Shown: positions 1 to 64,000 of the stretch, in pieces
How the letters are laid out: every line of letters starts with the position of its first letter
Numbering within the stretch: the stretch's first letter is position 1
Source: Candidatus Mediterraneibacter merdipullorum
GTDB taxonomy: Bacteria; Bacillota; Clostridia; Lachnospirales; Lachnospiraceae
NCBI GenBank assembly: GCA_019117125.1
Contig: DXAL01000030.1
Coordinates: 53,403 to 117,402, forward strand
Length of the DNA stretch: 64,000 bases
Direction of reading: 5' to 3'
The notes under the pieces: model-generated
Told to the model about the DNA's origin: nothing
The model's input: only the letters and a program-made list of their open reading frames with translations
Database searches by the model: none
Made by a program: the position numbers and the translations under genes

Positions 1-956
1 ACCGCCAGACCGATGATCCAGGACATGGACACATTGGTCTGGAATACCTGGATCACTCCGCCGATGGCCAGGATCGGCGCATAGAGCACGATCCGCAGGA
101 GCATCACGATGATCAGCTGGATCTGCTGGATGTCGTTGGTACTCCGTGTGATCAGGGACGCTGTAGAAAAATGATCAAACTCATTGTTGGAAAATCCGAC
201 CACCTTGCGGAAGACCCTTCCTCTCAGATTCCGGCCCGTGGCGGCGCCCACCCGGGACGCCATGAATCCCACCAGGACGCTGGCCGCCATCCCGAGGAGC
301 GCAAGACCGGCCATCTTCCCGCCGGTCGTCACCAGATAACGTATCTGGAGTCCGTCCATATCGATTCCCAGATTCTTATAGGCGGACCCCACATAGCTCA
401 CCGCCGCCTGGTCGAGGATCGTATCCGGCAGCTCTCCCGTCATCTCCTCCATGCCGGAAATGAGTCCTGCCCGCTGTTCTTCCGGCATCATCTGAAGGAA
501 ATCGAATACGGTCATATCATCCGAGACCATGCCTTCCGGCAGCGCGGCCTTCAGCTGCTCTTCAATCTGCGCGGTCATCTCGCTTCCGGACTCGAATCCG
601 GCGGTCAGCATCATCGGGCCCGCCAGCACATCCCGGAGTTCTGTCATGTCCTCATCGGTCATGCCCGCTTTCATCACATAAGCCGGCACATCATAGGTAT
701 TGTCATCTTCCGTATAACTGTCAAGAACGGTCTGTTGTTCATCCGACGGGACAAACAGAAGCAGCCGGTCCATCTCTTCCACGGAGATCTGTTCCGGCAC
801 CTGGTCCTCCACACCGCCCTGCTGGATGCCCACGTTGACGATGTCCGACGTGTAGGCCGGCAGCGACAGATCACAGTACGCCTGGATAAACAGCACGGTG
901 ATGATCAGAAGGAGCGCCTTCCAGTGCTCCGCCGCATACTTAAATAAATTCTTCAT
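1..956 (-). CDS. ABC transporter permease/ATP-binding protein (multidrug exporter type), truncated at the window edge
   Basis: Reverse-strand reading from ATG at 956: MKNLFKYAAEHWKALLLIITVLFIQAYCDLSLPAYTSDIVNVGIQQGG...; later RVFRKVVGFSNNEFDHFSTASLITRSTNDIQQIQ, typical of an ABC exporter TMD. Open to the window start. Confidence 0.85.
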   Translation of the reverse strand, partial: MKNLFKYAAEHWKALLLIITVLFIQAYCDLSLPAYTSDIVNVGIQQGGVEDQVPEQISVEEMDRLLLFVPSDEQQTVLDSYTEDDNTYDVPAYVMKAGMTDEDMTELRDVLAGPMMLTAGFESGSEMTAQIEEQLKAALPEGMVSDDMTVFDFLQMMPEEQRAGLISGMEEMTGELPDTILDQAAVSYVGSAYKNLGIDMDGLQIRYLVTTGGKMAGLALLGMAASVLVGFMASRVGAATGRNLRGRVFRKVVGFSNNEFDHFSTASLITRSTNDIQQIQLIIVMLLRIVLYAPILAIGGVIQVFQTNVSMSWIIGLA

Positions 957-990
957 GGCAAGTCTTTCCTCTCTGTAAATCTATTTTAAT

Positions 991-1425
991 CTATTTCCGG
1001 TCCAGATTATCACTGATCTGAAGGAGCAGCCGCTTCAGGAGCTCGACCTCCTCCCCGGTCATATTACAGAACATCAGCTCTTCCATCTGATGCGCCACCG
1101 TCCAGACGCTCTGGATGCAGGATTTCCCTTTCTCCGTCAGGGACAGGCGCATCACCCGCTGATCCTTTGGATCCGGATGGCGGGTCAGATATCCGTCCCG
1201 CTCCATCTTCTGGATCGAAGCGGTGATGGAAGGCGGCGTCACATTGAGCCTTGCCGCCAGTTCCTTCTGGGACATGGAATCACTCTGATGCAGGGTAAAA
1301 AGAACGCCCGCCTGACTTTTATTCAGGTCAAACTCCTGATACATTTCCTGCGCCCGGTTCATCATCTTGTGCATGACGATCCCCATCATCCCGATCGCGG
1401 GTATCTCATCACGGCAGTGATTCAT
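991..1425 (-). CDS. MarR family transcriptional regulator
   Basis: 144 aa; winged-helix pattern QKELAARLNVTPPSITASIQKMERDGYLTRHPDPKDQRVMRLSLTEKG. Confidence 0.92.
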   Translation of the reverse strand: MNHCRDEIPAIGMMGIVMHKMMNRAQEMYQEFDLNKSQAGVLFTLHQSDSMSQKELAARLNVTPPSITASIQKMERDGYLTRHPDPKDQRVMRLSLTEKGKSCIQSVWTVAHQMEELMFCNMTGEEVELLKRLLLQISDNLDRK

Positions 1426-1453
1426 GGCAGTTCCTCCTTATAATCCATATTAA

Positions 1454-1482
1454 TTAGTTAACAAACTAAACGACAGTTTAGT
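1454..1482. promoter_or_regulatory. Candidate MarR operator: overlapping palindromes TTAGTT-AACA-AACTAA and ACTAAAC-GACA-GTTTAGT
   Basis: Two perfect inverted repeats ~30-57 bp upstream of the marR start codon. Confidence 0.6.
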
Positions 1483-1557
1483 ACTGTTCCACAAATCTGT
1501 CAACGGATTACAGGGCGATTTCACATTTATACTTTTTTCACAAAATCCAGGATAACT

Positions 1558-1593
1558 AAAAAGAGCTGACACACTGATTTCGTGTGCCGGCTC
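1558..1593 (-). terminator. Rho-independent terminator of the downstream DUF4143 gene
   Basis: Minus strand GAGCCGGCACACGAAATCAGTGTGTCAGCTCTTTTT: hairpin plus T-tract just after the stop of the 1616..2830 gene. Confidence 0.7.
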
Positions 1594-1615
1594 CCTTCGC
1601 CTGACAGTCCTGCCG

Positions 1616-2830
1616 CTATATTTCGTGTTTATCCAACAGGAAATCAATAATATTGTAATGAATTATGCCGTTTCTGCTCATATCTACGATATCGCTGCTG
1701 ATTACATATTTAGGATAATTATCGTCAATATTCTCCAGATTTCCGAATTCTCTGGCGATACAGTCTTCTGTAAGGACATATGCGACCTGAATATACAGTT
1801 TCTTCTGTCCTTTGTAACATACAAAGTCAATTTCCTGCGAACCCAGCTTTCCCACCTTCACGTCGTATCCCCGGCTCAGCATCTCCAGATACACTACATT
1901 TTCAAACAGCTTGCTGGAATCTGTCTGCTCACTCGCCTTATTTATATTGCGAAGTCCGATATCACCGGCATAATATTTCTCTGTTGAAGCCAGAATGCTT
2001 TTTCCTTTAATATCATATCTCTCCGCTTTTGAAAGGATCATTCCTTCCTGAAGCTTATCAATATAATTCAATAATGTTTCCACTGTAGTCGAAAGCCCGG
2101 CCGCCTTCAGCGTACGGCTGATAGAGCGTGCGGAAAACGGATTCCCGATATTGTCCAGAAGAAATTCCAGAAGTTTTCTCAGAAGATTTTCATTTCTGAT
2201 CGCATGCCTGGAAAGAATATCTTTCATTACAACTGAATCATATACATCCTCAAGATATGTGCGCACCGAATGTTCATCCGGCAGCAGCAGGCGCATCGGC
2301 AGACCGCCGTATTTCAGATAATCTGCAAAAAGCTGCTCTCTTCTGTACGGAATACTGTTTTTTTCGTAAAACTCCCGTATCTCTGACAGAACAAAAGGAT
2401 ACACATGAAAAGAAACATATCTTCCCGCCATATATGTTGCCAGTCCACCCGACAACAGTTTACTGTTTGACCCTGTGACGTAGATATCACAATCCAGATC
2501 GCTCCTGAACGAAGGGATGACTGAGTGCCATTCTTTCACATGCTGGATTTCATCAAAGAAGAGATAAACCCTTCCTCCTGCCTGTTCTGCACGCTCCATA
2601 ACATATTGATAAAAGGCATCCGCGTCTTCAAGTTTTTTAAAACGCCGCGACTCAAAGTTAATCTCTATGATATTTTTTTCCGGCACGCCCCGAGCCAGAA
2701 GAATGTCGCGAATCTGTGAAAGTAAAATGGTCTTTCCGCTCCTTCTGAGTCCGATCAGTACCTTGATCAGATCTTTGTCAATAAACGGACTTATCTGATC
2801 CAGATAGCGGTTTCGCTTTATCATCTCCAT
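1616..2830 (-). CDS. AAA_14 / DUF4143 family ATPase
   Basis: MEMIKRNRYLDQISPFIDKDLIKVLIGLRRSGKTILLSQIRD (Walker A GLRRSGKT), YLFFDEIQ (Walker B), C-terminal EIDFVCYKGQKKLYIQVAY. Start moved from the 3031 ORF start to MEMIKRN. Confidence 0.88.
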   Translation of the reverse strand: MEMIKRNRYLDQISPFIDKDLIKVLIGLRRSGKTILLSQIRDILLARGVPEKNIIEINFESRRFKKLEDADAFYQYVMERAEQAGGRVYLFFDEIQHVKEWHSVIPSFRSDLDCDIYVTGSNSKLLSGGLATYMAGRYVSFHVYPFVLSEIREFYEKNSIPYRREQLFADYLKYGGLPMRLLLPDEHSVRTYLEDVYDSVVMKDILSRHAIRNENLLRKLLEFLLDNIGNPFSARSISRTLKAAGLSTTVETLLNYIDKLQEGMILSKAERYDIKGKSILASTEKYYAGDIGLRNINKASEQTDSSKLFENVVYLEMLSRGYDVKVGKLGSQEIDFVCYKGQKKLYIQVAYVLTEDCIAREFGNLENIDDNYPKYVISSDIVDMSRNGIIHYNIIDFLLDKHEI

Positions 2831-2861
2831 ACATTTCACATCCTTTAATAATATTGTCTTT

Positions 2862-3037
2862 ATTATACCACGTGCGCAGGAAAGGAAGCGGCGCGCAGCG
2901 CCATTTACTTTCCAAGCCGTGGCTTGCCGGTATAATCTCCGCGCAGCGGAGCAGCCCGTGATCCGGGCTGGATTGCACGTATGTGCAATCATTATACCAC
3001 GTGCGTAGAGAAGGAAGCTCTGCGCAATCATTATACC
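2862..3037. repeat. Palindrome-rich element upstream of the DUF4143 gene
   Basis: CAAGCcgtgGCTTG, CAGCCCgtgatcCGGGCTG and GATTGCACgtatGTGCAATC in series; flanking near-direct repeats ATTATACCACGTGCG...GGAAGC at 2862 and 2991; GGTATAAT repeated. Confidence 0.6.
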
Positions 3038-3058
3038 TTACAATATTATTTTTTTCAA
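3030..3058 (-). promoter_or_regulatory. Sigma-A-type promoter TTGAAA-17-TATAAT
   Basis: Minus strand TTGAAA AAAATAATATTGTAAGG TATAAT. Confidence 0.6.
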
Positions 3059-3160
3059 CTTTTTGTCTGTTTATACCCGGACAATATTTGTAGGATTACA
3101 ATGCCAGACAATATTCTGATCTTCCAATTTTTGTCCGTTCTTATCCTGACATTTTACCTG

Positions 3161-5557
3161 TCACGCCAACCCGTGTTCTTCCAGCCACACCATCCATGTG
3201 TTCTTTCCTTCCCGCACTTTCCGGGCCCGCACAGTGAACTCTAGGATTGTAAGCCCCGTAAATACAAGGAACAGGATCAGCAGGAAAATGAGGCAGCCGC
3301 GGATGCTCTCCCCGCCGCTTATGGTGCTCCGGAACGCTTCCACCGTATAGGTAAACGGCACCCAGTCATGAAGATAAGGCACGAATGATCCGGATAGTTC
3401 ATACGGATAGGTTCCCACGGAACCGGCCAGCTGGATCACCATGAAGATCAGCATCAGGAAGCTGCCCACGCGCCCCAGCAGGCTGGTGAAGAAGTACATC
3501 ACCGACATGAATGCCATCGATGCCGCGCAGGCCACCAGAACCGTCTTTCCGGCCTCCACCGGCGTAAATCCGTCAAATACATGCAGCGCGCCGATCATGA
3601 CCACCGCCTGAAAAAGTGCCGTCAGGTAGAGCACAGACGCCTTGCTGACCCACCAGCGGAATCCGGATTTCATCTGCCCGGCACAGCTGGTCAGCGGATA
3701 CATCAGGCTGAACGCGATGCAGCCGACCCACAGACCCACGGACATCATGTATGGCGCCATGGCATGGCCGTTATTGGCCACCTCGGTGATCTGCGCCTCT
3801 TCCGTATCCACCGGCGCGGCAAACATATCCGCCGCCTGATCCGATGTATTCGTCTCCCGGATCTGATCCGCGCCGTTTCCCAGTTCTTTTGAAAGCGTAT
3901 CCGCGCCTTCCGATACCTGGCCGATCCCGTCGCTCAGTTCACGGCTGCCCTCCGAAAGCTTTCCCGCGCTGCTGCTGATCTGGTCGGCTCCATCCGAAAG
4001 TTTCGCCGCGCCTTCCGTCAGCGCTTTACTGTTCGAGGTGAGCTGCCCGGCTCCGGAGACAAGCGCGTCCGTTCCGTCTTTTAGTTTTCCGCTTCCCTCT
4101 GCCAGTTCTCCCAGACCGCTGTCCAGAGCCGCAGCGCCTTTCCGGAGTGCCGATGTTCCCTCTTTCTGAAGCCGGTTCGCCCCTGAAGCGGCGGTGGAGA
4201 TGCCTCCGGTCAGCGCCGGCGCCTGTTCCGCCAACGCGGAAGTGCCGGCCTGAAGCTGCCCGATCCCGCTTTCAAGAGAATCCGCCCCCTCCTGCACGGC
4301 GGAAATCCCCTCCTGAAGCTCCGGGACTTTCGACGCCAGCTGTGCGCTCCCGGCTGCCGCATCATCGACGCCGTACGTATAGGCGGAGAGTCCTTCCGAA
4401 AATGCATCCGCCTGCTGCTGCACTGCCGCGATCTGCGCCTTTACTTCTTCCGGCACGCCTTCCGCCCCTGCAAGAGCCGACAGCGCCTGGCTGATCCCGG
4501 CGGCCCCGTCGCGCAGCGACTGGGACCTGGAAGCGGCGGCCTGAAGCCCGGAACTGACCGCATCTGCCCCGTCCTTCAGGCCGGACGCCCCGTCAGACAG
4601 GGATGCGATCCCGCCGGAGAGCTGAGCCGCGCCGTCACTCAATGAAGATGCACCGGCATTGAGTGCATCCGCCGCATCCGGAAGATTGGACGCCGCCGTA
4701 TTCAGTTCGGACAGTCCGGCATTGAGCGCCGTCATGTTGTCATCCACATCCGCCGCGCCGGACGCCAGATCCGAACCGCCTTTCTGCGCATCATTTACCC
4801 CGCTGTCCAGTGCGTTCACGCCGCTTTGCAGTTCTTCCGCCCCGGCTGCCGCGGCGCTGACGCCGTCCGTATACTGTCCCAGTCCCACTTCCAGTTCCCT
4901 GCTGCCGTCCGCGAATACAAGGGCGCTGTCCGCGAGCACCTGCAGATTGTCCGTGATCGTCTGACTGCCGTCGGCCAGCTGATCCGCCCCGTCTTTCAGT
5001 TCACCCGAACCGTCCGCCGCCTCCTGCATTCCGTCGCCCACCTCTGCAAGCTTGTCAAACAGAACTTCCGTATAGGTCTTCGTCACCTCTTCCCGCACCG
5101 AGCTTTCCAGTTCCTTCATAGCGGTCTCACTCATCTTGGACGCGATATAGTTCGTCCCCGGATTCGTTTCGTAGGCCAGCGTCATTTTCTCCGGATGCGC
5201 GTCCGTCAGCGATGCGGCATGGGCCGAGAAGTCCTCCGGGATAGTGATGACCATATAGTAGGTGCCATCCTTAAGCCCCTGCTGTGCCTCCGTCTCCGAC
5301 GGGAACCGGAAGTCCAGAGCATCATTGTCTTTCAACTCATCCATCAGATTTTTACCGATATCCAGCTCCTGATCCGCATAGGTGACCGGCACGTCATGGT
5401 TGATGACCGCCACCGGCAGCCTGTCGATATTCCCGTACGGATCCCACATGGAGCCGAGGAAAAGCGTGGTATAGATCGTCGGGATCGCGATGACCGCGGC
5501 GGTGACGATCAGAAGGATTTTATTTTTAAACAGTTTACGCCATTCCTGTTTCAGCAT
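3161..5557 (-). CDS. YhgE/Pip family membrane protein
   Basis: N-terminal MLKQEWRKLFKNKILLIVTAAVIAIPTIYTTLFLGSMWDPYGNIDRLPVAVINHD; long repetitive LxxGAxxLxxG middle; C-terminal TM block. Confidence 0.9.
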   Translation of the reverse strand: MLKQEWRKLFKNKILLIVTAAVIAIPTIYTTLFLGSMWDPYGNIDRLPVAVINHDVPVTYADQELDIGKNLMDELKDNDALDFRFPSETEAQQGLKDGTYYMVITIPEDFSAHAASLTDAHPEKMTLAYETNPGTNYIASKMSETAMKELESSVREEVTKTYTEVLFDKLAEVGDGMQEAADGSGELKDGADQLADGSQTITDNLQVLADSALVFADGSRELEVGLGQYTDGVSAAAAGAEELQSGVNALDSGVNDAQKGGSDLASGAADVDDNMTALNAGLSELNTAASNLPDAADALNAGASSLSDGAAQLSGGIASLSDGASGLKDGADAVSSGLQAAASRSQSLRDGAAGISQALSALAGAEGVPEEVKAQIAAVQQQADAFSEGLSAYTYGVDDAAAGSAQLASKVPELQEGISAVQEGADSLESGIGQLQAGTSALAEQAPALTGGISTAASGANRLQKEGTSALRKGAAALDSGLGELAEGSGKLKDGTDALVSGAGQLTSNSKALTEGAAKLSDGADQISSSAGKLSEGSRELSDGIGQVSEGADTLSKELGNGADQIRETNTSDQAADMFAAPVDTEEAQITEVANNGHAMAPYMMSVGLWVGCIAFSLMYPLTSCAGQMKSGFRWWVSKASVLYLTALFQAVVMIGALHVFDGFTPVEAGKTVLVACAASMAFMSVMYFFTSLLGRVGSFLMLIFMVIQLAGSVGTYPYELSGSFVPYLHDWVPFTYTVEAFRSTISGGESIRGCLIFLLILFLVFTGLTILEFTVRARKVREGKNTWMVWLEEHGLA

Positions 5558-5693
5558 TTGTCATATCTCCCTTCTATTTCACAACATTTATTCTATTAAT
5601 AGATATTGTGTTGATTTTCTTCACGTGATGAATTATAGTGAAACGAGAGAAAAGATACAACCATTAATGTCATACGGTTTTGTCTGTTAATGG

Positions 5694-5724
5694 ATAAATA
5701 AGCGACACAGTGTCCATTATTTAT
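5694..5724. promoter_or_regulatory. Candidate TetR operator (31-bp palindrome)
   Basis: ATAAATAAgcgACACaGTGTccaTTATTTAT, between divergent yhgE/pip-like and tetR-like genes. Confidence 0.6.
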
Positions 5725-5759
5725 TTTTATTTTAGAAATTAAAAAAGGAGAACTGTACC

Positions 5760-6353
5760 ATGGCAAAAAATATGGACCGGCGGGTCCGCAAGACAAGGGC
5801 CCAGCTCCGTCAGGGACTGGCTGAGCTTCTGAAAGAAAAAAGCATAAAGGAGATCACGGTTAAAGAACTGGTGGAAAAAGTGGATATCAACCGCTCCACC
5901 TTCTATCTGCACTATACGGATATCTATGACATGATGGAAAAGATCGAGAATGAGCTGACCGGGGAGATCGAGGACCTGATCCACACCCACCCGGTAAGCC
6001 CTTTCAATGAAGACAGCTTTCCCTTCATCGAGGATATTTTCTCCATCCTCGCAGAAAACCGGGACATCTGCGCCGCCCTGCTCGGGCCCAACGGCGACAT
6101 CTCCTTCCTGCACCGGATCGAAGCGCTCCTCTCCGAGCACAGCCTGAACGCACTGAAGCAGACATTTCCGGAGAAGATGGACGACCTGACATACTACTAT
6201 GCCTTCTGCCTCTCTGGCTGCATCGGTCTGGTCAAGACCTGGCTGTCGGAAGGATCTTCTGTCAGCCCACAGCACATGGCGGAACTTACATTTAAACTCA
6301 TCATGAATGCGCTGCGGGGATTTTATCCGGATTTATCGGCAGGATATTTCTGA
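5760..6353 (+). CDS. TetR/AcrR family transcriptional regulator
   Basis: 197 aa; TRAQLRQGLAELLKEKSIKEITVKELVEKVDINRSTFYLHYTDIYDM HTH. Confidence 0.9.
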   Translation: MAKNMDRRVRKTRAQLRQGLAELLKEKSIKEITVKELVEKVDINRSTFYLHYTDIYDMMEKIENELTGEIEDLIHTHPVSPFNEDSFPFIEDIFSILAENRDICAALLGPNGDISFLHRIEALLSEHSLNALKQTFPEKMDDLTYYYAFCLSGCIGLVKTWLSEGSSVSPQHMAELTFKLIMNALRGFYPDLSAGYF

Positions 6354-6416
6354 CATTTCCTATAAACATTCTGTCTCTGATTTCTGATCGCTCCTGCTAA
6401 CCGCCAGCTCAGACAC

Positions 6417-6443
6417 GAAAAAAGCCCGTAAAAACGGGCTTTT
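6417..6443 (-). terminator. Terminator downstream of tRNA-Glu
   Basis: AAAGCCCGTttttACGGGCTTTTTTCG on the minus strand. Confidence 0.75.
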
Positions 6444-6447
6444 CAAG

Positions 6448-6519
6448 TGACTCCGAGGGGAATCGAACCCCTGATTCCAGCGTGAGAGGCTAGCGTCTTG
6501 ACCGCTTGACCACGGAGCC
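6448..6519 (-). tRNA. tRNA-Glu (anticodon CTC)
   Basis: Minus strand GGCTCCGTGGTCAAGCGGTCAAGACGCTAGCCTCTCACGCTGGAATCAGGGGTTCGATTCCCCTCGGAGTCA; acceptor stem GGCTCCG/CGGAGTC; anticodon loop CTCTCAC. Confidence 0.93.
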
Positions 6520-6598
6520 ATATTCCTATTCGCTGCGGGATTTCTCTCACAGCGAATATTACTATATCATATACTTTCACACTATGCAAGACTTTTTT

Positions 6599-7531
6599 TC
6601 ATTTTTTCGCAAGTTCCTTTTCTGCCGAGAGCCCCGCCACAGTCTCCTGCCGCACCATGATGCGCAGCGCCTGCCTGCTGTTCCGCACGGTCACTTCCTC
6701 ATGACTGCCGCCGTACTCTCCGTCCAGCGTCCACGGGATGGTTTCCATGGATTCAAACCGCACGCAGCCGGATTTGAACGAATACATCCGTTCCGGATTA
6801 ATCTGGCGGAGCATGATGGCGCCGAGGAGGTCATTTAATTCAATGGGATTTCTCGGCGTCTTTATGAGCGTCACTTCAAATTCCCCGTCATCAAATACCA
6901 CATCCGGACCAATGATGCCTTTAAAGCCGCCCACAGACCTGGAATTTGTCACCATGCCGTAGATGAACTCGTCTTCAATCTCCTCCCCGTCGTGGCTGAC
7001 GCGGAGTTTATAGGAAGGGATATTGAATATCCGCTTTGCCCCCTCCAGCAGATATGCCAGATGCCCGAGGATATTTTTCATGCTCTGCTTCGTCTCATAG
7101 GACACGTCCGTAAATAGCCCGAACGCCGCGATATATATGAAGTAATCGTCATTGAACTTCCCCACGTCGCACGGAAACGGCACGCCGTTCACCGCCGTGT
7201 CCGCAGCCGCAAGGATATCTTTGGAAATCCCGAGGCTCGCGGCGAAGTCATTGGTCGTCCCGGCAGGGATGTACCCCAGCGGGGCGTCATAGGAGCGGAG
7301 CCGCATCCCGGTCACCACCTCATCCAGCGTTCCGTCCCCGCCGCTGCACACGATGAGGTCATAGCCGTCCGGACAGGCGGCTATCTTATCCATGCCGTCA
7401 TGATATTTCTGCGTCGGATATACCGTCACTTCGTATCCGCTCTTTGTAAAGATATCAAGGACATCCGAGAGCTTCGGTTTCAGAAGCCCGGTACCTGCGT
7501 TTGGGTTATAGATAAAAAGCATCTTTTTCAT
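6599..7531 (-). CDS. YegS/BmrU-like diacylglycerol/lipid kinase family protein
   Basis: MKKMLFIYNPNAGTGLLKPKL...VCSGGDGTLDEVVTGM...GYIPAGTTNDFAASLGI. Confidence 0.9.
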   Translation of the reverse strand: MKKMLFIYNPNAGTGLLKPKLSDVLDIFTKSGYEVTVYPTQKYHDGMDKIAACPDGYDLIVCSGGDGTLDEVVTGMRLRSYDAPLGYIPAGTTNDFAASLGISKDILAAADTAVNGVPFPCDVGKFNDDYFIYIAAFGLFTDVSYETKQSMKNILGHLAYLLEGAKRIFNIPSYKLRVSHDGEEIEDEFIYGMVTNSRSVGGFKGIIGPDVVFDDGEFEVTLIKTPRNPIELNDLLGAIMLRQINPERMYSFKSGCVRFESMETIPWTLDGEYGGSHEEVTVRNSRQALRIMVRQETVAGLSAEKELAKK

Positions 7532-7587
7532 TTCACCATTTCCTCCTTCCCGCTGCGTCAAAAAGGTCGCCGGAAGCGCTGTCAGAG

Positions 7588-7614
7588 CAAAAAAAGCTGC
7601 GCGCGCTGCGCAGC
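7588..7614 (-). terminator. Terminator downstream of the crh-like gene
   Basis: Minus strand AAGCTGCGCAGCGCGCGCAGCTTTTTTTTGC. Confidence 0.6.
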
Positions 7615-7693
7615 TTATGTACGTTTTCTATATTTTATGTAGGTTTTCTGTTTTTCATGGGCCGGATTAAAAAATCTTCCGGCAGGAATGTCT

Positions 7694-7954
7694 TTATTTT
7701 GCGCCTCTGGCAAAGAATGACCGGATTCCCTCCGCCGCCTTCTTCTCATCTTCGCCATCTGTGACTACTGTGATTTCTTCCCCTTCAGCAAGACTCAGGC
7801 TCATCATCCCCATGATGCTCTTTGCGTTGATGTTCTTACCGTCACTCTGGATGTAAACCTTGCTGGCGTACTGGCTCGCTTCCTGCACAAGCAGTGCGAT
7901 CGGTCTTCCGTCAAAGCCTTGTTCCGTCTTAACTACAACAGGTGTTTTAATCAT
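7694..7954 (-). CDS. HPr-family phosphocarrier-like protein, Crh-like (no His15)
   Basis: 86 aa; GFDGRPIALLVQ where HPr has G(I/L)HARPA; Ser46 region AKSIMGMMSLSL kept; directly downstream of whiA as in the B. subtilis crh locus. Confidence 0.85.
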   Translation of the reverse strand: MIKTPVVVKTEQGFDGRPIALLVQEASQYASKVYIQSDGKNINAKSIMGMMSLSLAEGEEITVVTDGEDEKKAAEGIRSFFARGAK

Positions 7955-8910
7955 AATAATCCTCCTTGCTCCTGCCTTACCCTGTCCGCCATCTCGCTCA
8001 GCCTGCGCAGTCTGTGATTGATTCCGGACTTGCCTACAGGGGGGTCAAGGGCTTCTCCCAGTTCTTTCAGCGTGGCTTCCGGATTTTCCAGACGCGCTGC
8101 GGCGGCTTCCACCAGATTGTCCGGCAGATGTTCAAATCCCACCGTATCCCTGAGATATGTAATGTCCTCAACCTGCTTTACCGCTGCCGAAACGGTCTTG
8201 TTGATATTGGCGGTCTCGCAGTTTACCTTTCTGTTCACGGAATTGCGCATCTCTTTCAGTATCCTGACATTTTCAAGCTCCATGAGAGAAACGTGCGCTT
8301 CCATCACATTCAGGATATCTACTATCTGAGAACCTTCCTTCAGATATACCACGTAAGACTTCTTGCGCCTGACCGTCTTGGCATCCAGGTCAAATCCGCA
8401 CATGACGCTCCGAATCTGCTCCGCCGCCTCCGGTGAGGAACATACGATTTCAAAGTGATATGCCTTCCTGGGGTCGCTCATCGAACCCGCCGCCTGGTAC
8501 GCTCCGCGGAGGAATGCCCTCCGGCAGCATGTCTGCTGAATAATGAGCGGGCTGAACGGATGCATCTCATCCACATCTGTCCTGTGCTCGCTGATGACCT
8601 TCACAGCCTGCAGGATGCGCAGCGCATCTTTGTGGCTCCTGACGGCGACTGCGTAGGACACGCTGTCCCGTCGGATATTTCTCCGGATAGAGATATCAGC
8701 TTTTATATTAAATGTTTTTTCTATCAATGTAAAGACTTTTCTTGCAACAAGGAAATTTTCCGAATGCATCCTGATGCTGTACCGGTCGAAGCTGTTTATC
8801 ACGACTGTCCCGCACATCCCGATAAATGCGCCCAGCTCCGCGATGCGGCAGTGCCTCGCCGGGCTTATGTTTGCCGCGAGCTCTTCCCTTACTTTTCCGG
8901 AAAAAGACAT
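7951..8910 (-). CDS. whiA: DNA-binding protein WhiA
   Basis: MSFSGKVREELAANISPARHCRIAELGAFI...; C-terminal ATLKELGEALDPPVGKSGINHRLRRL. Confidence 0.95.
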   Translation of the reverse strand: MSFSGKVREELAANISPARHCRIAELGAFIGMCGTVVINSFDRYSIRMHSENFLVARKVFTLIEKTFNIKADISIRRNIRRDSVSYAVAVRSHKDALRILQAVKVISEHRTDVDEMHPFSPLIIQQTCCRRAFLRGAYQAAGSMSDPRKAYHFEIVCSSPEAAEQIRSVMCGFDLDAKTVRRKKSYVVYLKEGSQIVDILNVMEAHVSLMELENVRILKEMRNSVNRKVNCETANINKTVSAAVKQVEDITYLRDTVGFEHLPDNLVEAAAARLENPEATLKELGEALDPPVGKSGINHRLRRLSEMADRVRQEQGGLL

Positions 8911-8914
8911 ACCA

Positions 8915-9796
8915 TCACTCTTTTCTCTTCGTTATGACATCCCGGTCGATATCCCGGTGCTCGATGCGCACCCCGTAGTCTTTCTGCTTCTCCAGCACCT
9001 GGTAGAGCGCGTTTGCCAGCGTTACAGAGCGGTGCCTTCCGCCCGTGCAGCCGATGGCGATGACGAGCTGGTTCTTTCCCTCGAGGATGTAGTTCGGTAT
9101 GAGGAAGTCCACCATATCCGAAAGTTTCGTGAGGAATATCTGCGCCTTCTCATTTTCCATCACATAATCCTGCACTTCTGGGTCATTGCCGGTCTTTGCC
9201 TTCAGCTCATCAATGTAATAGGGGTTCGGCAGGAACCGGACGTCGAATACCAGGTCCGAGTCGTGGGGGATGCCGTACTTGAATCCGAAGGACATCACCG
9301 TGATATAGAGGTTGCAGAAATTCTCGCCTTTTACGAATATCTTTTCCAGCTCCAGCTTCAGCTCCCGTGTGAGCATCTTGCTCGTGTCCAGGATATAGGT
9401 CGCCCGCATCTTGAGGAACATGATTTTCTCCCGTTCCCGGGCAATCCCTGTATCCACGCGCCCCGAGCCGCTCAGCGGATGCTGGCGCCTCGTCTCCTTA
9501 TACCGTTTGATGAGCACGTCGTCCTGGGCGTCGAGAAAGAGAATCTCATAGTTTAAATCCTTCTCTTCCAGTTCGTCGAGCACTTCTTTTAATCCTGTGA
9601 AATCCTGTCCACCCCGGACGTCGATTCCGAGCGCAATCTTCTTCACCTTCTCTTCCGGCTCGCGGAACATTTCCACAAAGCGGGTGAGCAGGGGAATGGG
9701 CAGGTTGTCTACACAGAAATAACCCATATCTTCCAGCATTTTCAGAGCCGTTGTCTTCCCGGCTCCGGACATTCCCGTCACGATTACAAAACGCAT
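8915..9796 (-). CDS. rapZ: RNase adapter RapZ / nucleotide-binding protein YvcJ
   Basis: MRFVIVTGMSGAGKTTALKMLEDMGYFCVDNLP...IGCTGGRHRSVTLAN. Confidence 0.95.
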   Translation of the reverse strand: MRFVIVTGMSGAGKTTALKMLEDMGYFCVDNLPIPLLTRFVEMFREPEEKVKKIALGIDVRGGQDFTGLKEVLDELEEKDLNYEILFLDAQDDVLIKRYKETRRQHPLSGSGRVDTGIAREREKIMFLKMRATYILDTSKMLTRELKLELEKIFVKGENFCNLYITVMSFGFKYGIPHDSDLVFDVRFLPNPYYIDELKAKTGNDPEVQDYVMENEKAQIFLTKLSDMVDFLIPNYILEGKNQLVIAIGCTGGRHRSVTLANALYQVLEKQKDYGVRIEHRDIDRDVITKRKE

Positions 9797-9799
9797 CGG

Positions 9800-10705
9800 C
9801 TAAAACTCTCCTATCTTCTTCACTTCCGGTTCCAGCCGGACGCCGGACTCCTCCTCCACCCGGCGGACCACCTCGTCCATCAGTTCCACGACCTCCGCTG
9901 CCGTTGCGCCGCCCAGGTTGATGACAAAGCCGCAGTGCTTCTCAGACACCTGCGCGTTTCCCACGCGGAAGCCGCAAAGTCCTGCGTCCTGGATGAGCTT
10001 TCCGGCGAAATACCCTTCCGGTCTCTTAAAGGTGCTCCCGGCGCTGCCGTATTCCAGCGGCTGCTTCGACACGCGCTTCTCTTTCAGTTCTTCCATCTTC
10101 GCCCGGATTTCTTTTTCATCCCCGGGCTCCAGTGTGAGGACGGCGTCCAGCACAATATAATCCATCCTGGATACGATGCTGGTGCGGTACCCCATCTTCA
10201 TCTCGTCCACGGAAAGCGTGAGCACCTCTCCCTGGGGCGTGAGGACCGAGGCGCACTTTAACACCTGCTTCATCTCGCCGCCGTAGGCTCCGGCATTCAT
10301 GCGGACGGCGCCGCCCACCGTGCCGGGGATGCCCGATGCGAATTCCAGTCCGGCAAGCCCCGCCTGGCACGCGGCAGCCGCCACTTTTGACAGGAGCGCT
10401 CCTGCCTGGGCATGGACTTCATTTCCCTCCACGCGGATGGCGTTCCTGTTCTTGTACACCTGTATGATAACGCCGCGGAAGCCCTTGTCCCCCACAAGGA
10501 GGTTGCTCCCGTTTCCTATAATATAATAAGGGATGCCGCCCGACTGGCACAGCTTTGTGACCGCCGCAATCTCCTCCGGAGTCCCCGGCGTCACGAAATA
10601 ATCCGTCGGACCGCCGATGCGGAACGTGGTGTGTGCGGACATCGGTTCATCCCGCAGGACATTTTCCCCGCCTGCAATGGCGCAAAGTTCACTGTACAGG
10701 TTCAT
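9800..10705 (-). CDS. murB: UDP-N-acetylmuramate dehydrogenase
   Basis: MSAHTTFRIGGPTDYFV...GNGSNLLVGDKGFRGVII...GIPGTVGGAVRMNAGAYG. Confidence 0.95.
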   Translation of the reverse strand: MNLYSELCAIAGGENVLRDEPMSAHTTFRIGGPTDYFVTPGTPEEIAAVTKLCQSGGIPYYIIGNGSNLLVGDKGFRGVIIQVYKNRNAIRVEGNEVHAQAGALLSKVAAAACQAGLAGLEFASGIPGTVGGAVRMNAGAYGGEMKQVLKCASVLTPQGEVLTLSVDEMKMGYRTSIVSRMDYIVLDAVLTLEPGDEKEIRAKMEELKEKRVSKQPLEYGSAGSTFKRPEGYFAGKLIQDAGLCGFRVGNAQVSEKHCGFVINLGGATAAEVVELMDEVVRRVEEESGVRLEPEVKKIGEF

Positions 10706-10755
10706 AGTTCTGCTCCATTTCTATCATTTATGCTTATTCGCCACATTATTATAAT

Positions 10756-10797
10756 GCATGCCCTGCGGGATGTAAAGCACGGCTTGCAAAACAAACC
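10756..10797. repeat. Dispersed intergenic repeat, copy 1
   Basis: GCATGCCCTGCGGGATGTAAAGCACGGCTTGCAAAACAAACC; near-identical copy at 23121..23168. Confidence 0.7.
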
Positions 10798-10810
10798 TGG
10801 CAAAACAAAC

Positions 10811-10875
10811 CGGCTCACTGAGACCGAATCCTATCTTTGACAGTTGAAAAGATGAGATTCTGCCTCAGTGAGCCG
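10811..10875. repeat. 65-bp imperfect inverted repeat
   Basis: CGGCTCACTGAG...CTCAGTGAGCCG outer arms, GAATC/GATTC and ATCTTT/AAAGAT inner arms. Confidence 0.75.
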
Positions 10876-10917
10876 ACACGTATCAAGCCGTATTCTTTAC
10901 AAAATAAATATAAACTT

Positions 10918-12519
10918 TCACACAACCGCTTCGATGATCGTCTTGTCTCCCACTGAAATCTTACGCGCGCCTGTACTTTTCTTTTTATTGAAATTATAGC
11001 TGAGCATATATCCTGTCTTAAGGTGGAAATAATCCAGATATTCTGAAAGCTGCTGTTCCCCCCGCTCATTGTATGCATTTCCCCGCCATATCTTGAGTTC
11101 GATGATAAACTGTTCGCCGGCGTAATCGACAACGATATCCATGCGCCGGGCATTTCTTGTCTCCGCCTCGATATAATAGTTGCCCGACCCGTTTATGATC
11201 GGACGAAGATACAGAAGAAATCTTCTCCTGCCTTCCTCTTCTGAAAACGTTTCATCTGTATCGCCATATATGCTGTCGAAATGCTCCACATACTTTGCAA
11301 GTACAGTTTCCATATCCAGACGTCCGTCTTTTATATATTGCGACTTATCTCTGGATGCAGCTTTAAAGATCGGGCTGTCCTGCGCCTCATTTGTAGTAAG
11401 GAAATAATTATACAGCCTCATCTCAAAAATCCGGTTGGATATCTTTACATTTCCGTCGGCATTTTTGACAAACCCGAGCATTTCTGCTATATCCAGCCAT
11501 TGTTCATCCGGATTATAAACAATCTTTTCGCCTCCAAAGAGAATCGCATAAGCAAGCCGTCTCAATTCCGGATAATCGTATATTTTCCCCATCAGTGAGT
11601 CAAACAATGTGTTTTTCTCTGAGAGCAGTATCCTTACTGCCTCAAGACCGCCTTCTCTTGTCCATGCGGTATGTTCGTCCGGGAATCCGCTGCTTCCGGA
11701 TACTTTTTCATCGATCAGTTTACAGATGCGTGATACCAGAAACGGATATCCGGAAGTATAATCATAAATAAACTCCGCCATACGGTTTGTATCCATCCCG
11801 GCAGCTTTATCTGTTTCATATTCTCTAAGCATCCCGGCGATATCCGCAGTGGAAAAACTCATAACAACATCAAAATCCGCCGCGATATTCCATGGACTGT
11901 TGACTTTATGTTCTCCATCCGGACGGATCTTCATCTGTATATTCTTAACGTCATACACACCTGCAAGGATGACCGACTGAAAGATCGGTGTTTTCCGCCG
12001 CGTGAGGTAATAACCGCGAAGCTGCGCGAGAAAATCAAGAAACACCTGATTATTTGCAGCGCTGTCTACCTCATCCACCATTAGCACAACGGGTTTTGCC
12101 GCACCTGCACAGACCCGGCTTAAAGAGACAAAAAGTTTTCTCAATCCGGGAACTTTCCCTTCCATTGCCATGCTTTTCAGCCTGTCAAGCGTCTCCCCGG
12201 ACAACGCCGTTCCCGCGTCAACATCTGCTTCGTTCGCCGTGATAAATGCTTCCGCAAAAGAATTCGCAAAGGTTTTTTCATTTTCAAAATCATTTCCGCT
12301 CATCTTCTGAAAATCAAGCAGAACTACGATATACTCATCCTGCAGATATTCTGCCAGTGCATTCAGCGTTGTTGTCTTCCCATACTGCCGCGCCCTGTTG
12401 ATAGTGAAATATTCACCGGCATCCACCAGTTTCTTTATTTCCGCCAGTCGTTCCGTCAGGTCCACCATATAATGAAACCGTGCATCACACGCTCCTGTAA
12501 CATTGAAATACCGCTTCAT
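10918..12519 (-). CDS. AAA-ATPase-like protein with C-terminal PD-(D/E)XK nuclease-like domain (DUF1703-type)
   Basis: MKRYFNVTGACDARFHYMVDLTERLAEIKKLVDAGEYFTINRARQYGKTTTLNALAEYL; C-terminal RMDIVVDYAGEQFIIELKIWRG. Confidence 0.88.
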   Translation of the reverse strand: MKRYFNVTGACDARFHYMVDLTERLAEIKKLVDAGEYFTINRARQYGKTTTLNALAEYLQDEYIVVLLDFQKMSGNDFENEKTFANSFAEAFITANEADVDAGTALSGETLDRLKSMAMEGKVPGLRKLFVSLSRVCAGAAKPVVLMVDEVDSAANNQVFLDFLAQLRGYYLTRRKTPIFQSVILAGVYDVKNIQMKIRPDGEHKVNSPWNIAADFDVVMSFSTADIAGMLREYETDKAAGMDTNRMAEFIYDYTSGYPFLVSRICKLIDEKVSGSSGFPDEHTAWTREGGLEAVRILLSEKNTLFDSLMGKIYDYPELRRLAYAILFGGEKIVYNPDEQWLDIAEMLGFVKNADGNVKISNRIFEMRLYNYFLTTNEAQDSPIFKAASRDKSQYIKDGRLDMETVLAKYVEHFDSIYGDTDETFSEEEGRRRFLLYLRPIINGSGNYYIEAETRNARRMDIVVDYAGEQFIIELKIWRGNAYNERGEQQLSEYLDYFHLKTGYMLSYNFNKKKSTGARKISVGDKTIIEAVV

Positions 12520-12587
12520 CCCGACCGACTCCTTTCTGCATGATCTCTTCTTTAAATTCTATCATCTGGTCGGAAAGAAGGCAAGGG

Positions 12588-14237
12588 TTATAGCTTGCTG
12601 CACAGCATCACCGCTTCATATGGTTTCAGCATAATCTGTTCTCCGTTATCGCTCCATGCCGGATTTTCTTTATAATTGTGGAGCAGCAGTTCCGCGTCTT
12701 TCCACTTTCCATCCGCCGGACACACCGCCGGTTCTCCCGTAAAGTTTGCGCAGACAAACATCTGATGCGTCCCGTCTGTACGGGTGTATGCGAAGATGCG
12801 CTCATCTTCCGGAAGGAGCAGGTCGAACTTTCCGTCCACAAATACCGGATGCGTCTTTCTGAGGCGGATCAGTTCCCGGTAGAAGTGATATACGGAATCC
12901 GGATTTTTCCGTTCTTCCTCCGCATTGATCTCCGTATAATTGGGATTGACCGCAATCCACGGCGTTCCGGTCGTGAATCCGGCATTCGGTCCTGCGCTCC
13001 ACTGCATGGGCGTACGGGCATTGTCGCGGCTTCTGGCGTGAATGGACCGCATGATGTCTTCTTTTTCATATCCGTCTTCCAGCCGTTTGCGGTACAGGTT
13101 CAGCGTCTCGATATCTCTGTAATCACTGATGTCCGGGAAGCTCACATTGGTCATGCCCAGTTCCTCGCCCTGATACACATAGGGCGTTCCCTGCATGCCG
13201 TGAAGGATCACCGCCAGCATCTTCGCCGATTCCACACGGTATTTCCCGTCATCTCCCCAGCGGGATACGATGCGGGGCAGGTCGTGGTTGTCCCAGAACA
13301 GGCTGTTCCATCCTTTGCCGTACAGTTCATTCTGCCATTTTGCCAGACATTTTTTCAACCGTACAAAAGGCAGCGGCGCCAGGTCCCACTTTTCTTTCCC
13401 TTCCTGCTGGTCCATGACCATATGCTCGAACTGGAATACCATGGAGAATTCACTGCCCTCCGGATTGCTGTAAAGCTTTGCGATTTCCGGCGTAGCGCCC
13501 CATGCCTCGCCCACTGTGAGCAGATCACCTTTCTGAAACGTCTCCCGGCTCAGCTCCTGCAGGAATTCATGAAGCCTTGGCCCGTTATTCGTAATCATTC
13601 GGTCCGGTTCCTTTGCGATCTGGTCGATCACGTCCAGCCGGAATCCGCCTACGCCTTTATCCATCCACCAGAGGATCATGTCGTAGATTTCCCGGCGCAC
13701 CTTCGGATTCTCCCAGTTGAGATCAGGCTGCTTCACCGAAAACTGATGGAAATAGTACTGATTTACTTCCGGCACCCACTCCCAGGCCGGTCCGCCGAAG
13801 GTCGCTTTCATTTCATTCGGATACTCACCTTCCACGCCGTCCCGCCACACATAATAATCATGGTACGGATTGTCTTTTGCTTTCTTCGCCTCCCGGAACC
13901 ACCGGTGTTCATCGGAAGTATGATTCAGCACCAGGTCCATAATGATCCGGATATTGCGCTTCTTCGCTTCCCCGATCAGTTCTTCCATATCAGATAAGTT
14001 TCCGAACATGGGATCAATGTCCTGATAGTCCGAGATATCATATCCGTTGTCATCCTGCGGGGAACAGTACACGGGCGAAAGCCAGACCGCGTCGATCCCC
14101 AGTTCCTCCAGATAGTCAAGCCTGCGGATGATCCCCCTTATGTCCCCGATCCCGTCGCCATTGGAATCCTGGAAGCTTTTCGGATAGATTTGATAGACAA
14201 CTGCATTTTTCCACCATGATTTCTTCATTTCTGTCAT
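12588..14237 (-). CDS. Alpha-glucosidase, GH13 (oligo-1,6-glucosidase type)
   Basis: KKSWWKNAVVYQIYPKSFQDSNGDGIGDIRGIIRRLDYLEELGIDAVWLSPVY...GGFRLDVIDQIAKEP...FWDNHDLPR. Confidence 0.94.
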   Translation of the reverse strand: MTEMKKSWWKNAVVYQIYPKSFQDSNGDGIGDIRGIIRRLDYLEELGIDAVWLSPVYCSPQDDNGYDISDYQDIDPMFGNLSDMEELIGEAKKRNIRIIMDLVLNHTSDEHRWFREAKKAKDNPYHDYYVWRDGVEGEYPNEMKATFGGPAWEWVPEVNQYYFHQFSVKQPDLNWENPKVRREIYDMILWWMDKGVGGFRLDVIDQIAKEPDRMITNNGPRLHEFLQELSRETFQKGDLLTVGEAWGATPEIAKLYSNPEGSEFSMVFQFEHMVMDQQEGKEKWDLAPLPFVRLKKCLAKWQNELYGKGWNSLFWDNHDLPRIVSRWGDDGKYRVESAKMLAVILHGMQGTPYVYQGEELGMTNVSFPDISDYRDIETLNLYRKRLEDGYEKEDIMRSIHARSRDNARTPMQWSAGPNAGFTTGTPWIAVNPNYTEINAEEERKNPDSVYHFYRELIRLRKTHPVFVDGKFDLLLPEDERIFAYTRTDGTHQMFVCANFTGEPAVCPADGKWKDAELLLHNYKENPAWSDNGEQIMLKPYEAVMLCSKL

Positions 14238-14291
14238 AAATACCGTCCCTTTCTACTATATATTATCCTTTTGGTTTATAACTGGTATGTT

Positions 14292-16295
14292 CTATCGCTC
14301 CAGTGCTTCATACACCCGGAGCATTTCTCCCACGCTCCACGCCTGGGCAAAGCATCCTTTTGAGGAAACCGGCTCCAGCCCGTCGTAGATTTCCGGAAGC
14401 TGTCCGATGCATCCTTCCCTGAGCGCACTTTGCAGGACTTCCATCTGAGCGCGCACATACCGCTTTGCATCTTCACTATAGCCGTTTATCCGCAGATATG
14501 CAAGATAATATTCGCCCAGGGGATAAACCCATACCGTCCCCTGATGGTAGGCCAGATCCCGCTTCAGCACCTCGCCCCCGTATTCCGGCCGAAACTCCGG
14601 ATCCGCCGGATCCAGCGTCCGCAGCCCGTAAGGTGTATACAGCTTTCCGAATACAGTATCCATGATCTGCCGTTCCATATCTTTTTCAAGCATGGTAAAG
14701 GGCAGGGAAAGGGCCCAGATCTGGTTGCAGCGGATCTGGTTGTCCGCCGCTGTACCCGAGATCACATCCCTGAGACAGTGCTTCTCTTCCATCCAGAATT
14801 CACGGATAAAAGATGTGCGCACGCGGTCCGACAGCGTTTCATACGCTTCTCCATCCATCTCTGCAATCTTCGCAGACTCCGACATGATGCGAAGCGCATT
14901 GTACCAGTATGCATTGATCTCCACCGGCTTCCCGTGCCTGGGTGTGGGCAGGATGTCTCCCACCCGGACGTCCATCCAGGTCACCTGGTCCAGACCGCTC
15001 CCCGCGATGATCAGTCCGTCGCTGTCCATATGGATATTATAAGCCGTCCCCTTTTCATAAGATGCGATGATCCGCTTCATAACCGGGAGCATTTCCCGTA
15101 CAAAGTCCGCATCCTCTGTCGCCTGCCAGTACAGCCACACACAATTAATGAACAGAAGCGCCGCGTCCGCCGTATTGTACATCGGATCATTTTTCCCTTC
15201 CGGGAACAGGTTCGGCATAAGGCCGTCACGCTCGTACTGTGCAAACGTTCTCAAAATGGAGGCGGCGTCCGCATACCTTCGGGTACTCAGACAGACCCCC
15301 GGCAGGGCGATCATCGTATCCCTGCCCCAGTCCTCGAAGAAAGGGAATCCGGCCAGGATCGTCTTTCCGCCGGTAGACGCACGCAGAGCGATGAACTGGT
15401 GCGCGCTCTTTACAAGCGTCTGCGCCGTCTCATCCCGAAGCCGGGCATGCTTTTCCAGCTCCATCCGCTGTGCCTTCACTTCTTCGATTACTTTTTCTGC
15501 CAGCGCCCGGACGGAAATATTTCCATCTTTTCCTGCATTGTGCAGCATTCCGGCATATTTTTCATCCATCGTAAAAAGAACGGACAGGGTCTTCTCACAC
15601 CCCGCCGGCACCTGCAGTCCGATGCGGTGGCAGGCATATGCCCGCCCGGTGCCCGGACGGCCATCACAGGCATCATACGCGTAATAACAGACTTCTTCCT
15701 CCTGCGGAATCTCCCGGTCAGCTCCGTCCGTTATACAGTAAAGGGACAGGTCCGATTCTGTTATCCGGCCTAAAAATCGGCTTTCCCGGATGAAAGAAAA
15801 GTTTCTGTCCGGCTCACGCTCTTCCCCTTTGGGACTGAACCGGTAAAACGGCGTCACAACAAAACACACATCTTTTTTGCTTCGGTTACGGACACGGTAC
15901 CGGAGGGCGATCGTATTCTCCTGCTGCCGAAGCCCCGCCTCTTTTTCAATCTCCACCCCGTTTACAAGAAAGCGCCACACTGGTGTATCTTCATATGAGA
16001 ATTCCGTCTGATACCGGTATCCTTCCTCCCGGCTGCCGTCCGCGAAATCCTGCGAGGACAGGATCACCCGGGTCTCCGGATATTCCAGCGTCTCCGCCAG
16101 ACGGTGGATCATGTTCCACCGGTTATTCGGCGCTTTCAGGCAGGCCATCAGAAACGCGTGATCTCCCCGCGCCGCAGATCCGGTCATGGTAAGAGACGAA
16201 TAGCCGCCCAGGCCGTTCGTCATCAGATAGCAGTTCTCCTGCCCCCTGGCAAACGTTTTCCAGTCCTGCCTGCCGCAGATCCATTTTATACTCAT
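14292..16295 (-). CDS. Amylo-alpha-1,6-glucosidase / glycogen debranching enzyme
   Basis: 667 aa; ENCYLMTNGLGGYSSLTMTG...GFPFFEDWGRDTMIALPGVCL...RCNQIWALSLPF. Confidence 0.92.
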   Translation of the reverse strand: MSIKWICGRQDWKTFARGQENCYLMTNGLGGYSSLTMTGSAARGDHAFLMACLKAPNNRWNMIHRLAETLEYPETRVILSSQDFADGSREEGYRYQTEFSYEDTPVWRFLVNGVEIEKEAGLRQQENTIALRYRVRNRSKKDVCFVVTPFYRFSPKGEEREPDRNFSFIRESRFLGRITESDLSLYCITDGADREIPQEEEVCYYAYDACDGRPGTGRAYACHRIGLQVPAGCEKTLSVLFTMDEKYAGMLHNAGKDGNISVRALAEKVIEEVKAQRMELEKHARLRDETAQTLVKSAHQFIALRASTGGKTILAGFPFFEDWGRDTMIALPGVCLSTRRYADAASILRTFAQYERDGLMPNLFPEGKNDPMYNTADAALLFINCVWLYWQATEDADFVREMLPVMKRIIASYEKGTAYNIHMDSDGLIIAGSGLDQVTWMDVRVGDILPTPRHGKPVEINAYWYNALRIMSESAKIAEMDGEAYETLSDRVRTSFIREFWMEEKHCLRDVISGTAADNQIRCNQIWALSLPFTMLEKDMERQIMDTVFGKLYTPYGLRTLDPADPEFRPEYGGEVLKRDLAYHQGTVWVYPLGEYYLAYLRINGYSEDAKRYVRAQMEVLQSALREGCIGQLPEIYDGLEPVSSKGCFAQAWSVGEMLRVYEALER

Positions 16296-16316
16296 GCCTT
16301 ACATTCCTTCCTGTCA

Positions 16317-18281
16317 TTATGTTCTCTTTCTTCTTCCAAGTACCAGCACGCTCTGAGGTGCGATCATCAATCCGTCTTCCGCCGGATGATGACCTTTCCA
16401 GAGAGAACTGTCCTCCCCGGTACAGAGAATTTCCCAGGACCCGCTGCCGGCTGATACAGACCGGACCGCCCGGGTGCTGTTATAGATGATCTTCACACAG
16501 TCCCACCGCTCAGAGCCGTCCGCGCTCCGGTTATCCAGGATAAAACTTACAAGCCCCTCCGACCATTTCATACCGCTGATCCGCTCCGGCCCCTGCGGCG
16601 ATTTGTCGCAAAGCCCGGGCAGACTGCTTCTCAGCCCGATCAGCCCCCGGTAATATTCCACCAGTTCGTGATTCTCCCAGGCCTTCGTCCAGTCCAGACA
16701 GTTCAGCGCGATCGGCGCATTAAAGGAATCTTCCATCCCGTTCTTTGTACGGGCGAATTCTTCCCCTGACAGGAAGAACAGGGTCCCCTGGCAGGTCATG
16801 TAGAGTGCCGCAGCCATCCGGTTGAGCCGCATTTTTTCCTCGTCATCCGCCTGCGGCAGGGTTTCCGTCAGCTTGTCCCAGAGCGTCTGGTTATCATGGG
16901 ATGATACGTAGGTGATGATCTGGGATGGAGCCTTTACGGCGGAATGGTCTTCGCCATATTCGCCGGAATCCAGACACCAGGCCCGGACGCCCCGGAGAAT
17001 GTCCTCCTCCATCCCCTTCGCACCGTTTATAAAGCCCGGTCTCCGGATTTTTAATGCCGAACCTTTCACCGCATCACGGGTATCATCACAGAACATCCCG
17101 ATATTCTCATCCAGCAGGGCAATGTTCTTCTTCAGCGCCGGCACGGCGTTTCCTTCCATTGCCGTCTTCGTCGCTGCCCAGGGTTCCCCGAACAGGAGCT
17201 TCTCGCCTCTGCCGTACCGGTCATCCAGCGCTTTCCGTATCCGGTTCATAATATCCACATCGAGAAGCCCCATCAGGTCAAAGCGGAATCCGTCTATATG
17301 GTACTCTTCTGTCCAGTAGAGCACAGATTCCAGAATATATTTTGCGCACATCTCCCGCTCGCTTGCCACGTCATTGCCGCAGGCAGAACCGTTGGATATC
17401 CGCCCGTCCTCAAACACCCGGTAGAAATACCAGGGCGCCGTGCGCTGGAACCAGGAGTCCAGCGCATAGGTATGGTTATACACCACATCCATGATGACCC
17501 GGAAGCCGGCGGCATGAAGCGACTGTATCATTTCCTTCATCTCGCGGATGCGCACCTCTCCGCGGGCCGGGTCCGTGGAATAGGACCCTTCCGGCACATT
17601 GTAATTCACCGGGTCATATCCCCAGTTAAATTCCGTGTCTTCTCCCGCTTCATTTACGGAGCCGTAATCGTAGGCGGGCATGATCTGCACATGGGTTATG
17701 CCAAGGTCTTTCATGTACCGAAGCCCGGTGGGATGGACCCCGTCGCCGTTCAGCGTCGTATCCGCACAGGTAAACGCCTTATATTTCCCGCGGTAAGCTT
17801 CCGGGAAACCGCCGGCCGGGTCCCAGGAAAATTCTTTTACATGGAGCTCGTAGATGATCTGCTCGCGGGTCCGCTCCGGCGCCCGGTCACCCGCCCAGCC
17901 TTCCGGATCGGTCCGGGCAAGATCCACCGCCATGCTGCGCTGTCCGTTCAGCCCGCAGGCCTTTGCCCACGGGTCGGCCGAGCGCACTTCCTTTCCTTCG
18001 ATCTCCAGAAGGAAGTCATAATAAACCCCGTGCAGCCGCTCCGCCGTGCTCCAGTGCCATACGCCTTTTTCCTCTTTTGTCATCGGGACACAGAAAAAAG
18101 GCTTTCCCTTACCGCCGTCCTGATACAGATTCAGGGTGACCCTGTCTGCAGAGGGGCTCCACAGTTTAAATGAAGCCCCGCTGTCTGTACAGGTCACCCC
18201 CAGATCATTTCCAGCGTAGATGTAATTGTCCAGGAATTCCGGACTTGAATAATACTTTTTCCAATCTAATGCTGTTCTCAT
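16317..18281 (-). CDS. pulA: Type I pullulanase (GH13)
   Basis: YAGNDLGVTCTDSGASFKLWSPSADRVTLNLY...VIMDVVYNHTYALDSWFQRTAPWYFYR...FRFDLMGLLDVDIMN. Confidence 0.94.
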   Translation of the reverse strand: MRTALDWKKYYSSPEFLDNYIYAGNDLGVTCTDSGASFKLWSPSADRVTLNLYQDGGKGKPFFCVPMTKEEKGVWHWSTAERLHGVYYDFLLEIEGKEVRSADPWAKACGLNGQRSMAVDLARTDPEGWAGDRAPERTREQIIYELHVKEFSWDPAGGFPEAYRGKYKAFTCADTTLNGDGVHPTGLRYMKDLGITHVQIMPAYDYGSVNEAGEDTEFNWGYDPVNYNVPEGSYSTDPARGEVRIREMKEMIQSLHAAGFRVIMDVVYNHTYALDSWFQRTAPWYFYRVFEDGRISNGSACGNDVASEREMCAKYILESVLYWTEEYHIDGFRFDLMGLLDVDIMNRIRKALDDRYGRGEKLLFGEPWAATKTAMEGNAVPALKKNIALLDENIGMFCDDTRDAVKGSALKIRRPGFINGAKGMEEDILRGVRAWCLDSGEYGEDHSAVKAPSQIITYVSSHDNQTLWDKLTETLPQADDEEKMRLNRMAAALYMTCQGTLFFLSGEEFARTKNGMEDSFNAPIALNCLDWTKAWENHELVEYYRGLIGLRSSLPGLCDKSPQGPERISGMKWSEGLVSFILDNRSADGSERWDCVKIIYNSTRAVRSVSAGSGSWEILCTGEDSSLWKGHHPAEDGLMIAPQSVLVLGRRKRT

Positions 18282-18292
18282 ATATTCTGCTC

Positions 18293-19165
18293 CTAACCTT
18301 TCACCGCTCCTGAAAGTCCGTCCACGTAATACCGCTGCATGTACAGGAACAGTGCGGCGATCGGGATCGAGATCAGTACCGCGCCGGCCGCGAAACAGGT
18401 GTACCAGCTGTCGATATATTCTTTCTCAAGCATCTTCCACAGGCCGATCGCGATCGTATACTGGTCAGAGTTTGCCCGGCAGATAACCTTGGCAAAAATG
18501 AAATCCAGCCAGGGCCCCATGAATGCCGTGAGCGTCGTATAAATTACAATCGGTTTGCTCAAAGGCAGGGTGATCTTCGTAAAGATCTGCCATCTTGTAC
18601 AGCCGTCCAGCAGCGCCGCTTCATCCACCGCAAAGGGGATCGTGTCGAAGAATCCTTTTGCGATCTGGAAGCCCAGCGCCGCGCCGCCCGAGTATACGAG
18701 AACGAGCGCTACTTTGATGAGATTTCCCTCTGTCATGCCGAGCGCCTTCAGGATGAAGTACACCGCGATCATGGACATGAATCCCGGGAACAAGCCAAGA
18801 ATCATCGCCATGTTCATGTACGGCTTCCGCATTTTAAAGCGCAGCCTTGACAGACAGTAGGATGCCGCCAGCACATAGAACGTGGACAGGATGCAGGAGA
18901 AGATCGCGATGACCAGCGTGTTTGTAAACATCTTCGGGAAATCCAGGATCGTTGTATCCGTAAACAGTTTTATATAATTGTCCAGCGTGTAGGACTGTGG
19001 CAGGAAGGTGGACACATAGGACCCTTTCTCTGCACGGAAGCTTGTCAGAATAACCCACACGATCGGAAACACCCAGACCACAGCCAGGATCCCGAGCACC
19101 GTATGTACGATCGTATTGTTGATGAAGCGTTTTGTCTTTGCAGAATGCATTTTTTCCTTCTTCAT
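18293..19165 (-). CDS. Maltodextrin ABC transporter permease, MalG type
   Basis: EAALLDGCTRWQIFTKITLPLSKPIVIYTTLTAFMGPWLDFIFAKV; C-terminal YVDGLSGAVKG. Confidence 0.93.
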   Translation of the reverse strand: MKKEKMHSAKTKRFINNTIVHTVLGILAVVWVFPIVWVILTSFRAEKGSYVSTFLPQSYTLDNYIKLFTDTTILDFPKMFTNTLVIAIFSCILSTFYVLAASYCLSRLRFKMRKPYMNMAMILGLFPGFMSMIAVYFILKALGMTEGNLIKVALVLVYSGGAALGFQIAKGFFDTIPFAVDEAALLDGCTRWQIFTKITLPLSKPIVIYTTLTAFMGPWLDFIFAKVICRANSDQYTIAIGLWKMLEKEYIDSWYTCFAAGAVLISIPIAALFLYMQRYYVDGLSGAVKG

Positions 19166-19167
19166 GC

Positions 19168-20547
19168 CTAGAATCCTCCTTCTTCTTTGTACGATTTACT
19201 GTTGCGGTATGTAATAAGCGCTCCGGCCGCCAGGATGACAAACGTCAGGATGCCGATGACCGCTCCGAGATTGTAGTACTGTTTATCAATCGTCAGCTTA
19301 TAGAGCCAGGTGACAAGCAGGTCCGTCTTCCCTGCGGTGGACGACAGATCAGTAACCGGATCGCCGCCTGACAGCAGGTAGATCACGTTGAAGTTGTTGA
19401 CGTTTCCGGTAAATGTGGTAATCAGGTACGGTGTGGTTACATACAGCATATACGGCAGCGTAATCTTGAAGAATATCTGCACCGCATTTGCACCGTCCAC
19501 TTTCGCCGCCTCGTAGAGCTCTTCCGGAATGTTCTGAAGCACGCCGGTAAGCTGAAGCAGCGTATAGGGGACGCCGACCCAGATATTGATCACGATGACC
19601 GTCACCCTCGCCCAGGTCGGATCTGTAAAGAACGGAAGGCTGGCGTCAGAAGCAATCAGACCAAGATTTCTCAGGAGAACATTGATGGCGCCCTCCGGCT
19701 GCAGCATGGTCCTCATGATCAGCAGGGATACGAACATTGGAACCGCGCAGGACAGCACGAAGCAGAATCTCCAGAAGCCTTTGGCCCTTGTCCCTTTCCG
19801 GTTGATCATCAGGGAAATGATCATACCGGCAATATAGTTTGAAAACGTTGCGAAAAACGCCCACACAAGCGTCCAACCAAGGACGGACCAGAACGTGCTT
19901 CCCAGGATGCTTGACGAATCAAACAGCGCCTTAAAGTTGTCAAGCCCCACCCAGTCAAACAGCATCAGGTGACTGTCAATCTTGCTGTAGTTGGTAAATG
20001 CCATACAGATCATGAAAATCAGCGGCAGAATGGTAAAAGCCCCGATAAAGAACATCGGCGGCGTCATGAGAAGCTTCTGCAGATTCTCATCAAACAGGCT
20101 CTTCACATCTTCTGCAAAGCTGTTCACATGTTTCCCTGCTTTTGCCAGGCACTCCGCCTTATATGCGCTCTTTAAAGAACCGCGCCATGCATAAACCATG
20201 AGCAGGGTAAGCAGGATGGTCGCCACGCCGTAGAGCAGGATCAGGATGGACTGGTCCCCTTTCGTATATACATAGATCTGCTGCGCTTCATCCCAGATTT
20301 CTTCCTGGGGAACACTTCCAAGTGACGGGAGCATTGCCAGAAAGCCGGCTCCGTTTACGATCATGAAAACCACGTACGCCGCTTCAATCGCCAGGAACAG
20401 AAAACCTTTTATAAATTGTCCGTGAACCATGTTCCCGAGCCCCATCACAAGCATGGAAAGCTTTGTCTCCATCCCGCCTCTGCGGACCGCTCTCGCGCAT
20501 GTATAGGGAGTCGGAAATTCATTTACTGTTTTTTTGAAAATCCCCAT
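19168..20547 (-). CDS. Maltodextrin ABC transporter permease, MalF type, with extended N-terminus
   Basis: EAAKVDGANAVQIFFKITLPYMLYVTTPYLITTFTGNVNNFNVIYLLSGGDP; ~150 aa N-terminal extension before the core TMD. Confidence 0.92.
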   Translation of the reverse strand: MGIFKKTVNEFPTPYTCARAVRRGGMETKLSMLVMGLGNMVHGQFIKGFLFLAIEAAYVVFMIVNGAGFLAMLPSLGSVPQEEIWDEAQQIYVYTKGDQSILILLYGVATILLTLLMVYAWRGSLKSAYKAECLAKAGKHVNSFAEDVKSLFDENLQKLLMTPPMFFIGAFTILPLIFMICMAFTNYSKIDSHLMLFDWVGLDNFKALFDSSSILGSTFWSVLGWTLVWAFFATFSNYIAGMIISLMINRKGTRAKGFWRFCFVLSCAVPMFVSLLIMRTMLQPEGAINVLLRNLGLIASDASLPFFTDPTWARVTVIVINIWVGVPYTLLQLTGVLQNIPEELYEAAKVDGANAVQIFFKITLPYMLYVTTPYLITTFTGNVNNFNVIYLLSGGDPVTDLSSTAGKTDLLVTWLYKLTIDKQYYNLGAVIGILTFVILAAGALITYRNSKSYKEEGGF

Positions 20548-20560
20548 CTCGTCACCTCAT

Positions 20561-21796
20561 TTAAATTCCATCACTGTTCATCATTTCGTTCATCATTTCC
20601 GTCTGCTCCGCAGAATTTTCATGAGTAATGGAGCCGTTGCGGATTCCCTTTCCCATGTTTTCGACGGGCGTCCAGCAGTTGGCCATCTCCGCCAGATTGG
20701 GCTGCAGAATGGACGTATTGTTAAATGTCTCATTGATCGCCGCCACAACTTCGTCAGACAGAAGTTCCGGGTCATCAAGCAGCGCCGTATGCGTCGGAAC
20801 TACGCTTTCCAGTTCATAATGCAGCCGCTGGGAATATTCATTTCCAAGAAAAATCGCAAGCTGTACTGCCGGAAGCATGTTTTTGCTCTGTGCATTCACG
20901 CCCACGGCTTTGGTACCGGCATAGGAATACATCTGCTTCTCTTCTCCGTTCAGCGTATATGTCGGAAGTGCCGCCACGCCCATATTGTCCCCGAGCGCTT
21001 CTTTCACAGCCACAGCATCCCATGACCCGGAGAACATGGCGTTAATGCTTCCGTCGCGCATGCCGGCGAGTCCGGAGCCCAGATCATCGATACGGAAATT
21101 CGGGTTTGCCTCCAGGTCGATCAGATAATCCGTTACTTCCTGCGCTTTTTCGCCTCCGAAATCAGCGCCTTTGAATGCATCCGTGCCGTCGCCGAACAGG
21201 GTGCATCCGTTTCCGAAATAAAACGCCGGCAGATACCAGGAGTTGGTAAACGGAAATGCCACGACACCTTTCTCAAGCATGGTATCCAGATTTTTCACAT
21301 CCTCCTCCGTAAACACGCTCTTATCATAGAACATGAACCATGTATTGATGGCGAACGGAACCCCGTACACCTCGCCGTCTTTCATAACAGACGCAAGCGA
21401 CGTCTCAGAATTGGTTTTTTCAATTTCCTCTCTGTAAATGCCGCCGAATTTTACAAGGGCATCCGCATCCGTCATGGTCGTCAGGTTGTCGTTCGCATAG
21501 AGAAAGACATCTGCACTGGCCTCGGCATCCTGCGACACCTGCCCTGCCGAACTTGCCTCATCAGCCACGCCGTACACAAAAGTGATGTCATATTCCGGAT
21601 GTTCTTCCGCAAAAGCATTGCAGCAGGTCTGCAGCCATTCTCCCGCATCTTTGCTCTGGTCGCCCTGCGGAGACCAGACCATCAGCCTGACGCTTTCCCG
21701 GCCGCCGCCCTCATCGCCGCATCCGGTCAGTCCGGTCGCGGCAAGACCCGCCGTCATCAGCGCCGCCATCAGCAATGCCACCGCTCTTCTTCTCAT
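20561..21796 (-). CDS. Maltose/maltodextrin ABC transporter substrate-binding lipoprotein
   Basis: Lipobox LAATGLTGCGDEGG; extracellular solute-binding protein family 1 fold; first gene of the permease operon. Confidence 0.9.
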   Translation of the reverse strand: MRRRAVALLMAALMTAGLAATGLTGCGDEGGGRESVRLMVWSPQGDQSKDAGEWLQTCCNAFAEEHPEYDITFVYGVADEASSAGQVSQDAEASADVFLYANDNLTTMTDADALVKFGGIYREEIEKTNSETSLASVMKDGEVYGVPFAINTWFMFYDKSVFTEEDVKNLDTMLEKGVVAFPFTNSWYLPAFYFGNGCTLFGDGTDAFKGADFGGEKAQEVTDYLIDLEANPNFRIDDLGSGLAGMRDGSINAMFSGSWDAVAVKEALGDNMGVAALPTYTLNGEEKQMYSYAGTKAVGVNAQSKNMLPAVQLAIFLGNEYSQRLHYELESVVPTHTALLDDPELLSDEVVAAINETFNNTSILQPNLAEMANCWTPVENMGKGIRNGSITHENSAEQTEMMNEMMNSDGI

Positions 21797-21883
21797 TCTT
21801 CATTCCTCGCTTCCTGAATTTGTTTCGTATTGTTTCGTTATGGATATATTATGCCTTTTATACCAATCCGTCAATCACATTAT

Positions 21884-21896
21884 TGAAATCGCTTTA
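21884..21896. promoter_or_regulatory. cre/LacI-type operator candidate TGAAATCGCTTTA
   Basis: Close to TGAAANCGNTTTCA; lies between the divergent SBP operon and lacI-family gene. Confidence 0.4.
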
Positions 21897-22079
21897 TTTT
21901 TATCTATATAGTACAATTTTATCCATCTGTTTTTGTGCAGTATTAACCATCTTCCTCGGCTTCTTTCCGTGTTATAAACATTACTAAACCTTCTAAACTT
22001 TTCAAAACTTTTTTCATTGATTTAAAGATGTTTGTTCTATATAATATTTATAGATTTATCTTCAAGAGGGGAAACAGCT

Positions 22080-23111
22080 ATGACTACAATCCAGGATATT
22101 GCCGATAAACTGGGCATTTCAAAAAGCGCCGTTTCCAAAGCGCTCAATAACGCTCCGGACATCAGCGAAACTTTACAAAAACAGGTGCTGGAAACAGCAG
22201 TAGAGATGGGCTATACGAAACTCCGGCGCTATAAAAAACCGGTCCGGAAGCTGTGCATCATTATACAGCGGGATAATATTGAATATGAAGAGCCCCACCA
22301 GTTCGCCTACGATATTGTCATGGGATTCCGGCAGGCCGCCGAGCCGTCCGGCTGCGAAGTCGCCGTCGTCCCGGTGGACGTAGGACTTCAGCGCGAGATT
22401 TCCTACGACGCATTTATGCTGCAGCATGATTTCTCCGGGGCTTTTCTGCTTGGATTCTCGCTGGGCGAACCGTGGATGCAGGACCTGAAAACAAGCCACA
22501 CCCCTGCAGCGCTTTACGACAACCATATCATCGGCAACCCGATGACAACCTATGTCGGGATCGACAACGAAGAGGGAATGAATCTGGCAATCCGCCATCT
22601 CAAGGAACTGGGTCACAGGAAGATCGGCTATATTTCCAGCGCACTCGGCTCCCATATCATGCAGGTCCGCCACCGCGCATTTTTCCAGGCGATGCGGAGC
22701 CACGGTCTGAAGGCCGACCCGGCATACGCAGGATGCTCTTACTATTTATCCGAATGCATGGAGAAACACCTGCCCCGTTTTCTCGACATGGGCATGACGG
22801 CCGTCATCTGCTGCCAGGACACCTTTGCCAGTGCCGCCGTAACCCAGTGCAAGCAGCTGGGGTACCGGGTTCCCGGAGATATCAGCATCATCGGATTCGA
22901 CGACATCCCCATGTCCGCCTATACCGATCCGCCGCTTACGACGGTCCGCCAGAACCGGATCCAGCTTGGAAAAAGCGGTTTCGATACGCTCCGCATGCTG
23001 ATGAACGGCGTCCCCATCGGGACGGTCCTTCTTCACGCGGAGCTGGTCACCCGCGGTTCCACTGGAAAGGCCCCGGAAACGCTGAGAGATAATAGGATTC
23101 GTGAAAAATAG
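22080..23111 (+). CDS. LacI family transcriptional regulator
   Basis: MTTIQDIADKLGISKSAVSKALNNAPDISETLQKQVLETA; start set at MTTIQ behind AGAGGGG RBS. Confidence 0.93.
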   Translation: MTTIQDIADKLGISKSAVSKALNNAPDISETLQKQVLETAVEMGYTKLRRYKKPVRKLCIIIQRDNIEYEEPHQFAYDIVMGFRQAAEPSGCEVAVVPVDVGLQREISYDAFMLQHDFSGAFLLGFSLGEPWMQDLKTSHTPAALYDNHIIGNPMTTYVGIDNEEGMNLAIRHLKELGHRKIGYISSALGSHIMQVRHRAFFQAMRSHGLKADPAYAGCSYYLSECMEKHLPRFLDMGMTAVICCQDTFASAAVTQCKQLGYRVPGDISIIGFDDIPMSAYTDPPLTTVRQNRIQLGKSGFDTLRMLMNGVPIGTVLLHAELVTRGSTGKAPETLRDNRIREK

Positions 23112-23120
23112 AATTTCTCT

Positions 23121-23168
23121 GCATGCCCTGCAGGATGTAAGCCACGGCTTGCAAAACAAACCGGTTCA
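23121..23168. repeat. Dispersed intergenic repeat, copy 2
   Basis: GCATGCCCTGCAGGATGTAAGCCACGGCTTGCAAAACAAACCGGTTCA; matches 10756..10797. Confidence 0.7.
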
Positions 23169-23266
23169 GTATATAATATACTGGTATTTTTGCAACCAGA
23201 CGGCAGATTATAAGACAAGCGTCAGCTCAGACGCACTGTAAAAGATAAAGGAGTGGAAAAAATACA

Positions 23267-24619
23267 GTGGATTCTGGTGACACCTTTCAATTTCTCATAC
23301 TGATCATACTTCTCATGCTCTCGGCATTTTTCTCATCCAACGAGACTGCCCTCACTACCGTGAGCAAGATACGCCTGCGCTCCCTTGCGGACAACGGGAA
23401 CAAGCGCGCGGCGCTCGTCCTGGATATCACGGAGAACCATACGGCGAAGATGCTGAGCGCAATCCTGATAGGAAACAACATCGTAAACATCTCCGCATCT
23501 TCCCTTTCCGCAACCCTCGCCTATGCATTCGGCGGATATATGGTCAGCATCGCGACTGCCATACTGACGGTCGCCATCCTTGTTTTCGGCGAAATTACGC
23601 CGAAGAACTACGCGACCATCAACGCGGAGAAGATTTCCCTGCGCTATATCCATATCATCCGTTTCTTCATGGTCATCATGACGCCCGTCATCTTCATCAT
23701 CAACCTGTTTTCACGGGGCATCATGCTCATTCTGCGCGTGGACCCGAACGCAGCGAAAAAGGGGATGACCGAGGAAGAGCTGCGCACCATCGTGGATGTG
23801 AGCCATGAGCGCGGCGTCATCGAGTCCGACGAAAAGGAAATGATAAACAATGTGTTCGACTTGAGCGATGCCAACGCAAAAGACATCATGGTGCCGCGCG
23901 TCCATGTCACCTTCGCGGACGTGGAGAACACTTACGACGAACTCATCGACATCTTCCGGGAGGACAAATTCACCCGGCTTCCGGTGTACGAAGAGACGAA
24001 GGACAACATCATCGGCATTATCAATATGAAAGACCTTCTCCTGTATGACCGGAGCGAATCCTTCAATATCCGGGATATCCTGAGGACGCCGCACTTTACC
24101 TATGAATACAAGAGCATCTCCGAGCTCCTTGTGGAAATGCGGGAGTCCACTTTCAATATCGCCATCGTCCTGGACGAATACGGCGAAATGGCGGGACTCA
24201 TCACGCTGGAAGATATCCTGGAGGAAATCGTAGGCGAGATACACGACGAATACGACGAGCAGGAGGAAGAGCGGTTCATCCGGATTTCCGACCTGGAGTA
24301 CATCGTGGAAGGCTCGGTGAGCCTGGATGATATCAACGACCGGCTGGATACGGAGTTTGCCTCCGAAGATTACGACTCCCTTGGCGGACTCATCATCGAG
24401 CATCTGGACCGGCTTCCGGAGACCGGAGACGAAGTCCTGACAGAAGACGGCATCCGTCTCGTGGTGGAGAGTCTGGATAAGAACCGGGTAGAAAGCGTAC
24501 ACGTCTATCTGCCCGAACCGGCAGAACCGGACAACGAAGAAAAACCGGAAGACACAGAGGCGCGCGCCTCGGCCCAGGCGGAAGCCGGAACGGATTCCCT
24601 TCCGGAGGACAGCGAATAA
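23267..24619 (+). CDS. Hemolysin family protein (CNNM transmembrane plus CBS plus CorC/HlyC domain)
   Basis: GTG start; FFSSNETALTTVSKIRLRSLADNGNKRA...VPRVHVTFADVENTYDELIDIF...VLDEYGEMAGLITLEDILEEIVGEI. Confidence 0.94.
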   Translation: MDSGDTFQFLILIILLMLSAFFSSNETALTTVSKIRLRSLADNGNKRAALVLDITENHTAKMLSAILIGNNIVNISASSLSATLAYAFGGYMVSIATAILTVAILVFGEITPKNYATINAEKISLRYIHIIRFFMVIMTPVIFIINLFSRGIMLILRVDPNAAKKGMTEEELRTIVDVSHERGVIESDEKEMINNVFDLSDANAKDIMVPRVHVTFADVENTYDELIDIFREDKFTRLPVYEETKDNIIGIINMKDLLLYDRSESFNIRDILRTPHFTYEYKSISELLVEMRESTFNIAIVLDEYGEMAGLITLEDILEEIVGEIHDEYDEQEEERFIRISDLEYIVEGSVSLDDINDRLDTEFASEDYDSLGGLIIEHLDRLPETGDEVLTEDGIRLVVESLDKNRVESVHVYLPEPAEPDNEEKPEDTEARASAQAEAGTDSLPEDSE

Positions 24620-24715
24620 AACCGTTCCGATTGACAGGTGGATGCAGACCGCATGCACCTGTTTTCTTTTCCGGCATATCTTATTATAGAGCAAAACGGA
24701 AAAGGAACAACGACC

Positions 24716-25486
24716 ATGCCTTATTCTATCATGCTGGACAGCGGCCACGGCGGACGCGACCCGGGCGCCGTCTACAACGGAAGAGCAGAAAAGGACGACA
24801 CCCTGGCGCTTACGCTGGCTGTGGGAGAAATCCTGCAGGACCGGGGACTCGACGTCCTGTATACACGCACCACCGATGTCTATGAATCCCCCTATCAGAA
24901 AGCAATGGAGGCAAACGAGTCCGGCGTGGACTTCTTTCTCTCCATCCACCGGAACTCCAGCCTCCAGCCGGACACCTACTCCGGTGTGGAATCCCTCGTC
25001 TACCGGAAATCCGGCATCAAGTATGAGATGGCGGAAGACATCAACAGCCAGCTGGAGGCGGTGGGATTTATCAATCTCGGCGTCAAGGAACGCCCCGGAC
25101 TCGTGGTGCTGAGGCGGACGCGGATGCCGGCGGTCCTGGTGGAAGTCGGTTTCATCAACTCAGAGACCGATAATCTCCTTTTCGACAACAACTTCAGCGA
25201 CATCGCGCTTGCCATCGCGGAGGGCGTCCTTGACACGCTGGAACTGAATCATGACCTCCCGCCCTCACCCGGCTCCTACACGGTCCAGGCAGGCGCTTTC
25301 CGGAACGGCGCCTATGCCGACCGCCTGCAGCAGGAGCTGCTGGCGCAGGATTTTCCCGCTGTCACCAGCCAGGAGAACGGGCTTTACCGGGTGACGGTAG
25401 GGACCTATCCCACGCTGGACGAAGCGGCAGCCATGGAGCGGCGGCTGAAGCGCGCCGGATACCAGACAGTCATTGTAAACGGGTAG
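24716..25486 (+). CDS. N-acetylmuramoyl-L-alanine amidase with C-terminal SPOR domain
   Basis: MPYSIMLDSGHGGRDPGAVYNGRAEKDD...FFLSIHRNSS...VLVEVGFINSETD; C-terminal SPOR-like GSYTVQAGAFRNGAYADRLQQEL. Confidence 0.92.
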   Translation: MPYSIMLDSGHGGRDPGAVYNGRAEKDDTLALTLAVGEILQDRGLDVLYTRTTDVYESPYQKAMEANESGVDFFLSIHRNSSLQPDTYSGVESLVYRKSGIKYEMAEDINSQLEAVGFINLGVKERPGLVVLRRTRMPAVLVEVGFINSETDNLLFDNNFSDIALAIAEGVLDTLELNHDLPPSPGSYTVQAGAFRNGAYADRLQQELLAQDFPAVTSQENGLYRVTVGTYPTLDEAAAMERRLKRAGYQTVIVNG

Positions 25487-25490
25487 GAAA

Positions 25491-25540
25491 AACAGGAGAG
25501 GATGCGCGGTCTGCCCGGTACATCCTCTCCTGTTCTTTTT
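25491..25540 (+). terminator. Rho-independent terminator
   Basis: AACAGGAGAGGATG...CATCCTCTCCTGTTCTTTTT. Confidence 0.85.
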
Positions 25541-25612
25541 CCATTCTTTTTTCTCAGTTCTTTTGACTTTTCAGGTCTTTTGCTTTTCGGTTCTTGTTTC
25601 TGTGCGTTTCCT

Positions 25613-26956
25613 TTACACAGTCAGACCCTGCGCTTTGATGACGTCCACTACGCTGTCCACGTATTTCTCGCAGACTTCGTCTGTCGGCGCCTCGACCATG
25701 ACACGGATGACCGGCTCTGTGCCGCTCTCGCGCACGAGGATGCGCCCGTCTGTCCCAAGCGCGTCCGCAGCCTTCTGCACAGCCTCCATGACTGCCGGAT
25801 TCTCCCTCGCCGTCTTCTTGTCTGTCACGCGGACATTCTTGAGCACCTGCGGATAAATCTTTACTTCATCAGCCAGCTTTCCAAGGGTCTGCTTCTTCTC
25901 CAGGATGACTTCCATGAGCATCAGCGATGTCAGAACGCCGTCTCCTGTCTTTGCGTGCTTGCTGAAGATGATGTGGCCGGACTGCTCGCCGCCCAGGACG
26001 AATCCGTTCTTCATCATGTTCTCGTATACATATTTATCGCCCACTGCAGTCTGCTCGTATTTCATGCCAATCTTATCGCATGCTTTGTACAGACCGAGAT
26101 TGGACATGACGGTGGTAACGATGGTATTGTCCTCGAGGCGTCCCTGCTCCATCAGGTATTTCCCGCACACATACATAATGCGGTCGCCGTCCACCACATT
26201 GCCGTTCTCATCGACAGCGATGCAGCGGTCCGCATCTCCGTCGTAGGCGAATCCCACATCCAGCTTCTTCTCTTTTACAAACTCCTGGAGTACGCTGATA
26301 TGGGTGGAACCGCAGTTTGTATTGATGTTGGTCCCGTCCGGCTCATTATTGATGACATAGGTCTTCGCTCCCAGGGCGTCGAAAACGCTTTTGGCAATGG
26401 CAAAGGAGCTTCCGTTAGCGCAGTCGAGTCCCACGCGCATATCCTTGAACGACCGGGTCGCGATGGAGATAAGGTGTCCGATGTAGCGGTTCCTTCCCGC
26501 GGAATAATCTACGGTGCGTCCGATGTTTTCCTTCGTCGCGAGAGGCAGTTCCTCTGTCTCACCGTCGATATATGCTTCAATCTTCTCCTCGACTTCCGCC
26601 TCCATCTTGTGTCCGGCGCTGTTGATGACCTTGATGCCGTTGTCGTAGAACGGATTGTGGCTGGCGGAAATCATGATGCCGCAGTCAAAATCCTCGGTCC
26701 TTACCACATAAGATACGCTGGGCGTCGTCGTCACGTGCAGCAGGTATGCGTCCGCGCCCGACGCGGTCAGTCCTGCAGCCAGGGCATACTCGAACATATA
26801 GCTGCTCCGCCTCGTATCCTTTCCTATCACGACGCGGGCTTTGTGCTCCTGACCGAAATACCAGCCGAGATACCGTCCGACCTTAAATGCGTGTTCCACA
26901 GTCAGTACTACATTGGCTTCGCCGCGGAAGCCGTCGGTCCCAAAATATTTTCCCAT
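25613..26956 (-). CDS. glmM: Phosphoglucosamine mutase
   Basis: MGKYFGTDGFRGEANVVLTVEHAFKVGRYLG...GIMISASHNPFYDNGIKV. Confidence 0.96.
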   Translation of the reverse strand: MGKYFGTDGFRGEANVVLTVEHAFKVGRYLGWYFGQEHKARVVIGKDTRRSSYMFEYALAAGLTASGADAYLLHVTTTPSVSYVVRTEDFDCGIMISASHNPFYDNGIKVINSAGHKMEAEVEEKIEAYIDGETEELPLATKENIGRTVDYSAGRNRYIGHLISIATRSFKDMRVGLDCANGSSFAIAKSVFDALGAKTYVINNEPDGTNINTNCGSTHISVLQEFVKEKKLDVGFAYDGDADRCIAVDENGNVVDGDRIMYVCGKYLMEQGRLEDNTIVTTVMSNLGLYKACDKIGMKYEQTAVGDKYVYENMMKNGFVLGGEQSGHIIFSKHAKTGDGVLTSLMLMEVILEKKQTLGKLADEVKIYPQVLKNVRVTDKKTARENPAVMEAVQKAADALGTDGRILVRESGTEPVIRVMVEAPTDEVCEKYVDSVVDVIKAQGLTV

Positions 26957-27189
26957 GATTTTTTCCTCTTGCTTCTTTCAATGAATATTATGCCTGATAA
27001 GGGGATTTCATCTCCCTTACCTGCCACGTTCCTATTATATTACTATTACAAAAGAGTTACAAGTATTTCTTTTCTGTTACACAGTCTTTACTCCCGCGGA
27101 TTTTTCGGTTATACTGGTCTCGCCTGTACGGGGCTGTACCGCACGGACCGGTCCCCCAGGCGGGTCCGCAATTTCAGGAGGAATGATTC

Positions 27190-27978
27190 ATGATAAAACT
27201 AATCGCAAGCGACCTGGACGGGACGCTCCTGCAGAACGATGCGCAGGAGCTCACTCCCCGCGCAGTCGCGTTGATACACGCACTCACGCAGAAAGGTGTC
27301 CGGTTTGTAGCCGCAAGCGGACGACAGTACGACAACGAGCGGCGGCTTTTCGCGCCAATCAAAGATGAGATATCCTACATCGCGGAGAATGGCTCTCTGT
27401 GCATCCACCGGGGCGAAGTCATCTCCCGGGGCGTCATCCCGGACGAACTGGCGTACCGCATCATGGCGGACATCAAAAAGGAGCCCGGCTACGAGATACT
27501 GATTTCCCGCGAGGACTCCTGTTTCATTGAAAAGAGCAATCCAAAGTTCATCGACCATATCGTCCATGTGATGAAAAATACTACCCAAATCGTGGACGAT
27601 GTGACAAAGCTGAAAGGACCCTTCCTCAAGATTGCCACGGCGAACATGGTATCCCACGACGTCAGCGGCTATCTGAGACGCCTCCAGGAGAAATATTCTC
27701 CCGCGCTCAAGGTCGTCACTTCCGGAAATATCTGGATTGACTTCATCGTATCCGGATATAACAAAGGGACAGCGCTGAAAAAGCTCATGGACCTTTTCCA
27801 TGTGAAGCCGGAAGAATGCATGGCCTTCGGCGACCAGTACAATGACCTGGAGATGCTGGAGCTGGTCGGACAGGGATATGCCATGTCCAACGCTGCCCCG
27901 GGGATTGCCGCACACGCAAAATATGTGACGGATTCCGTGGAGGAAGTTCTGGAGGATGTGCTGGCGGGGCTGGAGTGA
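27190..27978 (+). CDS. Cof-type HAD-IIB family hydrolase
   Basis: MIKLIASDLDGTLLQNDAQELTPRAVALIHAL...MAFGDQYNDLEMLELVG. Confidence 0.93.
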   Translation: MIKLIASDLDGTLLQNDAQELTPRAVALIHALTQKGVRFVAASGRQYDNERRLFAPIKDEISYIAENGSLCIHRGEVISRGVIPDELAYRIMADIKKEPGYEILISREDSCFIEKSNPKFIDHIVHVMKNTTQIVDDVTKLKGPFLKIATANMVSHDVSGYLRRLQEKYSPALKVVTSGNIWIDFIVSGYNKGTALKKLMDLFHVKPEECMAFGDQYNDLEMLELVGQGYAMSNAAPGIAAHAKYVTDSVEEVLEDVLAGLE

Positions 27979-28002
27979 GATTCCGGGACGTTTCCGTCCT
28001 GC

Positions 28003-28728
28003 TCACTTCATCTCCACGACCGCGTATTCCTTCCCCGCCTCATCGCACAGTTCCACCACCGTGCGCTCCGGCTCTTCGGACACGCGCGGATATATCATAT
28101 CCCCAAGCACCGCAGACTTTTTATAATCCACCCGGAGCTGGCGCACGCTGATATCCCCGGGCAGCATCTCCATCGCCATCTGCACGTACTGGCAGTTGTT
28201 GACATGCTCGTTCGTATCGATATGATACCTGCGCACCGGGAAAGGTTCGCAGGCGCGGTTCTCCCTCGGCGGCTCTATCTTCCGGTCCTCATAGGGCATG
28301 TCCAGAGGTTCTCCGATGCCGTAGGGCTCGATGTGCTCCGCCTGGGGACGTGCCGGGCGCCCCTTTTCCAGGTCCATGAACACCCAGATGGAATTGGCGC
28401 AGGCAATCCGGTTCCCGTCTCCGTCGAGCATGTACATGTTGCGGTTGCCGAAGAGTCCTTTGAACTCGGTCGGGAAGGTGCCGACCCGTATCTTCTCATT
28501 CAGCCTCGGATAGCGCTCCACAAGGACCTGCCAGTAAGAGAGGACCCACGCCTTCTTCTCTTTTCTCAGACGCTCCATACCAAGTCCCACAGACTCGGAG
28601 TGAAAAGTCGTACAGTCCTGAAAATAATTGATGAGCGCCGGGAGCGTCATCGTCCCCCGGTGGTCAATCTCGCTGTAGCGCACCCGGCTGTCAAATTCAT
28701 ACCCGTTTTTCCTGCTGTTTTCTGCCAT
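28003..28728 (-). CDS. Acyl-ACP thioesterase
   Basis: YEFDSRVRYSEIDHRGTMTLPALINYFQDCTTFHSESVGLGMERL...HIDTNEHVNNCQYVQMA. Confidence 0.9.
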   Translation of the reverse strand: MAENSRKNGYEFDSRVRYSEIDHRGTMTLPALINYFQDCTTFHSESVGLGMERLRKEKKAWVLSYWQVLVERYPRLNEKIRVGTFPTEFKGLFGNRNMYMLDGDGNRIACANSIWVFMDLEKGRPARPQAEHIEPYGIGEPLDMPYEDRKIEPPRENRACEPFPVRRYHIDTNEHVNNCQYVQMAMEMLPGDISVRQLRVDYKKSAVLGDMIYPRVSEEPERTVVELCDEAGKEYAVVEMK

Positions 28729-28794
28729 CTTTGCCTCTCTCCTTTTATCTGTCCTGCCGCTCAGGCACCGGGACCGGATTTTGCCTCCTGCATC

Positions 28795-29988
28795 CTACTT
28801 TCCCGCCTCATCGCTGCGGGCTACATAATCGGACTCCACGGTGATGACGCACTCGTATCTGGCGTCTTTCTTTTTCAGGCGCTCTGCCATCTGCTCCTTC
28901 AGCTCCTCTTTCTTCTCCTCATCATAGTCGATGGGAACGACCATGTCAAAGATAAGGTTAATCTGCTTCTCTCCGTGCACGACGCGGAAATCATGAAGGC
29001 TGCAGGCAGCGTCCAGCTCCTGTAAAATCGCCACCGCATCCTCCCGCACTGCCAGCACTTTTTCATCTTTCATCTCCACCGGGTCCATGTGGATGACAAG
29101 GAAGAGCCCAAGCTCCTTCGCCGCCTCCCGCTCGATGCGGTCGATAATCTCATGGGACTGTTCGATGTCCACGTCGTTCGGCACTTCCGCATGGATGGAC
29201 GCCATGCTCCGCCCGGGTCCGTAATTATGGACGATAAGGTCATGGGTCCCTGCAATGCCGTCATACTTTTCCACAAAACGCTTAATCCCGTCATAGACTT
29301 CCGGGTCGATTGCCTCGCCGATGAGCGGCTCCAGCGTATCCTTCGCGATGCCGACGCCTGCCCACATGACAACCAGCGCCACGCCCACGCCGACAAAGCC
29401 GTCGATATTGACGCCGGTCACCCCGAACACCAGGATGGAAACGATTGTCGCAGACGTGGTGACCACATCCCCCATGGAGTCCGTGAACACCGCCATCATC
29501 ACTTTGGAATCAATACGCTCTCCCAGCCTGCGGTTGAAAAGCCCCATCCACAGCTTCACCCCGATGGAGAGGACCAGGATGGCGACGGAAACCGCCTGGA
29601 AATTCAGTGTCTCCGGCGTCCGTATCCTGCCGATGGAATCCTTCAGGAAGGTGAATCCCACTTCCAGTACAAGGAAGGATACCACCAGCGCCGCTATGTA
29701 CTCAATCCTGCCATGCCCGAACGGGTGGTCCTTATCCGCCGGCTTTTCCGCCAGCTTCACTCCGACGAAGCTGATGACGGAGGAGCCCGCATCGGAAAGG
29801 TTGTTGAAGGCGTCCGCCGTAACGGACACACTGTGCAGGACAAGCCCGGTCACGAACTTCACCACAAATAAAAAGACATTGCAGAAGATACCCACAATGC
29901 TCGCCAGCACACCATATGCGGTCCGCACGGATATCTTCTCCACGTCCTGATAATCTTTTACAAAATGTCTGATTAAAAATTCTGTCAT
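28795..29988 (-). CDS. Cation diffusion facilitator family transporter
   Basis: VTADAFNNLSDAGSSVISFVGVKLAEKPADKDHPFGHGRIEYIAAL. Confidence 0.94.
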   Translation of the reverse strand: MTEFLIRHFVKDYQDVEKISVRTAYGVLASIVGIFCNVFLFVVKFVTGLVLHSVSVTADAFNNLSDAGSSVISFVGVKLAEKPADKDHPFGHGRIEYIAALVVSFLVLEVGFTFLKDSIGRIRTPETLNFQAVSVAILVLSIGVKLWMGLFNRRLGERIDSKVMMAVFTDSMGDVVTTSATIVSILVFGVTGVNIDGFVGVGVALVVMWAGVGIAKDTLEPLIGEAIDPEVYDGIKRFVEKYDGIAGTHDLIVHNYGPGRSMASIHAEVPNDVDIEQSHEIIDRIEREAAKELGLFLVIHMDPVEMKDEKVLAVREDAVAILQELDAACSLHDFRVVHGEKQINLIFDMVVPIDYDEEKKEELKEQMAERLKKKDARYECVITVESDYVARSDEAGK

Positions 29989-29991
29989 ATC

Positions 29992-30726
29992 CTATCTTCC
30001 CCAGAAAAACCAGCGGATTTTAAAATCCGTATCCGCCGTTATCCCGGAATACTCCTCTTCTGTCAATACATTTTTCAGTTTTTCCCTGCTCTGGTCCGGC
30101 ATCACTGCGTTTGTCGAATCAAGGAAGCAGAGTCCCGGATAGAGCACGCACCACCAGTTGTGGCCTCTGCCCCTGCCAATCTCGATGCGCAGCGCCTCAT
30201 AGTTTCCTGCCGGGAATGTCACATCTCCGTATGCCCGGTCCGGGAACCAGCATGTCGTCACGGCGGCGCTCACCGTGTACGCCTCTTCCGGGCATGTCCC
30301 GCCCGCACCCGCTTCTTCCGGATATGTCCGGTCCGCATCCGCTTCTTCCTGATACGTCCGGTCCGCACCCGCTTCTTCCGGTCTCTCCTCTGCAATGACC
30401 TGCCGGCTGACCGCTTCGATGGCATCGATATGTGCGCGCACCCAGTCCGCCGTCTCGTCTGCCGACGCTGCCGGGGGCATTTCTTCTTCCAGAAAGGCGA
30501 GCACCCTGTCCCGCACTTTGAGCTTTAACTCCTGGTCTGCCTCACTGTCGCTGTTTGCGAGCACGTGGAAGCGCAGGACTTCCTGCGCCAGATGCTGCTG
30601 TGTCTCGGCGCGCCGGGCTGCCTCCGCCTTCCGGCACATTCCGACGGTCAGCAGGGCCGCCAGGAGGAATGCCAGCAGAAAGCACAGCCGTTCCGCCCGT
30701 ACTGCCGTATTTTTTCCGGTCTTCAT
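29992..30726 (-). CDS. spoIIR: Stage II sporulation protein R, with internal 10-aa repeats
   Basis: MKTGKNTAVRAERLCFLL...LRFHVLANSDSEADQELKLKVRDRVL...GHNWWCVLYPGLCFLDS. Confidence 0.92.
   Translation of the reverse strand: MKTGKNTAVRAERLCFLLAFLLAALLTVGMCRKAEAARRAETQQHLAQEVLRFHVLANSDSEADQELKLKVRDRVLAFLEEEMPPAASADETADWVRAHIDAIEAVSRQVIAEERPEEAGADRTYQEEADADRTYPEEAGAGGTCPEEAYTVSAAVTTCWFPDRAYGDVTFPAGNYEALRIEIGRGRGHNWWCVLYPGLCFLDSTNAVMPDQSREKLKNVLTEEEYSGITADTDFKIRWFFWGR
30281..30380. repeat. 30-bp in-frame tandem repeat in spoIIR
   Basis: CCGCTTCTTCCGGATATGTCCGGTCCGCA-like units; encodes EEAGADRTYQ/EEADADRTYP/EEAGAGGTCP/EEA. Confidence 0.8.
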
Positions 30727-30830
30727 TTTCCAACTCCCCTTTGCATCTGTTCTGATACAGAGAGTATGGACCGCTGTTTTCCCGTTTATTCTTTTTTCGT
30801 TTTCGATTCTTTTTCGTCTTCGATTCGCTT

Positions 30831-31508
30831 TTATTCTTCCCTGCGACGCAGCGTATCTGCCACCGTATCCACCTGATTGTTGATGTGCTGGCTCGTTATC
30901 TGCGTCGCCTTTTCCTTGTCGTGCTCCTCGATAGCTTTGATGATGGTGGCATGTTCTTCCAAAAGCTGCGGATGGCATTCCTTTTTCTTCAGATATTCAA
31001 TGCGGTAGCGGTACATCTGCTCCCGCAGGTTGTTCAGAAGCTGGACCAGCCTTTTATTCTCTGTGGCAGCAAATATCACATCGTGAAATGCTTCGTCCGC
31101 CTCCGCGATTTCTGTGATATCGTCGCTTCCCAGACTGTCTCTGAAATGCGCCGCCGCAGCGCGTAATTCTTTTATCTTCTCTTTGCTGATGCGCTCGCAG
31201 GCAAGCTGTACCGCCAGGTCCTCCAGCGCGCAGCGCACCTCCAGTACGTCCCGCAGGTTCTTCTCCGTGATTTCCGCCACTTCCGCACCCTTTCTCGGTA
31301 TCATGAGCACGAGCCCCTCCAGCTCCAGCTTGCGGATTGCCTCACGGATGGGCGTACGGCTCACACCCAGCTTGTTGGCGAGCTGTATCTCCATCAGGCG
31401 TTCGCCCGGCTTTAACTCTCCCCGGAGGATGGCGCGGCGCAGCGTCTTGAACACGACGTCCCGGAGGGGAAGGTATTCGTTCATCGTAACTTCAAAATCG
31501 ATCGGCAT
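30831..31508 (-). CDS. GntR family transcriptional regulator (FCD type)
   Basis: LRRAILRGELKPGERLMEIQLANKLGVSRTPIREAIRKLELEGLVLMIPRKGAEV. Confidence 0.94.
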   Translation of the reverse strand: MPIDFEVTMNEYLPLRDVVFKTLRRAILRGELKPGERLMEIQLANKLGVSRTPIREAIRKLELEGLVLMIPRKGAEVAEITEKNLRDVLEVRCALEDLAVQLACERISKEKIKELRAAAAHFRDSLGSDDITEIAEADEAFHDVIFAATENKRLVQLLNNLREQMYRYRIEYLKKKECHPQLLEEHATIIKAIEEHDKEKATQITSQHINNQVDTVADTLRRREE

Positions 31509-31509
31509 G

Positions 31510-32385
31510 CTAATCTCTCCTCACATTGTGTATATTTGTCACATAGACCTGTCTCGCAAGTTTCTTCTCCCGGATATTCCGCATCGCCGCGCGGGCGGAA
31601 GGACGGTCCCCGAACAGCCCGAACACGGTGGGACCGCTCCCGCTCATCATGGCGCCGATGGCTCCGGATTCTTCCATCGCCCGTTTGATGTCAGCGATGA
31701 CCGGATGCATGGGAATCGTCACGTCCTCCAGCACATTTCCCATGGAAGCCGCTATCTTCCTTAAGTCCCGGCGCTCCAGCCCTTCCAGGATGCCGTCGAT
31801 GTCCGGATGCTGCTGTATCTCCCTGGAATCCAGCGCTTCATAGACCGCTCTCGTAGACACGCTGATGGGCGGCTTTGCGATGAGCACCGCGCACTTCGGC
31901 ATGGGCGGAAGCCGCCGGAGTTCTTCTCCGATGCCTTCTGCCAGCACGGTCCCGCGCATGATGCAGTAGGGAACGTCGGCTCCCAGCTTCACGCCCCGCT
32001 CCATCAGTTCATCCTGCGACAGCCCCAGCCCGAACATGCGGTCCATCCCGAAGAGGACTGCCGCCGCATTGGAACTGCCCCCTGCAAGCCCTGCCGCGAC
32101 CGGGATATGCTTCCTCAGCGTGATGCGGACGCCTTCCTCAATCCCGAATTCTTCCTGTAAAAGCTCCGCCGCCTTATATGCGATATTTTCCCTGTTGACC
32201 GGCAGGTAGCTCAGGTTGGAAACAATCTCGATGCCGGGCGCGGGCATCTTCTCCAGCTTCACCTCGTCGTACAGATAGACTGTCTGCATGACCATGCGCA
32301 CGTCATGGTAGCCGTTCCGGCGTCTCCCGAGTACATCAAGCCCCAGATTGATTTTTGCCAGAGACTTCAGCTCAATCTGTTCCAT
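31510..32385 (-). CDS. ispE: 4-diphosphocytidyl-2-C-methyl-D-erythritol kinase
   Basis: LKSLAKINLGLDVLGRRRNGYHDVRMVMQTV...IPVAAGLAGGSSNAAAVL. Confidence 0.96.
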   Translation of the reverse strand: MEQIELKSLAKINLGLDVLGRRRNGYHDVRMVMQTVYLYDEVKLEKMPAPGIEIVSNLSYLPVNRENIAYKAAELLQEEFGIEEGVRITLRKHIPVAAGLAGGSSNAAAVLFGMDRMFGLGLSQDELMERGVKLGADVPYCIMRGTVLAEGIGEELRRLPPMPKCAVLIAKPPISVSTRAVYEALDSREIQQHPDIDGILEGLERRDLRKIAASMGNVLEDVTIPMHPVIADIKRAMEESGAIGAMMSGSGPTVFGLFGDRPSARAAMRNIREKKLARQVYVTNIHNVRRD

Positions 32386-32456
32386 CTTATATCCTCCGTA
32401 TCTTATCTGAAATCATGATATCCGTGTTTCTTCGTTGTATCTTGTATACAGTGTGC

Positions 32457-34016
32457 CTATAGTATACTCATATTTTCTTTAAAAATCAACAGTTTATCCC
32501 CCTGCGAGATTTTTTCCTCGCTCAGGTCATTCACTTCCATGATTCTCTCGACGGTCGTCATATATTTCTTCGCCAGGCTCCAGAGGTCTTCGCCCCGCTG
32601 CACGATATGGCCGACGACGCCCGGACGCGCCTCCAGCTCTTCCATGTGGAACGGCTCCATCTGTACTTCTGTTATCACGTTTACATGAAGCACTTTCCGC
32701 AGGAACACGTCAAATGCCAGCACCGCCTTGACTTCCACCGCCTCATTGCCGGCAGGCAGCACGGCGAGCTGCTCGACATGATAGGTCAGGCTGCTGTTCA
32801 CCTCTTCCGGCATATCCGGGTATTCGATGAGCCATGAGAAGGGAACCATCCCCTGCCATACCCCGCAGGGCTGTGCATCATCGCTCCTGAGATAGAGAAA
32901 GCTCAGATGCATGATGCCCTCCGCCTGTATTCCTTCCGCTGTGTGCTGTTCGCTTTCCAGCTGGAGGCTTCCCTGGCAGTGCAGTATCTGGAGCACATCC
33001 CCGCCCAGCTCCGGCAGGGAGATGCGCTCGGCAATCCTGCACTTGGACTGGTTCTGCATCAGAAGCTCCTCCAGCGCTGTCTCCTTTGTCTCGTAGACAC
33101 AGTTCTGCTGCAGGGAATAAATATCCGTAAGAAGGTTTGTTTCTTCCTCCTCATACAGGTCCATCCGCAGGGAAAGAGTCGCCTCGATTCCCAGGATGCG
33201 CATTTCCCCGTCCTCGTCCGCGCGGATGTCCGCCAGCGTATCCTCCAGCGTCTGCTGGATGTGATAGTACATATTTTCTCTGGCTCCTTCGCAGAGGATG
33301 CGCCCCTCGAAAGGCACTTCCTGTGTGAGCCAGTCTGTCTTCTCCTCCGCAGAAAGATACATGCCGAACACTGCCAGTTCGCCCCGGAGCAGGACCTCGT
33401 CTTCGCCCACGCGGATATCCAGCCTCCGCACGCTGATGTCCGTAAACAGGAGCTGTCCGACGCTCTCGCCTGTCCCCGGGATCGTCACCTCTTCCTTGAT
33501 GCGGTATGTATCTTTCTTCGAGACAGCCAGCCGCAGCAGGTTCATCTTCTGCGTCTTTTTGCAGACCGGGACTTCGCTTTCGATATCCTCAGTCAGCTCC
33601 TCGTCCCGGATGCGCTCCCTGCCCACTTCCATGTCCGCCATGGCGCGCAGGCTCAGCTTCCGCGAATGTACCACCGACGCGGTAAATTCTGTCCTTACAT
33701 TCCTCAGGTAAAATGTCTCGTTCCCGCTGCTCTGGGCATATACCATTTCCTCAAACGGGAGGCTTCCTTCCAGGGCAGCCGGATGAGGGTCGCCGGACGC
33801 AGTCATATACAGGATGCAAAAATACACCTTTCCCGCTATCTTTACATAATTTTCCACCGGGCGAATCTCCTCCGCCTTCATCTGCGCCGTACTGTAGACC
33901 ACCCTCTGCACGTCTTCTTTCGACTCCGGCACATTGTATTCTCCGTCCAGATAGAACTGGTCGAAAATGCTCTTCTCTTCCTGGGTATAATGGACCGGTT
34001 TCTGAATCAGTTCCAT
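32457..34016 (-). CDS. DUF3794 (SPOCS)/LysM domain protein, SipL-like
   Basis: Repeated SPOCS-like blocks (ENYVKIAGKVYFCILY; ISLPELGGDVLQILHCQGSLQ) and C-terminal LysM VVGHIVQRGEDLWSLAKKYMTTVERIMEVNDL. Confidence 0.85.
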   Translation of the reverse strand: MELIQKPVHYTQEEKSIFDQFYLDGEYNVPESKEDVQRVVYSTAQMKAEEIRPVENYVKIAGKVYFCILYMTASGDPHPAALEGSLPFEEMVYAQSSGNETFYLRNVRTEFTASVVHSRKLSLRAMADMEVGRERIRDEELTEDIESEVPVCKKTQKMNLLRLAVSKKDTYRIKEEVTIPGTGESVGQLLFTDISVRRLDIRVGEDEVLLRGELAVFGMYLSAEEKTDWLTQEVPFEGRILCEGARENMYYHIQQTLEDTLADIRADEDGEMRILGIEATLSLRMDLYEEEETNLLTDIYSLQQNCVYETKETALEELLMQNQSKCRIAERISLPELGGDVLQILHCQGSLQLESEQHTAEGIQAEGIMHLSFLYLRSDDAQPCGVWQGMVPFSWLIEYPDMPEEVNSSLTYHVEQLAVLPAGNEAVEVKAVLAFDVFLRKVLHVNVITEVQMEPFHMEELEARPGVVGHIVQRGEDLWSLAKKYMTTVERIMEVNDLSEEKISQGDKLLIFKENMSIL

Positions 34017-34027
34017 ATCGTTCCTCC

Positions 34028-34483
34028 TCATTCAAACAAAACATCTTTTTCCACATATCTGAGCTGCACGACAACATACGGAAATGTTGTGATTTCCAGC
34101 TTCTCTTCCCCGCTCTTCGGACCGAGGAGATTCGTGCGGATGCGGACAGCGTCCTCTGTCTCGTACAGTTCCTTTACTTCCACACTGTAGCCCGTCGTCG
34201 GCTGCTCTCCATAGCCTTCTGCGATATAGAGCATCCCCTGGTCCGCATAGGTGATGCGGAAGGGCTCCTTTTCCCTCTCGGCTATCATATCCTGCATCTC
34301 CTGCGGCACGTCCCGGATGTCCGGCACCGTAAATTCCAGATTCCCAAGACGCCTGCTGCTATCGTGCTTCTTCGCGCATCCGGTCGATAAAAGCGCCAGT
34401 ATCACAGCCGCCGCACACAGGACCGCTGCCGCCGCGAGCCGGATAGACACGCAGGGTTTTCCTCTTCTTCGCGGACGTTCCAT
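34028..34483 (-). CDS. Lipoprotein with PrcB C-terminal-like domain
   Basis: LALLSTGCAKK lipobox; GYGEQPTTGYSVEVKELYETEDAVRIRTNLLGPKSGE. Confidence 0.7.
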   Translation of the reverse strand: MERPRRRGKPCVSIRLAAAAVLCAAAVILALLSTGCAKKHDSSRRLGNLEFTVPDIRDVPQEMQDMIAEREKEPFRITYADQGMLYIAEGYGEQPTTGYSVEVKELYETEDAVRIRTNLLGPKSGEEKLEITTFPYVVVQLRYVEKDVLFE

Positions 34484-34656
34484 CTGCCTGCCCCCGCATC
34501 TTTTTCCCTATAATCATATTAGAAGGGCGGGGAAAATATGCCGCCGGCTCCGGGGTCCGCTCCGCGTCTTGTATTTTCCGGATTCGGGCTGTATAATGGA
34601 TACGGATGCCGGAATCCGGCAGTGATAACAGAAGAAAAGAAAATGAGGATTTCGAT

Positions 34657-35391
34657 ATGATTCGTTTTATATGCATTGTGATTTTTCTCGTCTTATTTCT
34701 CATCCTGACAATCCCGGTGCTCATCGTGGAGTGGATTCTGCACCGGTTCCGCCCGTACGCCGCTGATATCAGCTCCCTGCGCATCGTCCAGTGGGCTTTC
34801 CGGTTCATCATGGGACTGGCAGGCGTATCGGCGACCGTCATCGGAGAGGAAAACATCCCGGATGAGCCGGTGCTCTTCATCGGCAATCACCGCAGCTACT
34901 TCGATATCCTGCTGACCTACAGCAGATGCAGGAGGCTGACCGGATACATCGCGAAAAAAGAGATGAAACGCTATCTCACGCTCACATCCTGGATGAAGCG
35001 CCTGCACTGCCTCTTCCTGGACCGTTCCAACCCGAAGGAAGGACTCAAGACAATCCTGGAGGCAATCAACTATATCAAAAACGGGATTTCCGTCTGTGTA
35101 TTCCCGGAGGGCACAAGAAATGACGGGGAAGAGCTGACCATGCTGCCGTTTCGGGAAGGCGCTCTGAAAATTGCCACGAAGACCGGCTGCGCCATCATCC
35201 CTGTCTCGATGAACAATACGGCGGAGATTTTTGAAAACCATCTGCCGCGCGTGAAAAAGACGCACGTGGTCCTGGAATACGGCAAGCCCATCTATCCCGA
35301 CCAGCTGGATAAAGATACGAAGAAACACATCGGAAGCTATGTGGAGAACATCATCCTGGAGACAATCCGCAGGAACGCGGAACTGGTATAA
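34657..35391 (+). CDS. plsC: 1-acyl-sn-glycerol-3-phosphate acyltransferase
   Basis: FIGNHRSYFDILLTY (HX4D), VFPEGTRNDGEELTMLPFREGALKIA. Confidence 0.93.
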   Translation: MIRFICIVIFLVLFLILTIPVLIVEWILHRFRPYAADISSLRIVQWAFRFIMGLAGVSATVIGEENIPDEPVLFIGNHRSYFDILLTYSRCRRLTGYIAKKEMKRYLTLTSWMKRLHCLFLDRSNPKEGLKTILEAINYIKNGISVCVFPEGTRNDGEELTMLPFREGALKIATKTGCAIIPVSMNNTAEIFENHLPRVKKTHVVLEYGKPIYPDQLDKDTKKHIGSYVENIILETIRRNAELV

Positions 35392-35412
35392 GCATCCCGC
35401 ACACAGGAACAC

Positions 35413-35467
35413 AAAAAGGATGTCCGGAATCTGTGGATTTCATATCCCACAGAAAGGACATCCTTTT
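35413..35467. terminator. Bidirectional terminator between convergent genes
   Basis: AAAAAGGATGTCC...CTGTGG...CCCACAG...GGACATCCTTTTT. Confidence 0.85.
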
Positions 35468-35523
35468 TGATTATCTGAATCCGGAATCCTGCGTGTGGAG
35501 TCCCGAATCCCAAAATCAGCCGC

Positions 35524-36234
35524 CTAGAGCAGCGCCACTGTCAGCACGATGTTCAAAATCCAGCCGGCTGCAGCGATGCAGATACCGATGATGCTGAGCA
35601 CTTTTCCCGCTTTTGCCAGAGACGCCTTGGTCGAACCGGAGCCCATCCGCGCCTGCATCACACCGATGATGCCGAGGATGACGCCAATCAGCGGAATGAA
35701 AAATCCGATGACCGTGCTCAGGATGCCAAGTACAAGGGATGCTGTCGCAGCCCCGGTGTTGTCTGTCGTGCGCACCGGTATCGGCTGTCCGGAGACATTC
35801 CCCTGGGGGACTGTACTTCCCGGCTGAGGCTGGGCGCCTGCCTGTGCCTGCCCCTGGGCTGCTGCTGCCTGCGCACCCGCTGCCGCCTGCGCGCCCGCTG
35901 CCTGTGCCTGCTGCGGAAGTTCCTGCTGAAGCACATCAAACAGCTGTTCCAGACTGCTCTTATACGGCTTCTTCATAAGCGCTCCGACAACGCCGTCCAG
36001 GTCCCACTCTCCGCCTGCCGTCCCCTTCAGCCATGCTTCCAGGTGGAACACGCCGCCCGCATAAGACCACTTGAGGTATTTATATCCCTCGACCATTCCG
36101 TCTCCCGCACGGTACGCCGGTTCTCCCTTCCAGTCTGACATCTCGAACTTGTTCTTCTGGAGATAGTCATTTACGATAAATGATACAAAATCATCCGGTT
36201 TGTTCAGTGTAATGTCTTTTACATATCTTGCCAT
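35524..36234 (-). CDS. DUF4190-type membrane protein with Ala/Gln-rich linker
   Basis: C-terminal two-TM block GAATASLVLGILSTVIGFFIPLIGVILGIIGVMQARMG; linker QAQAAGAQAAAGAQAAAAQGQAQAGAQPQ. Confidence 0.75.
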   Translation of the reverse strand: MARYVKDITLNKPDDFVSFIVNDYLQKNKFEMSDWKGEPAYRAGDGMVEGYKYLKWSYAGGVFHLEAWLKGTAGGEWDLDGVVGALMKKPYKSSLEQLFDVLQQELPQQAQAAGAQAAAGAQAAAAQGQAQAGAQPQPGSTVPQGNVSGQPIPVRTTDNTGAATASLVLGILSTVIGFFIPLIGVILGIIGVMQARMGSGSTKASLAKAGKVLSIIGICIAAAGWILNIVLTVALL

Positions 36235-36346
36235 ATGAGTTCCCTCCTCTTTTCTCCCGGGATTTTTCTTCTGCTATTATTGTAGCTGTCATGGGAAGAA
36301 AAAGCAATGTGTAAATTCCGGCTGTGCAAATTTCGGTTATTATTAA

Positions 36347-36426
36347 TCTTGAAAACGTGAGAATCTTCTGGTTTAAAATTCTTGAAAACGTGATATAATA
36401 GCTGTATAAAAATCTCGAAAACGTGA
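36347..36426 (+). promoter_or_regulatory. Three iteron-like direct repeats TCT[T/C]GAAAACGTGA, exact 33-bp period
   Basis: Copies at 36347-36360, 36380-36393, 36413-36426; copy 2 abuts TATAAT (36394-36399), copy 3 abuts the RBS. Confidence 0.85.
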
Positions 36427-36437
36427 GGGCATATGGA

Positions 36438-37790
36438 GTGAAGAGAAAAATATATGACAAATTGATTGAATGGAAAAATGACGGCGCAAATAAAACAGCG
36501 CTGCTGATTGATGGCGCCCGCCGTGTTGGGAAAAGCTATATTGCTGAAAAATTCGGAAGAAACGAATACAAATCTTATATCATGGTCGACTTCAATAATG
36601 CGCCGAATGAAATAAGAGACCTTTTTGAACATTATCTGAACGACCTGGATACATTCTATATGTATCTTTCCGCCTACTATAATGTGAAATTGTACAGGGG
36701 CGAATCGCTGATTATCTTCGATGAGGTGCAGCTTTTTCCAAGGGCAAGAGCTGCAGTCAAGTATCTCATTGCAGACGGACGCTATCATTTTCTGGAAACA
36801 GGTTCTCTGATTTCTATCAAAAGAAATGTACAGGACATCGTCATTCCATCTGAAGAAAGACATATCAGGATGTATCCGATGGATTTTGAGGAATTTCTCT
36901 GGGCGGCAGGAAACGATACGCTGATAAAACTTGCAGGCTCCTGCTTTGAGAAACGCACACCTCTCGGACAAACAATGCACCGAAAAGCACTTGACTTGTT
37001 CCGCCAGTATATGATTGTCGGCGGAATGCCACAGGCGGTACAGGAATACATCGAATCGAGAGATTTTGACCGCGTTGACCGGATTAAGAGAGATATATTG
37101 ACACTTTACAGGGCTGATGTCGGGAAATATGCAACCGGATACGAACGTAAAGTAGAAAGTATTTTTGATGAAATACCTGCTCAGTTGAGCAGACATGAGA
37201 AAAAATTCCGGCTGGCATCCATCAGCAGGGAAGCGCGCCTGCGCGAATATGAAGATGCGTTTGCGTGGCTGGACGATGCGATGATTATAAATATCTGCTA
37301 TAATTCCACTGAGCCGAATATAGGACTTCGACTGAATATGGACCGGATGACAATGAAATGCTATATGGCTGATACAGGTCTGCTCATCAGTCACGCGTTT
37401 GATGAAAACGGTCTTGTCACAGAAGAAATATATCGAAAGCTCCTGTTCAATAAACTGGAAGTAAATAAAGGCATGCTGTTGGAAAATATCGTTGCGCAGA
37501 TGCTCACAGCGTCCGGTCACGCGCTGTATTTTTATTCCAATTCTTCCAGGGAAGACGCCGCATCGCGAATGGAAATTGATTTCCTTACAGCAAAGAGCAA
37601 GATTACAAGCAGGCATAATATATCACCTATTGAAGTAAAATCTGGAAATCATTATACACTGAACTCACTGAACAAATTTCGGGCGAAATACCGGGAACAG
37701 CTTCATACAGCATATGTCGTGCATACAGGGGATTTGAAGGAAGAAAATGGAATCGTCTATCTTCCGATATACATGGTTCCTTTTCTGTGA
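36438..37790 (+). CDS. AAA_14 / DUF4143 family ATPase
   Basis: KRKIYDKLIEWKNDGANKTALLIDGARRVGKSYIAEKFG; LIIFDEVQ; C-terminal EIDFLTAKSKI...PIEVKSG. GTG start at 36438 chosen by RBS spacing and alignment with the paralog at 49756. Confidence 0.9.
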   Translation: MKRKIYDKLIEWKNDGANKTALLIDGARRVGKSYIAEKFGRNEYKSYIMVDFNNAPNEIRDLFEHYLNDLDTFYMYLSAYYNVKLYRGESLIIFDEVQLFPRARAAVKYLIADGRYHFLETGSLISIKRNVQDIVIPSEERHIRMYPMDFEEFLWAAGNDTLIKLAGSCFEKRTPLGQTMHRKALDLFRQYMIVGGMPQAVQEYIESRDFDRVDRIKRDILTLYRADVGKYATGYERKVESIFDEIPAQLSRHEKKFRLASISREARLREYEDAFAWLDDAMIINICYNSTEPNIGLRLNMDRMTMKCYMADTGLLISHAFDENGLVTEEIYRKLLFNKLEVNKGMLLENIVAQMLTASGHALYFYSNSSREDAASRMEIDFLTAKSKITSRHNISPIEVKSGNHYTLNSLNKFRAKYREQLHTAYVVHTGDLKEENGIVYLPIYMVPFL

Positions 37791-37823
37791 TATTGCACAT
37801 AGAACTTACGATAAAAAAGTAAG

Positions 37824-37856
37824 AAGCCCGCTGACCTCAAACCAGTCAGCGGGCTT
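37824..37856. terminator. Bidirectional terminator
   Basis: GAAGCCCGCTGAC ctcaaac cAGTCAGCGGGCTTC between convergent genes. Confidence 0.85.
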
Positions 37857-37908
37857 CCCGCTCTTATCACATATCTGCCCCGGGCGTGTATCCCCGGGAT
37901 ATCCTGTC

Positions 37909-38481
37909 CTAGCCCTTCATCTCGATGGCTTTCTTCGGACACGCCTCCGCGCAGATGCCGCATTCCACACATTTTTCCTCATCCAGCTTCCAGGTCTTCT
38001 CCTTCCGGTCCACCTGGAGGGCTTCCTGGGGACACTTCTTCGCGCAGAGCGTACAGTATACGCATTTCTCCGCATCCATCACCGGCTTTCCGCCTGCCGC
38101 AGCCTGGCTGCCGGCAGCCTCCGCCTTCTCTTCCTGAGGCTTGACGACCGTCTCGCTCTTCTTCGTGATATCCGGCTCCGTGTAGCCTTTTTCCATTGTC
38201 AGGCATTTCTTCGGACATGCCAGCACACAGCTTCCGCACTGGACGCAGTCGAACCGGCTGATGGTCCATGTCCCGGCTTTGCGGTCCACCTGGATTGCCA
38301 GGGACGGGCAGGCTCTCGCGCACAGCCCGCAGGTGATGCAGTCCTCGATTTTAATCGTCACATGCCCGCGCATCCGCTCCGGGTACTCCACGGGCTCATA
38401 GGGGTATTTGACCGTCGCCGGCTTTTTAAACAGGTTTCCCAGTATCCTGCCGGCAAGCGTAAACATTTTTGTTCGTTCCAT
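37909..38481 (-). CDS. echF: Ech-type hydrogenase ferredoxin-like subunit with four [4Fe-4S] motifs
   Basis: CITCGLCARACP, CVQCGSCVLACP, CVYCTLCAKKCP, CVECGICAEACP. Confidence 0.85.
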   Translation of the reverse strand: MERTKMFTLAGRILGNLFKKPATVKYPYEPVEYPERMRGHVTIKIEDCITCGLCARACPSLAIQVDRKAGTWTISRFDCVQCGSCVLACPKKCLTMEKGYTEPDITKKSETVVKPQEEKAEAAGSQAAAGGKPVMDAEKCVYCTLCAKKCPQEALQVDRKEKTWKLDEEKCVECGICAEACPKKAIEMKG

Positions 38482-38503
38482 ACCGATGCTCCTTTCCCGC
38501 TGC

Positions 38504-39583
38504 CTAGCGTTCCGTACAGCTCACGCACGGGTCGATGGTCAGTATCATGAGCGGCACATCCGCGAGCTGGCAGCCCTTGAGCATCTCTACCATGGGCGGG
38601 ATATTGCTCGTCGTCGGTGTGCGCAGGCGGAAGCGGTCCAGATATTTCTTCCCGCTGCCCTTTACATAATAGATTGCCTCGCCTCTGGGCTGTTCGATGC
38701 GCACGAAATATTCGCCGTCCGGATTTCCCTTTACCGGGACGCTGATGTCCCCCTGGGGAATCTTGCCGATAGCCTCGCGTATCAGATCAAAGCTCTGGAA
38801 GAGCTCTTTTAACCGCACTTCACACCTGCCGTAGGAATCCCCGTCTTTGGAGATGACCGGTTCTACCGTCAGGTCTTTGTATGCGCCGTACCCCAGCAGG
38901 CGCGCGTCGTACTCCACGCCGCTTGCCCGCAGCATCGGTCCCACCGCTCCCTGAGCGATGGCGTCGTCTTTGGACAGGATGCCAACGCCTTTGAGGCGGC
39001 TCTGTACCGAATAGTCGTGGAGGAATGTCTTCGCGATGGGTTTCATCTCTTTCTCGATATCGTCGATGGCATGCAGGATATCGTTGAGCATCACGCTGTC
39101 CATATCCTTCTGCACGCCGCCCACCTGATTGACGGAATGGATGATCCTTCCGCCTGTCGTCGCGTCGAACATATCCAGTATCTTTTCTCTCAGGCGCCAG
39201 CTCTCCATGTGGAGGCTCTCAAATCCCATGGCGTCGCCCAGTAGCCCCAGCCACAGAAGATGGCTGTGCACACGGCTCATCTCCACCCAGATGGTGCGCA
39301 GGTATTTGGCTCTGTCCGGCACCTCGATACCCATGACCTGCTCCACGGCAAGGCAGTATCCCAGACCGTGCCCGCAGCTGCAGATGCCGCAGATGCGCTC
39401 CGCCACATAGGTATATTGTTTAAAATCTCTCTTTTCCACCAGTTTTTCCAGTCCTCTGTGGATGTAGCCGATGCTGGGCATCACCCCTACCACCGTCTCA
39501 TCTTCCAGGACCAGGTCCAGATGCACCGGCTCCGGGAGCACAGGATGCTGAGGACCGAATGGTATGATACTTCTCTTTGCCAT
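38504..39583 (-). CDS. echE: Ech-type [NiFe]-hydrogenase large (catalytic) subunit
   Basis: RICGICSCGHG N-terminal and DPCVSCTER C-terminal Ni-ligand motifs. Confidence 0.9.
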   Translation of the reverse strand: MAKRSIIPFGPQHPVLPEPVHLDLVLEDETVVGVMPSIGYIHRGLEKLVEKRDFKQYTYVAERICGICSCGHGLGYCLAVEQVMGIEVPDRAKYLRTIWVEMSRVHSHLLWLGLLGDAMGFESLHMESWRLREKILDMFDATTGGRIIHSVNQVGGVQKDMDSVMLNDILHAIDDIEKEMKPIAKTFLHDYSVQSRLKGVGILSKDDAIAQGAVGPMLRASGVEYDARLLGYGAYKDLTVEPVISKDGDSYGRCEVRLKELFQSFDLIREAIGKIPQGDISVPVKGNPDGEYFVRIEQPRGEAIYYVKGSGKKYLDRFRLRTPTTSNIPPMVEMLKGCQLADVPLMILTIDPCVSCTER

Positions 39584-39588
39584 ATTCC

Positions 39589-39939
39589 CTACTCCTTATT
39601 CTTAAACGGCGCTGTCTGGTCGATCCGGTACAGCCGGTCCTGATAATCCGGCTTAATCCTCCCAATCTTCACACCGAACAGCTCTGCCGCTTCATTTTCC
39701 TGGATATACGCACACGGATAAATCTGTGTGATGCTCGCCACTTCCTCGTCTTCCTTCGGCTCCAGCCGGAGCGTCACCATATCGTACCCTCTGCAGAAGG
39801 AATAGCTCATCTCATAGCCGCCCTCGACTGTCGTGGCGCATATCTGGACCAGTCTCCAGTTATCCGTCTTCATATGCACAATGGCAGGAAAAAACTCGGA
39901 CATCGAGATTTTCCGTATTTCACTCCTGTAATCATCCAT
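39589..39939 (-). CDS. echD: Ech-type hydrogenase subunit D (NuoC-like)
   Basis: Position in the operon plus NuoC-like region; 116 aa. Confidence 0.8.
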   Translation of the reverse strand: MDDYRSEIRKISMSEFFPAIVHMKTDNWRLVQICATTVEGGYEMSYSFCRGYDMVTLRLEPKEDEEVASITQIYPCAYIQENEAAELFGVKIGRIKPDYQDRLYRIDQTAPFKNKE

Positions 39940-39946
39940 CGCACGT

Positions 39947-40384
39947 TCACCTTCCTTTCGCTTCCAGCGCCGCCTGTTTGGCGTCCAGCACTTCCAGCGC
40001 CTTTACGACTCCGTCTATGATGGACTCCGGGCGCGCCGCGCATCCGGGCACATATACATCCACCGGGATGATGGTATCGATGCCGCCCCTGATATTGTAA
40101 CATTCTTTAAACACACCGCCGGTGCAGGCGCAGATTCCCACTGCCACCACCACTTTCGGCTCGGGCATCTGGCTGTAAATCTGCTTTACCACACTTTCCG
40201 TCTGGCTGTTCACACCGCCTGTTATCAGGAAGATGTCCGCCTGGAACGGGTCGCCTGTATTGATGATGCCGAACCGCTCGATATCATATTTCGGCGTCAG
40301 GCAGTCCAGCACTTCGATATCACATCCGTTGCAGCTGCTGGCGTCATAGTGGAGCAGCCACGGTGATTTTGACACTTTTGACAT
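39947..40384 (-). CDS. echC: Ech-type hydrogenase small subunit (NuoB-like)
   Basis: SSCNGCDIEVLDCLTPKYD...VGICACTGGVFKE...VYVPGCAARPESIIDGV. Confidence 0.9.
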   Translation of the reverse strand: MSKVSKSPWLLHYDASSCNGCDIEVLDCLTPKYDIERFGIINTGDPFQADIFLITGGVNSQTESVVKQIYSQMPEPKVVVAVGICACTGGVFKECYNIRGGIDTIIPVDVYVPGCAARPESIIDGVVKALEVLDAKQAALEAKGR

Positions 40385-40397
40385 AATTGTCTCCCTC

Positions 40398-41264
40398 CTA
40401 TTTGTCCAGCATTAAGATAAGTATGTTCACGCCTCCGGCTATCAGGGTCACAACCCAGCAGCCGTAGAGCACGGTCTTCCATTTCAGCCGGGCGCTGATA
40501 TTGTCCCAGAGCGTCTCCGTCAGGAAGAGCACCAGACAGATGACAAGCGCCACAATCCAGCTCCACCACGTACTGTTCACAAAGAACAGGAAGAAGATGC
40601 CGAGGAGCACGACCATCTCATAGTACTCTGCGATATTCATGATGGCAAGGGTCTTTCCGGACATCTCCGTGGTGATTCCCTTTACCATCTCCTGATGGGC
40701 ATGGTGGCTTGTGGAAAGGTCAAAGGGCGACTTGCGGAATTTAATCGCCGCGGTGAACATAAAGCCGACCAGAAGCCCCGGCATCCAGAGCACCGCGCTG
40801 ACCGGCTGCCGGATGATGTCGCCTACATGGAAGGAGCCTGTCGTCAGATAGAATCCGACCGCCACGAGAAGCGTGAGGGGCTCGTAAGCCATCATCTGGA
40901 GCATCTCACGGCTGGCGCCCATGTTCGCGTAAGGCGAAGAATCCGAAGAAGCTGCCATGATGAGGAACATGTCCGCAGTACTCAGAATGAAAAGCACCAT
41001 CAAAAGGTCTGCGCCTGCGAACAACATGGCTCCCGCTATCATCAGGATGACCAGATAACTCAGATTCAACAGCATCTGGACATTATTGACTGCGATGAGT
41101 TCCTTGGAAAAGAGCTTCCCCAGGTCATAGAACGGCTGGAAGATGCTCGGTCCTTTCCTGCGCTGCATCCGTGCGCTTATGATACGGTCGACGCCGTCCA
41201 GAAGCCCGCCGATAAACGGCGCCAGGAGCAGATATGCCACTACATTTACAACCTGCGTTACCAT
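40398..41264 (-). CDS. echB: Ech-type hydrogenase membrane subunit B (NuoH-like)
   Basis: APFIGGLLDGVDRIISARMQRRKGPSIFQPFYDLGKLFSKE. Confidence 0.9.
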   Translation of the reverse strand: MVTQVVNVVAYLLLAPFIGGLLDGVDRIISARMQRRKGPSIFQPFYDLGKLFSKELIAVNNVQMLLNLSYLVILMIAGAMLFAGADLLMVLFILSTADMFLIMAASSDSSPYANMGASREMLQMMAYEPLTLLVAVGFYLTTGSFHVGDIIRQPVSAVLWMPGLLVGFMFTAAIKFRKSPFDLSTSHHAHQEMVKGITTEMSGKTLAIMNIAEYYEMVVLLGIFFLFFVNSTWWSWIVALVICLVLFLTETLWDNISARLKWKTVLYGCWVVTLIAGGVNILILMLDK

Positions 41265-43147
41265 GACACACCTCCTATTACAAGACAGAATCCGACGACG
41301 AGCACCGCCGTCGCCACGATGATGGACGGTATCCTCAGATGCCTGCGCCCGAACTCAAACCGCAGGTACCAGTTGCTCAGATACAGATGGTCCTTCCCGC
41401 CCAGGCTGTTGGTGAAGAACCGGTTGTCCCCTTCGTTCACGCCGTTCATATAAATCGGCACCAGTTCCTTGTGGGACCTGCGGCTGATGAAGAACATCAC
41501 CACCGGAACGATGAAGATGGACACGAGCATGATTGCCATGGTCGTGAGCACGCTCATGGAAAGCACGTCGTGGGTATTTCCGAACAGCTCCCGCACGATG
41601 GGGTTGACGACCGTGACAGCGACCACCGGGAGGAACAGGCAGAGAAGGAGCATGACAATGGCGTGGAAAGACATGGACACATACTCGTCCTTCCTTGTCA
41701 CATCCTTCACCGTATCCCTCGGGATATGGTAGCAGAGCAGCTTCGCCAGCCATTTCGTCCAGTAGAACATGGTCGTCGCACTTCCGTATGCGATGCAGAG
41801 CACGAGAATGACGTTGCCCGAATCCACGAATGCCTTTAACGCCAGCCACTTGGAAATCAGCATGCCGAACGGCGCCAGGTACATGCCCGCAATGCCGATG
41901 CCCATGATATAGGCGAGTTTCGGCACGCGGATGATGAGGCCGTGCATGTCCTCGATATCCCTGGACCCAAGCGTGTTCTCCGTCGCCCCAACCGACTGGA
42001 ACAGCATGGACTTGCTGACCGCGTGGAAGACCATGAGGAAGACCGCCGCCCAGACCGTCTCCTCTACACCGATGCCGGAGCATCCGACGATGAGCCCCAG
42101 GTTGGACACAGTGGAAAACGCCAGCACTTTCTTCGCATCATTCTGGGCGATGGCCATCATACTTGCCATGATAAATGTAAAGCCTCCGATACTGGAGACG
42201 ATGATTCCCACCAGATTGCCCTCCAGCGCCGGCGAGATGCGTATCATCAGGTAGACGCCCGCCTTGACCATCGTCGCGCTGTGCAGAAGCGCGCTGGACG
42301 GAGTCGGCGCCACCATGGCGCCCAGAAGCCATGTGGAAAACGGCAGCTGGGCGGACTTTGTCATGCCTGCCAGCGCCAGGCACATCAGCGGCAGCATGGC
42401 GCCGATATTTACAACCTCAAGAAGCTGGAGCGTGCCGTGGAGCTGCGCCATCACGAAGATGGCAACGGCGAATCCAAGACCGCCCAGCAGGTTCATCCAA
42501 AGTGCGCAGAAGCTGTTGTTCACCGCCTCCTGCGACTTCGTATATCCAATCATCAAAAACGAAATGACGCTGGTAATCTCCCAGAAGAAATAAATCCAGA
42601 CCAGATTCTGGGACAGGACCAGTCCGAACATCGCTGCAAGAAAAAGAAACAGCATGGAAAAGAAGAACGGCTGCCTGTCCTCCACCTCTTTGTGATGGGC
42701 ATGGTACCCTTTCATGTAACCGACTGTGTAGATGCAGATAAATCCCCCGATAAATGCAATGATGATGCACATCAGCACGGTCAGCCAGTCCACCATCATA
42801 TGAGGTCCTTCGGTCACCTCAGCCGTAAACTCCGTGTACAGCACCAGCGCCGTCTGCGCCGCAGACAGGATGATGGGCAGGACCCTGCCGTGCTTTACAC
42901 TGAGATAAATAATCAGACACATCAGGAAAATATCCCCCGCTGACATCAGGTGGTCAACCAGCTCTGTCTCGGGATAGAACATCCACGTATTGGCGCCGGC
43001 AGTGACCCATTCTACGATAAATATAACCGTCGTGAGCATAATAATACCGGCACCTGCGTAGACGATGTGTCCTCTTGCCTTCTCGTTTCGGATGAACTGA
43101 AACAACACCGCCAGCACTGCCGGGATTCCGATCAGTATTGGTATCAT
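41258..43147 (-). CDS. echA: Ech-type hydrogenase proton-pumping subunit A (NuoL/MrpA-like)
   Basis: 629 aa multi-TM; FFFWEITSVISFLMIGYT; PTPSSALLHSATMVKAGVYLMIR. Confidence 0.9.
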   Translation of the reverse strand: MIPILIGIPAVLAVLFQFIRNEKARGHIVYAGAGIIMLTTVIFIVEWVTAGANTWMFYPETELVDHLMSAGDIFLMCLIIYLSVKHGRVLPIILSAAQTALVLYTEFTAEVTEGPHMMVDWLTVLMCIIIAFIGGFICIYTVGYMKGYHAHHKEVEDRQPFFFSMLFLFLAAMFGLVLSQNLVWIYFFWEITSVISFLMIGYTKSQEAVNNSFCALWMNLLGGLGFAVAIFVMAQLHGTLQLLEVVNIGAMLPLMCLALAGMTKSAQLPFSTWLLGAMVAPTPSSALLHSATMVKAGVYLMIRISPALEGNLVGIIVSSIGGFTFIMASMMAIAQNDAKKVLAFSTVSNLGLIVGCSGIGVEETVWAAVFLMVFHAVSKSMLFQSVGATENTLGSRDIEDMHGLIIRVPKLAYIMGIGIAGMYLAPFGMLISKWLALKAFVDSGNVILVLCIAYGSATTMFYWTKWLAKLLCYHIPRDTVKDVTRKDEYVSMSFHAIVMLLLCLFLPVVAVTVVNPIVRELFGNTHDVLSMSVLTTMAIMLVSIFIVPVVMFFISRRSHKELVPIYMNGVNEGDNRFFTNSLGGKDHLYLSNWYLRFEFGRRHLRIPSIIVATAVLVVGFCLVIGGVSW

Positions 43148-43337
43148 TATCGTAATCCTCCTTTCACTTACTCCCTAACATATTATTTATAATCCTCATT
43201 TGGATATTTTACAATAGTTTCAGGGGATTTTTTCTGTTTATTTTGTTAAAAATGTGCTAAAATGTCCTGTGGACAGTCTGACGTTTCAGACAGTATTCAC
43301 AGGGGAACGCTGTTTCCCCGGGGAAAGGAACCGTCTC

Positions 43338-43721
43338 ATGCACGAACTGAGTATCACCGAACATCTTCTTGCGGACTGCATCCGGGAAGCCGAAGCGATG
43401 AACGCTTCGCGCATCCGCACCATCCGGCTGTGCATCGGGCAGCTGCGGGGCATCGTCCCCGAGTGCATCCAGATTTATCTGGACATGCTGGCGGAAGGGA
43501 CCATCGCCGAGGGCGCACGGATTGAATCCGAGACGCCGCCTGTGCGGGTCCGCTGTCTGGACTGCGGGCAGGACGGCGATATCACGCCCCATCATCTGGA
43601 ATGTCCCCACTGCGGGAGCCTGCGGCTCAGGCTTCTGTCCGGAAAAGAATTTTATATCAAGAGTCTGGAGGTAGACGTGAATGGAAATAAAAGTACTGCA
43701 TCAGCTGATGGACTGGAATGA
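43338..43721 (+). CDS. hypA: Hydrogenase maturation nickel metallochaperone HypA
   Basis: MHELSITEHLLADCIREAE; CLDCGQ...CPHCGS. Confidence 0.94.
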   Translation: MHELSITEHLLADCIREAEAMNASRIRTIRLCIGQLRGIVPECIQIYLDMLAEGTIAEGARIESETPPVRVRCLDCGQDGDITPHHLECPHCGSLRLRLLSGKEFYIKSLEVDVNGNKSTASADGLE

Positions 43722-44337
43722 AGACGTGAGTGAGGAAGTAAAAGCCACCCTGGCAGAGCACCGCATCTGCATGGTGAATGTGATGGGAAGCCCGGGCGCG
43801 GGAAAGACCAGCCTCATCACTTCCCTCATCAGCCGTCTCAAAGAAAACTGGCGCATCGGCGTCATTGAAGGCGATATCGCCGGACAGGTAGATGCGGAGC
43901 GCATCGCGGCTCTGGATATCCCGGCGGTCCAGCTCAACACCGACGGCGCCTGCCATATCGAGGCGATGAGCATCCGGCACATCCTGCCTGAACTGCCCCT
44001 CGACGACCTGGATGTGATTTTCGTGGAAAACATCGGAAACCTCGTATGCCCCGCGGAATTCCGCATCGGTGAGTCCCTGCGCATCACGATATTAAGCGTA
44101 CCCGAAGGGGATGACAAAGTGGAGAAATATCCGCTGATGTTTACGGATACGGACTGCCTCGTGCTGAACAAATACGATATGATGCCCTACTTCGATTTTG
44201 ACGAAGCGCGGGTGCGCGCAAATTATGAGACCGTAAATCCGGGAGCGCCGCTGTTCCCGGTCAGCAGCCGGACCGGGGACGGTCTGCAAAAGCTCGCCGC
44301 ATTTCTCGAAGAACATATCCGGAGCGCGGCATCATGA
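43681..44337 (+). CDS. hypB: Hydrogenase nickel incorporation GTPase HypB
   Basis: VNVMGSPGAGKTSLITSLISRL...FVENIGNLVCPAEF. Confidence 0.95.
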   Translation: MEIKVLHQLMDWNEDVSEEVKATLAEHRICMVNVMGSPGAGKTSLITSLISRLKENWRIGVIEGDIAGQVDAERIAALDIPAVQLNTDGACHIEAMSIRHILPELPLDDLDVIFVENIGNLVCPAEFRIGESLRITILSVPEGDDKVEKYPLMFTDTDCLVLNKYDMMPYFDFDEARVRANYETVNPGAPLFPVSSRTGDGLQKLAAFLEEHIRSAAS

Positions 44338-46844
44338 ACCGTCCACGCCCGCAGACGGAACACCAGGCCGGATACCGGCAGGTCCGCCTCGAAGTCAACG
44401 GCATCGTCCAGGGCGTCGGATTCCGCCCCTTCCTCCACCGGATTGCCGGACAGCACCGCATCACCGGGTGGGTGCGCAACACATCCGCAGGGCTGGAGGG
44501 CATCCTGGAAGGGACGCCGACAGACCTGGATGACTTCCTCCGGACGGTCCGGACTTGCCCGCCGCCCATGGCGCAGATAGAATCCCTCCGGACCACAGCC
44601 GACGGCTCCGGCAGCTCCCGCTGTTTTTCCGGATTCGTCATCCGCGACAGCCGCATCCGTTCCGGCGCCACGCTCATCTCACCGGACAGCGCCATGTGCC
44701 CGGACTGCGAAGCCGAACTGTATGACCGCACAGACCGCAGATACCGCTATCCCTTTATCAACTGTACGAACTGCGGTCCCCGGTATACAATTATCCGGGC
44801 GCTCCCCTACGACCGGGAGCGCACCGTGATGGCGGAGTTCGCCATGTGCCCGGACTGTGAAGCCGAATACCATGACATTTCCAACCGGCGCTATCACGCC
44901 CAGCCGGACTGCTGCGGAACATGCGGACCGCAGATATCCTATGTTCCGGCGGACCGCCCGGTCCAGAGCGGCAGTCTGACTCCGGCAGAACTTTCGTCCA
45001 CAGAGGACGCGCTCCGGCGCGCCCAGGAGCTTCTCGCCTCCGGCGGCATCCTCGCGGTCAAAGGCATCGGCGGCATCCATCTCGCCTGCAGCGCCCTGGA
45101 TGCATCTGCCGTACAGCGCCTGCGCCTGCGCAAGCACCGGGCGGAAAAGCCGCTTGCACTCATGTGCCGGTCCATGGACGCGCTCCGGCGCATCTGCGAA
45201 GTCACCCCGGCGGAAGAACGGCTTCTGACCGGACCGGAGCGCCCCATCGTCCTGCTGAAGAAAAAGGACTTCCGAAACCCGCAGGAAATACCAGGCGGTC
45301 CGGAAGAACGTCTAAAAAAAGCCCTGGACGCCCTCAGCTTCAGCCCCAGGCTCGGAGTCATGCTCCCCTACACGCCGCTGCACACTCTGCTTGCAGACGG
45401 CGCCTACGGCGGTCCGGATATCCTTGTGATGACAAGCGGGAACCTCTCCGGATGCCCGGTCTTGACAGACAACGGGGACGCCCTGCGCCTCCTTTCCGGC
45501 GTGGCGGACGGCTTTCTCCTGCACAACCGGAGGATTGAGAACCGCTGCGATGATTCCCTCGTAATGGAATGGCAGGGCGCGCCCTACTTCCTGCGCAGGA
45601 GCAGGGGGTATGCGCCTGCACCCGTCACGCTGGAAGGGGCGGACGGCATCTTCGCCCTCGGCGCGGAGCAGAAAGCGTCTTTCGCTCTGGGAAGAGAGTC
45701 CCATGTATTTTTAAGCCCCTACATCGGGGACCTGAAAAACGCGGAAACTTTTGAACATTATGAGAACGCGCTCCGAACATACGAGCGGCTCTTCCGTCTG
45801 AAGCCTGCGCTCTACGTCTGCGACCTCCATCCGGATTACCTGTCCTCGCAGGAAGCCGCAGGGCGAAGCGCATCCGAAGGCATGCCCCTTCTCCGGGTGC
45901 AGCACCACTGGGCGCACATGGCGTCCTGCATGGCGGACAATCATCTGGACACCCCGTGCTTTGGCATCATCTGGGACGGCACCGGACTTGGGACAGACGG
46001 CGCCATCTGGGGCGGCGAATTCCTGAAAGGGGACTTTTCCTCGTTCCGGCGGGCAGGCTCCATCCGCCCCGTCCTGCTGCCCGGCGGCGACCGGGCTGTC
46101 CGGGAGATTGGGAGGACTGCCCTCGCCCTCATCACAGACGCTTTCCGGGACTCCCCGAAAGAGCGGGACAGCGCCCTTGCCCTTGTCCCCCTTGAACCTC
46201 AGAAACGCCGGATGCTCTCCGCCCTTCTGGACGGATCTGCGCAGGCAGCCCCGAAAGCCAGCAGCATCGGCAGGCTCTTTGACGGCGTATGCGCTCTCCT
46301 GCTTGGGAAAGCAGAGGCAGATTACGAAGGGGAAGGGGCAGCGCTTGTGGAAGCCCGTTCCCCGGCAGAGACGCCCGACGAAGCCTGTTCTCCGGCGGAG
46401 ATGCCCGGCGAAGCCGCGCCGTCTGCTCCTTGCTGGGACAGGATGCACCAGCTTGCCTTCCCCCTTCATTTTTATGAGGAGGACGGCATGCGCGTCTTCG
46501 ATACGCGCCCGATGATGCGCGCCCTTGCGGCGGAACTGCAGAAAGGAACGGATACCGGTCATCTGGCGTTTCGTTTCCTGTCCACACTGGTCTGCATGGC
46601 AGCCGGTCAGTGCATGGAGCTCAATCCGGAGAAGCTCCCCGTCGTTTTATCCGGGGGAGTGTTTCAGAACCGCTTCCTCCTCCACGGCGTCACCGCCCTG
46701 CTGGAAGAGAAAGGATTCACCGTATATACGCACCACCGCGTATCCACAAACGACGAGGGCGTCTGTCTCGGACAGCTCGCCGTCGCACGCAAGAAAAGGA
46801 GTATGAAGAACTATGTGTCTGGCAATGCCCATGAAAATCCATAA
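44334..46844 (+). CDS. hypF: Carbamoyltransferase HypF
   Basis: Acylphosphatase VNGIVQGVGFRPFLHRIA; zinc-finger CPDCEAEL/CTNCGPRY; VLSGGVFQNRFLL. Confidence 0.95.
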   Translation: MNRPRPQTEHQAGYRQVRLEVNGIVQGVGFRPFLHRIAGQHRITGWVRNTSAGLEGILEGTPTDLDDFLRTVRTCPPPMAQIESLRTTADGSGSSRCFSGFVIRDSRIRSGATLISPDSAMCPDCEAELYDRTDRRYRYPFINCTNCGPRYTIIRALPYDRERTVMAEFAMCPDCEAEYHDISNRRYHAQPDCCGTCGPQISYVPADRPVQSGSLTPAELSSTEDALRRAQELLASGGILAVKGIGGIHLACSALDASAVQRLRLRKHRAEKPLALMCRSMDALRRICEVTPAEERLLTGPERPIVLLKKKDFRNPQEIPGGPEERLKKALDALSFSPRLGVMLPYTPLHTLLADGAYGGPDILVMTSGNLSGCPVLTDNGDALRLLSGVADGFLLHNRRIENRCDDSLVMEWQGAPYFLRRSRGYAPAPVTLEGADGIFALGAEQKASFALGRESHVFLSPYIGDLKNAETFEHYENALRTYERLFRLKPALYVCDLHPDYLSSQEAAGRSASEGMPLLRVQHHWAHMASCMADNHLDTPCFGIIWDGTGLGTDGAIWGGEFLKGDFSSFRRAGSIRPVLLPGGDRAVREIGRTALALITDAFRDSPKERDSALALVPLEPQKRRMLSALLDGSAQAAPKASSIGRLFDGVCALLLGKAEADYEGEGAALVEARSPAETPDEACSPAEMPGEAAPSAPCWDRMHQLAFPLHFYEEDGMRVFDTRPMMRALAAELQKGTDTGHLAFRFLSTLVCMAAGQCMELNPEKLPVVLSGGVFQNRFLLHGVTALLEEKGFTVYTHHRVSTNDEGVCLGQLAVARKKRSMKNYVSGNAHENP
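46350..46421. repeat. 30-bp in-frame tandem repeat in hypF
   Basis: GAAGCCCGTTCCCCGGCAGAGACGCCCGAC / GAAGCCTGTTCTCCGGCGGAGATGCCCGGC / GAAGCC... Confidence 0.75.
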
Positions 46845-47031
46845 AATAGACGGTTCCCTGGCGAAGTGCGAAGCCGGGGGACTGACCCAGGACATCCGCA
46901 TCGATTTCATCACGGACGCGCGCCCCGGCGACTATGTGATGGTCCACGCCGGATTTGCCATCGAAAAAATGTCAGAAAAGGAAGCGTTGGAAAATATGGA
47001 GCTCCTGGAGGAAATCAAACATGCTTTATGA
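46813..47031 (+). CDS. hypC: HypC/HybG/HupF family hydrogenase assembly chaperone
   Basis: MCLAMPMKIHKIDGSLAKCEAGGLTQDIRIDFITDARPGDYVMVHAGFAIEKM. Confidence 0.94.
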   Translation: MCLAMPMKIHKIDGSLAKCEAGGLTQDIRIDFITDARPGDYVMVHAGFAIEKMSEKEALENMELLEEIKHAL

Positions 47032-48112
47032 CAGCTACTTCAAAAATCCCGGAGACGTCGGACCGCTTCTTGATAAGATTGCAGAATACGGCAGACGCAC
47101 CGGACCAGTCCGTCTCATGGAAATCTGCGGCACCCACACCATGGCGATTGCCCGCAGCGGACTTCGCAGCATTCTCCCGGAGACCGTCACCCTTCTCTCC
47201 GGTCCCGGCTGCCCGGTCTGCGTCACGCCCGCAAATGTCATCGACATGATACTCCGCCTGTCCCAGGAGCCCGGCGTCCTCATCGCAAGCTACGGAGACC
47301 TTCTGAGAGTTCCCGGCTCCACCCGGGGCGACAGCCTTTTAAAACGCCGGTCCGAAGGCGGACACGTGGAGTCGGTCTATTCTCCCATGGACGCCATCCG
47401 GCTCGCGGAAGCGCACCCGGATGCCGAAGTCGTCTTCCTGGGCGTCGGCTTTGAGACTACCGCCCCCGGGACAGCTGCCTGCATCCTGGAAGCCGCATCC
47501 AGAAAACTTCCGAATTTCTCCGTCCTCTGTCTTTTAAAGCGGACTGAACCTGCGATACGCTCTCTCATCGAATCGGAAGATTTCGCGGTGGACGGTTTTC
47601 TCTGCCCGGGACATGTGGCAGCCATCATCGGTTCAGACGGTTTTTCCTTTCTGCCAAAGGACTACCGCCTGCCCGGCATCGTCGCCGGATTCGAGCCGGC
47701 TGACCTGCTCTGCTCCATACTGGAGCTCACGAAGATGATTGCAGACAAAAGCCCTGCCCTGAAAAATGAATACACGCGGCTCGTCCGCAAAGGGGGCAAT
47801 CCGGCAGCGCTCTCGCTCATGGAAAACGTATTCCGCCCCGCGCCGTCTGACTGGCGGGGACTCGGTCACATCGAAAACAGTGGTTACGCCATACGAAGCG
47901 AGTATGCGCCGTGGGACGCGGTGGAGAAATTCGCGCTCCGCCCGTCCGCAGAACAGGAAATCCCCGGCTGCCGGTGCGCCCAGGTCATCCGTGGCGTCCT
48001 GCCCCCGACCGGATGCCCCCTGTTTCGCACGGCATGCTCTCCGGAAAACCCGGTCGGACCATGCATGGTATCCGGCGAAGGCGCCTGCGCTGCGGCTTAT
48101 CAATACGGATGA
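47021..48112 (+). CDS. hypD: Hydrogenase formation protein HypD
   Basis: LMEICGTHTMAIARSGLRSILPETVTLLSGPGCPVCVTPANVID; C-terminal CPLFRTACSPENPVGPCMVSGEGACAAAYQYG. Confidence 0.95.
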   Translation: MLYDSYFKNPGDVGPLLDKIAEYGRRTGPVRLMEICGTHTMAIARSGLRSILPETVTLLSGPGCPVCVTPANVIDMILRLSQEPGVLIASYGDLLRVPGSTRGDSLLKRRSEGGHVESVYSPMDAIRLAEAHPDAEVVFLGVGFETTAPGTAACILEAASRKLPNFSVLCLLKRTEPAIRSLIESEDFAVDGFLCPGHVAAIIGSDGFSFLPKDYRLPGIVAGFEPADLLCSILELTKMIADKSPALKNEYTRLVRKGGNPAALSLMENVFRPAPSDWRGLGHIENSGYAIRSEYAPWDAVEKFALRPSAEQEIPGCRCAQVIRGVLPPTGCPLFRTACSPENPVGPCMVSGEGACAAAYQYG

Positions 48113-48218
48113 ACCTGTATCTGTCCGGCGCATCCTGTCCGGAAATAAAGGAACCGAATGGAAGGAGCCCACTGAAAGGAATCAACGAAAGGAAATCAAC
48201 TGAAAGGAATCAAGATAC

Positions 48219-49301
48219 ATGACGGAATATAAAATCGGCGACAGCCGCATCACCCTCGACTACGGGAGCGGCGGTCTGAAGACATCCGAGCTCATCGAAT
48301 CCATCCTGCTGCCCGCATTTGACAACAGCGCCCTGTCCCGGCTGGGGGACGGCGCCGTCCTTCCCGGCAGTGAGAAACTGGTATTTTCCACCGACAGCTT
48401 CGTCGTCTCCCCGTGGCGCTTCCCGGGCGGGAACATCGGAAGCCTGTCTGTGTGCGGGACAGTAAATGATATCTGCATGGCAGGGGGATTGCCAAAATAC
48501 CTGAGTCTGTCCTTCATCATTGAAGAAGGATTTTCCTTTTCCGACTTTGAGGAAATCGTCGACTCCATCGCGGAAGAAGCCCGCTCCTGCGGGGTATCCG
48601 TCGTGACCGGCGACACAAAAGTCGTAGACGCCGGGAAAGGCGACGGCATCTATATCAATACCGCCGGCATCGGATTTCAGAGGGCGGCGCTCCCCGGCAG
48701 GGAAGCCATCCGTCCCGGAGATGCCGTGCTCATAAGCGGCACCGTCGGCTGTCACGGGGCTGCGGTCATGATGGCGCGCTCCGGACTGCTCCAGCCCGGC
48801 AGCCCTCTTGTCTCGGACTGCATGCCGCTGCATCAGGTCAGCGCCGCCGCCCTTGACGCCGCAGGCATGGACGCCACAGGCACGTACAGCGCAGATGCCG
48901 GTACAGACTCCACCGGGGACACCGCGCCCATCCGCATCTTAAGAGACCCCACCAGAGGCGGGGTTGCCACTACCTTAAATGAATTTACCGAAGGCATGCC
49001 CTTCTCCATTGAACTCGATGAGACTTCCCTGCCGGCAAACCCGGCAGTCGAAGCAGCCTGCGACATGCTGGGGCTCGACCCTCTCTACTGCGCATGCGAA
49101 GGGCGCATGCTCGTCGTCTGCGCTCCCGACGCAGCGGAAAAAATCCTCGCCGCAGTCCGGAACATCCCCGGCGGGGAGAACGCCGCACAGATTGGCACTG
49201 TCACCGAAGACATGCCCGGAAAAGTCCTGCTCAGGACCCCCATCGGCGGCAGACGAATCCTCTCCAAACTCAGCGGCATACAACTCCCGAGGATATGCTA
49301 A
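48219..49301 (+). CDS. hypE: Hydrogenase expression/formation protein HypE
   Basis: ITLDYGSGGLKTSELIESILLPAFDN...DPTRGGVATTLNEF; C-terminal GGRRILSKLSGIQLPRIC (HypE PRIC terminus). Confidence 0.95.
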   Translation: MTEYKIGDSRITLDYGSGGLKTSELIESILLPAFDNSALSRLGDGAVLPGSEKLVFSTDSFVVSPWRFPGGNIGSLSVCGTVNDICMAGGLPKYLSLSFIIEEGFSFSDFEEIVDSIAEEARSCGVSVVTGDTKVVDAGKGDGIYINTAGIGFQRAALPGREAIRPGDAVLISGTVGCHGAAVMMARSGLLQPGSPLVSDCMPLHQVSAAALDAAGMDATGTYSADAGTDSTGDTAPIRILRDPTRGGVATTLNEFTEGMPFSIELDETSLPANPAVEAACDMLGLDPLYCACEGRMLVVCAPDAAEKILAAVRNIPGGENAAQIGTVTEDMPGKVLLRTPIGGRRILSKLSGIQLPRIC

Positions 49302-49309
49302 CCAGTCTG

Positions 49310-49700
49310 CCATGCAGTAGGAATTGATGGGATTGGATATACAAGCTTGCTTGTATATATCCAATAACAGCAATTCCGCTATATGGCGCACGCCATACAG
49401 TGAGAATGGGCGCAGCACATTCGAGCTGCTGCATGGCGCACGGACGACCTGAATACGCCATGCAGTAGGATTGCGAAAGCTGCCATGTAAGCTTGCTTAC
49501 ATATGGCAGTTTGCGATGATTTTGATATATGGCGTACGCCATACAGTGAGAAGCTGCCTACGCGGCAGGTTCGAGCTGCTGCATGGCGCACGGACGACCT
49601 GAATACGCCATGCAGTAGGATTGCGGAAGCTGCCTACGCGGCAGGTTCGAGCTACTGCATGGCTTAAGTTCACCATTCAACGCAAGTTTACTTGCATGTG
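49310..49700. repeat. Composite hairpin array with duplicated ~150-bp unit
   Basis: Identical 56-bp copies at 49420-49475 and 49570-49625; hairpins at 49332-49365, 49382-49397, 49480-49509, 49528-49543, 49554-49568, 49630-49644, 49682-49695. Confidence 0.9.
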
Positions 49701-49755
49701 ACAGCCAGTGGTAATCCCGATATATCGCGCACGAACGACTCAAAACCATACATCC

Positions 49756-51084
49756 TCACAGAAACGCCGCCATATACACCGGAAGCATAAACACATCTTT
49801 CTCTTTCTGCATATCTTTTGTATATACCAGGTATTTTTCGCCAATACGCTCCGAATATTTTTCTGAAAAATTATCAAGAGAAGCATGCGTTTTATAGCCG
49901 GATGATTTCACCTCAATCGGGCATATCTTATTCTTTCTCGCCAGAATAAAATCAATCTCATAATTATGCTTTGTTTTTTTATTAAGGAAGGTATGATAAA
50001 ACAGTTCATTTCCATTTGTCGCCAGCATCTGCGCCACTACATTTTCATACAAATACCCGAGATTTACACCGAGTTTATCATTCAGCAGTTTCTCATAGAT
50101 GATATTTTCTGTGTAATCTTTATCTTTAAATACCAGCGTCGTAAACAAGCCTGTATCCGCCAGAAACAGTTTAAACTTTGACAAATCCTTGTGATTTGAC
50201 ATACCAGCATTCGGGTCATTCACATGATAGGCAACAAGAACAGTCCCCGAATCTTTCATTTCGGCGACAAGTTCCAGAATATGTTCTGCCCTGCCATTAG
50301 GTAAAACGCCGGACACCTGATATCTCGATGCATTTTTATTCAACTGCGCCGGAATTGCATCAAAAAGCTCTGATACTCTTCCTGTCGGGTCTATTTTTTT
50401 GAAATCATCCTCGTACAGATTCAGGATATCTCTCTTTACTGCATCCACCATCCTGAAATTATTTGTCCGGAGATATTCATCTACTGCCTGGGGCATCCCG
50501 CCCACCAGCATATACAACCGGAAGCTCCGCATCATTTTCCGATTCACCGCTTCTCCCAGCGGCTTCTCCGCCTCATATGCGTGTTGTAATAATCTCATTG
50601 TCGTTCCGTCGCCGACCGCCCAGAGAAATTCTTCATAATCCATCGGATACATGCGGATTTTTCGCTCTTCACTTGGAATAAGGATATCCTTTACATTTTT
50701 CCGGATGGAAATCAGGGAGCCCGTTTCTATATAATCATATCTTCCATCTTTGACGAGCGCTTTAATCGCCTGCCGCGCCAGCGGAAATAACTGTACCTCA
50801 TCAAAAACGATAAGAGAGTCTCTTTCTGTCAGGTCCGTTTTATACTGAAGCTGCAGCTGCAGGAAAAAATAGTTCAAATCTGATAAATCCTCAAACAGTT
50901 CTTTAACTGCTGAAGGCGCAATGGAAAAATCAATCATAATATAACTTGCATACTCGCGTCTTCCGAATTCTTCCACAACTGTAGATTTTCCCACACGCCG
51001 CGCACCTTCAATCAGCAGCGCTGTCCTCCCTCCGGATTCCTGTTTCCATTGAAGCAGTTTTTCATATATCTTTCTTTTAAACAT
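49756..51084 (-). CDS. AAA_14 / DUF4143 family ATPase
   Basis: MFKRKIYEKLLQWKQESGGRTALLIEGARRVGKSTVVEEFG; LIVFDEVQ; C-terminal EIDFILARKNKICPIEVKSS. Start at 51084 gives an AAGGAG RBS ~9 nt upstream. Confidence 0.9.
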   Translation of the reverse strand: MFKRKIYEKLLQWKQESGGRTALLIEGARRVGKSTVVEEFGRREYASYIMIDFSIAPSAVKELFEDLSDLNYFFLQLQLQYKTDLTERDSLIVFDEVQLFPLARQAIKALVKDGRYDYIETGSLISIRKNVKDILIPSEERKIRMYPMDYEEFLWAVGDGTTMRLLQHAYEAEKPLGEAVNRKMMRSFRLYMLVGGMPQAVDEYLRTNNFRMVDAVKRDILNLYEDDFKKIDPTGRVSELFDAIPAQLNKNASRYQVSGVLPNGRAEHILELVAEMKDSGTVLVAYHVNDPNAGMSNHKDLSKFKLFLADTGLFTTLVFKDKDYTENIIYEKLLNDKLGVNLGYLYENVVAQMLATNGNELFYHTFLNKKTKHNYEIDFILARKNKICPIEVKSSGYKTHASLDNFSEKYSERIGEKYLVYTKDMQKEKDVFMLPVYMAAFL

Positions 51085-51114
51085 GATAAGCATCTCCTTT
51101 TCCTTATCATACCC

Positions 51115-51230
51115 AAAATCGTCGTTTTTATCAACCGCATTTTTAACAAAATCGTCATTTTTATTTTTGCATTTTCCTACAAAATCGTCATTTTTATTTT
51201 CCTCGTTTTACACAAAATCGTCCTTTTTGC
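51115..51230 (-). promoter_or_regulatory. Four iteron-like direct repeats (minus strand AAAAANGACGATTTTG), exact 33-bp period, with promoter TTGATA-17-TATGAT
   Basis: AAAATCGTC copies start at 51115, 51148, 51181, 51214; promoter-proximal copy lies inside the -35/-10 spacer. Confidence 0.88.
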
Positions 51231-51330
51231 ATTCACTGTACGCACCCGCGCTGCAGACAGCCCGCAAAAAGGCGGCCGACCCAGCCGGTCAGCCGCTCCA
51301 TCATACCTTTCCTGAACAGTCCTTCACTGA

Positions 51331-53607
51331 TTACTTCAGCGTAATCACTGCCTTCCTCCCGTCTCTTTCCACCTTCCGCGCTTCCTCCCCGATTTTTCTC
51401 ACATCCCACCGGAGGTCCTCCGAGACTTCCACAGTTACCACATCCCCACGGCGCACTGCCGATACGGCCGCTGCCGGGCGTCCGTCCATATCCGGAAGGA
51501 TGCACCGGCTCTTTGCCCCGTCCTCAAACTCCGGAATCAGGACTGTAAAGCCGTCCGTATAATCATAGTCCGGCACATCATCCCTGCTGCCCGTGATGAT
51601 GATATGATTCTGCCGGACAAAAAGCGGAAGGGACAGATACCCATATGTTTCCCGCTTCCAGGCACCGCCCTGCACCGTCTTTTCGCTGAGCAGGTGCACC
51701 CATTTCCCGTCCGGCAGATAATATTCCACGTCACCGTCCGGTCGGAATACCGGAGCCACGAGCAGGGCATCCCCCAGCATATACTGGAGGTCCAGATACC
51801 TGCACGCCCTGTCGTCCGGATATTCCAGCACCATCGCCCGGAGCATCGGGATGCCCTTTTCATGGGATTCCACCGCTTTCCCGTACAGATACGGCATGAG
51901 CGTGCATTTCAGATTTACAAAGAAACGCAGCACATCGCAGGATTCCTCATCAAAAAGCCAGGGAACCCGGTAAGTCGTCCCGCCGTGCAGACGGCTGTGG
52001 GAAGAGAGCAGCCCGAACGCACACCACCTCTTGTACAGGTCCGGAGTCGCGCACTGCTCGAACCCGCTCATATCGTGACTCCAGAATCCGATGCCGCCCA
52101 TCCCGGCAGAGAGTCCGCCCCGCAGCGTCTCCGCCATGGAAAGGTAGTTTGCCGTACAGTCGCCTCCCCAGTGCACCGGGAACTGCTGGCAGCCCGCCGT
52201 AGCCGCCCGGCCAAAGACAGCCGCCCGACCCCTTCCCAGTTTCCGCTCAAGAAGCGAGAACACAGCCCTGTTATAAAGGAAAGAATAGTAATTATGCATC
52301 TTCACCGGGTCGGAACCGTCATGCCAGACGATGTCTTTCACGGGAATGCGCTCGCCAAAGTCCGTCTTAAAGCTGTCCACTCCCATATCGACCAGGCGCT
52401 CCAGCTGACCCACATACCATTTCTCCGCATCCGGATTTGTAAAATCAACGATCCCCATCCCCGCCTGCCACATATCGGTCTGCCAGATGCTCCCGTCTCT
52501 TTTCCGAAGTAAATACCCGCTCTCCGCCGCCTCGTCGAACAGCCGTGAATTCTGGGCGATAAACGGATTGATCCACACGCAGAGCTTCAGTCCCCTCCTG
52601 TGATACCGCTCCAGCATGGCTTCCGGCTCCGGAAATGTCTCCGAATCCCATGCAAAATTACACCACTCAAAGCCGTGCATCCAGAAACTGTCAAAGTGGA
52701 ATACCCGGAGCGGGATATCCCGTTCCTTCATCCCGTCGAGAAATCCCGTGACAATCTCCTCATCATAATCTGTCGAAAAAGACGTGGTAAGCCAGAGACC
52801 GAACGTCCATGCCGGCGGAAGCGCCGGACGTCCTGTCAGGGCAGTATACCCGGACACTGCATCTTTCGGCTCATTTCCCCCGACTACATAGTATGCCAGG
52901 CTCTCCCCTTGTGCAGAGAACTGCACGCACTCCACCTTCTCACTTCCGATTTCAAAGGAGACATCCCCGGCATGGTCGACCAGGATGCCATAGCCCCTGC
53001 TGCTGACATAAAACGGAATATTCTTATATGCAATCTCACTCGCCGTGCCGCCGTCCTCATTCCACATATCCACGTTCTGCCCGTTTTTCACAAACGGGGT
53101 GAACCGTTCGCCCAGTCCGTAAATCTGCTCATCTATGTCCAGCATCAGCTGTTCCGTCATATACGTCATCCCGGAAATGCGGTCGGACATATGCGCCATA
53201 TTCCGGTATCCGCTCCGCGTGAGCAGCCTGCCCTCATACCGGTAATCCACCTGCCACGCGCCGGGTTCTTTCGATATCACTGCCTCCAGCTTCCCGGAAC
53301 GATAGATGAGCCTGTCATCCTCCTCTGTCACTTCTGTCCGGACATCCTCCGTGTCCACTTCAAAAAACGGACCCTTTCTGACCGCCCCTCTGAAATGCGT
53401 GATTTCCGTACGTATCACATTTTCCCGCGGGCTTGTAAATGCAACCGTAAATACAGGCGCATTCACCGTGTCCCCTTTTCCGCCGATGTGCACGCCGGGC
53501 GCATACACGCAGAGCCGACCGCCCTTCACTCTGTGATAGCCGTATTCCACCGCGTAGATGGGCTCAAACTCCTTTCGCACAAGCCAGGAACCGTTGGTAA
53601 ATTTCAT
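51331..53607 (-). CDS. GH31 family alpha-glycosidase (alpha-xylosidase YicI-like)
   Basis: FGLWLTTSFSTDYDEEIVTGFLDGMKERDIPLRVFHFDSFWMHGFEWCNFAWD; DSFKTDFGERIP. Confidence 0.92.
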   Translation of the reverse strand: MKFTNGSWLVRKEFEPIYAVEYGYHRVKGGRLCVYAPGVHIGGKGDTVNAPVFTVAFTSPRENVIRTEITHFRGAVRKGPFFEVDTEDVRTEVTEEDDRLIYRSGKLEAVISKEPGAWQVDYRYEGRLLTRSGYRNMAHMSDRISGMTYMTEQLMLDIDEQIYGLGERFTPFVKNGQNVDMWNEDGGTASEIAYKNIPFYVSSRGYGILVDHAGDVSFEIGSEKVECVQFSAQGESLAYYVVGGNEPKDAVSGYTALTGRPALPPAWTFGLWLTTSFSTDYDEEIVTGFLDGMKERDIPLRVFHFDSFWMHGFEWCNFAWDSETFPEPEAMLERYHRRGLKLCVWINPFIAQNSRLFDEAAESGYLLRKRDGSIWQTDMWQAGMGIVDFTNPDAEKWYVGQLERLVDMGVDSFKTDFGERIPVKDIVWHDGSDPVKMHNYYSFLYNRAVFSLLERKLGRGRAAVFGRAATAGCQQFPVHWGGDCTANYLSMAETLRGGLSAGMGGIGFWSHDMSGFEQCATPDLYKRWCAFGLLSSHSRLHGGTTYRVPWLFDEESCDVLRFFVNLKCTLMPYLYGKAVESHEKGIPMLRAMVLEYPDDRACRYLDLQYMLGDALLVAPVFRPDGDVEYYLPDGKWVHLLSEKTVQGGAWKRETYGYLSLPLFVRQNHIIITGSRDDVPDYDYTDGFTVLIPEFEDGAKSRCILPDMDGRPAAAVSAVRRGDVVTVEVSEDLRWDVRKIGEEARKVERDGRKAVITLK

Positions 53608-53703
53608 CTCACTCTTCCCCCTCTCCTTCTTCTTTCCGGATTTTATCACTCTTCCGGATTTCTGTCACATCTATCATAACAAACTGTGCTATAATATGTA
53701 AAT

Positions 53704-53769
53704 AATGCCGGGGCAAAAGGTCCAAGCCCACATGAGCCCGCTCACAGGCGGGGGTTTTGACCCCGGCAT
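53704..53769 (+). ncRNA. Candidate structured 5' leader RNA upstream of degV
   Basis: ATGCCGGGG/CCCCGGCAT 9-bp outer stem, CAAAA/TTTTG continuation, inner CCCGC/GCGGG hairpin; begins ~7 nt after extended -10 TGTGCTATAAT. Confidence 0.5.
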
Positions 53770-53860
53770 CTGTAAATGAAGGAATCAGCCGCCGCACGGA
53801 AAAACATCCGACGACACATCACATTTCAGACACAGAAGAATTACTATGGAGGAAATCATC

Positions 53861-54823
53861 ATGGCGGAAACACAGACAGCACAAAAAACCATCATCCTGA
53901 GCGCAGACAGTACATGCGACCTCGATGAGGAACTCAAAGAACGGTATCACGTCCATTATTTCCCGCTCCACATCAACCTGGACGGAAAAGATTACCTGGA
54001 CAATGTAGACATCACACCGGAACAGATATACCAGGAATACTACGACCACAAAATCCTGCCGAAGACTTCTGCCGTAAATGTGCAGGAATACATCGACCAC
54101 TTCCGACCCTGGGTGGAATCCGGATACGAAGTCATCCACATCAATCTCGGGCACGCCCTCTCCAGCTCTTATCAGAACTGCTGCCTCGCCGCAGAAGAGC
54201 TCGGTCATGTCCATGTAGTGGACAGCTGCAACCTCTCCACCGGAACCGGTCTCACCGTTGTGGCTGCCGGCAGGCTCATCGAGGAAGCGATGCAGGCACT
54301 GGAGACTACGGCAGAGGAAGGGACAACCTTTGCCGGCTCGGATGTACCGTCCGCACACAGCCGGGAGACCATCGGACAGTTTGCAGAAGAAATCGCGGAA
54401 AAACTGCGTGCAGGCACTTCCAGACGGCACGGCAGCTTCATTCTTGATACGCTGACTTTCTTAAGTGCAGGCGGACGCTGCTCCGCTGTCGCCGCCTTCG
54501 GCGCCAACATGCTCCGGATCAAGCCATGCATCCAGGTGGACAACCGTGACGGGAGCATGACCGTAGGCAGAAAATACCGCGGGGCACTGGATAAGGTGCT
54601 CGCAAGATATGTCAAAGACGAGCTTGCAAAATATCCGAATATTGATACCGGGCTCCTCTTTATCACCCATTCCGGCATCCCCCGGGAGTACATCGACCTT
54701 GTCAGAAAGACTGCCGAAGAGGCCCTGCCCTTCCGGGAAATCCACATCACAAAGGCAAGCTGCACCATTTCCTGCCACTGCGGTCCCAATACCCTGGGAA
54801 TCTTATTTGAAACAAAATCATAG
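53861..54823 (+). CDS. DegV family (fatty-acid-binding) protein
   Basis: IILSADSTCDLDEELKERYHVHYFPLHINLDGKDYLDNVDITPEQIYQEY; KTSAVNVQEY. Confidence 0.93.
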   Translation: MAETQTAQKTIILSADSTCDLDEELKERYHVHYFPLHINLDGKDYLDNVDITPEQIYQEYYDHKILPKTSAVNVQEYIDHFRPWVESGYEVIHINLGHALSSSYQNCCLAAEELGHVHVVDSCNLSTGTGLTVVAAGRLIEEAMQALETTAEEGTTFAGSDVPSAHSRETIGQFAEEIAEKLRAGTSRRHGSFILDTLTFLSAGGRCSAVAAFGANMLRIKPCIQVDNRDGSMTVGRKYRGALDKVLARYVKDELAKYPNIDTGLLFITHSGIPREYIDLVRKTAEEALPFREIHITKASCTISCHCGPNTLGILFETKS

Positions 54824-54891
54824 ACAACGGACATCCTGTACAACGCAAGTGCGACACAAGAATCCGATGCAAGATACAAGGAGCTTATATC

Positions 54892-55986
54892 ATGAATACC
54901 AAACCTGTCTTCCACGGAAGCGATATCGAGAAAATATGCGAATACTATCATCTGAAAAAAGAAGACATCGTCCGGTTCGGGGCGAACGTGAACCCGCTGG
55001 GGCTCTCCGAAAATGTAAAGGCATCCATCGCCTCCCACCTGGACCTGCTCTCCACCTACCCGGACCGGGAGTATGCCTCCCTGCGCGAGACCCTTTCCGG
55101 GTACTGCGGGATTCCCGCAGAATATATCCTGCCGGGCAACGGCTCCAGTGAACTGATCGCGCTGCTCATCGAGGCACGCGCCCCGAAACATACGCTCATC
55201 CTGGGCCCGACTTATTCCGAATACTCCCGGGAGCTCTCCTTCTCCGGCAGCACACAGAAATACTATCATCTCCAGGAAGAAAACGATTTTCAGCTGGATG
55301 TGGACGACCTCTGCCGAACTCTGGAAGAGGGCTATGATTTCCTCATCCTCTGCAACCCGAACAACCCCACTTCCTCCGCAGTCCTTCACGGGGATATGGA
55401 ACGGCTGCTCACATTCTGCGAAGCACATGACATCTTCGTGATGATTGATGAGACCTATGTGGAATTTGCTCCGGACATCAGCGCAGTGACCGCCGTGCCC
55501 TTTACCACACGCTTCCGCAATCTGATGGTGCTGCGCGGCGTTTCCAAATTCTTTGCAGCGCCGGGCATGCGCTTTGGATACGGAATCACCGGAAATACAG
55601 GATTTCTCAAACGGATGCGGGAAAAACAGATTCCCTGGTCCTTAAACAGCATCGGCGCCTTCGCCGGGGAAGAACTCTTCAAAGACCGGGATTACATTCA
55701 AAAGACAAGAAAGCTCATCCTCAACGAGCGCAGCCGGATGTACCGGGAAGTCTCTCAGATGTCCGGATATCAGACATATGAACCTTACGCCAACTTCCTC
55801 CTTGTCAAAATATTGAAGGAAGGCGTCACCTCATCTGATGTGTTTGACCGGTGCATCAAAGAGGGACTGATGATACGCGACTGCTCTTCGTTCCAGTGCC
55901 TGGACGGTGAGTTTGTCCGGTTCTGCATCATGATGCCGGAGGATAATACGAAGCTTATGCGGGCACTGAAAAATGCGGTGGGATAA
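54892..55986 (+). CDS. PLP-dependent class I/II aminotransferase (histidinol-phosphate aminotransferase/CobD-like)
   Basis: VRFGANVNPLGLSENVKASIASHLDLLSTYPDREYASLRETLSGYCGIPAEYILPGNGSSELI; LCNPNNPTSSAV; RGVSKFFAAPGMRFGY. Confidence 0.9.
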   Translation: MNTKPVFHGSDIEKICEYYHLKKEDIVRFGANVNPLGLSENVKASIASHLDLLSTYPDREYASLRETLSGYCGIPAEYILPGNGSSELIALLIEARAPKHTLILGPTYSEYSRELSFSGSTQKYYHLQEENDFQLDVDDLCRTLEEGYDFLILCNPNNPTSSAVLHGDMERLLTFCEAHDIFVMIDETYVEFAPDISAVTAVPFTTRFRNLMVLRGVSKFFAAPGMRFGYGITGNTGFLKRMREKQIPWSLNSIGAFAGEELFKDRDYIQKTRKLILNERSRMYREVSQMSGYQTYEPYANFLLVKILKEGVTSSDVFDRCIKEGLMIRDCSSFQCLDGEFVRFCIMMPEDNTKLMRALKNAVG

Positions 55987-56024
55987 AAGCAGTAAAAGGC
56001 GAAGCACTAAGACGGGCATTAAGA

Positions 56025-56060
56025 CAGGGACGCCCCGGGATGATTCCCGGGACATCCCTG
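56025..56060. terminator. Imperfect hairpin between convergent genes, probable terminator
   Basis: CAGGGACGCCCCGGGATGATTCCCGGGACATCCCTG. Confidence 0.55.
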
Positions 56061-56099
56061 ATATATCTGAATATTCTCTGTACGGTCTGCCGCACACTT

Positions 56100-58034
56100 T
56101 TAACAGATTTCCGCTCCTGCCGGCATGTCTTTTTCCGGCACCATGAGCGACAGATTGCCTTCCGCGTCTTCCGCGCACAGGAGCATCCCTTCTGAGAGCA
56201 CTCCCGCCAGCTTCGCCGGCTTCAAGTTCACCAGCACCATAACCTTCTTTCCGACCATCTCTTCCGGCGTATAGTGCGCCTTAATGCCGGACACGATCTG
56301 CTTTACCTGGCTGCCAATCTTCACCTGGGAGCAGAGGAGCTTCCTGGATTTCTTCACTTCTTCACAGGCAATGATCTCGCCTACCTGAAACTGCATCGCA
56401 CCAAACTGGTCAAATGTAATCTCTTCTTTCGGCTCGATATCGATGACAGCCGCTTCTTCCGCCGCAGCTTCTCCTTCTCCGGCGTCTGCCGCTTTCTCTG
56501 CCTGCGGATGGAGTTCTTCCACCTTCTTCATCACTTCGTCCAGGTCCAGTCTCTGGAAGAGGATTTCCGGCTTGTCGGTCACATGTCCGCCGCCCAGCTG
56601 TGCAAGTATCTTCCTGCTCGTAGACGGCATAAAGGACTCCAGAAGCCGGGCGCCTGCGGAAATCCCCTGTATCAGGTTCCACAGCACAGTCTCCAGACGG
56701 CCTTTCTTCGCCTCGTCCTTCGCAAGCGCCCACGGCATCGTCTCATCGATATATTTATTGCAGCGCTTGAAGAGATTGAAGATTTCCGTGATGGCATCCG
56801 CAACTCTCAGGCTGTCCATCTTCTCATCCACTGCTTTCGGCGTGCTCTCAATCACCGCTTTCAGGTCCTCATCGACCTCTTCCGCCGCGCCTTTGTCTGT
56901 TACCGTTCCTCCGAAATACTTATTTGTCATGGAGACGGTCCGGTTCACCAGGTTTCCGAGCGTGTTCGCCAAGTCGGAATTCAGACGCTCCACCATCAGC
57001 TCCCATGTAATCACGCCGTCGTTTTCAAAGGGCATCTCATGCAGCACAAAGTAGCGCACTGCATCCACGCCGAAGAAATCCACCAGTTCATCCGCATAGA
57101 GCACATTCCCCCGAGATTTGCTCATCTTGCCATCGCCCTGTAAGAGCCACGGATGACCGAATACCTGCTTCGGCAGCGGAAGCCCCAGCGCCATCAGGAA
57201 GATTGGCCAGTAAATCGTATGGAAACGGATGATATCCTTCCCAATCAAATGCAGGTCAGCCGGCCACAGTTTCTCAAACTGCTCCGTGCTGTTCCCGTCC
57301 GCATCATAGCCGATGCCTGTGATATAGTTCGTCAGGGCATCCAGCCACACATACGTCACATGCTTCGGGTCAAAATCCACCGGGACGCCCCATTTGAATG
57401 AAGTCCTGGACACACACAGGTCCTGAAGTCCCGGGAGCAGGAAGTTGTTCATCATCTCGTTCTTTCTGGACACCGGCTGGATGAACTCCGGATGCTCATT
57501 GATATACTCGATCAGCCGGTCTGCATATTTGCTCATCTTGAAGAAATACGCTTCCTCTTTCGCAGGCTGCACCTCGCGTCCGCAGTCCGGGCACTTGCCG
57601 TCCACAAGCTGGGATTCCGTGAAGAATGACTCGCAGGGCGTGCAGTACAGACCTTCATAATATCCTTTGTAAATATCGCCCTGGTCATACAGCTTCTTAA
57701 AAATCTTCTGGACCTGTCTCTCATGGTCTTCGTCCGTCGTCCGGATAAACTTGTCATAAGACGTATCCATCAGGTCCCATATCCGCTTAATCTCTGCGGA
57801 GACATTGTCTACAAACTCTTTCGGCGTAACGCCGGCTTCTTCCGCTTTCAGCTCAATCTTCTGCCCGTGCTCATCCGTACCTGTCTGGAAGAACACATCG
57901 TATCCCTGCGTTCTCTTATAGCGCGCGATCGCGTCCGCAAGCACGATTTCATAGGTGTTTCCGATGTGCGGCTTGCCTGACGTATAGGCGATCGCCGTTG
58001 TAATGTAATACTTTGGTTTCTGATTCTCTGACAT
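56100..58034 (-). CDS. metG: Methionine--tRNA ligase
   Basis: KPKYYITTAIAYTSGKPHIGNTYEIVLADAIARYKR; KMSKSRGNV; C-terminal tRNA-binding domain FGAMQFQVGEIIACEEVKKSRKLLCSQVKIGSQVKQIVSGI. Confidence 0.96.
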   Translation of the reverse strand: MSENQKPKYYITTAIAYTSGKPHIGNTYEIVLADAIARYKRTQGYDVFFQTGTDEHGQKIELKAEEAGVTPKEFVDNVSAEIKRIWDLMDTSYDKFIRTTDEDHERQVQKIFKKLYDQGDIYKGYYEGLYCTPCESFFTESQLVDGKCPDCGREVQPAKEEAYFFKMSKYADRLIEYINEHPEFIQPVSRKNEMMNNFLLPGLQDLCVSRTSFKWGVPVDFDPKHVTYVWLDALTNYITGIGYDADGNSTEQFEKLWPADLHLIGKDIIRFHTIYWPIFLMALGLPLPKQVFGHPWLLQGDGKMSKSRGNVLYADELVDFFGVDAVRYFVLHEMPFENDGVITWELMVERLNSDLANTLGNLVNRTVSMTNKYFGGTVTDKGAAEEVDEDLKAVIESTPKAVDEKMDSLRVADAITEIFNLFKRCNKYIDETMPWALAKDEAKKGRLETVLWNLIQGISAGARLLESFMPSTSRKILAQLGGGHVTDKPEILFQRLDLDEVMKKVEELHPQAEKAADAGEGEAAAEEAAVIDIEPKEEITFDQFGAMQFQVGEIIACEEVKKSRKLLCSQVKIGSQVKQIVSGIKAHYTPEEMVGKKVMVLVNLKPAKLAGVLSEGMLLCAEDAEGNLSLMVPEKDMPAGAEIC

Positions 58035-58068
58035 AATAACCTCCTTGATCTGACACAGAAAAGCGATT

Positions 58069-58420
58069 AAAAAAACCGCCTTCCCAATTCTCCTGCAAGA
58101 ATTAAGAAGACGGATGTTTAACCGTGTTACCACTTCTCTTCACCCTGCCCTCACGGACAGCGCCTCTGCAAGTGCCTGTCAGCACTTTTCCGCTGTAACG
58201 GGCGGACCCCATCGCAGCCTCGCTATGGTCACCCGGCATATGTCTTTCAGAGACTTACGCTGTTTCCACAGTTCGGTGCGCCGCTCAGAAGCCATGTTCA
58301 TCTGAATTCCACCCATCCCTCTCAGCAAGGCATCCGGTCCGGATATCCAACAGGATTTCTCTGTAGAGCTTCCCTCAGACTACTCTCTTCATCATCGCAT
58401 TTATCAGTCATTCCGGTCAG
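58069..58420 (-). promoter_or_regulatory. T-box leader of metG
   Basis: Minus strand T-box core AGAAGTGGTAACACGGTTAAAC, followed by CCGTCTTCTTAATTCTTGCAGGAGAATTGGGAAGGCGGTTTTTTT terminator; stem I AGAGAGTAGTC at the 5' end. Confidence 0.88.
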
Positions 58421-58471
58421 TCGACCTGTAAAAAAGGGTAGCACATAGCGGCAGGAATGTCAAGAATCGAG

Positions 58472-58513
58472 CGTCCTCTTTGTTATCGGATGTGTCCTCT
58501 TTGTTATCGGATG
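58472..58513. repeat. Two perfect 20-bp direct repeats, 22-bp period
   Basis: GTCCTCTTTGTTATCGGATG at 58472-58491 and 58494-58513. Confidence 0.85.
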
Positions 58514-58565
58514 GCATATCAGAATCGAAAGCATGTCATGCCATGATATCCGGACAACTCATTTG

Positions 58566-60665
58566 TCATATCTGAACTTCCAACCGTTTTACTTCATCCC
58601 CCGACAAATCACAGCTTCGCCTGTCTGGCTGATGGACTCCTATATACAACCAGTATCGCGTTCCGTCAAGGAAGCGACTGCCGTTATCATCTACAACAGT
58701 AAACTCCCGCATATGAATTCGGATTTCTGTATCCCGGCTGCATCCAGCCCTGATATGTATTCTTTGAAATCCACACAAATGATAATTTTCTTCCGCATAT
58801 TTTGAATCGCGATTCTTTATATAAGCCTGTACGACTTCATCTGTGTCCATATCTCCTGTATTTTTCAAATTTACGATAACTTTTATTCCTTCTGTCTCCC
58901 GGCTTATCCGGGCATCTTCTATGACAACCTTACTGTAAGTAAGACCAAAACCAAAAGGATATAGCGGAGAATACTCTATATATCTGTAGGTCCGTCCCCT
59001 CATCGAATAATCTTCAAACGCCGGAAGCGGGTCTGAATCTCTGTAAAAGGTGACCGGAAGCTTCCCCGATGGAGAACACTTTCCAAACAGGATATCCGAA
59101 ATCCCGATCCCTCCTCTGGCGCCGGGATACCAGACCTGCAGTATAGCATCGCAGTGTTCCTCAGCATAACTTAAATCCAGGGCGCTGCCTGCTGAAACAC
59201 ATAAAACAACCGGTTTTCCGATATCAACGACTTCCTTCAGCAGTTCTGTCTGTACCTCGGGCAGATTGAGATTTTCTTTGTCTCCCGATGCATACGAGTT
59301 ACTCTCATCTCCTTCTTCTCCTTCAAGGTATTCATCCAGCCCAAGATGCAGAATCACAATATCACTGTTTTTTGCGACAACACGTGCTTCTGAAATCCTG
59401 TCCTGTCGCCATGCCAGCGGTTCTGTTCTGTCCCTGCTTATATGGCACCCTGCAGAATATAATACTCGTATTTCATCCCCTGCTTCTCTCTGTATTCCCT
59501 GCAATAAAGTAACATATTCTGATGCCGTTCCGTGATAATTCCCGACCAGTGAAGCTCTGCTGTCGGCATTTGGTCCGATAACGCCTATTGTATTTATCTT
59601 TTGCTTATCAAGGGGCAGGATTCCTGTATTCTTCAGAAGGACGCAGCTTTTCCGGGCTGCCTCTTCTGCAATATCCAAATGCTCACGGCTCTCTACAACA
59701 TCGTAAGGTATCTGGTCATACTCGTTTTCTTCATCAAACATTCCAAGCATGAGGCGCGTAGTCATCAGACGTTCTACTGCGCAGTCGATCTGATTTTCTT
59801 CTATCATTCCTTTCTGATAAGCCTGATAAATACGCAGATAGGTGCATCCGCAATTCAGGTCGCAGCCCGCATTCAATGCCATTGCCGCTGATTCTTCAGG
59901 CGTTTTTGTTATGCAATGATGCATATGAAAATCTCTGATTGCCCAGCAGTCTGAAACAAAATAACCGGGAAATCCCCATTTCTTCCTCAATATGTCGTCG
60001 ATCAGATACTTACTTCCACAACATGGCTCTCCATTTGTACGGTTATAAGCTCCCATCACCCCCTCGACTTTTCCCTCTTTTACCGCAGCCTCAAAAGCAG
60101 GAAGATATGTTTCTTCCATATCTTTTGGATTTGCATGCGCATCAAATTCATGGCGTTTACTTTCCGGACCGGAATGCACAACATAATGTTTTGCACACGC
60201 AGCAGCTTTGAGATATTTTCCTGTACCCTGTATTCCTTTTATAAATGCAGTCCCCAGTTCTTTTACCAGATAAGGGTCTTCGCCAAACGTCTCCTGCCCT
60301 CTTCCCCAGCGCGGGTCCCGAAAGATGTTGAGATTGGGACACCAAAGCGTCAGTCCTTTATAGATATCTCTGTCGTCTTCTTTAGAAAATGCATTGTATT
60401 TCGCCCGGCATTCCTCTGCAATCTGATCCGCTATCTTCCCCAGCATCTCTCTGTCAAACATCGCTGCCAGCCCAATCGCCTGGGGATAGATTGTTGCCGT
60501 TCCGGCTCTTGCAACACCGTGCAGCCCCTCATTCCACCAGTTATATGCCGGGATTCCCAGCCGTTTTATCGAAGGGGCATCATATTTCAGCTGCGAGATT
60601 TTTTCCTCGAGCGTCATCTTGCTGACGAGTTCTCTTGCCTGAACTTCTGCTTCTTTTCTGTTCAT
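58566..60665 (-). CDS. Glycoside hydrolase family 3 (beta-glucosidase/beta-xylosidase type)
   Basis: LVSKMTLEEKISQLKYDAPSIKRLGIPAYNWWNEGLHGVARAGTATIYPQAIGLAAMFD; FVSDCWAIRDFH. Confidence 0.94.
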   Translation of the reverse strand: MNRKEAEVQARELVSKMTLEEKISQLKYDAPSIKRLGIPAYNWWNEGLHGVARAGTATIYPQAIGLAAMFDREMLGKIADQIAEECRAKYNAFSKEDDRDIYKGLTLWCPNLNIFRDPRWGRGQETFGEDPYLVKELGTAFIKGIQGTGKYLKAAACAKHYVVHSGPESKRHEFDAHANPKDMEETYLPAFEAAVKEGKVEGVMGAYNRTNGEPCCGSKYLIDDILRKKWGFPGYFVSDCWAIRDFHMHHCITKTPEESAAMALNAGCDLNCGCTYLRIYQAYQKGMIEENQIDCAVERLMTTRLMLGMFDEENEYDQIPYDVVESREHLDIAEEAARKSCVLLKNTGILPLDKQKINTIGVIGPNADSRASLVGNYHGTASEYVTLLQGIQREAGDEIRVLYSAGCHISRDRTEPLAWRQDRISEARVVAKNSDIVILHLGLDEYLEGEEGDESNSYASGDKENLNLPEVQTELLKEVVDIGKPVVLCVSAGSALDLSYAEEHCDAILQVWYPGARGGIGISDILFGKCSPSGKLPVTFYRDSDPLPAFEDYSMRGRTYRYIEYSPLYPFGFGLTYSKVVIEDARISRETEGIKVIVNLKNTGDMDTDEVVQAYIKNRDSKYAEENYHLCGFQRIHIRAGCSRDTEIRIHMREFTVVDDNGSRFLDGTRYWLYIGVHQPDRRSCDLSGDEVKRLEVQI

Positions 60666-60756
60666 TATCATATATCTCCCATAAATAACAATTGTGGGAA
60701 CAGTAAAATACCATTCCCACACAGCCTGTCATCTGCACTTGTCAAACGCCGCCACA

Positions 60757-62106
60757 TCACCAGACATTTTTCTCATAATAATCCTGTAATTCCTGGAAAG
60801 CTTCTTCCGGTGTGGCATTTTTCAGATAAATCTCTACAATTGCATCGTCATAGATATCTCCTGCTTCAGCTGTAGCAAGTGATTCATTGTAGAATCCGAA
60901 CGTAGCAGAGGACTCGTCAAGCACCTCTTCGATATACGCATACTGTTTCGGTGCAGCTGAAATATCTACCTCTACATTCGTTGTCGGGATTTTTCCTGCT
61001 TCTTCTGCGACATACTTTTCTGCTGTTTCATCTGTGAAGTATTTCAGAAGTTCGATTGCAGCTTCTCTCTCTTTTCCTTCTGCTTCTGAACTCAGCATGA
61101 TATTATCTGTTTTTACCATCATTCGGTTCGGGTCTGCTCCGCCTTCGATTGCCGGGAAGCGGAATGCTCCGCAGACATCCTCGATTGCCGGATCAAGACC
61201 GTTTATCTCACCGATGACCCATGAACCCTGTACTAACATAGCTGCTTCGCCGGCAGTGAATGATGCATTGACCTGGTCGTTGGAATCACCTGCTGCTGTC
61301 GGCTGGAAATACTGTGACAGTTCAATCAGTTTTTCTCCTGCATTAACATAAGACTCGCTTGTCCAATCCAGTGTCCCCTCTGACACTCCGTCCAGGTTGT
61401 CCGGACCGCCCTCTCTGTCGCAAAGATACCCTGCAACAAGAGAAATACACCATGGGTCCTTAGCCGAGCATGCGATTGGAGTGTATCCTGCATCCTGTAT
61501 CTTTTTGCACACTTCAAGCCATTCATCATATGTCTCCGGAGGAGTCACTCCTACTTCATCAAATATTTCCGTATTATAGAATACCAATGCAGCTGAGAAA
61601 TTTGTCGGAATCGCCATAATCTTCCCATCATACGTCAGCTTATCAAAAATTCCCTCTTTGAATGTCGCATACCAGTCCGGATTTTCCGTTTCCAAAATAT
61701 CTGTAAGGTCTGCTGCCACTCCCGCATCTACATACTGTTCCATCAACGGTCCCGGATGGCAGGTAAATAATTCAGGGACATCCCCGGAAGCAATCAGAGC
61801 ATTCAATTTTGTATCATATTCTTCCGTTGGTGTCGTGATCACATTCACATGATATTTCCCTTCAAAATCTTTGTTAAAGCGGTCGATTACTTCTTTGTAG
61901 CCTATCGTCACAAGGTCTTTTGACACATCAAGGTCATCATAGAATATCCAGGATATTTCTATTACATCACCCGCTGAAGCATCTGTTTCTTCCGCGCTTT
62001 CCTCATTTGATGACGCATCTCCGGTATCGGTGGATACGCTGCACCCAAATAACATTGATATGCACATTACGCTGGCAAGAATTGCCGATACTGTCTTTTT
62101 TTTCAT
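60757..62106 (-). CDS. Carbohydrate ABC transporter substrate-binding lipoprotein
   Basis: Lipobox MLFGCSVSTD; family 1 solute-binding fold (EAAMLVQGSWVIGEINGL). Confidence 0.92.
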   Translation of the reverse strand: MKKKTVSAILASVMCISMLFGCSVSTDTGDASSNEESAEETDASAGDVIEISWIFYDDLDVSKDLVTIGYKEVIDRFNKDFEGKYHVNVITTPTEEYDTKLNALIASGDVPELFTCHPGPLMEQYVDAGVAADLTDILETENPDWYATFKEGIFDKLTYDGKIMAIPTNFSAALVFYNTEIFDEVGVTPPETYDEWLEVCKKIQDAGYTPIACSAKDPWCISLVAGYLCDREGGPDNLDGVSEGTLDWTSESYVNAGEKLIELSQYFQPTAAGDSNDQVNASFTAGEAAMLVQGSWVIGEINGLDPAIEDVCGAFRFPAIEGGADPNRMMVKTDNIMLSSEAEGKEREAAIELLKYFTDETAEKYVAEEAGKIPTTNVEVDISAAPKQYAYIEEVLDESSATFGFYNESLATAEAGDIYDDAIVEIYLKNATPEEAFQELQDYYEKNVW

Positions 62107-62129
62107 CGTTTTCTCCCTTCTTCATCTTT

Positions 62130-62963
62130 TTATCCTTTAACGGCTCCCGTCGTCAGACCTTCTACTATCTGATTGCTGAAAATAAGGTAAACTATTATTG
62201 TCGGCGCCAGAGCAATAATAATCGCAGCAAACATCTGAACATAGTTCACAGCATAAGGTCCTACAAAATACGACAGTGTGACCGGTAAAGTCTTTTTATC
62301 CGCATCTGATATAAATACCAGTGCCATCAAAAGTTCATTCCAGTTTGCAACAAAAGTCATCATACCCGCTACAGAAAATCCTGTTTTAGTAAGCGGGAGC
62401 GCAATCCTGAAAAAACACGAATAAATATTGCATCCATCAATACATGCCGCTTCAAAAATCTCGTTCTGCAAAGATTTGAAAAACCCCGTCATCAGAAATA
62501 TGACTAACGGCAATGCAAACACAGTATAAGGGATGATCAGACCGAACAGCGAATCTGTCAGGTTCCACTTTGAAAACTGTACAAACAGCGGGATGAGTAC
62601 GCAATGCACCGGTATCATCATTCCAAGCAGAAAATAGTTCATCGCCGCTCCTGACAATCTCCACCTCATCCGTGCGATTGCAAATGCCGCCATCGATCCT
62701 ATCGCAAGACTTAACACCAGAGATACTGTACAGACAACAAATGAGTTCAGCATTGCAGTCCCCAGATTTCCCTTTACCCATGCATAAATATAATTTCCCA
62801 ACTGCAGTACCTGCGGCAGACTGAACGGATCTGTCATCAATTCCTGATTTGTCTTTAAGGACACGTTGATCATCCACAAAAGGGGCAGGATATAAATCAG
62901 TGTCAGGATGATTAAAATGATATAAATAAATGTTTTCTGCACTCTACATCTCATAATTCTCAA
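62130..62963 (-). CDS. Carbohydrate ABC transporter permease (MalG-like)
   Basis: EIFEAACIDGCNIYSCFFRIALPLTKTGFSVAGMMTFVANWNELLMALVFI. Confidence 0.93.
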   Translation of the reverse strand: MRIMRCRVQKTFIYIILIILTLIYILPLLWMINVSLKTNQELMTDPFSLPQVLQLGNYIYAWVKGNLGTAMLNSFVVCTVSLVLSLAIGSMAAFAIARMRWRLSGAAMNYFLLGMMIPVHCVLIPLFVQFSKWNLTDSLFGLIIPYTVFALPLVIFLMTGFFKSLQNEIFEAACIDGCNIYSCFFRIALPLTKTGFSVAGMMTFVANWNELLMALVFISDADKKTLPVTLSYFVGPYAVNYVQMFAAIIIALAPTIIVYLIFSNQIVEGLTTGAVKG

Positions 62964-63831
62964 CCTTTATCCCCTTTCGTATGAGCAGCGAAACAATCAG
63001 GCAAAGCACGAGCAGTACCACTGCAATCGCACTGGAATATCCGTATTTGAAATATATAAATCCCTGTTCATATAAGTGTGTGGCAAGAACCTGGGTCCTG
63101 TTATTTGGTCCCCCCTGCGTCATATTGTAGACCAGGTCAAAAAACTTTAAGGAGCCAATACAGTTCAATGACAGTGAGGTAATGAACATTGGCTTTATCA
63201 ACGGTAATGTAATATAACGGAATGTATGGATATCCGATGCACCGTCAATACGCGCCGCTTCATACAGGTCCTTTGATATCCCCATTATCTGAGCCATATA
63301 CAGCATCATATTCTGTCCCACATACTGCCACATAGCCACAAATGCAATTACGATCATCGGAAGGACAATAAACCCGTCCGATTCCATCAGCCACATAGGT
63401 CCTTCAATCCCAATTTTGTCAAGAAGATAATTGAGTCCGAACTTTGGATTAAAAATAAATGCCCAGAGCAAACCCAATGCTGCCGAAGAGAGGACCGTCG
63501 GCATATAAATCACATTTCTGAAAAATGTTCTTCCTCTTTTAATACTCGTCAGAGATACTGCCAGCAGCACACCTAATATCTGTTGTGTCACTGCTGAAAA
63601 CAGCATGAAAAACAAGGAATTCTTCAGAGCGATTCTCATCGTCTTATCTTCAAAAAACAACTCTTTAAAATTCTCCAGCCCGATAAATACCGGTTCTTTC
63701 AACGCATTGTAATCACATAGAGAATAATACAGCATCTGGATGATCGGGATGAGCAGGACCACCGTAAAAAGTATAAAAGCCGGTCCGACAAAAAGTACGA
63801 TTGCTTTTTTATTTCGCAACATTTTATCCAT
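62944..63831 (-). CDS. Carbohydrate ABC transporter permease (MalF-like)
   Basis: DLYEAARIDGASDIHTFRYITLPLIKPMFITSLSLNCIGSLKFFDLVYNMTQGGP. Confidence 0.93.
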   Translation of the reverse strand: MDKMLRNKKAIVLFVGPAFILFTVVLLIPIIQMLYYSLCDYNALKEPVFIGLENFKELFFEDKTMRIALKNSLFFMLFSAVTQQILGVLLAVSLTSIKRGRTFFRNVIYMPTVLSSAALGLLWAFIFNPKFGLNYLLDKIGIEGPMWLMESDGFIVLPMIVIAFVAMWQYVGQNMMLYMAQIMGISKDLYEAARIDGASDIHTFRYITLPLIKPMFITSLSLNCIGSLKFFDLVYNMTQGGPNNRTQVLATHLYEQGFIYFKYGYSSAIAVVLLVLCLIVSLLIRKGIKVENYEM

Positions 63832-63834
63832 TGC

Positions 63835-64000
63835 TCAATCCTCCTCTCTGATCACAGCTGCCGACCTTGCCGGAAGCCGGAATCTTAATCCGCCATTTAT
63901 GATTTCAATTCCGGACAGATCTCTTTTCCCGTTCAGATCGATGTTGACTTTTTTCCCTTCCGTCCAATACTTTCCGACCGGTACATTTATTTCTTCCATA
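63835..64000 (-). CDS. C-terminal fragment of an unidentified protein, possibly a glycosidase, truncated by the window edge
   Basis: Open frame ...MEEINVPVGKYWTEGKKVNIDLNGKRDLSGIEIINGGLRFRLPARSAAVIREED*; beta-rich tail like an amylase C-terminal domain, same operon orientation. Confidence 0.4.
   Translation of the reverse strand, partial: MEEINVPVGKYWTEGKKVNIDLNGKRDLSGIEIINGGLRFRLPARSAAVIREED

Follow-up and report, generated by a model that had tools for sequence, protein, structure and literature searches.

A promoter-overlapping array of 33-bp-spaced direct repeats as the probable private operator of a DUF4143 ATPase of the PDC-S01 family

The window, a 64,000-nt stretch of the Candidatus Mediterraneibacter merdipullorum genome, carries on its forward strand an ATPase gene (36438..37790) whose product combines AAA_14 and DUF4143 domains, both scoring above their curated cut-offs (77.6 bits against 27 and 82.1 bits against 28.1, respectively). 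The protein matches PDC-S01 (PDLC04786, E 2e-118), a PADLOC phage-defence candidate of the AAA_14-DUF4143, COG1373-like type; the earlier statement that DUF4143 proteins have no agreed function is correct, though this gene had already been catalogued as a defence candidate. The longest open reading frame begins at GTG 36423, whereas the likely start codon is GTG 36438, at which the family's N-terminal MKRKIY aligns; residue numbers given below run from GTG 36423.

Upstream of the gene lie three direct repeats on the forward strand, of which copy 1 (36347..36360) and copy 2 (36380..36393) read TCTTGAAAACGTGA and copy 3 (36413..36426), within which GTG 36423 falls, reads TCTCGAAAACGTGA. The positions and the spacing of exactly 33 and 33 bp reproduce those of the original prediction. 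With up to two mismatches allowed, the array motif was matched five times in the window against 0.83 expected (none of 100 shuffles reached five), and the exact matches were three, all of them the array copies. A whole-genome search found no further occurrence of the exact array pattern, and a regulon extending beyond the ATPase gene was rejected on this ground. Tandem Repeats Finder did not detect the array upstream of the 36438 gene, an omission presumably due to the lack of conservation in the spacers that separate its copies. Between the array and a divergent DUF4190-like gene there is a 15-bp imperfect tandem duplication, TGTGCAAATTCCGGC (36308-36336); elsewhere in the window, 30-bp tandem repeats at 30280-30381 (3.4 copies) and 46350-46415 (2.2 copies), with a unit that is a multiple of three, are possibly repeats within coding sequence.

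A promoter scan identified a promoter-like element, TTTAAA-16-TATAAT (36372..36399, forward strand; 10/12), in which the GTGA of copy 2 leads straight into TATAAT (36394-36399) and provides the TGn of an extended -10. At the other end of the leader, copy 3 overlaps the Shine-Dalgarno region, with a presumptive Shine-Dalgarno-like GAGGG (36425..36429, forward strand) at its end. Both contacts, the second copy abutting TATAAT and the third running into the ribosome-binding site, had been pointed out beforehand and were seen again here. The sites thus overlap the gene's own promoter, as those of an autoregulatory operator do, and this holds for relatives as well as for the window: among 113 close-relative loci, a repeat copy was fused to TATAAT (at most one mismatch) in 60 (expectation 25) and to TAnnTTTG, the element of Bacteroidetes, in 39 (expectation 4). 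In these loci the -10 was placed 0-4 nt past a repeat's GTG, and the copy bearing it was most often the second counted from the start codon. Two phyla with unlike promoter grammar thus position the core promoter identically relative to the repeat.

The AAA_14 ATPase domain spans residues 24-159 (36492..36899), with a Walker A lysine at K37 and Walker B residues at D100/E101. Inspection of the secondary structure of the AlphaFold model (pLDDT 89) placed a winged helix-turn-helix (HTH) within DUF4143 at about residues 241-315 (37143..37367); in the model, a short helix-turn is followed by a helix at residues 273-285 and then by two strands, which together form the predicted winged HTH, the recognition helix starting at residues 268-276 (37224..37250). 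Further downstream, a loop of the nuclease-like domain (residues 372-377; 37536..37553) is followed by a PD-(D/E)xK-like motif, D386 ... E404-x-K406 (37578..37640), recognised by inspection; all of these features lie on the forward strand, and the model shows residues 374-382 as a loop preceding the strand that bears D386. Across an alignment of 106 relatives, K37, D100/E101, D386 and K406 were invariant and E404 was kept in at least 90%. No solved homologue was found at sequence-search thresholds, and the fold matches (Orc/Cdc6, NB-ARC, MuB) were weak.

The original prediction had been staked on repeats upstream of orthologs in sister strains, and these were present in sister species and in several phyla. 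Nearly all of the 80 relatives that we fetched (58-82% identity; Firmicutes, Bacteroidetes, Spirochaetes, Acholeplasmatales, Kiritimatiellae and one Myxococcales MAG) carried between two and five direct repeats immediately 5' of the gene; once further genomes had enlarged the set to 257 DUF4143 relatives, from Firmicutes, Bacteroidetes, Spirochaetes and other groups, 252 had direct repeats upstream. Of 212 unique upstream regions, 198 contained a 14-mer repeated at 12/14 or better, as did 20 of the 212 after shuffling, and the lags peaked sharply at 33. This unconstrained lag scan is the fair test of spacing, since the array caller was restricted to spacings of 31-35 bp; the 445 spacings that it called were 33 (348), 34 (60), 32 (26), 31 (7) and 35 (4). 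Repeat spelling was common to the copies of one locus and unlike between loci, where cores such as GATTTCGTG, GAAAACGTG, CAAAAAGGTG, GGAATGGTG and AGATTCGTG were found among others; a plasmid homologue in Segatella copri DSM 18205 is preceded by three repeats of the TCAAAACGTGA type. The array flanks the gene on its 5' side and not on its 3' side: a locus's own core recurred within 300 nt downstream in 4 of 104 cases against 2 of 104 in the control, so that 3' partner repeats were lacking. Arrays are not universal in the wider DUF4143 family (13 of 36 against 1 shuffled), most of the short members (~410 aa) having none, and a distinct DUF4143 group (upstream regions L088, L367, L368 and L369) shows a period of 23 bp, about two helical turns, instead of 33. 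On viral contigs, a protein scan found no encoded relative and an array search no match; some unannotated 'phage' records from human faeces contain relatives (best 62%) and may be bacterial fragments.

Several such genes coexist in one genome, each with its own spelling. On the reverse strand of the window, a second DUF4143 gene (49756..51084), also PDC-S01 and 46% identical to the first, lies downstream of a second array (51114..51222) made of four copies of GACGATTTTG at 51213, 51180, 51147 and 51114, again 33 bp apart. The genome holds ten other DUF4143 matches, several with arrays spelled in their own way; in Bacteroidales, one genome contains seven relatives, and another five, whose arrays are distinct. 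A few paralogue arrays, where most alike, have as many as 12 or 13 bases out of 14 in common. A hydrogenase-gene junction, compared over window positions 36340-37910 and loci L135, L140, L141, L149 and L150, is in sister species either empty or filled by array plus gene in the orientation opposite to that in the window. By the same junction, two sister species (L128/L186 and L130/L187) keep two repeats without an ATPase, directly 5' of a PHP-like gene or an MKKLAVIFPG gene; these are relic arrays that now precede foreign genes. The occurrence of empty, filled and remnant junctions in sister species indicates that array and gene come and go as a unit. Third-copy matches some 7 kb away in two genomes (G048 and G058) lie inside a murI-like gene and were set aside as chance, and one locus (L150) differs from its near-identical counterpart L149 by an extra REP-like stretch of ~110 bp with CGATAAGCACGG, intergenic and beside the array.

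The variation in spelling allowed repeat bases, numbered from 0 in TCTTGATTTCGTGT, to be compared with protein columns across 113 relatives that share 57.5% identity or more and amount to an effective number of ~62. Mutual information singled out residues 374, 376, 270 and 275, with 272-274 nearby; at the start of the recognition helix, residues 270, 272, 273, 274 and 275 co-vary with bases 9, 10, 8, 12 and 13, respectively, and in the nuclease-domain loop residue 374 co-varies with base 5 and residue 376 with bases 4 and 3. Base 10 was G in 101 of 105 proteins with R/K272 and in none of eight with S/A/T272, and base 12 was G in all 109 with Arg 274. Base 4 was G in 76 of 80 with R/K376 (6 of 33 otherwise) and A in 25 of 25 with a gap, Q, S, T or D at that residue, while base 5 was G in 15 of 19 with Y374 and in 2 of 94 otherwise. 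Base 9 was C in 36 of 48 with D/E270 and G in 41 of 47 with G/R/K/H270, and base 13 was C in 8 of 9 with Ser/Thr/Arg 275. These residue-base tables resemble a code for DNA recognition, in which residues 270, 272, 274 and 275 run in parallel with bases 9, 10, 12 and 13; bases 6-8, an A/T tract, were poorly explained by the main contacts.

Because phylogeny confounds mutual information, the simple ranking was supplemented by masked-tree, held-out and swap tests. On a tree masked for the tested segments, with 666 residue-group tests per base, the top residues were 272 (base 10), 376 (bases 4 and 3), 270 (base 9), 374 (base 5) and 275 (base 13), with co-change P values of 0.003 to 0.06; the result for residue 272 rests on only two residue changes in the tree. 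In 24 new loci, some of them dependent on the training set, the rules held for R/K272 (21/21), R/K376 (11/11), G/R/K/H270 (10/10), Y374 (3/3) and S275 (2/2); the pairing of D/E270 with C9 held in 4 of 11 and failed in 7, and was downgraded from a firm rule. The Segatella copri DSM 18205 homologue, examined only afterwards, obeyed six of seven rules, its K270 alongside C9 contradicting the rule for residue 270. In the swap test, with training restricted to proteins of less than 75% identity, eight contact pairs picked the correct protein-array partner in 92.8% of 5206 pairs, compared with 47±9%, and never more than 62%, for randomly drawn columns of similar entropy. When the data were split into halves by cluster, the fixed contacts reached 93±2%, columns freely re-picked on half of the data 65±9%, and the best columns outside both surfaces 55±8%. 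The 93% is optimistic, as the contacts were picked on these same data, but the selection-matched control, the columns outside both surfaces, falls far short of it. Since the repeat letters track residues 270-275 and 374/376, the very probable binder of the array is the ATPase whose promoter it occupies, and the original prediction, which named it as the binder, was most probably right, to judge from covariation at the HTH recognition helix and the nuclease-domain loop.

We consider it highly likely that the array is a private operator of the downstream AAA+ ATPase/PD-(D/E)xK-fold protein, and that each of its sites is read in two parts. Each site of ~14 bp would be read jointly by two parts of the protein: the N-terminus of the recognition helix (residues 270-275) would contact the 3' half (cGTGa), and the loop at residues 374-376, beside the nuclease active site, the 5' half (ctTGA). 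As this loop adjoins the D386...E404-x-K406 motif and covaries with the 5' bases, a surface of the nuclease-like domain appears to do the reading there. Several protomers would occupy the same DNA face in head-to-tail order, at intervals of 33 bp, in a probably ATP-dependent assembly whose cooperativity would fit the same-face spacing of 33±1 bp. Covering both the -10 and the ribosome-binding region, they would repress their own promoter until some signal alters the ATPase. Autorepression is the natural and most likely reading of the position of the array, the geometry pointing to repression rather than activation. Because site and protein change together, paralogues in one cell would not cross-regulate.

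The patchy distribution of the gene (107 of 397 family genomes), together with relatives of 58-69% identity in different phyla and the numerous empty sites that sister species show at this hydrogenase junction, could instead mark the array as the end of a mobile element, with protein and array forming a transposase-like or homing unit in which binding serves excision and insertion as much as regulation. Filled and empty sites do differ from about the first repeat (L140 against L142) to just past the stop codon (L188), MuB is among the weak fold matches, and the combination of AAA+ and nuclease recalls TnsC plus TnsA. We regard this explanation as unlikely: matching repeats at both ends, as in a transposon, were not found, no direct or inverted copy standing at the 3' end (the 4/104 against 2/104 given above); an unsystematic look noticed no target duplication; the fusion of arrays to the -10 in two phyla favours regulation; and the partial arrays that survived gene loss in two species are what ordinary deletion leaves. 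Those two species, retaining two repeats without the ATPase, would also suit a separate host regulator that binds the repeats, with covariation reflecting shared ancestry. Such a regulator is very improbable, given that the residues ranking highest in covariation map to two surfaces and pair with bases in a way that makes chemical sense (Arg/Lys with G), that equally searched columns elsewhere reached 55% against 93%, and that arrays move with the gene across phyla; as each paralogue of one genome has its own array, one regulator per gene would be needed.

An overlap of the last copy with the Shine-Dalgarno region, and its closeness to the start in many loci, might suggest that the protein binds the repeats in the mRNA leader and controls translation. 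However, the -10 mostly comes after the second or third copy counted back from the start codon, so that the copies upstream of it, though equally conserved, fall outside the transcript; moreover, it is an HTH helix that appears to do the recognising, the fixed spacing of 33±1 bp fits the DNA helix, and a search of Rfam for structured RNA returned no match. We accordingly give control at the leader hardly any chance of being correct. Another reading takes the array as a leash that keeps a sequence-specific nuclease on a decoy, the nuclease being freed when the array is lost or titrated by invading DNA. The loop for bases 4-5 adjoins the catalytic strand, the catalytic residues are conserved and PDC-S01 is a defence candidate, yet the nuclease activity of the protein is putative and autoregulation alone accounts for the promoter overlap, which makes the leash a rather improbable explanation. 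A broader proposal, which we hold only as a tentative and on balance doubtful one, is that PDC-S01 is a self-addressed AAA+ nuclease with a private cis array and a diversifying two-surface code, in which the array also controls activity or targeting (as leash, self-cut switch or element address).

Among known systems, plasmid replication iterons, with autoregulation by Rep, consist of several direct repeats that precede the gene for their binding protein at near whole helical turns. The window array shares the direct repeats and the helical spacing (33±1 bp in most loci), with the binder here a predicted one. It departs from iterons in that the copies overlap promoter and ribosome-binding site, the AAA+/winged HTH/nuclease protein is not a Rep winged-helix initiator, and the AAA_14-DUF4143 gene stands singly among chromosomal genes, with no origin features seen; the label 'iteron-like' is thus apt for the repeat geometry, and no replication role was seen. 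Orc1/Cdc6 on origin DNA (2qby and others) offers a weak fold likeness, AAA+ followed by a DNA-bound winged helix, but is unrelated in sequence at search thresholds, gives TM-scores of 0.2-0.3 and differs by the extra nuclease-fold C-terminus of the present protein. The closest regulated analogue is RptR, the repressor of a Type I RM/DarTG2 island, which binds three direct repeats overlapping the -10 of a defence promoter (PMC12255303). RptR is a small dedicated homodimer that recognises 9-bp repeats with a conserved palindrome, TAGCTA (PMC12255303), whereas here the ATPase-nuclease itself is the apparent reader and the sites are 33 bp apart, non-palindromic and spelled differently at each locus.

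PDC-S01 has been described as a single gene in which an ATPase is fused to a PD-(D/E)xK-superfamily domain, and is reported to rank fourth in abundance among prokaryotic defence systems, with validation still pending for most PDCs (PMC12988326); its role in phage defence is a candidate one that draws on PADLOC and on abundance papers. In the literature searched, beyond which further papers may exist, we found no description of an upstream array, operator, DNA specificity or mechanism for PDC-S01. The present analysis gives a DNA site for more than 200 members of the family, together with the residues that apparently read it and the bases read by each. The pairing of array and protein offers a direct entry to PDC-S01 biochemistry, and provides a natural set of more than 200 matched proteins and DNA sites in which the evolution of DNA specificity can be followed. 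If the reading as a self-addressed nuclease were true, a candidate defence gene that ranks among the most frequent in prokaryotes would carry its own recognition code, with the nuclease domain as one of the reading surfaces.

Follow-up and report, generated by a model that had tools for sequence, protein, structure and literature searches.

A tandem array of a probably mobile, four-helix palindromic element related to Clostridiales-1 RNA at the 3' end of hypE

The hypE array and its unit

The stretch of DNA analysed here, called the window, is 64,000 nucleotides long and comes from Candidatus Mediterraneibacter merdipullorum (Lachnospiraceae). Within it, an array of hairpins begins where hypE stops (stop codon, 49301) and stops short of a convergent AAA_14/DUF4143 gene. 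The array extends from 49300 to about 49745. Two of its units are complete, a third is internally deleted, and of a fourth a remnant is left. The scores below are those of R1, a covariance model built from 35 relatives, and of the Rfam model of Clostridiales-1 RNA (RF01699).

48219..49301, + strand: hypE, with AIR synthase-related domains (Pfam AIRS, AIRS_C)
49300..49446, + strand: unit 1, a complete four-helix element (R1 116.1 bits, E 1e-32; fold; RF01699 34.1 bits, full length)
49447..49596, + strand: unit 2, complete, head-to-tail with unit 1 (R1 105.6 bits, E 1.5e-29; RF01699 25.1 bits)
49597..49672, + strand: unit 3, internally deleted, with P4 and P3 lost and the P1 arms and P2 retained (R1 10.2 bits; folds as P1 enclosing P2)
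49664..49745, + strand: what remains of a fourth unit: the cap region of P4 (GCAAGTTTACTTGC) with a decayed P3 (direct reading; weak fold)
49420..49475, + strand: 56-bp duplication, copy 1, covering the end of unit 1, the linker ACCTGAATAC and the start of unit 2
49570..49625, + strand: 56-bp duplication, copy 2, identical to copy 1 and covering the end of unit 2, the linker and the start of unit 3
49756..51093, - strand: AAA_14/DUF4143 protein (Pfam), convergent neighbour outside the element

Comparison of relatives from the genus showed the single unit to be a four-helix junction about 150 nt long. Read on the hypE strand, the 5' arm of P1 is GTCTGCnCATGC and P3 is TATGGCGnaCGCCATA; the P4 hairpin measures about 58 nt in the hypE copies and has stem letters that vary by locus and a cap AAGCnnGCTT followed by a 2-nt bulge; and P2 has the form CAGC-GA-GAT-GGA-stem-GGA-ATC-GA-GCTG, with G.A pairs, after which comes the 3' arm of P1. 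The P1 arms are also the terminal inverted repeats of R1-type copies. Unit 1 follows this order, with the P1 5' arm at about 49306-49319, then P4 (the long hairpin, capped by AAGCTTGCTT), P3 (TATGGCGCACGCCATA), P2 (CAGTGAGAA...TTCGAGCTG) and the P1 3' arm, and unit 2 differs from it in the P4 stem and the P2 tip, while cap and P3 are unchanged. The window copies, with TATGGCG in P3, and the young mobile R1 copies, with ATAGGGCG in P3, are sister subtypes. The fourth-unit remnant contains a TTAAGTTCACCATTC-like fusion that recurs in four relatives (L012, L015, L016, L020).

The earlier note had described a dense hairpin array here, and all the features it named are present. The folding energy of the array is -189.3 kcal/mol, whereas dinucleotide-shuffled sequences give -137.8 +/- 6.3. 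This corresponds to z = -8.2, on both strands, and none of 100 shuffles folded as well. The two stems with the common loop AAGCTTGCTT, at 49343 and 49489, are helix P4 of two units with altered stem letters; TATGGCGyACGCCATA occurs twice (49382 and 49528), as does CTGCCTACGCGGCAG (49554 and 49630). The arms CTGCTGCATGGCG and CGCCATGCAGTAG of the reported 13-bp-arm hairpin lie at 49426-49438/49456-49468 and at 49576-49588/49606-49618, but this hairpin is no unit of its own: its arms are the outer stems of adjacent units meeting across a junction. The duplicated 56-mer is exact and extends no further, and its identity crosses the unit junction, as tandem duplication predicts.

Another reading takes the hairpins for ordinary intrinsic terminators that lie at gene ends and were duplicated locally, and the A-rich and T-rich P4 arms of three relatives (L024, L026, L028) do resemble bidirectional terminators. 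We consider this very unlikely for the hypE array, since we found neither a promoter-like nor a terminator-like site near it (terminators were sought as a GC-rich stem with a T run between 49100 and 49900), and terminators do not have four conserved helices, inverted-repeat ends or empty sites. Integron attC-like sites, considered in view of the variable palindromes at gene ends, were set aside as well, as no matching end boxes were noticed on informal inspection.

A dispersed family related to Clostridiales-1 RNA

The earlier note had proposed a dispersed repeat family and a genome-wide search for it. BLAST of the array against its own genome gave only faint copies, whereas R1 gave 10 copies in the same genome, and a wider BLAST search reached the genus only; BLAST is nearly blind to the family because stem letters change, so that a covariance model is needed. 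The family is indeed dispersed: R1 has matches in all but four of 58 Mediterraneibacter genomes (54), with as many as 34 copies in one, and a sample of the order yielded matches in 90 genomes (of 392) from 48 genera (of 172). The single-copy outcome without relatives, which the note had said would argue against a mobile repeat family, thus did not arise. Outside Lachnospiraceae, no genome among 299 of the phylum had a match, all hits being to family members. A pattern scan returned 41 stretches named as Mediterraneibacter or less specifically (Lachnoclostridium, Ruminococcus, Lachnospiraceae, Eubacteriales). An origin from plasmids or phages was considered and dropped, since searching by pattern gave no hit among 72,556 plasmids and 50,697 phages, nor in IMG/VR.

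The site downstream of hypE is itself variable: orthologues carry a full element, a remnant or none, with no element in L323, L327 and L329. In three others (L326, L331, L338) the hypE 3' site holds a palindromic element of another kind (GATTACAGCTCACTCGTGAGG...TTTATGCTTGCATAAGG...GTGAGCTGTAATC), whose cap is of the GCTTGC type; its L326 copy scores 46 bits with R1 and may represent a third branch of the superfamily.

Clostridiales-1 RNA has been in Rfam since 2010 with function unknown (RF01699; PMC2864571). The window units resemble it in having four helices in the same order, a long hairpin on which a small bulge comes after the GCUUGC-type cap, a GGAG/CGGA internal loop in the last hairpin, a Clostridia/gut habitat and many copies. 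They differ in a far shorter P3, in ends of the type CAGTYYGC rather than GATGCCAGGG, and in lacking the extra 3' hairpin. At 34.1 and 25.1 bits the window units do not reach the Rfam gathering cut-off of 48; at a permissive threshold the match spans model positions 1-166, the full four-helix consensus, with P3 shortened. One bridging R1-type copy (G054:C19:38980-39125) passes both models; with RF01699, 55.4 bits, above the cut-off, were obtained for a close R1-type relative (L245). The cross-score derives partly from the long capped hairpin, but helix order and the internal loop of the last hairpin agree too. Since canonical Clostridiales-1 copies score poorly with R1, the two are best regarded as sister branches, not one tight family. 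A large divergent branch is spread across Lachnospiraceae below the Rfam cut-off.

Mobility of two relatives

The clearest signs of movement come from genome G028 (complete, 2.7 Mb), which has no R1 match and about 100 Clostridiales-1 copies overall, at least 40 of them near-identical. These are exactly 194 bp long, end in a 17-bp terminal inverted repeat (GATGYCRGGGTCAAAAG) and are mostly flanked by perfect AT-rich direct repeats of 7-8 bp. The inverted repeat had 107 forward and 113 reverse matches in this genome, against 1 and 2 for a reversed control pattern. One copy is nested in another repeat, of which uninterrupted copies (89-94% identity) occur in the same genome. Among R1-type copies, one (G007:C199) is bracketed by ACCAAAATTT on both sides, a 10-bp duplication, and shortens an open frame of 411 codons to 382; its joined flanks correspond to contiguous DNA in G047 (86% across the junction) and also in G045, G048 and G042. 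The search for empty sites that the earlier note had suggested was therefore successful for these two relatives, which have moved, but no target duplication is visible at the window copy. Nor is one visible at most old copies: the direct-repeat score of window-type copies averages 3.95, against 3.83 +/- 0.09 for mismatched flanks, which implies that most window-type copies are old.

G028 also contains a further palindromic repeat family of about 213 bp that Clostridiales-1 has invaded (L198, L199, L210; G028:C1:884044-884256), as well as short Clostridiales-1 derivatives of about 27, 75 and 113 bp (L273, L275, L285, L286) that keep the inverted ends but lack the interior, a pattern suggestive of hairpin skipping.

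Our data suggest, with a probability of about three in four, that the hypE array consists of tandem copies of a mobile palindromic element, MITE-like in being miniature and non-autonomous, that belongs to the Clostridiales-1 superfamily. The unit of about 150 bp has terminal inverted repeats that double as P1 and enclose P4 (with its GCTTGC cap and 2-nt bulge), a short P3 and P2 (with paired G.A). A transposase acting in trans would have moved it, duplicating 7-10 bp of target, and the window subtype presumably moved as its relatives did. Its arrival at the hypE stop codon may date back to an ancestor of these species, after which duplication between unit ends could have produced the array and a hairpin deletion the shortened third unit. 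Bacterial MITEs and the mosaic repeats ERIC, BOX and RPE are about 100-200 bp long, noncoding and intergenic, have terminal inverted repeats and, when young, are flanked by target duplications, traits common to the present element. The element departs from them in that no parent insertion sequence was found among the G028 inverted-repeat loci examined and in an inner junction conserved with compensatory change across a bacterial family.

Several points count against this MITE-like reading. No transposase or autonomous partner was seen, even where copies are most abundant, among the inverted-repeat loci examined in G028 (part of about 220 matches), and most window-type copies have no visible target duplications; the young mobile R1 copies belong to a sister subtype of the window copies; a plain MITE, moreover, needs only its ends, which does not explain the well-kept inner junction. 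A 1385-bp pair of inverted repeats in G028, considered as the autonomous partner, turned out to consist of two mini-elements with the gene of a 291-aa protein between them.

The earlier note had likened the array to a REP/BIME mosaic, which would be spread by a RAYT (a Y1 tyrosine transposase). The likeness is real in part: REP/BIME and CGTC-tagged repeats are likewise palindromic, clustered and next to stop codons, which they sometimes supply (Di Nocera 2013, PMC3733652), and Y1_Tnp proteins of 255 aa occur in most genomes of the genus. The comparison nonetheless fails on structure and on enzyme. The unit has four helices and about 150 nt rather than 20-40 nt (some five times longer), no GTAG tag is conserved in our alignment of 35 units (A1), and its relatives have inverted-repeat ends with target duplications, which are unexpected for HUH/Y1 enzymes. 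No element adjoins the RAYT-like genes, and copy number does not track RAYT presence: G049, G054, G009 and G000 have copies and no detected Y1_Tnp of that kind, while G052 and G011 have RAYT-like genes and no copies. We therefore regard spread by a RAYT as highly improbable. The Y1_Tnp proteins of about 255 aa have two fixed locations, next to glycyl-tRNA synthetase or next to transketolase, with no adjoining element (L112-L131; G006, G016, G025 and others). A CGTC-tagged REP in particular was suggested by the 3' GGACG and 5' CCA of the element and then rejected, as CGTC and CCA are on opposite strands here and on one strand in CGTC-REPs.

Upkeep of the fold

The fold has been kept while its letters changed. 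In a MAFFT alignment of 35 units (A1), with the structure drawn from one member and checked on others, 42 of 57 pairs were altered on both sides, and double-change cells numbered 381, against 133 +/- 11 in shuffled and 91-146 in slid controls. Kinship among sequences can inflate such counts, but the slid controls retain kinship and yet stay low. The pattern also holds at a single orthologous site, the 3' end of hypE in 19 species, with 139 double-change cells (shuffled mean 44, maximum 57).

Long near-perfect palindromes such as P4 are prone to correction by template switching in replication, and covariation might arise by this mutational route with no structural selection required; the internal-deletion derivatives do indicate replication trouble at hairpins. 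Template switching should, however, erase the unpaired features of the stems, and these persist. The bulge (A at column 64 in 30 of 35 units), the tandem G.A pairs (about 32 of 35) and the GGA/GGA purine internal loop stay unpaired while surrounding pairs covary, which argues against purely mutational correction of palindromes. We judge a purely mutational origin of the covariation improbable, and we think that after insertion the fold was more likely maintained by selection on folded RNA or DNA.

If folded RNA is what was selected, the units would be functional structured RNAs, either 3' untranslated parts or small RNAs, kept by host use. This reading is compatible with a mobile origin and thus overlaps our preferred one. 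It accords with the grading of Clostridiales-1 as "probably" RNA by Weinberg et al. 2010 (PMC2864571), with the strong covariation at the hypE site and with the unpaired features (the A of column 64, the tandem G.A) conserved inside covarying stems. Mismatches on the + strand also favored G-T over A-C (105 to 63; p = 0.044, composition-corrected), though this strand bias is weak. The lack of a promoter- or terminator-like site near the window array and the hypE orthologues that do without the element speak against it, as does mixed orientation to neighbouring genes. At 55 of 89 loci the upstream gene was in sense, mostly with the element starting within about 25 nt of its stop codon; at the other 34, the gene in that position is transcribed in the direction leading away from the element, and grouping distinct loci by gene (a hand count) gave about 16 versus 16 in the two arrangements. 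Placement beside gene ends has been reported for REPs (PMC3733652) and, taken alone, need not imply an RNA role. On balance, a host-used structured RNA seems to us plausible at somewhat less than even odds.

The MITE-like reading, with its conserved inner junction, leads to a tentative extension that we consider rather unlikely: Clostridiales-1 and its relatives may be family-wide mobile elements dependent on a folded four-way junction, as RNA or as single-stranded DNA, with stems rewritten by selection and the shape kept. If so, the element would be a transposon of structured nucleic acid, neither a passive MITE nor a housekeeping small RNA. Whether a bacterial mobile element can be selected for its folded shape becomes testable at hypE, glnA and similar loci, at which paired changes have rewritten one and the same element from species to species. 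In the literature searched, a limited collection, we found no paper describing Clostridiales-1 as a mobile element; that its best copies are one, with inverted-repeat ends and target duplications, changes the annotation of such "RNAs".

The element also contributes to coding sequence at some loci. Its P1 arm encodes the final residues (..STDQTCA*) of a transporter-like gene (L165, L253, L264 and orthologues), and in other genes the first letters of the element supply the TAG stop codon (L133, L230).
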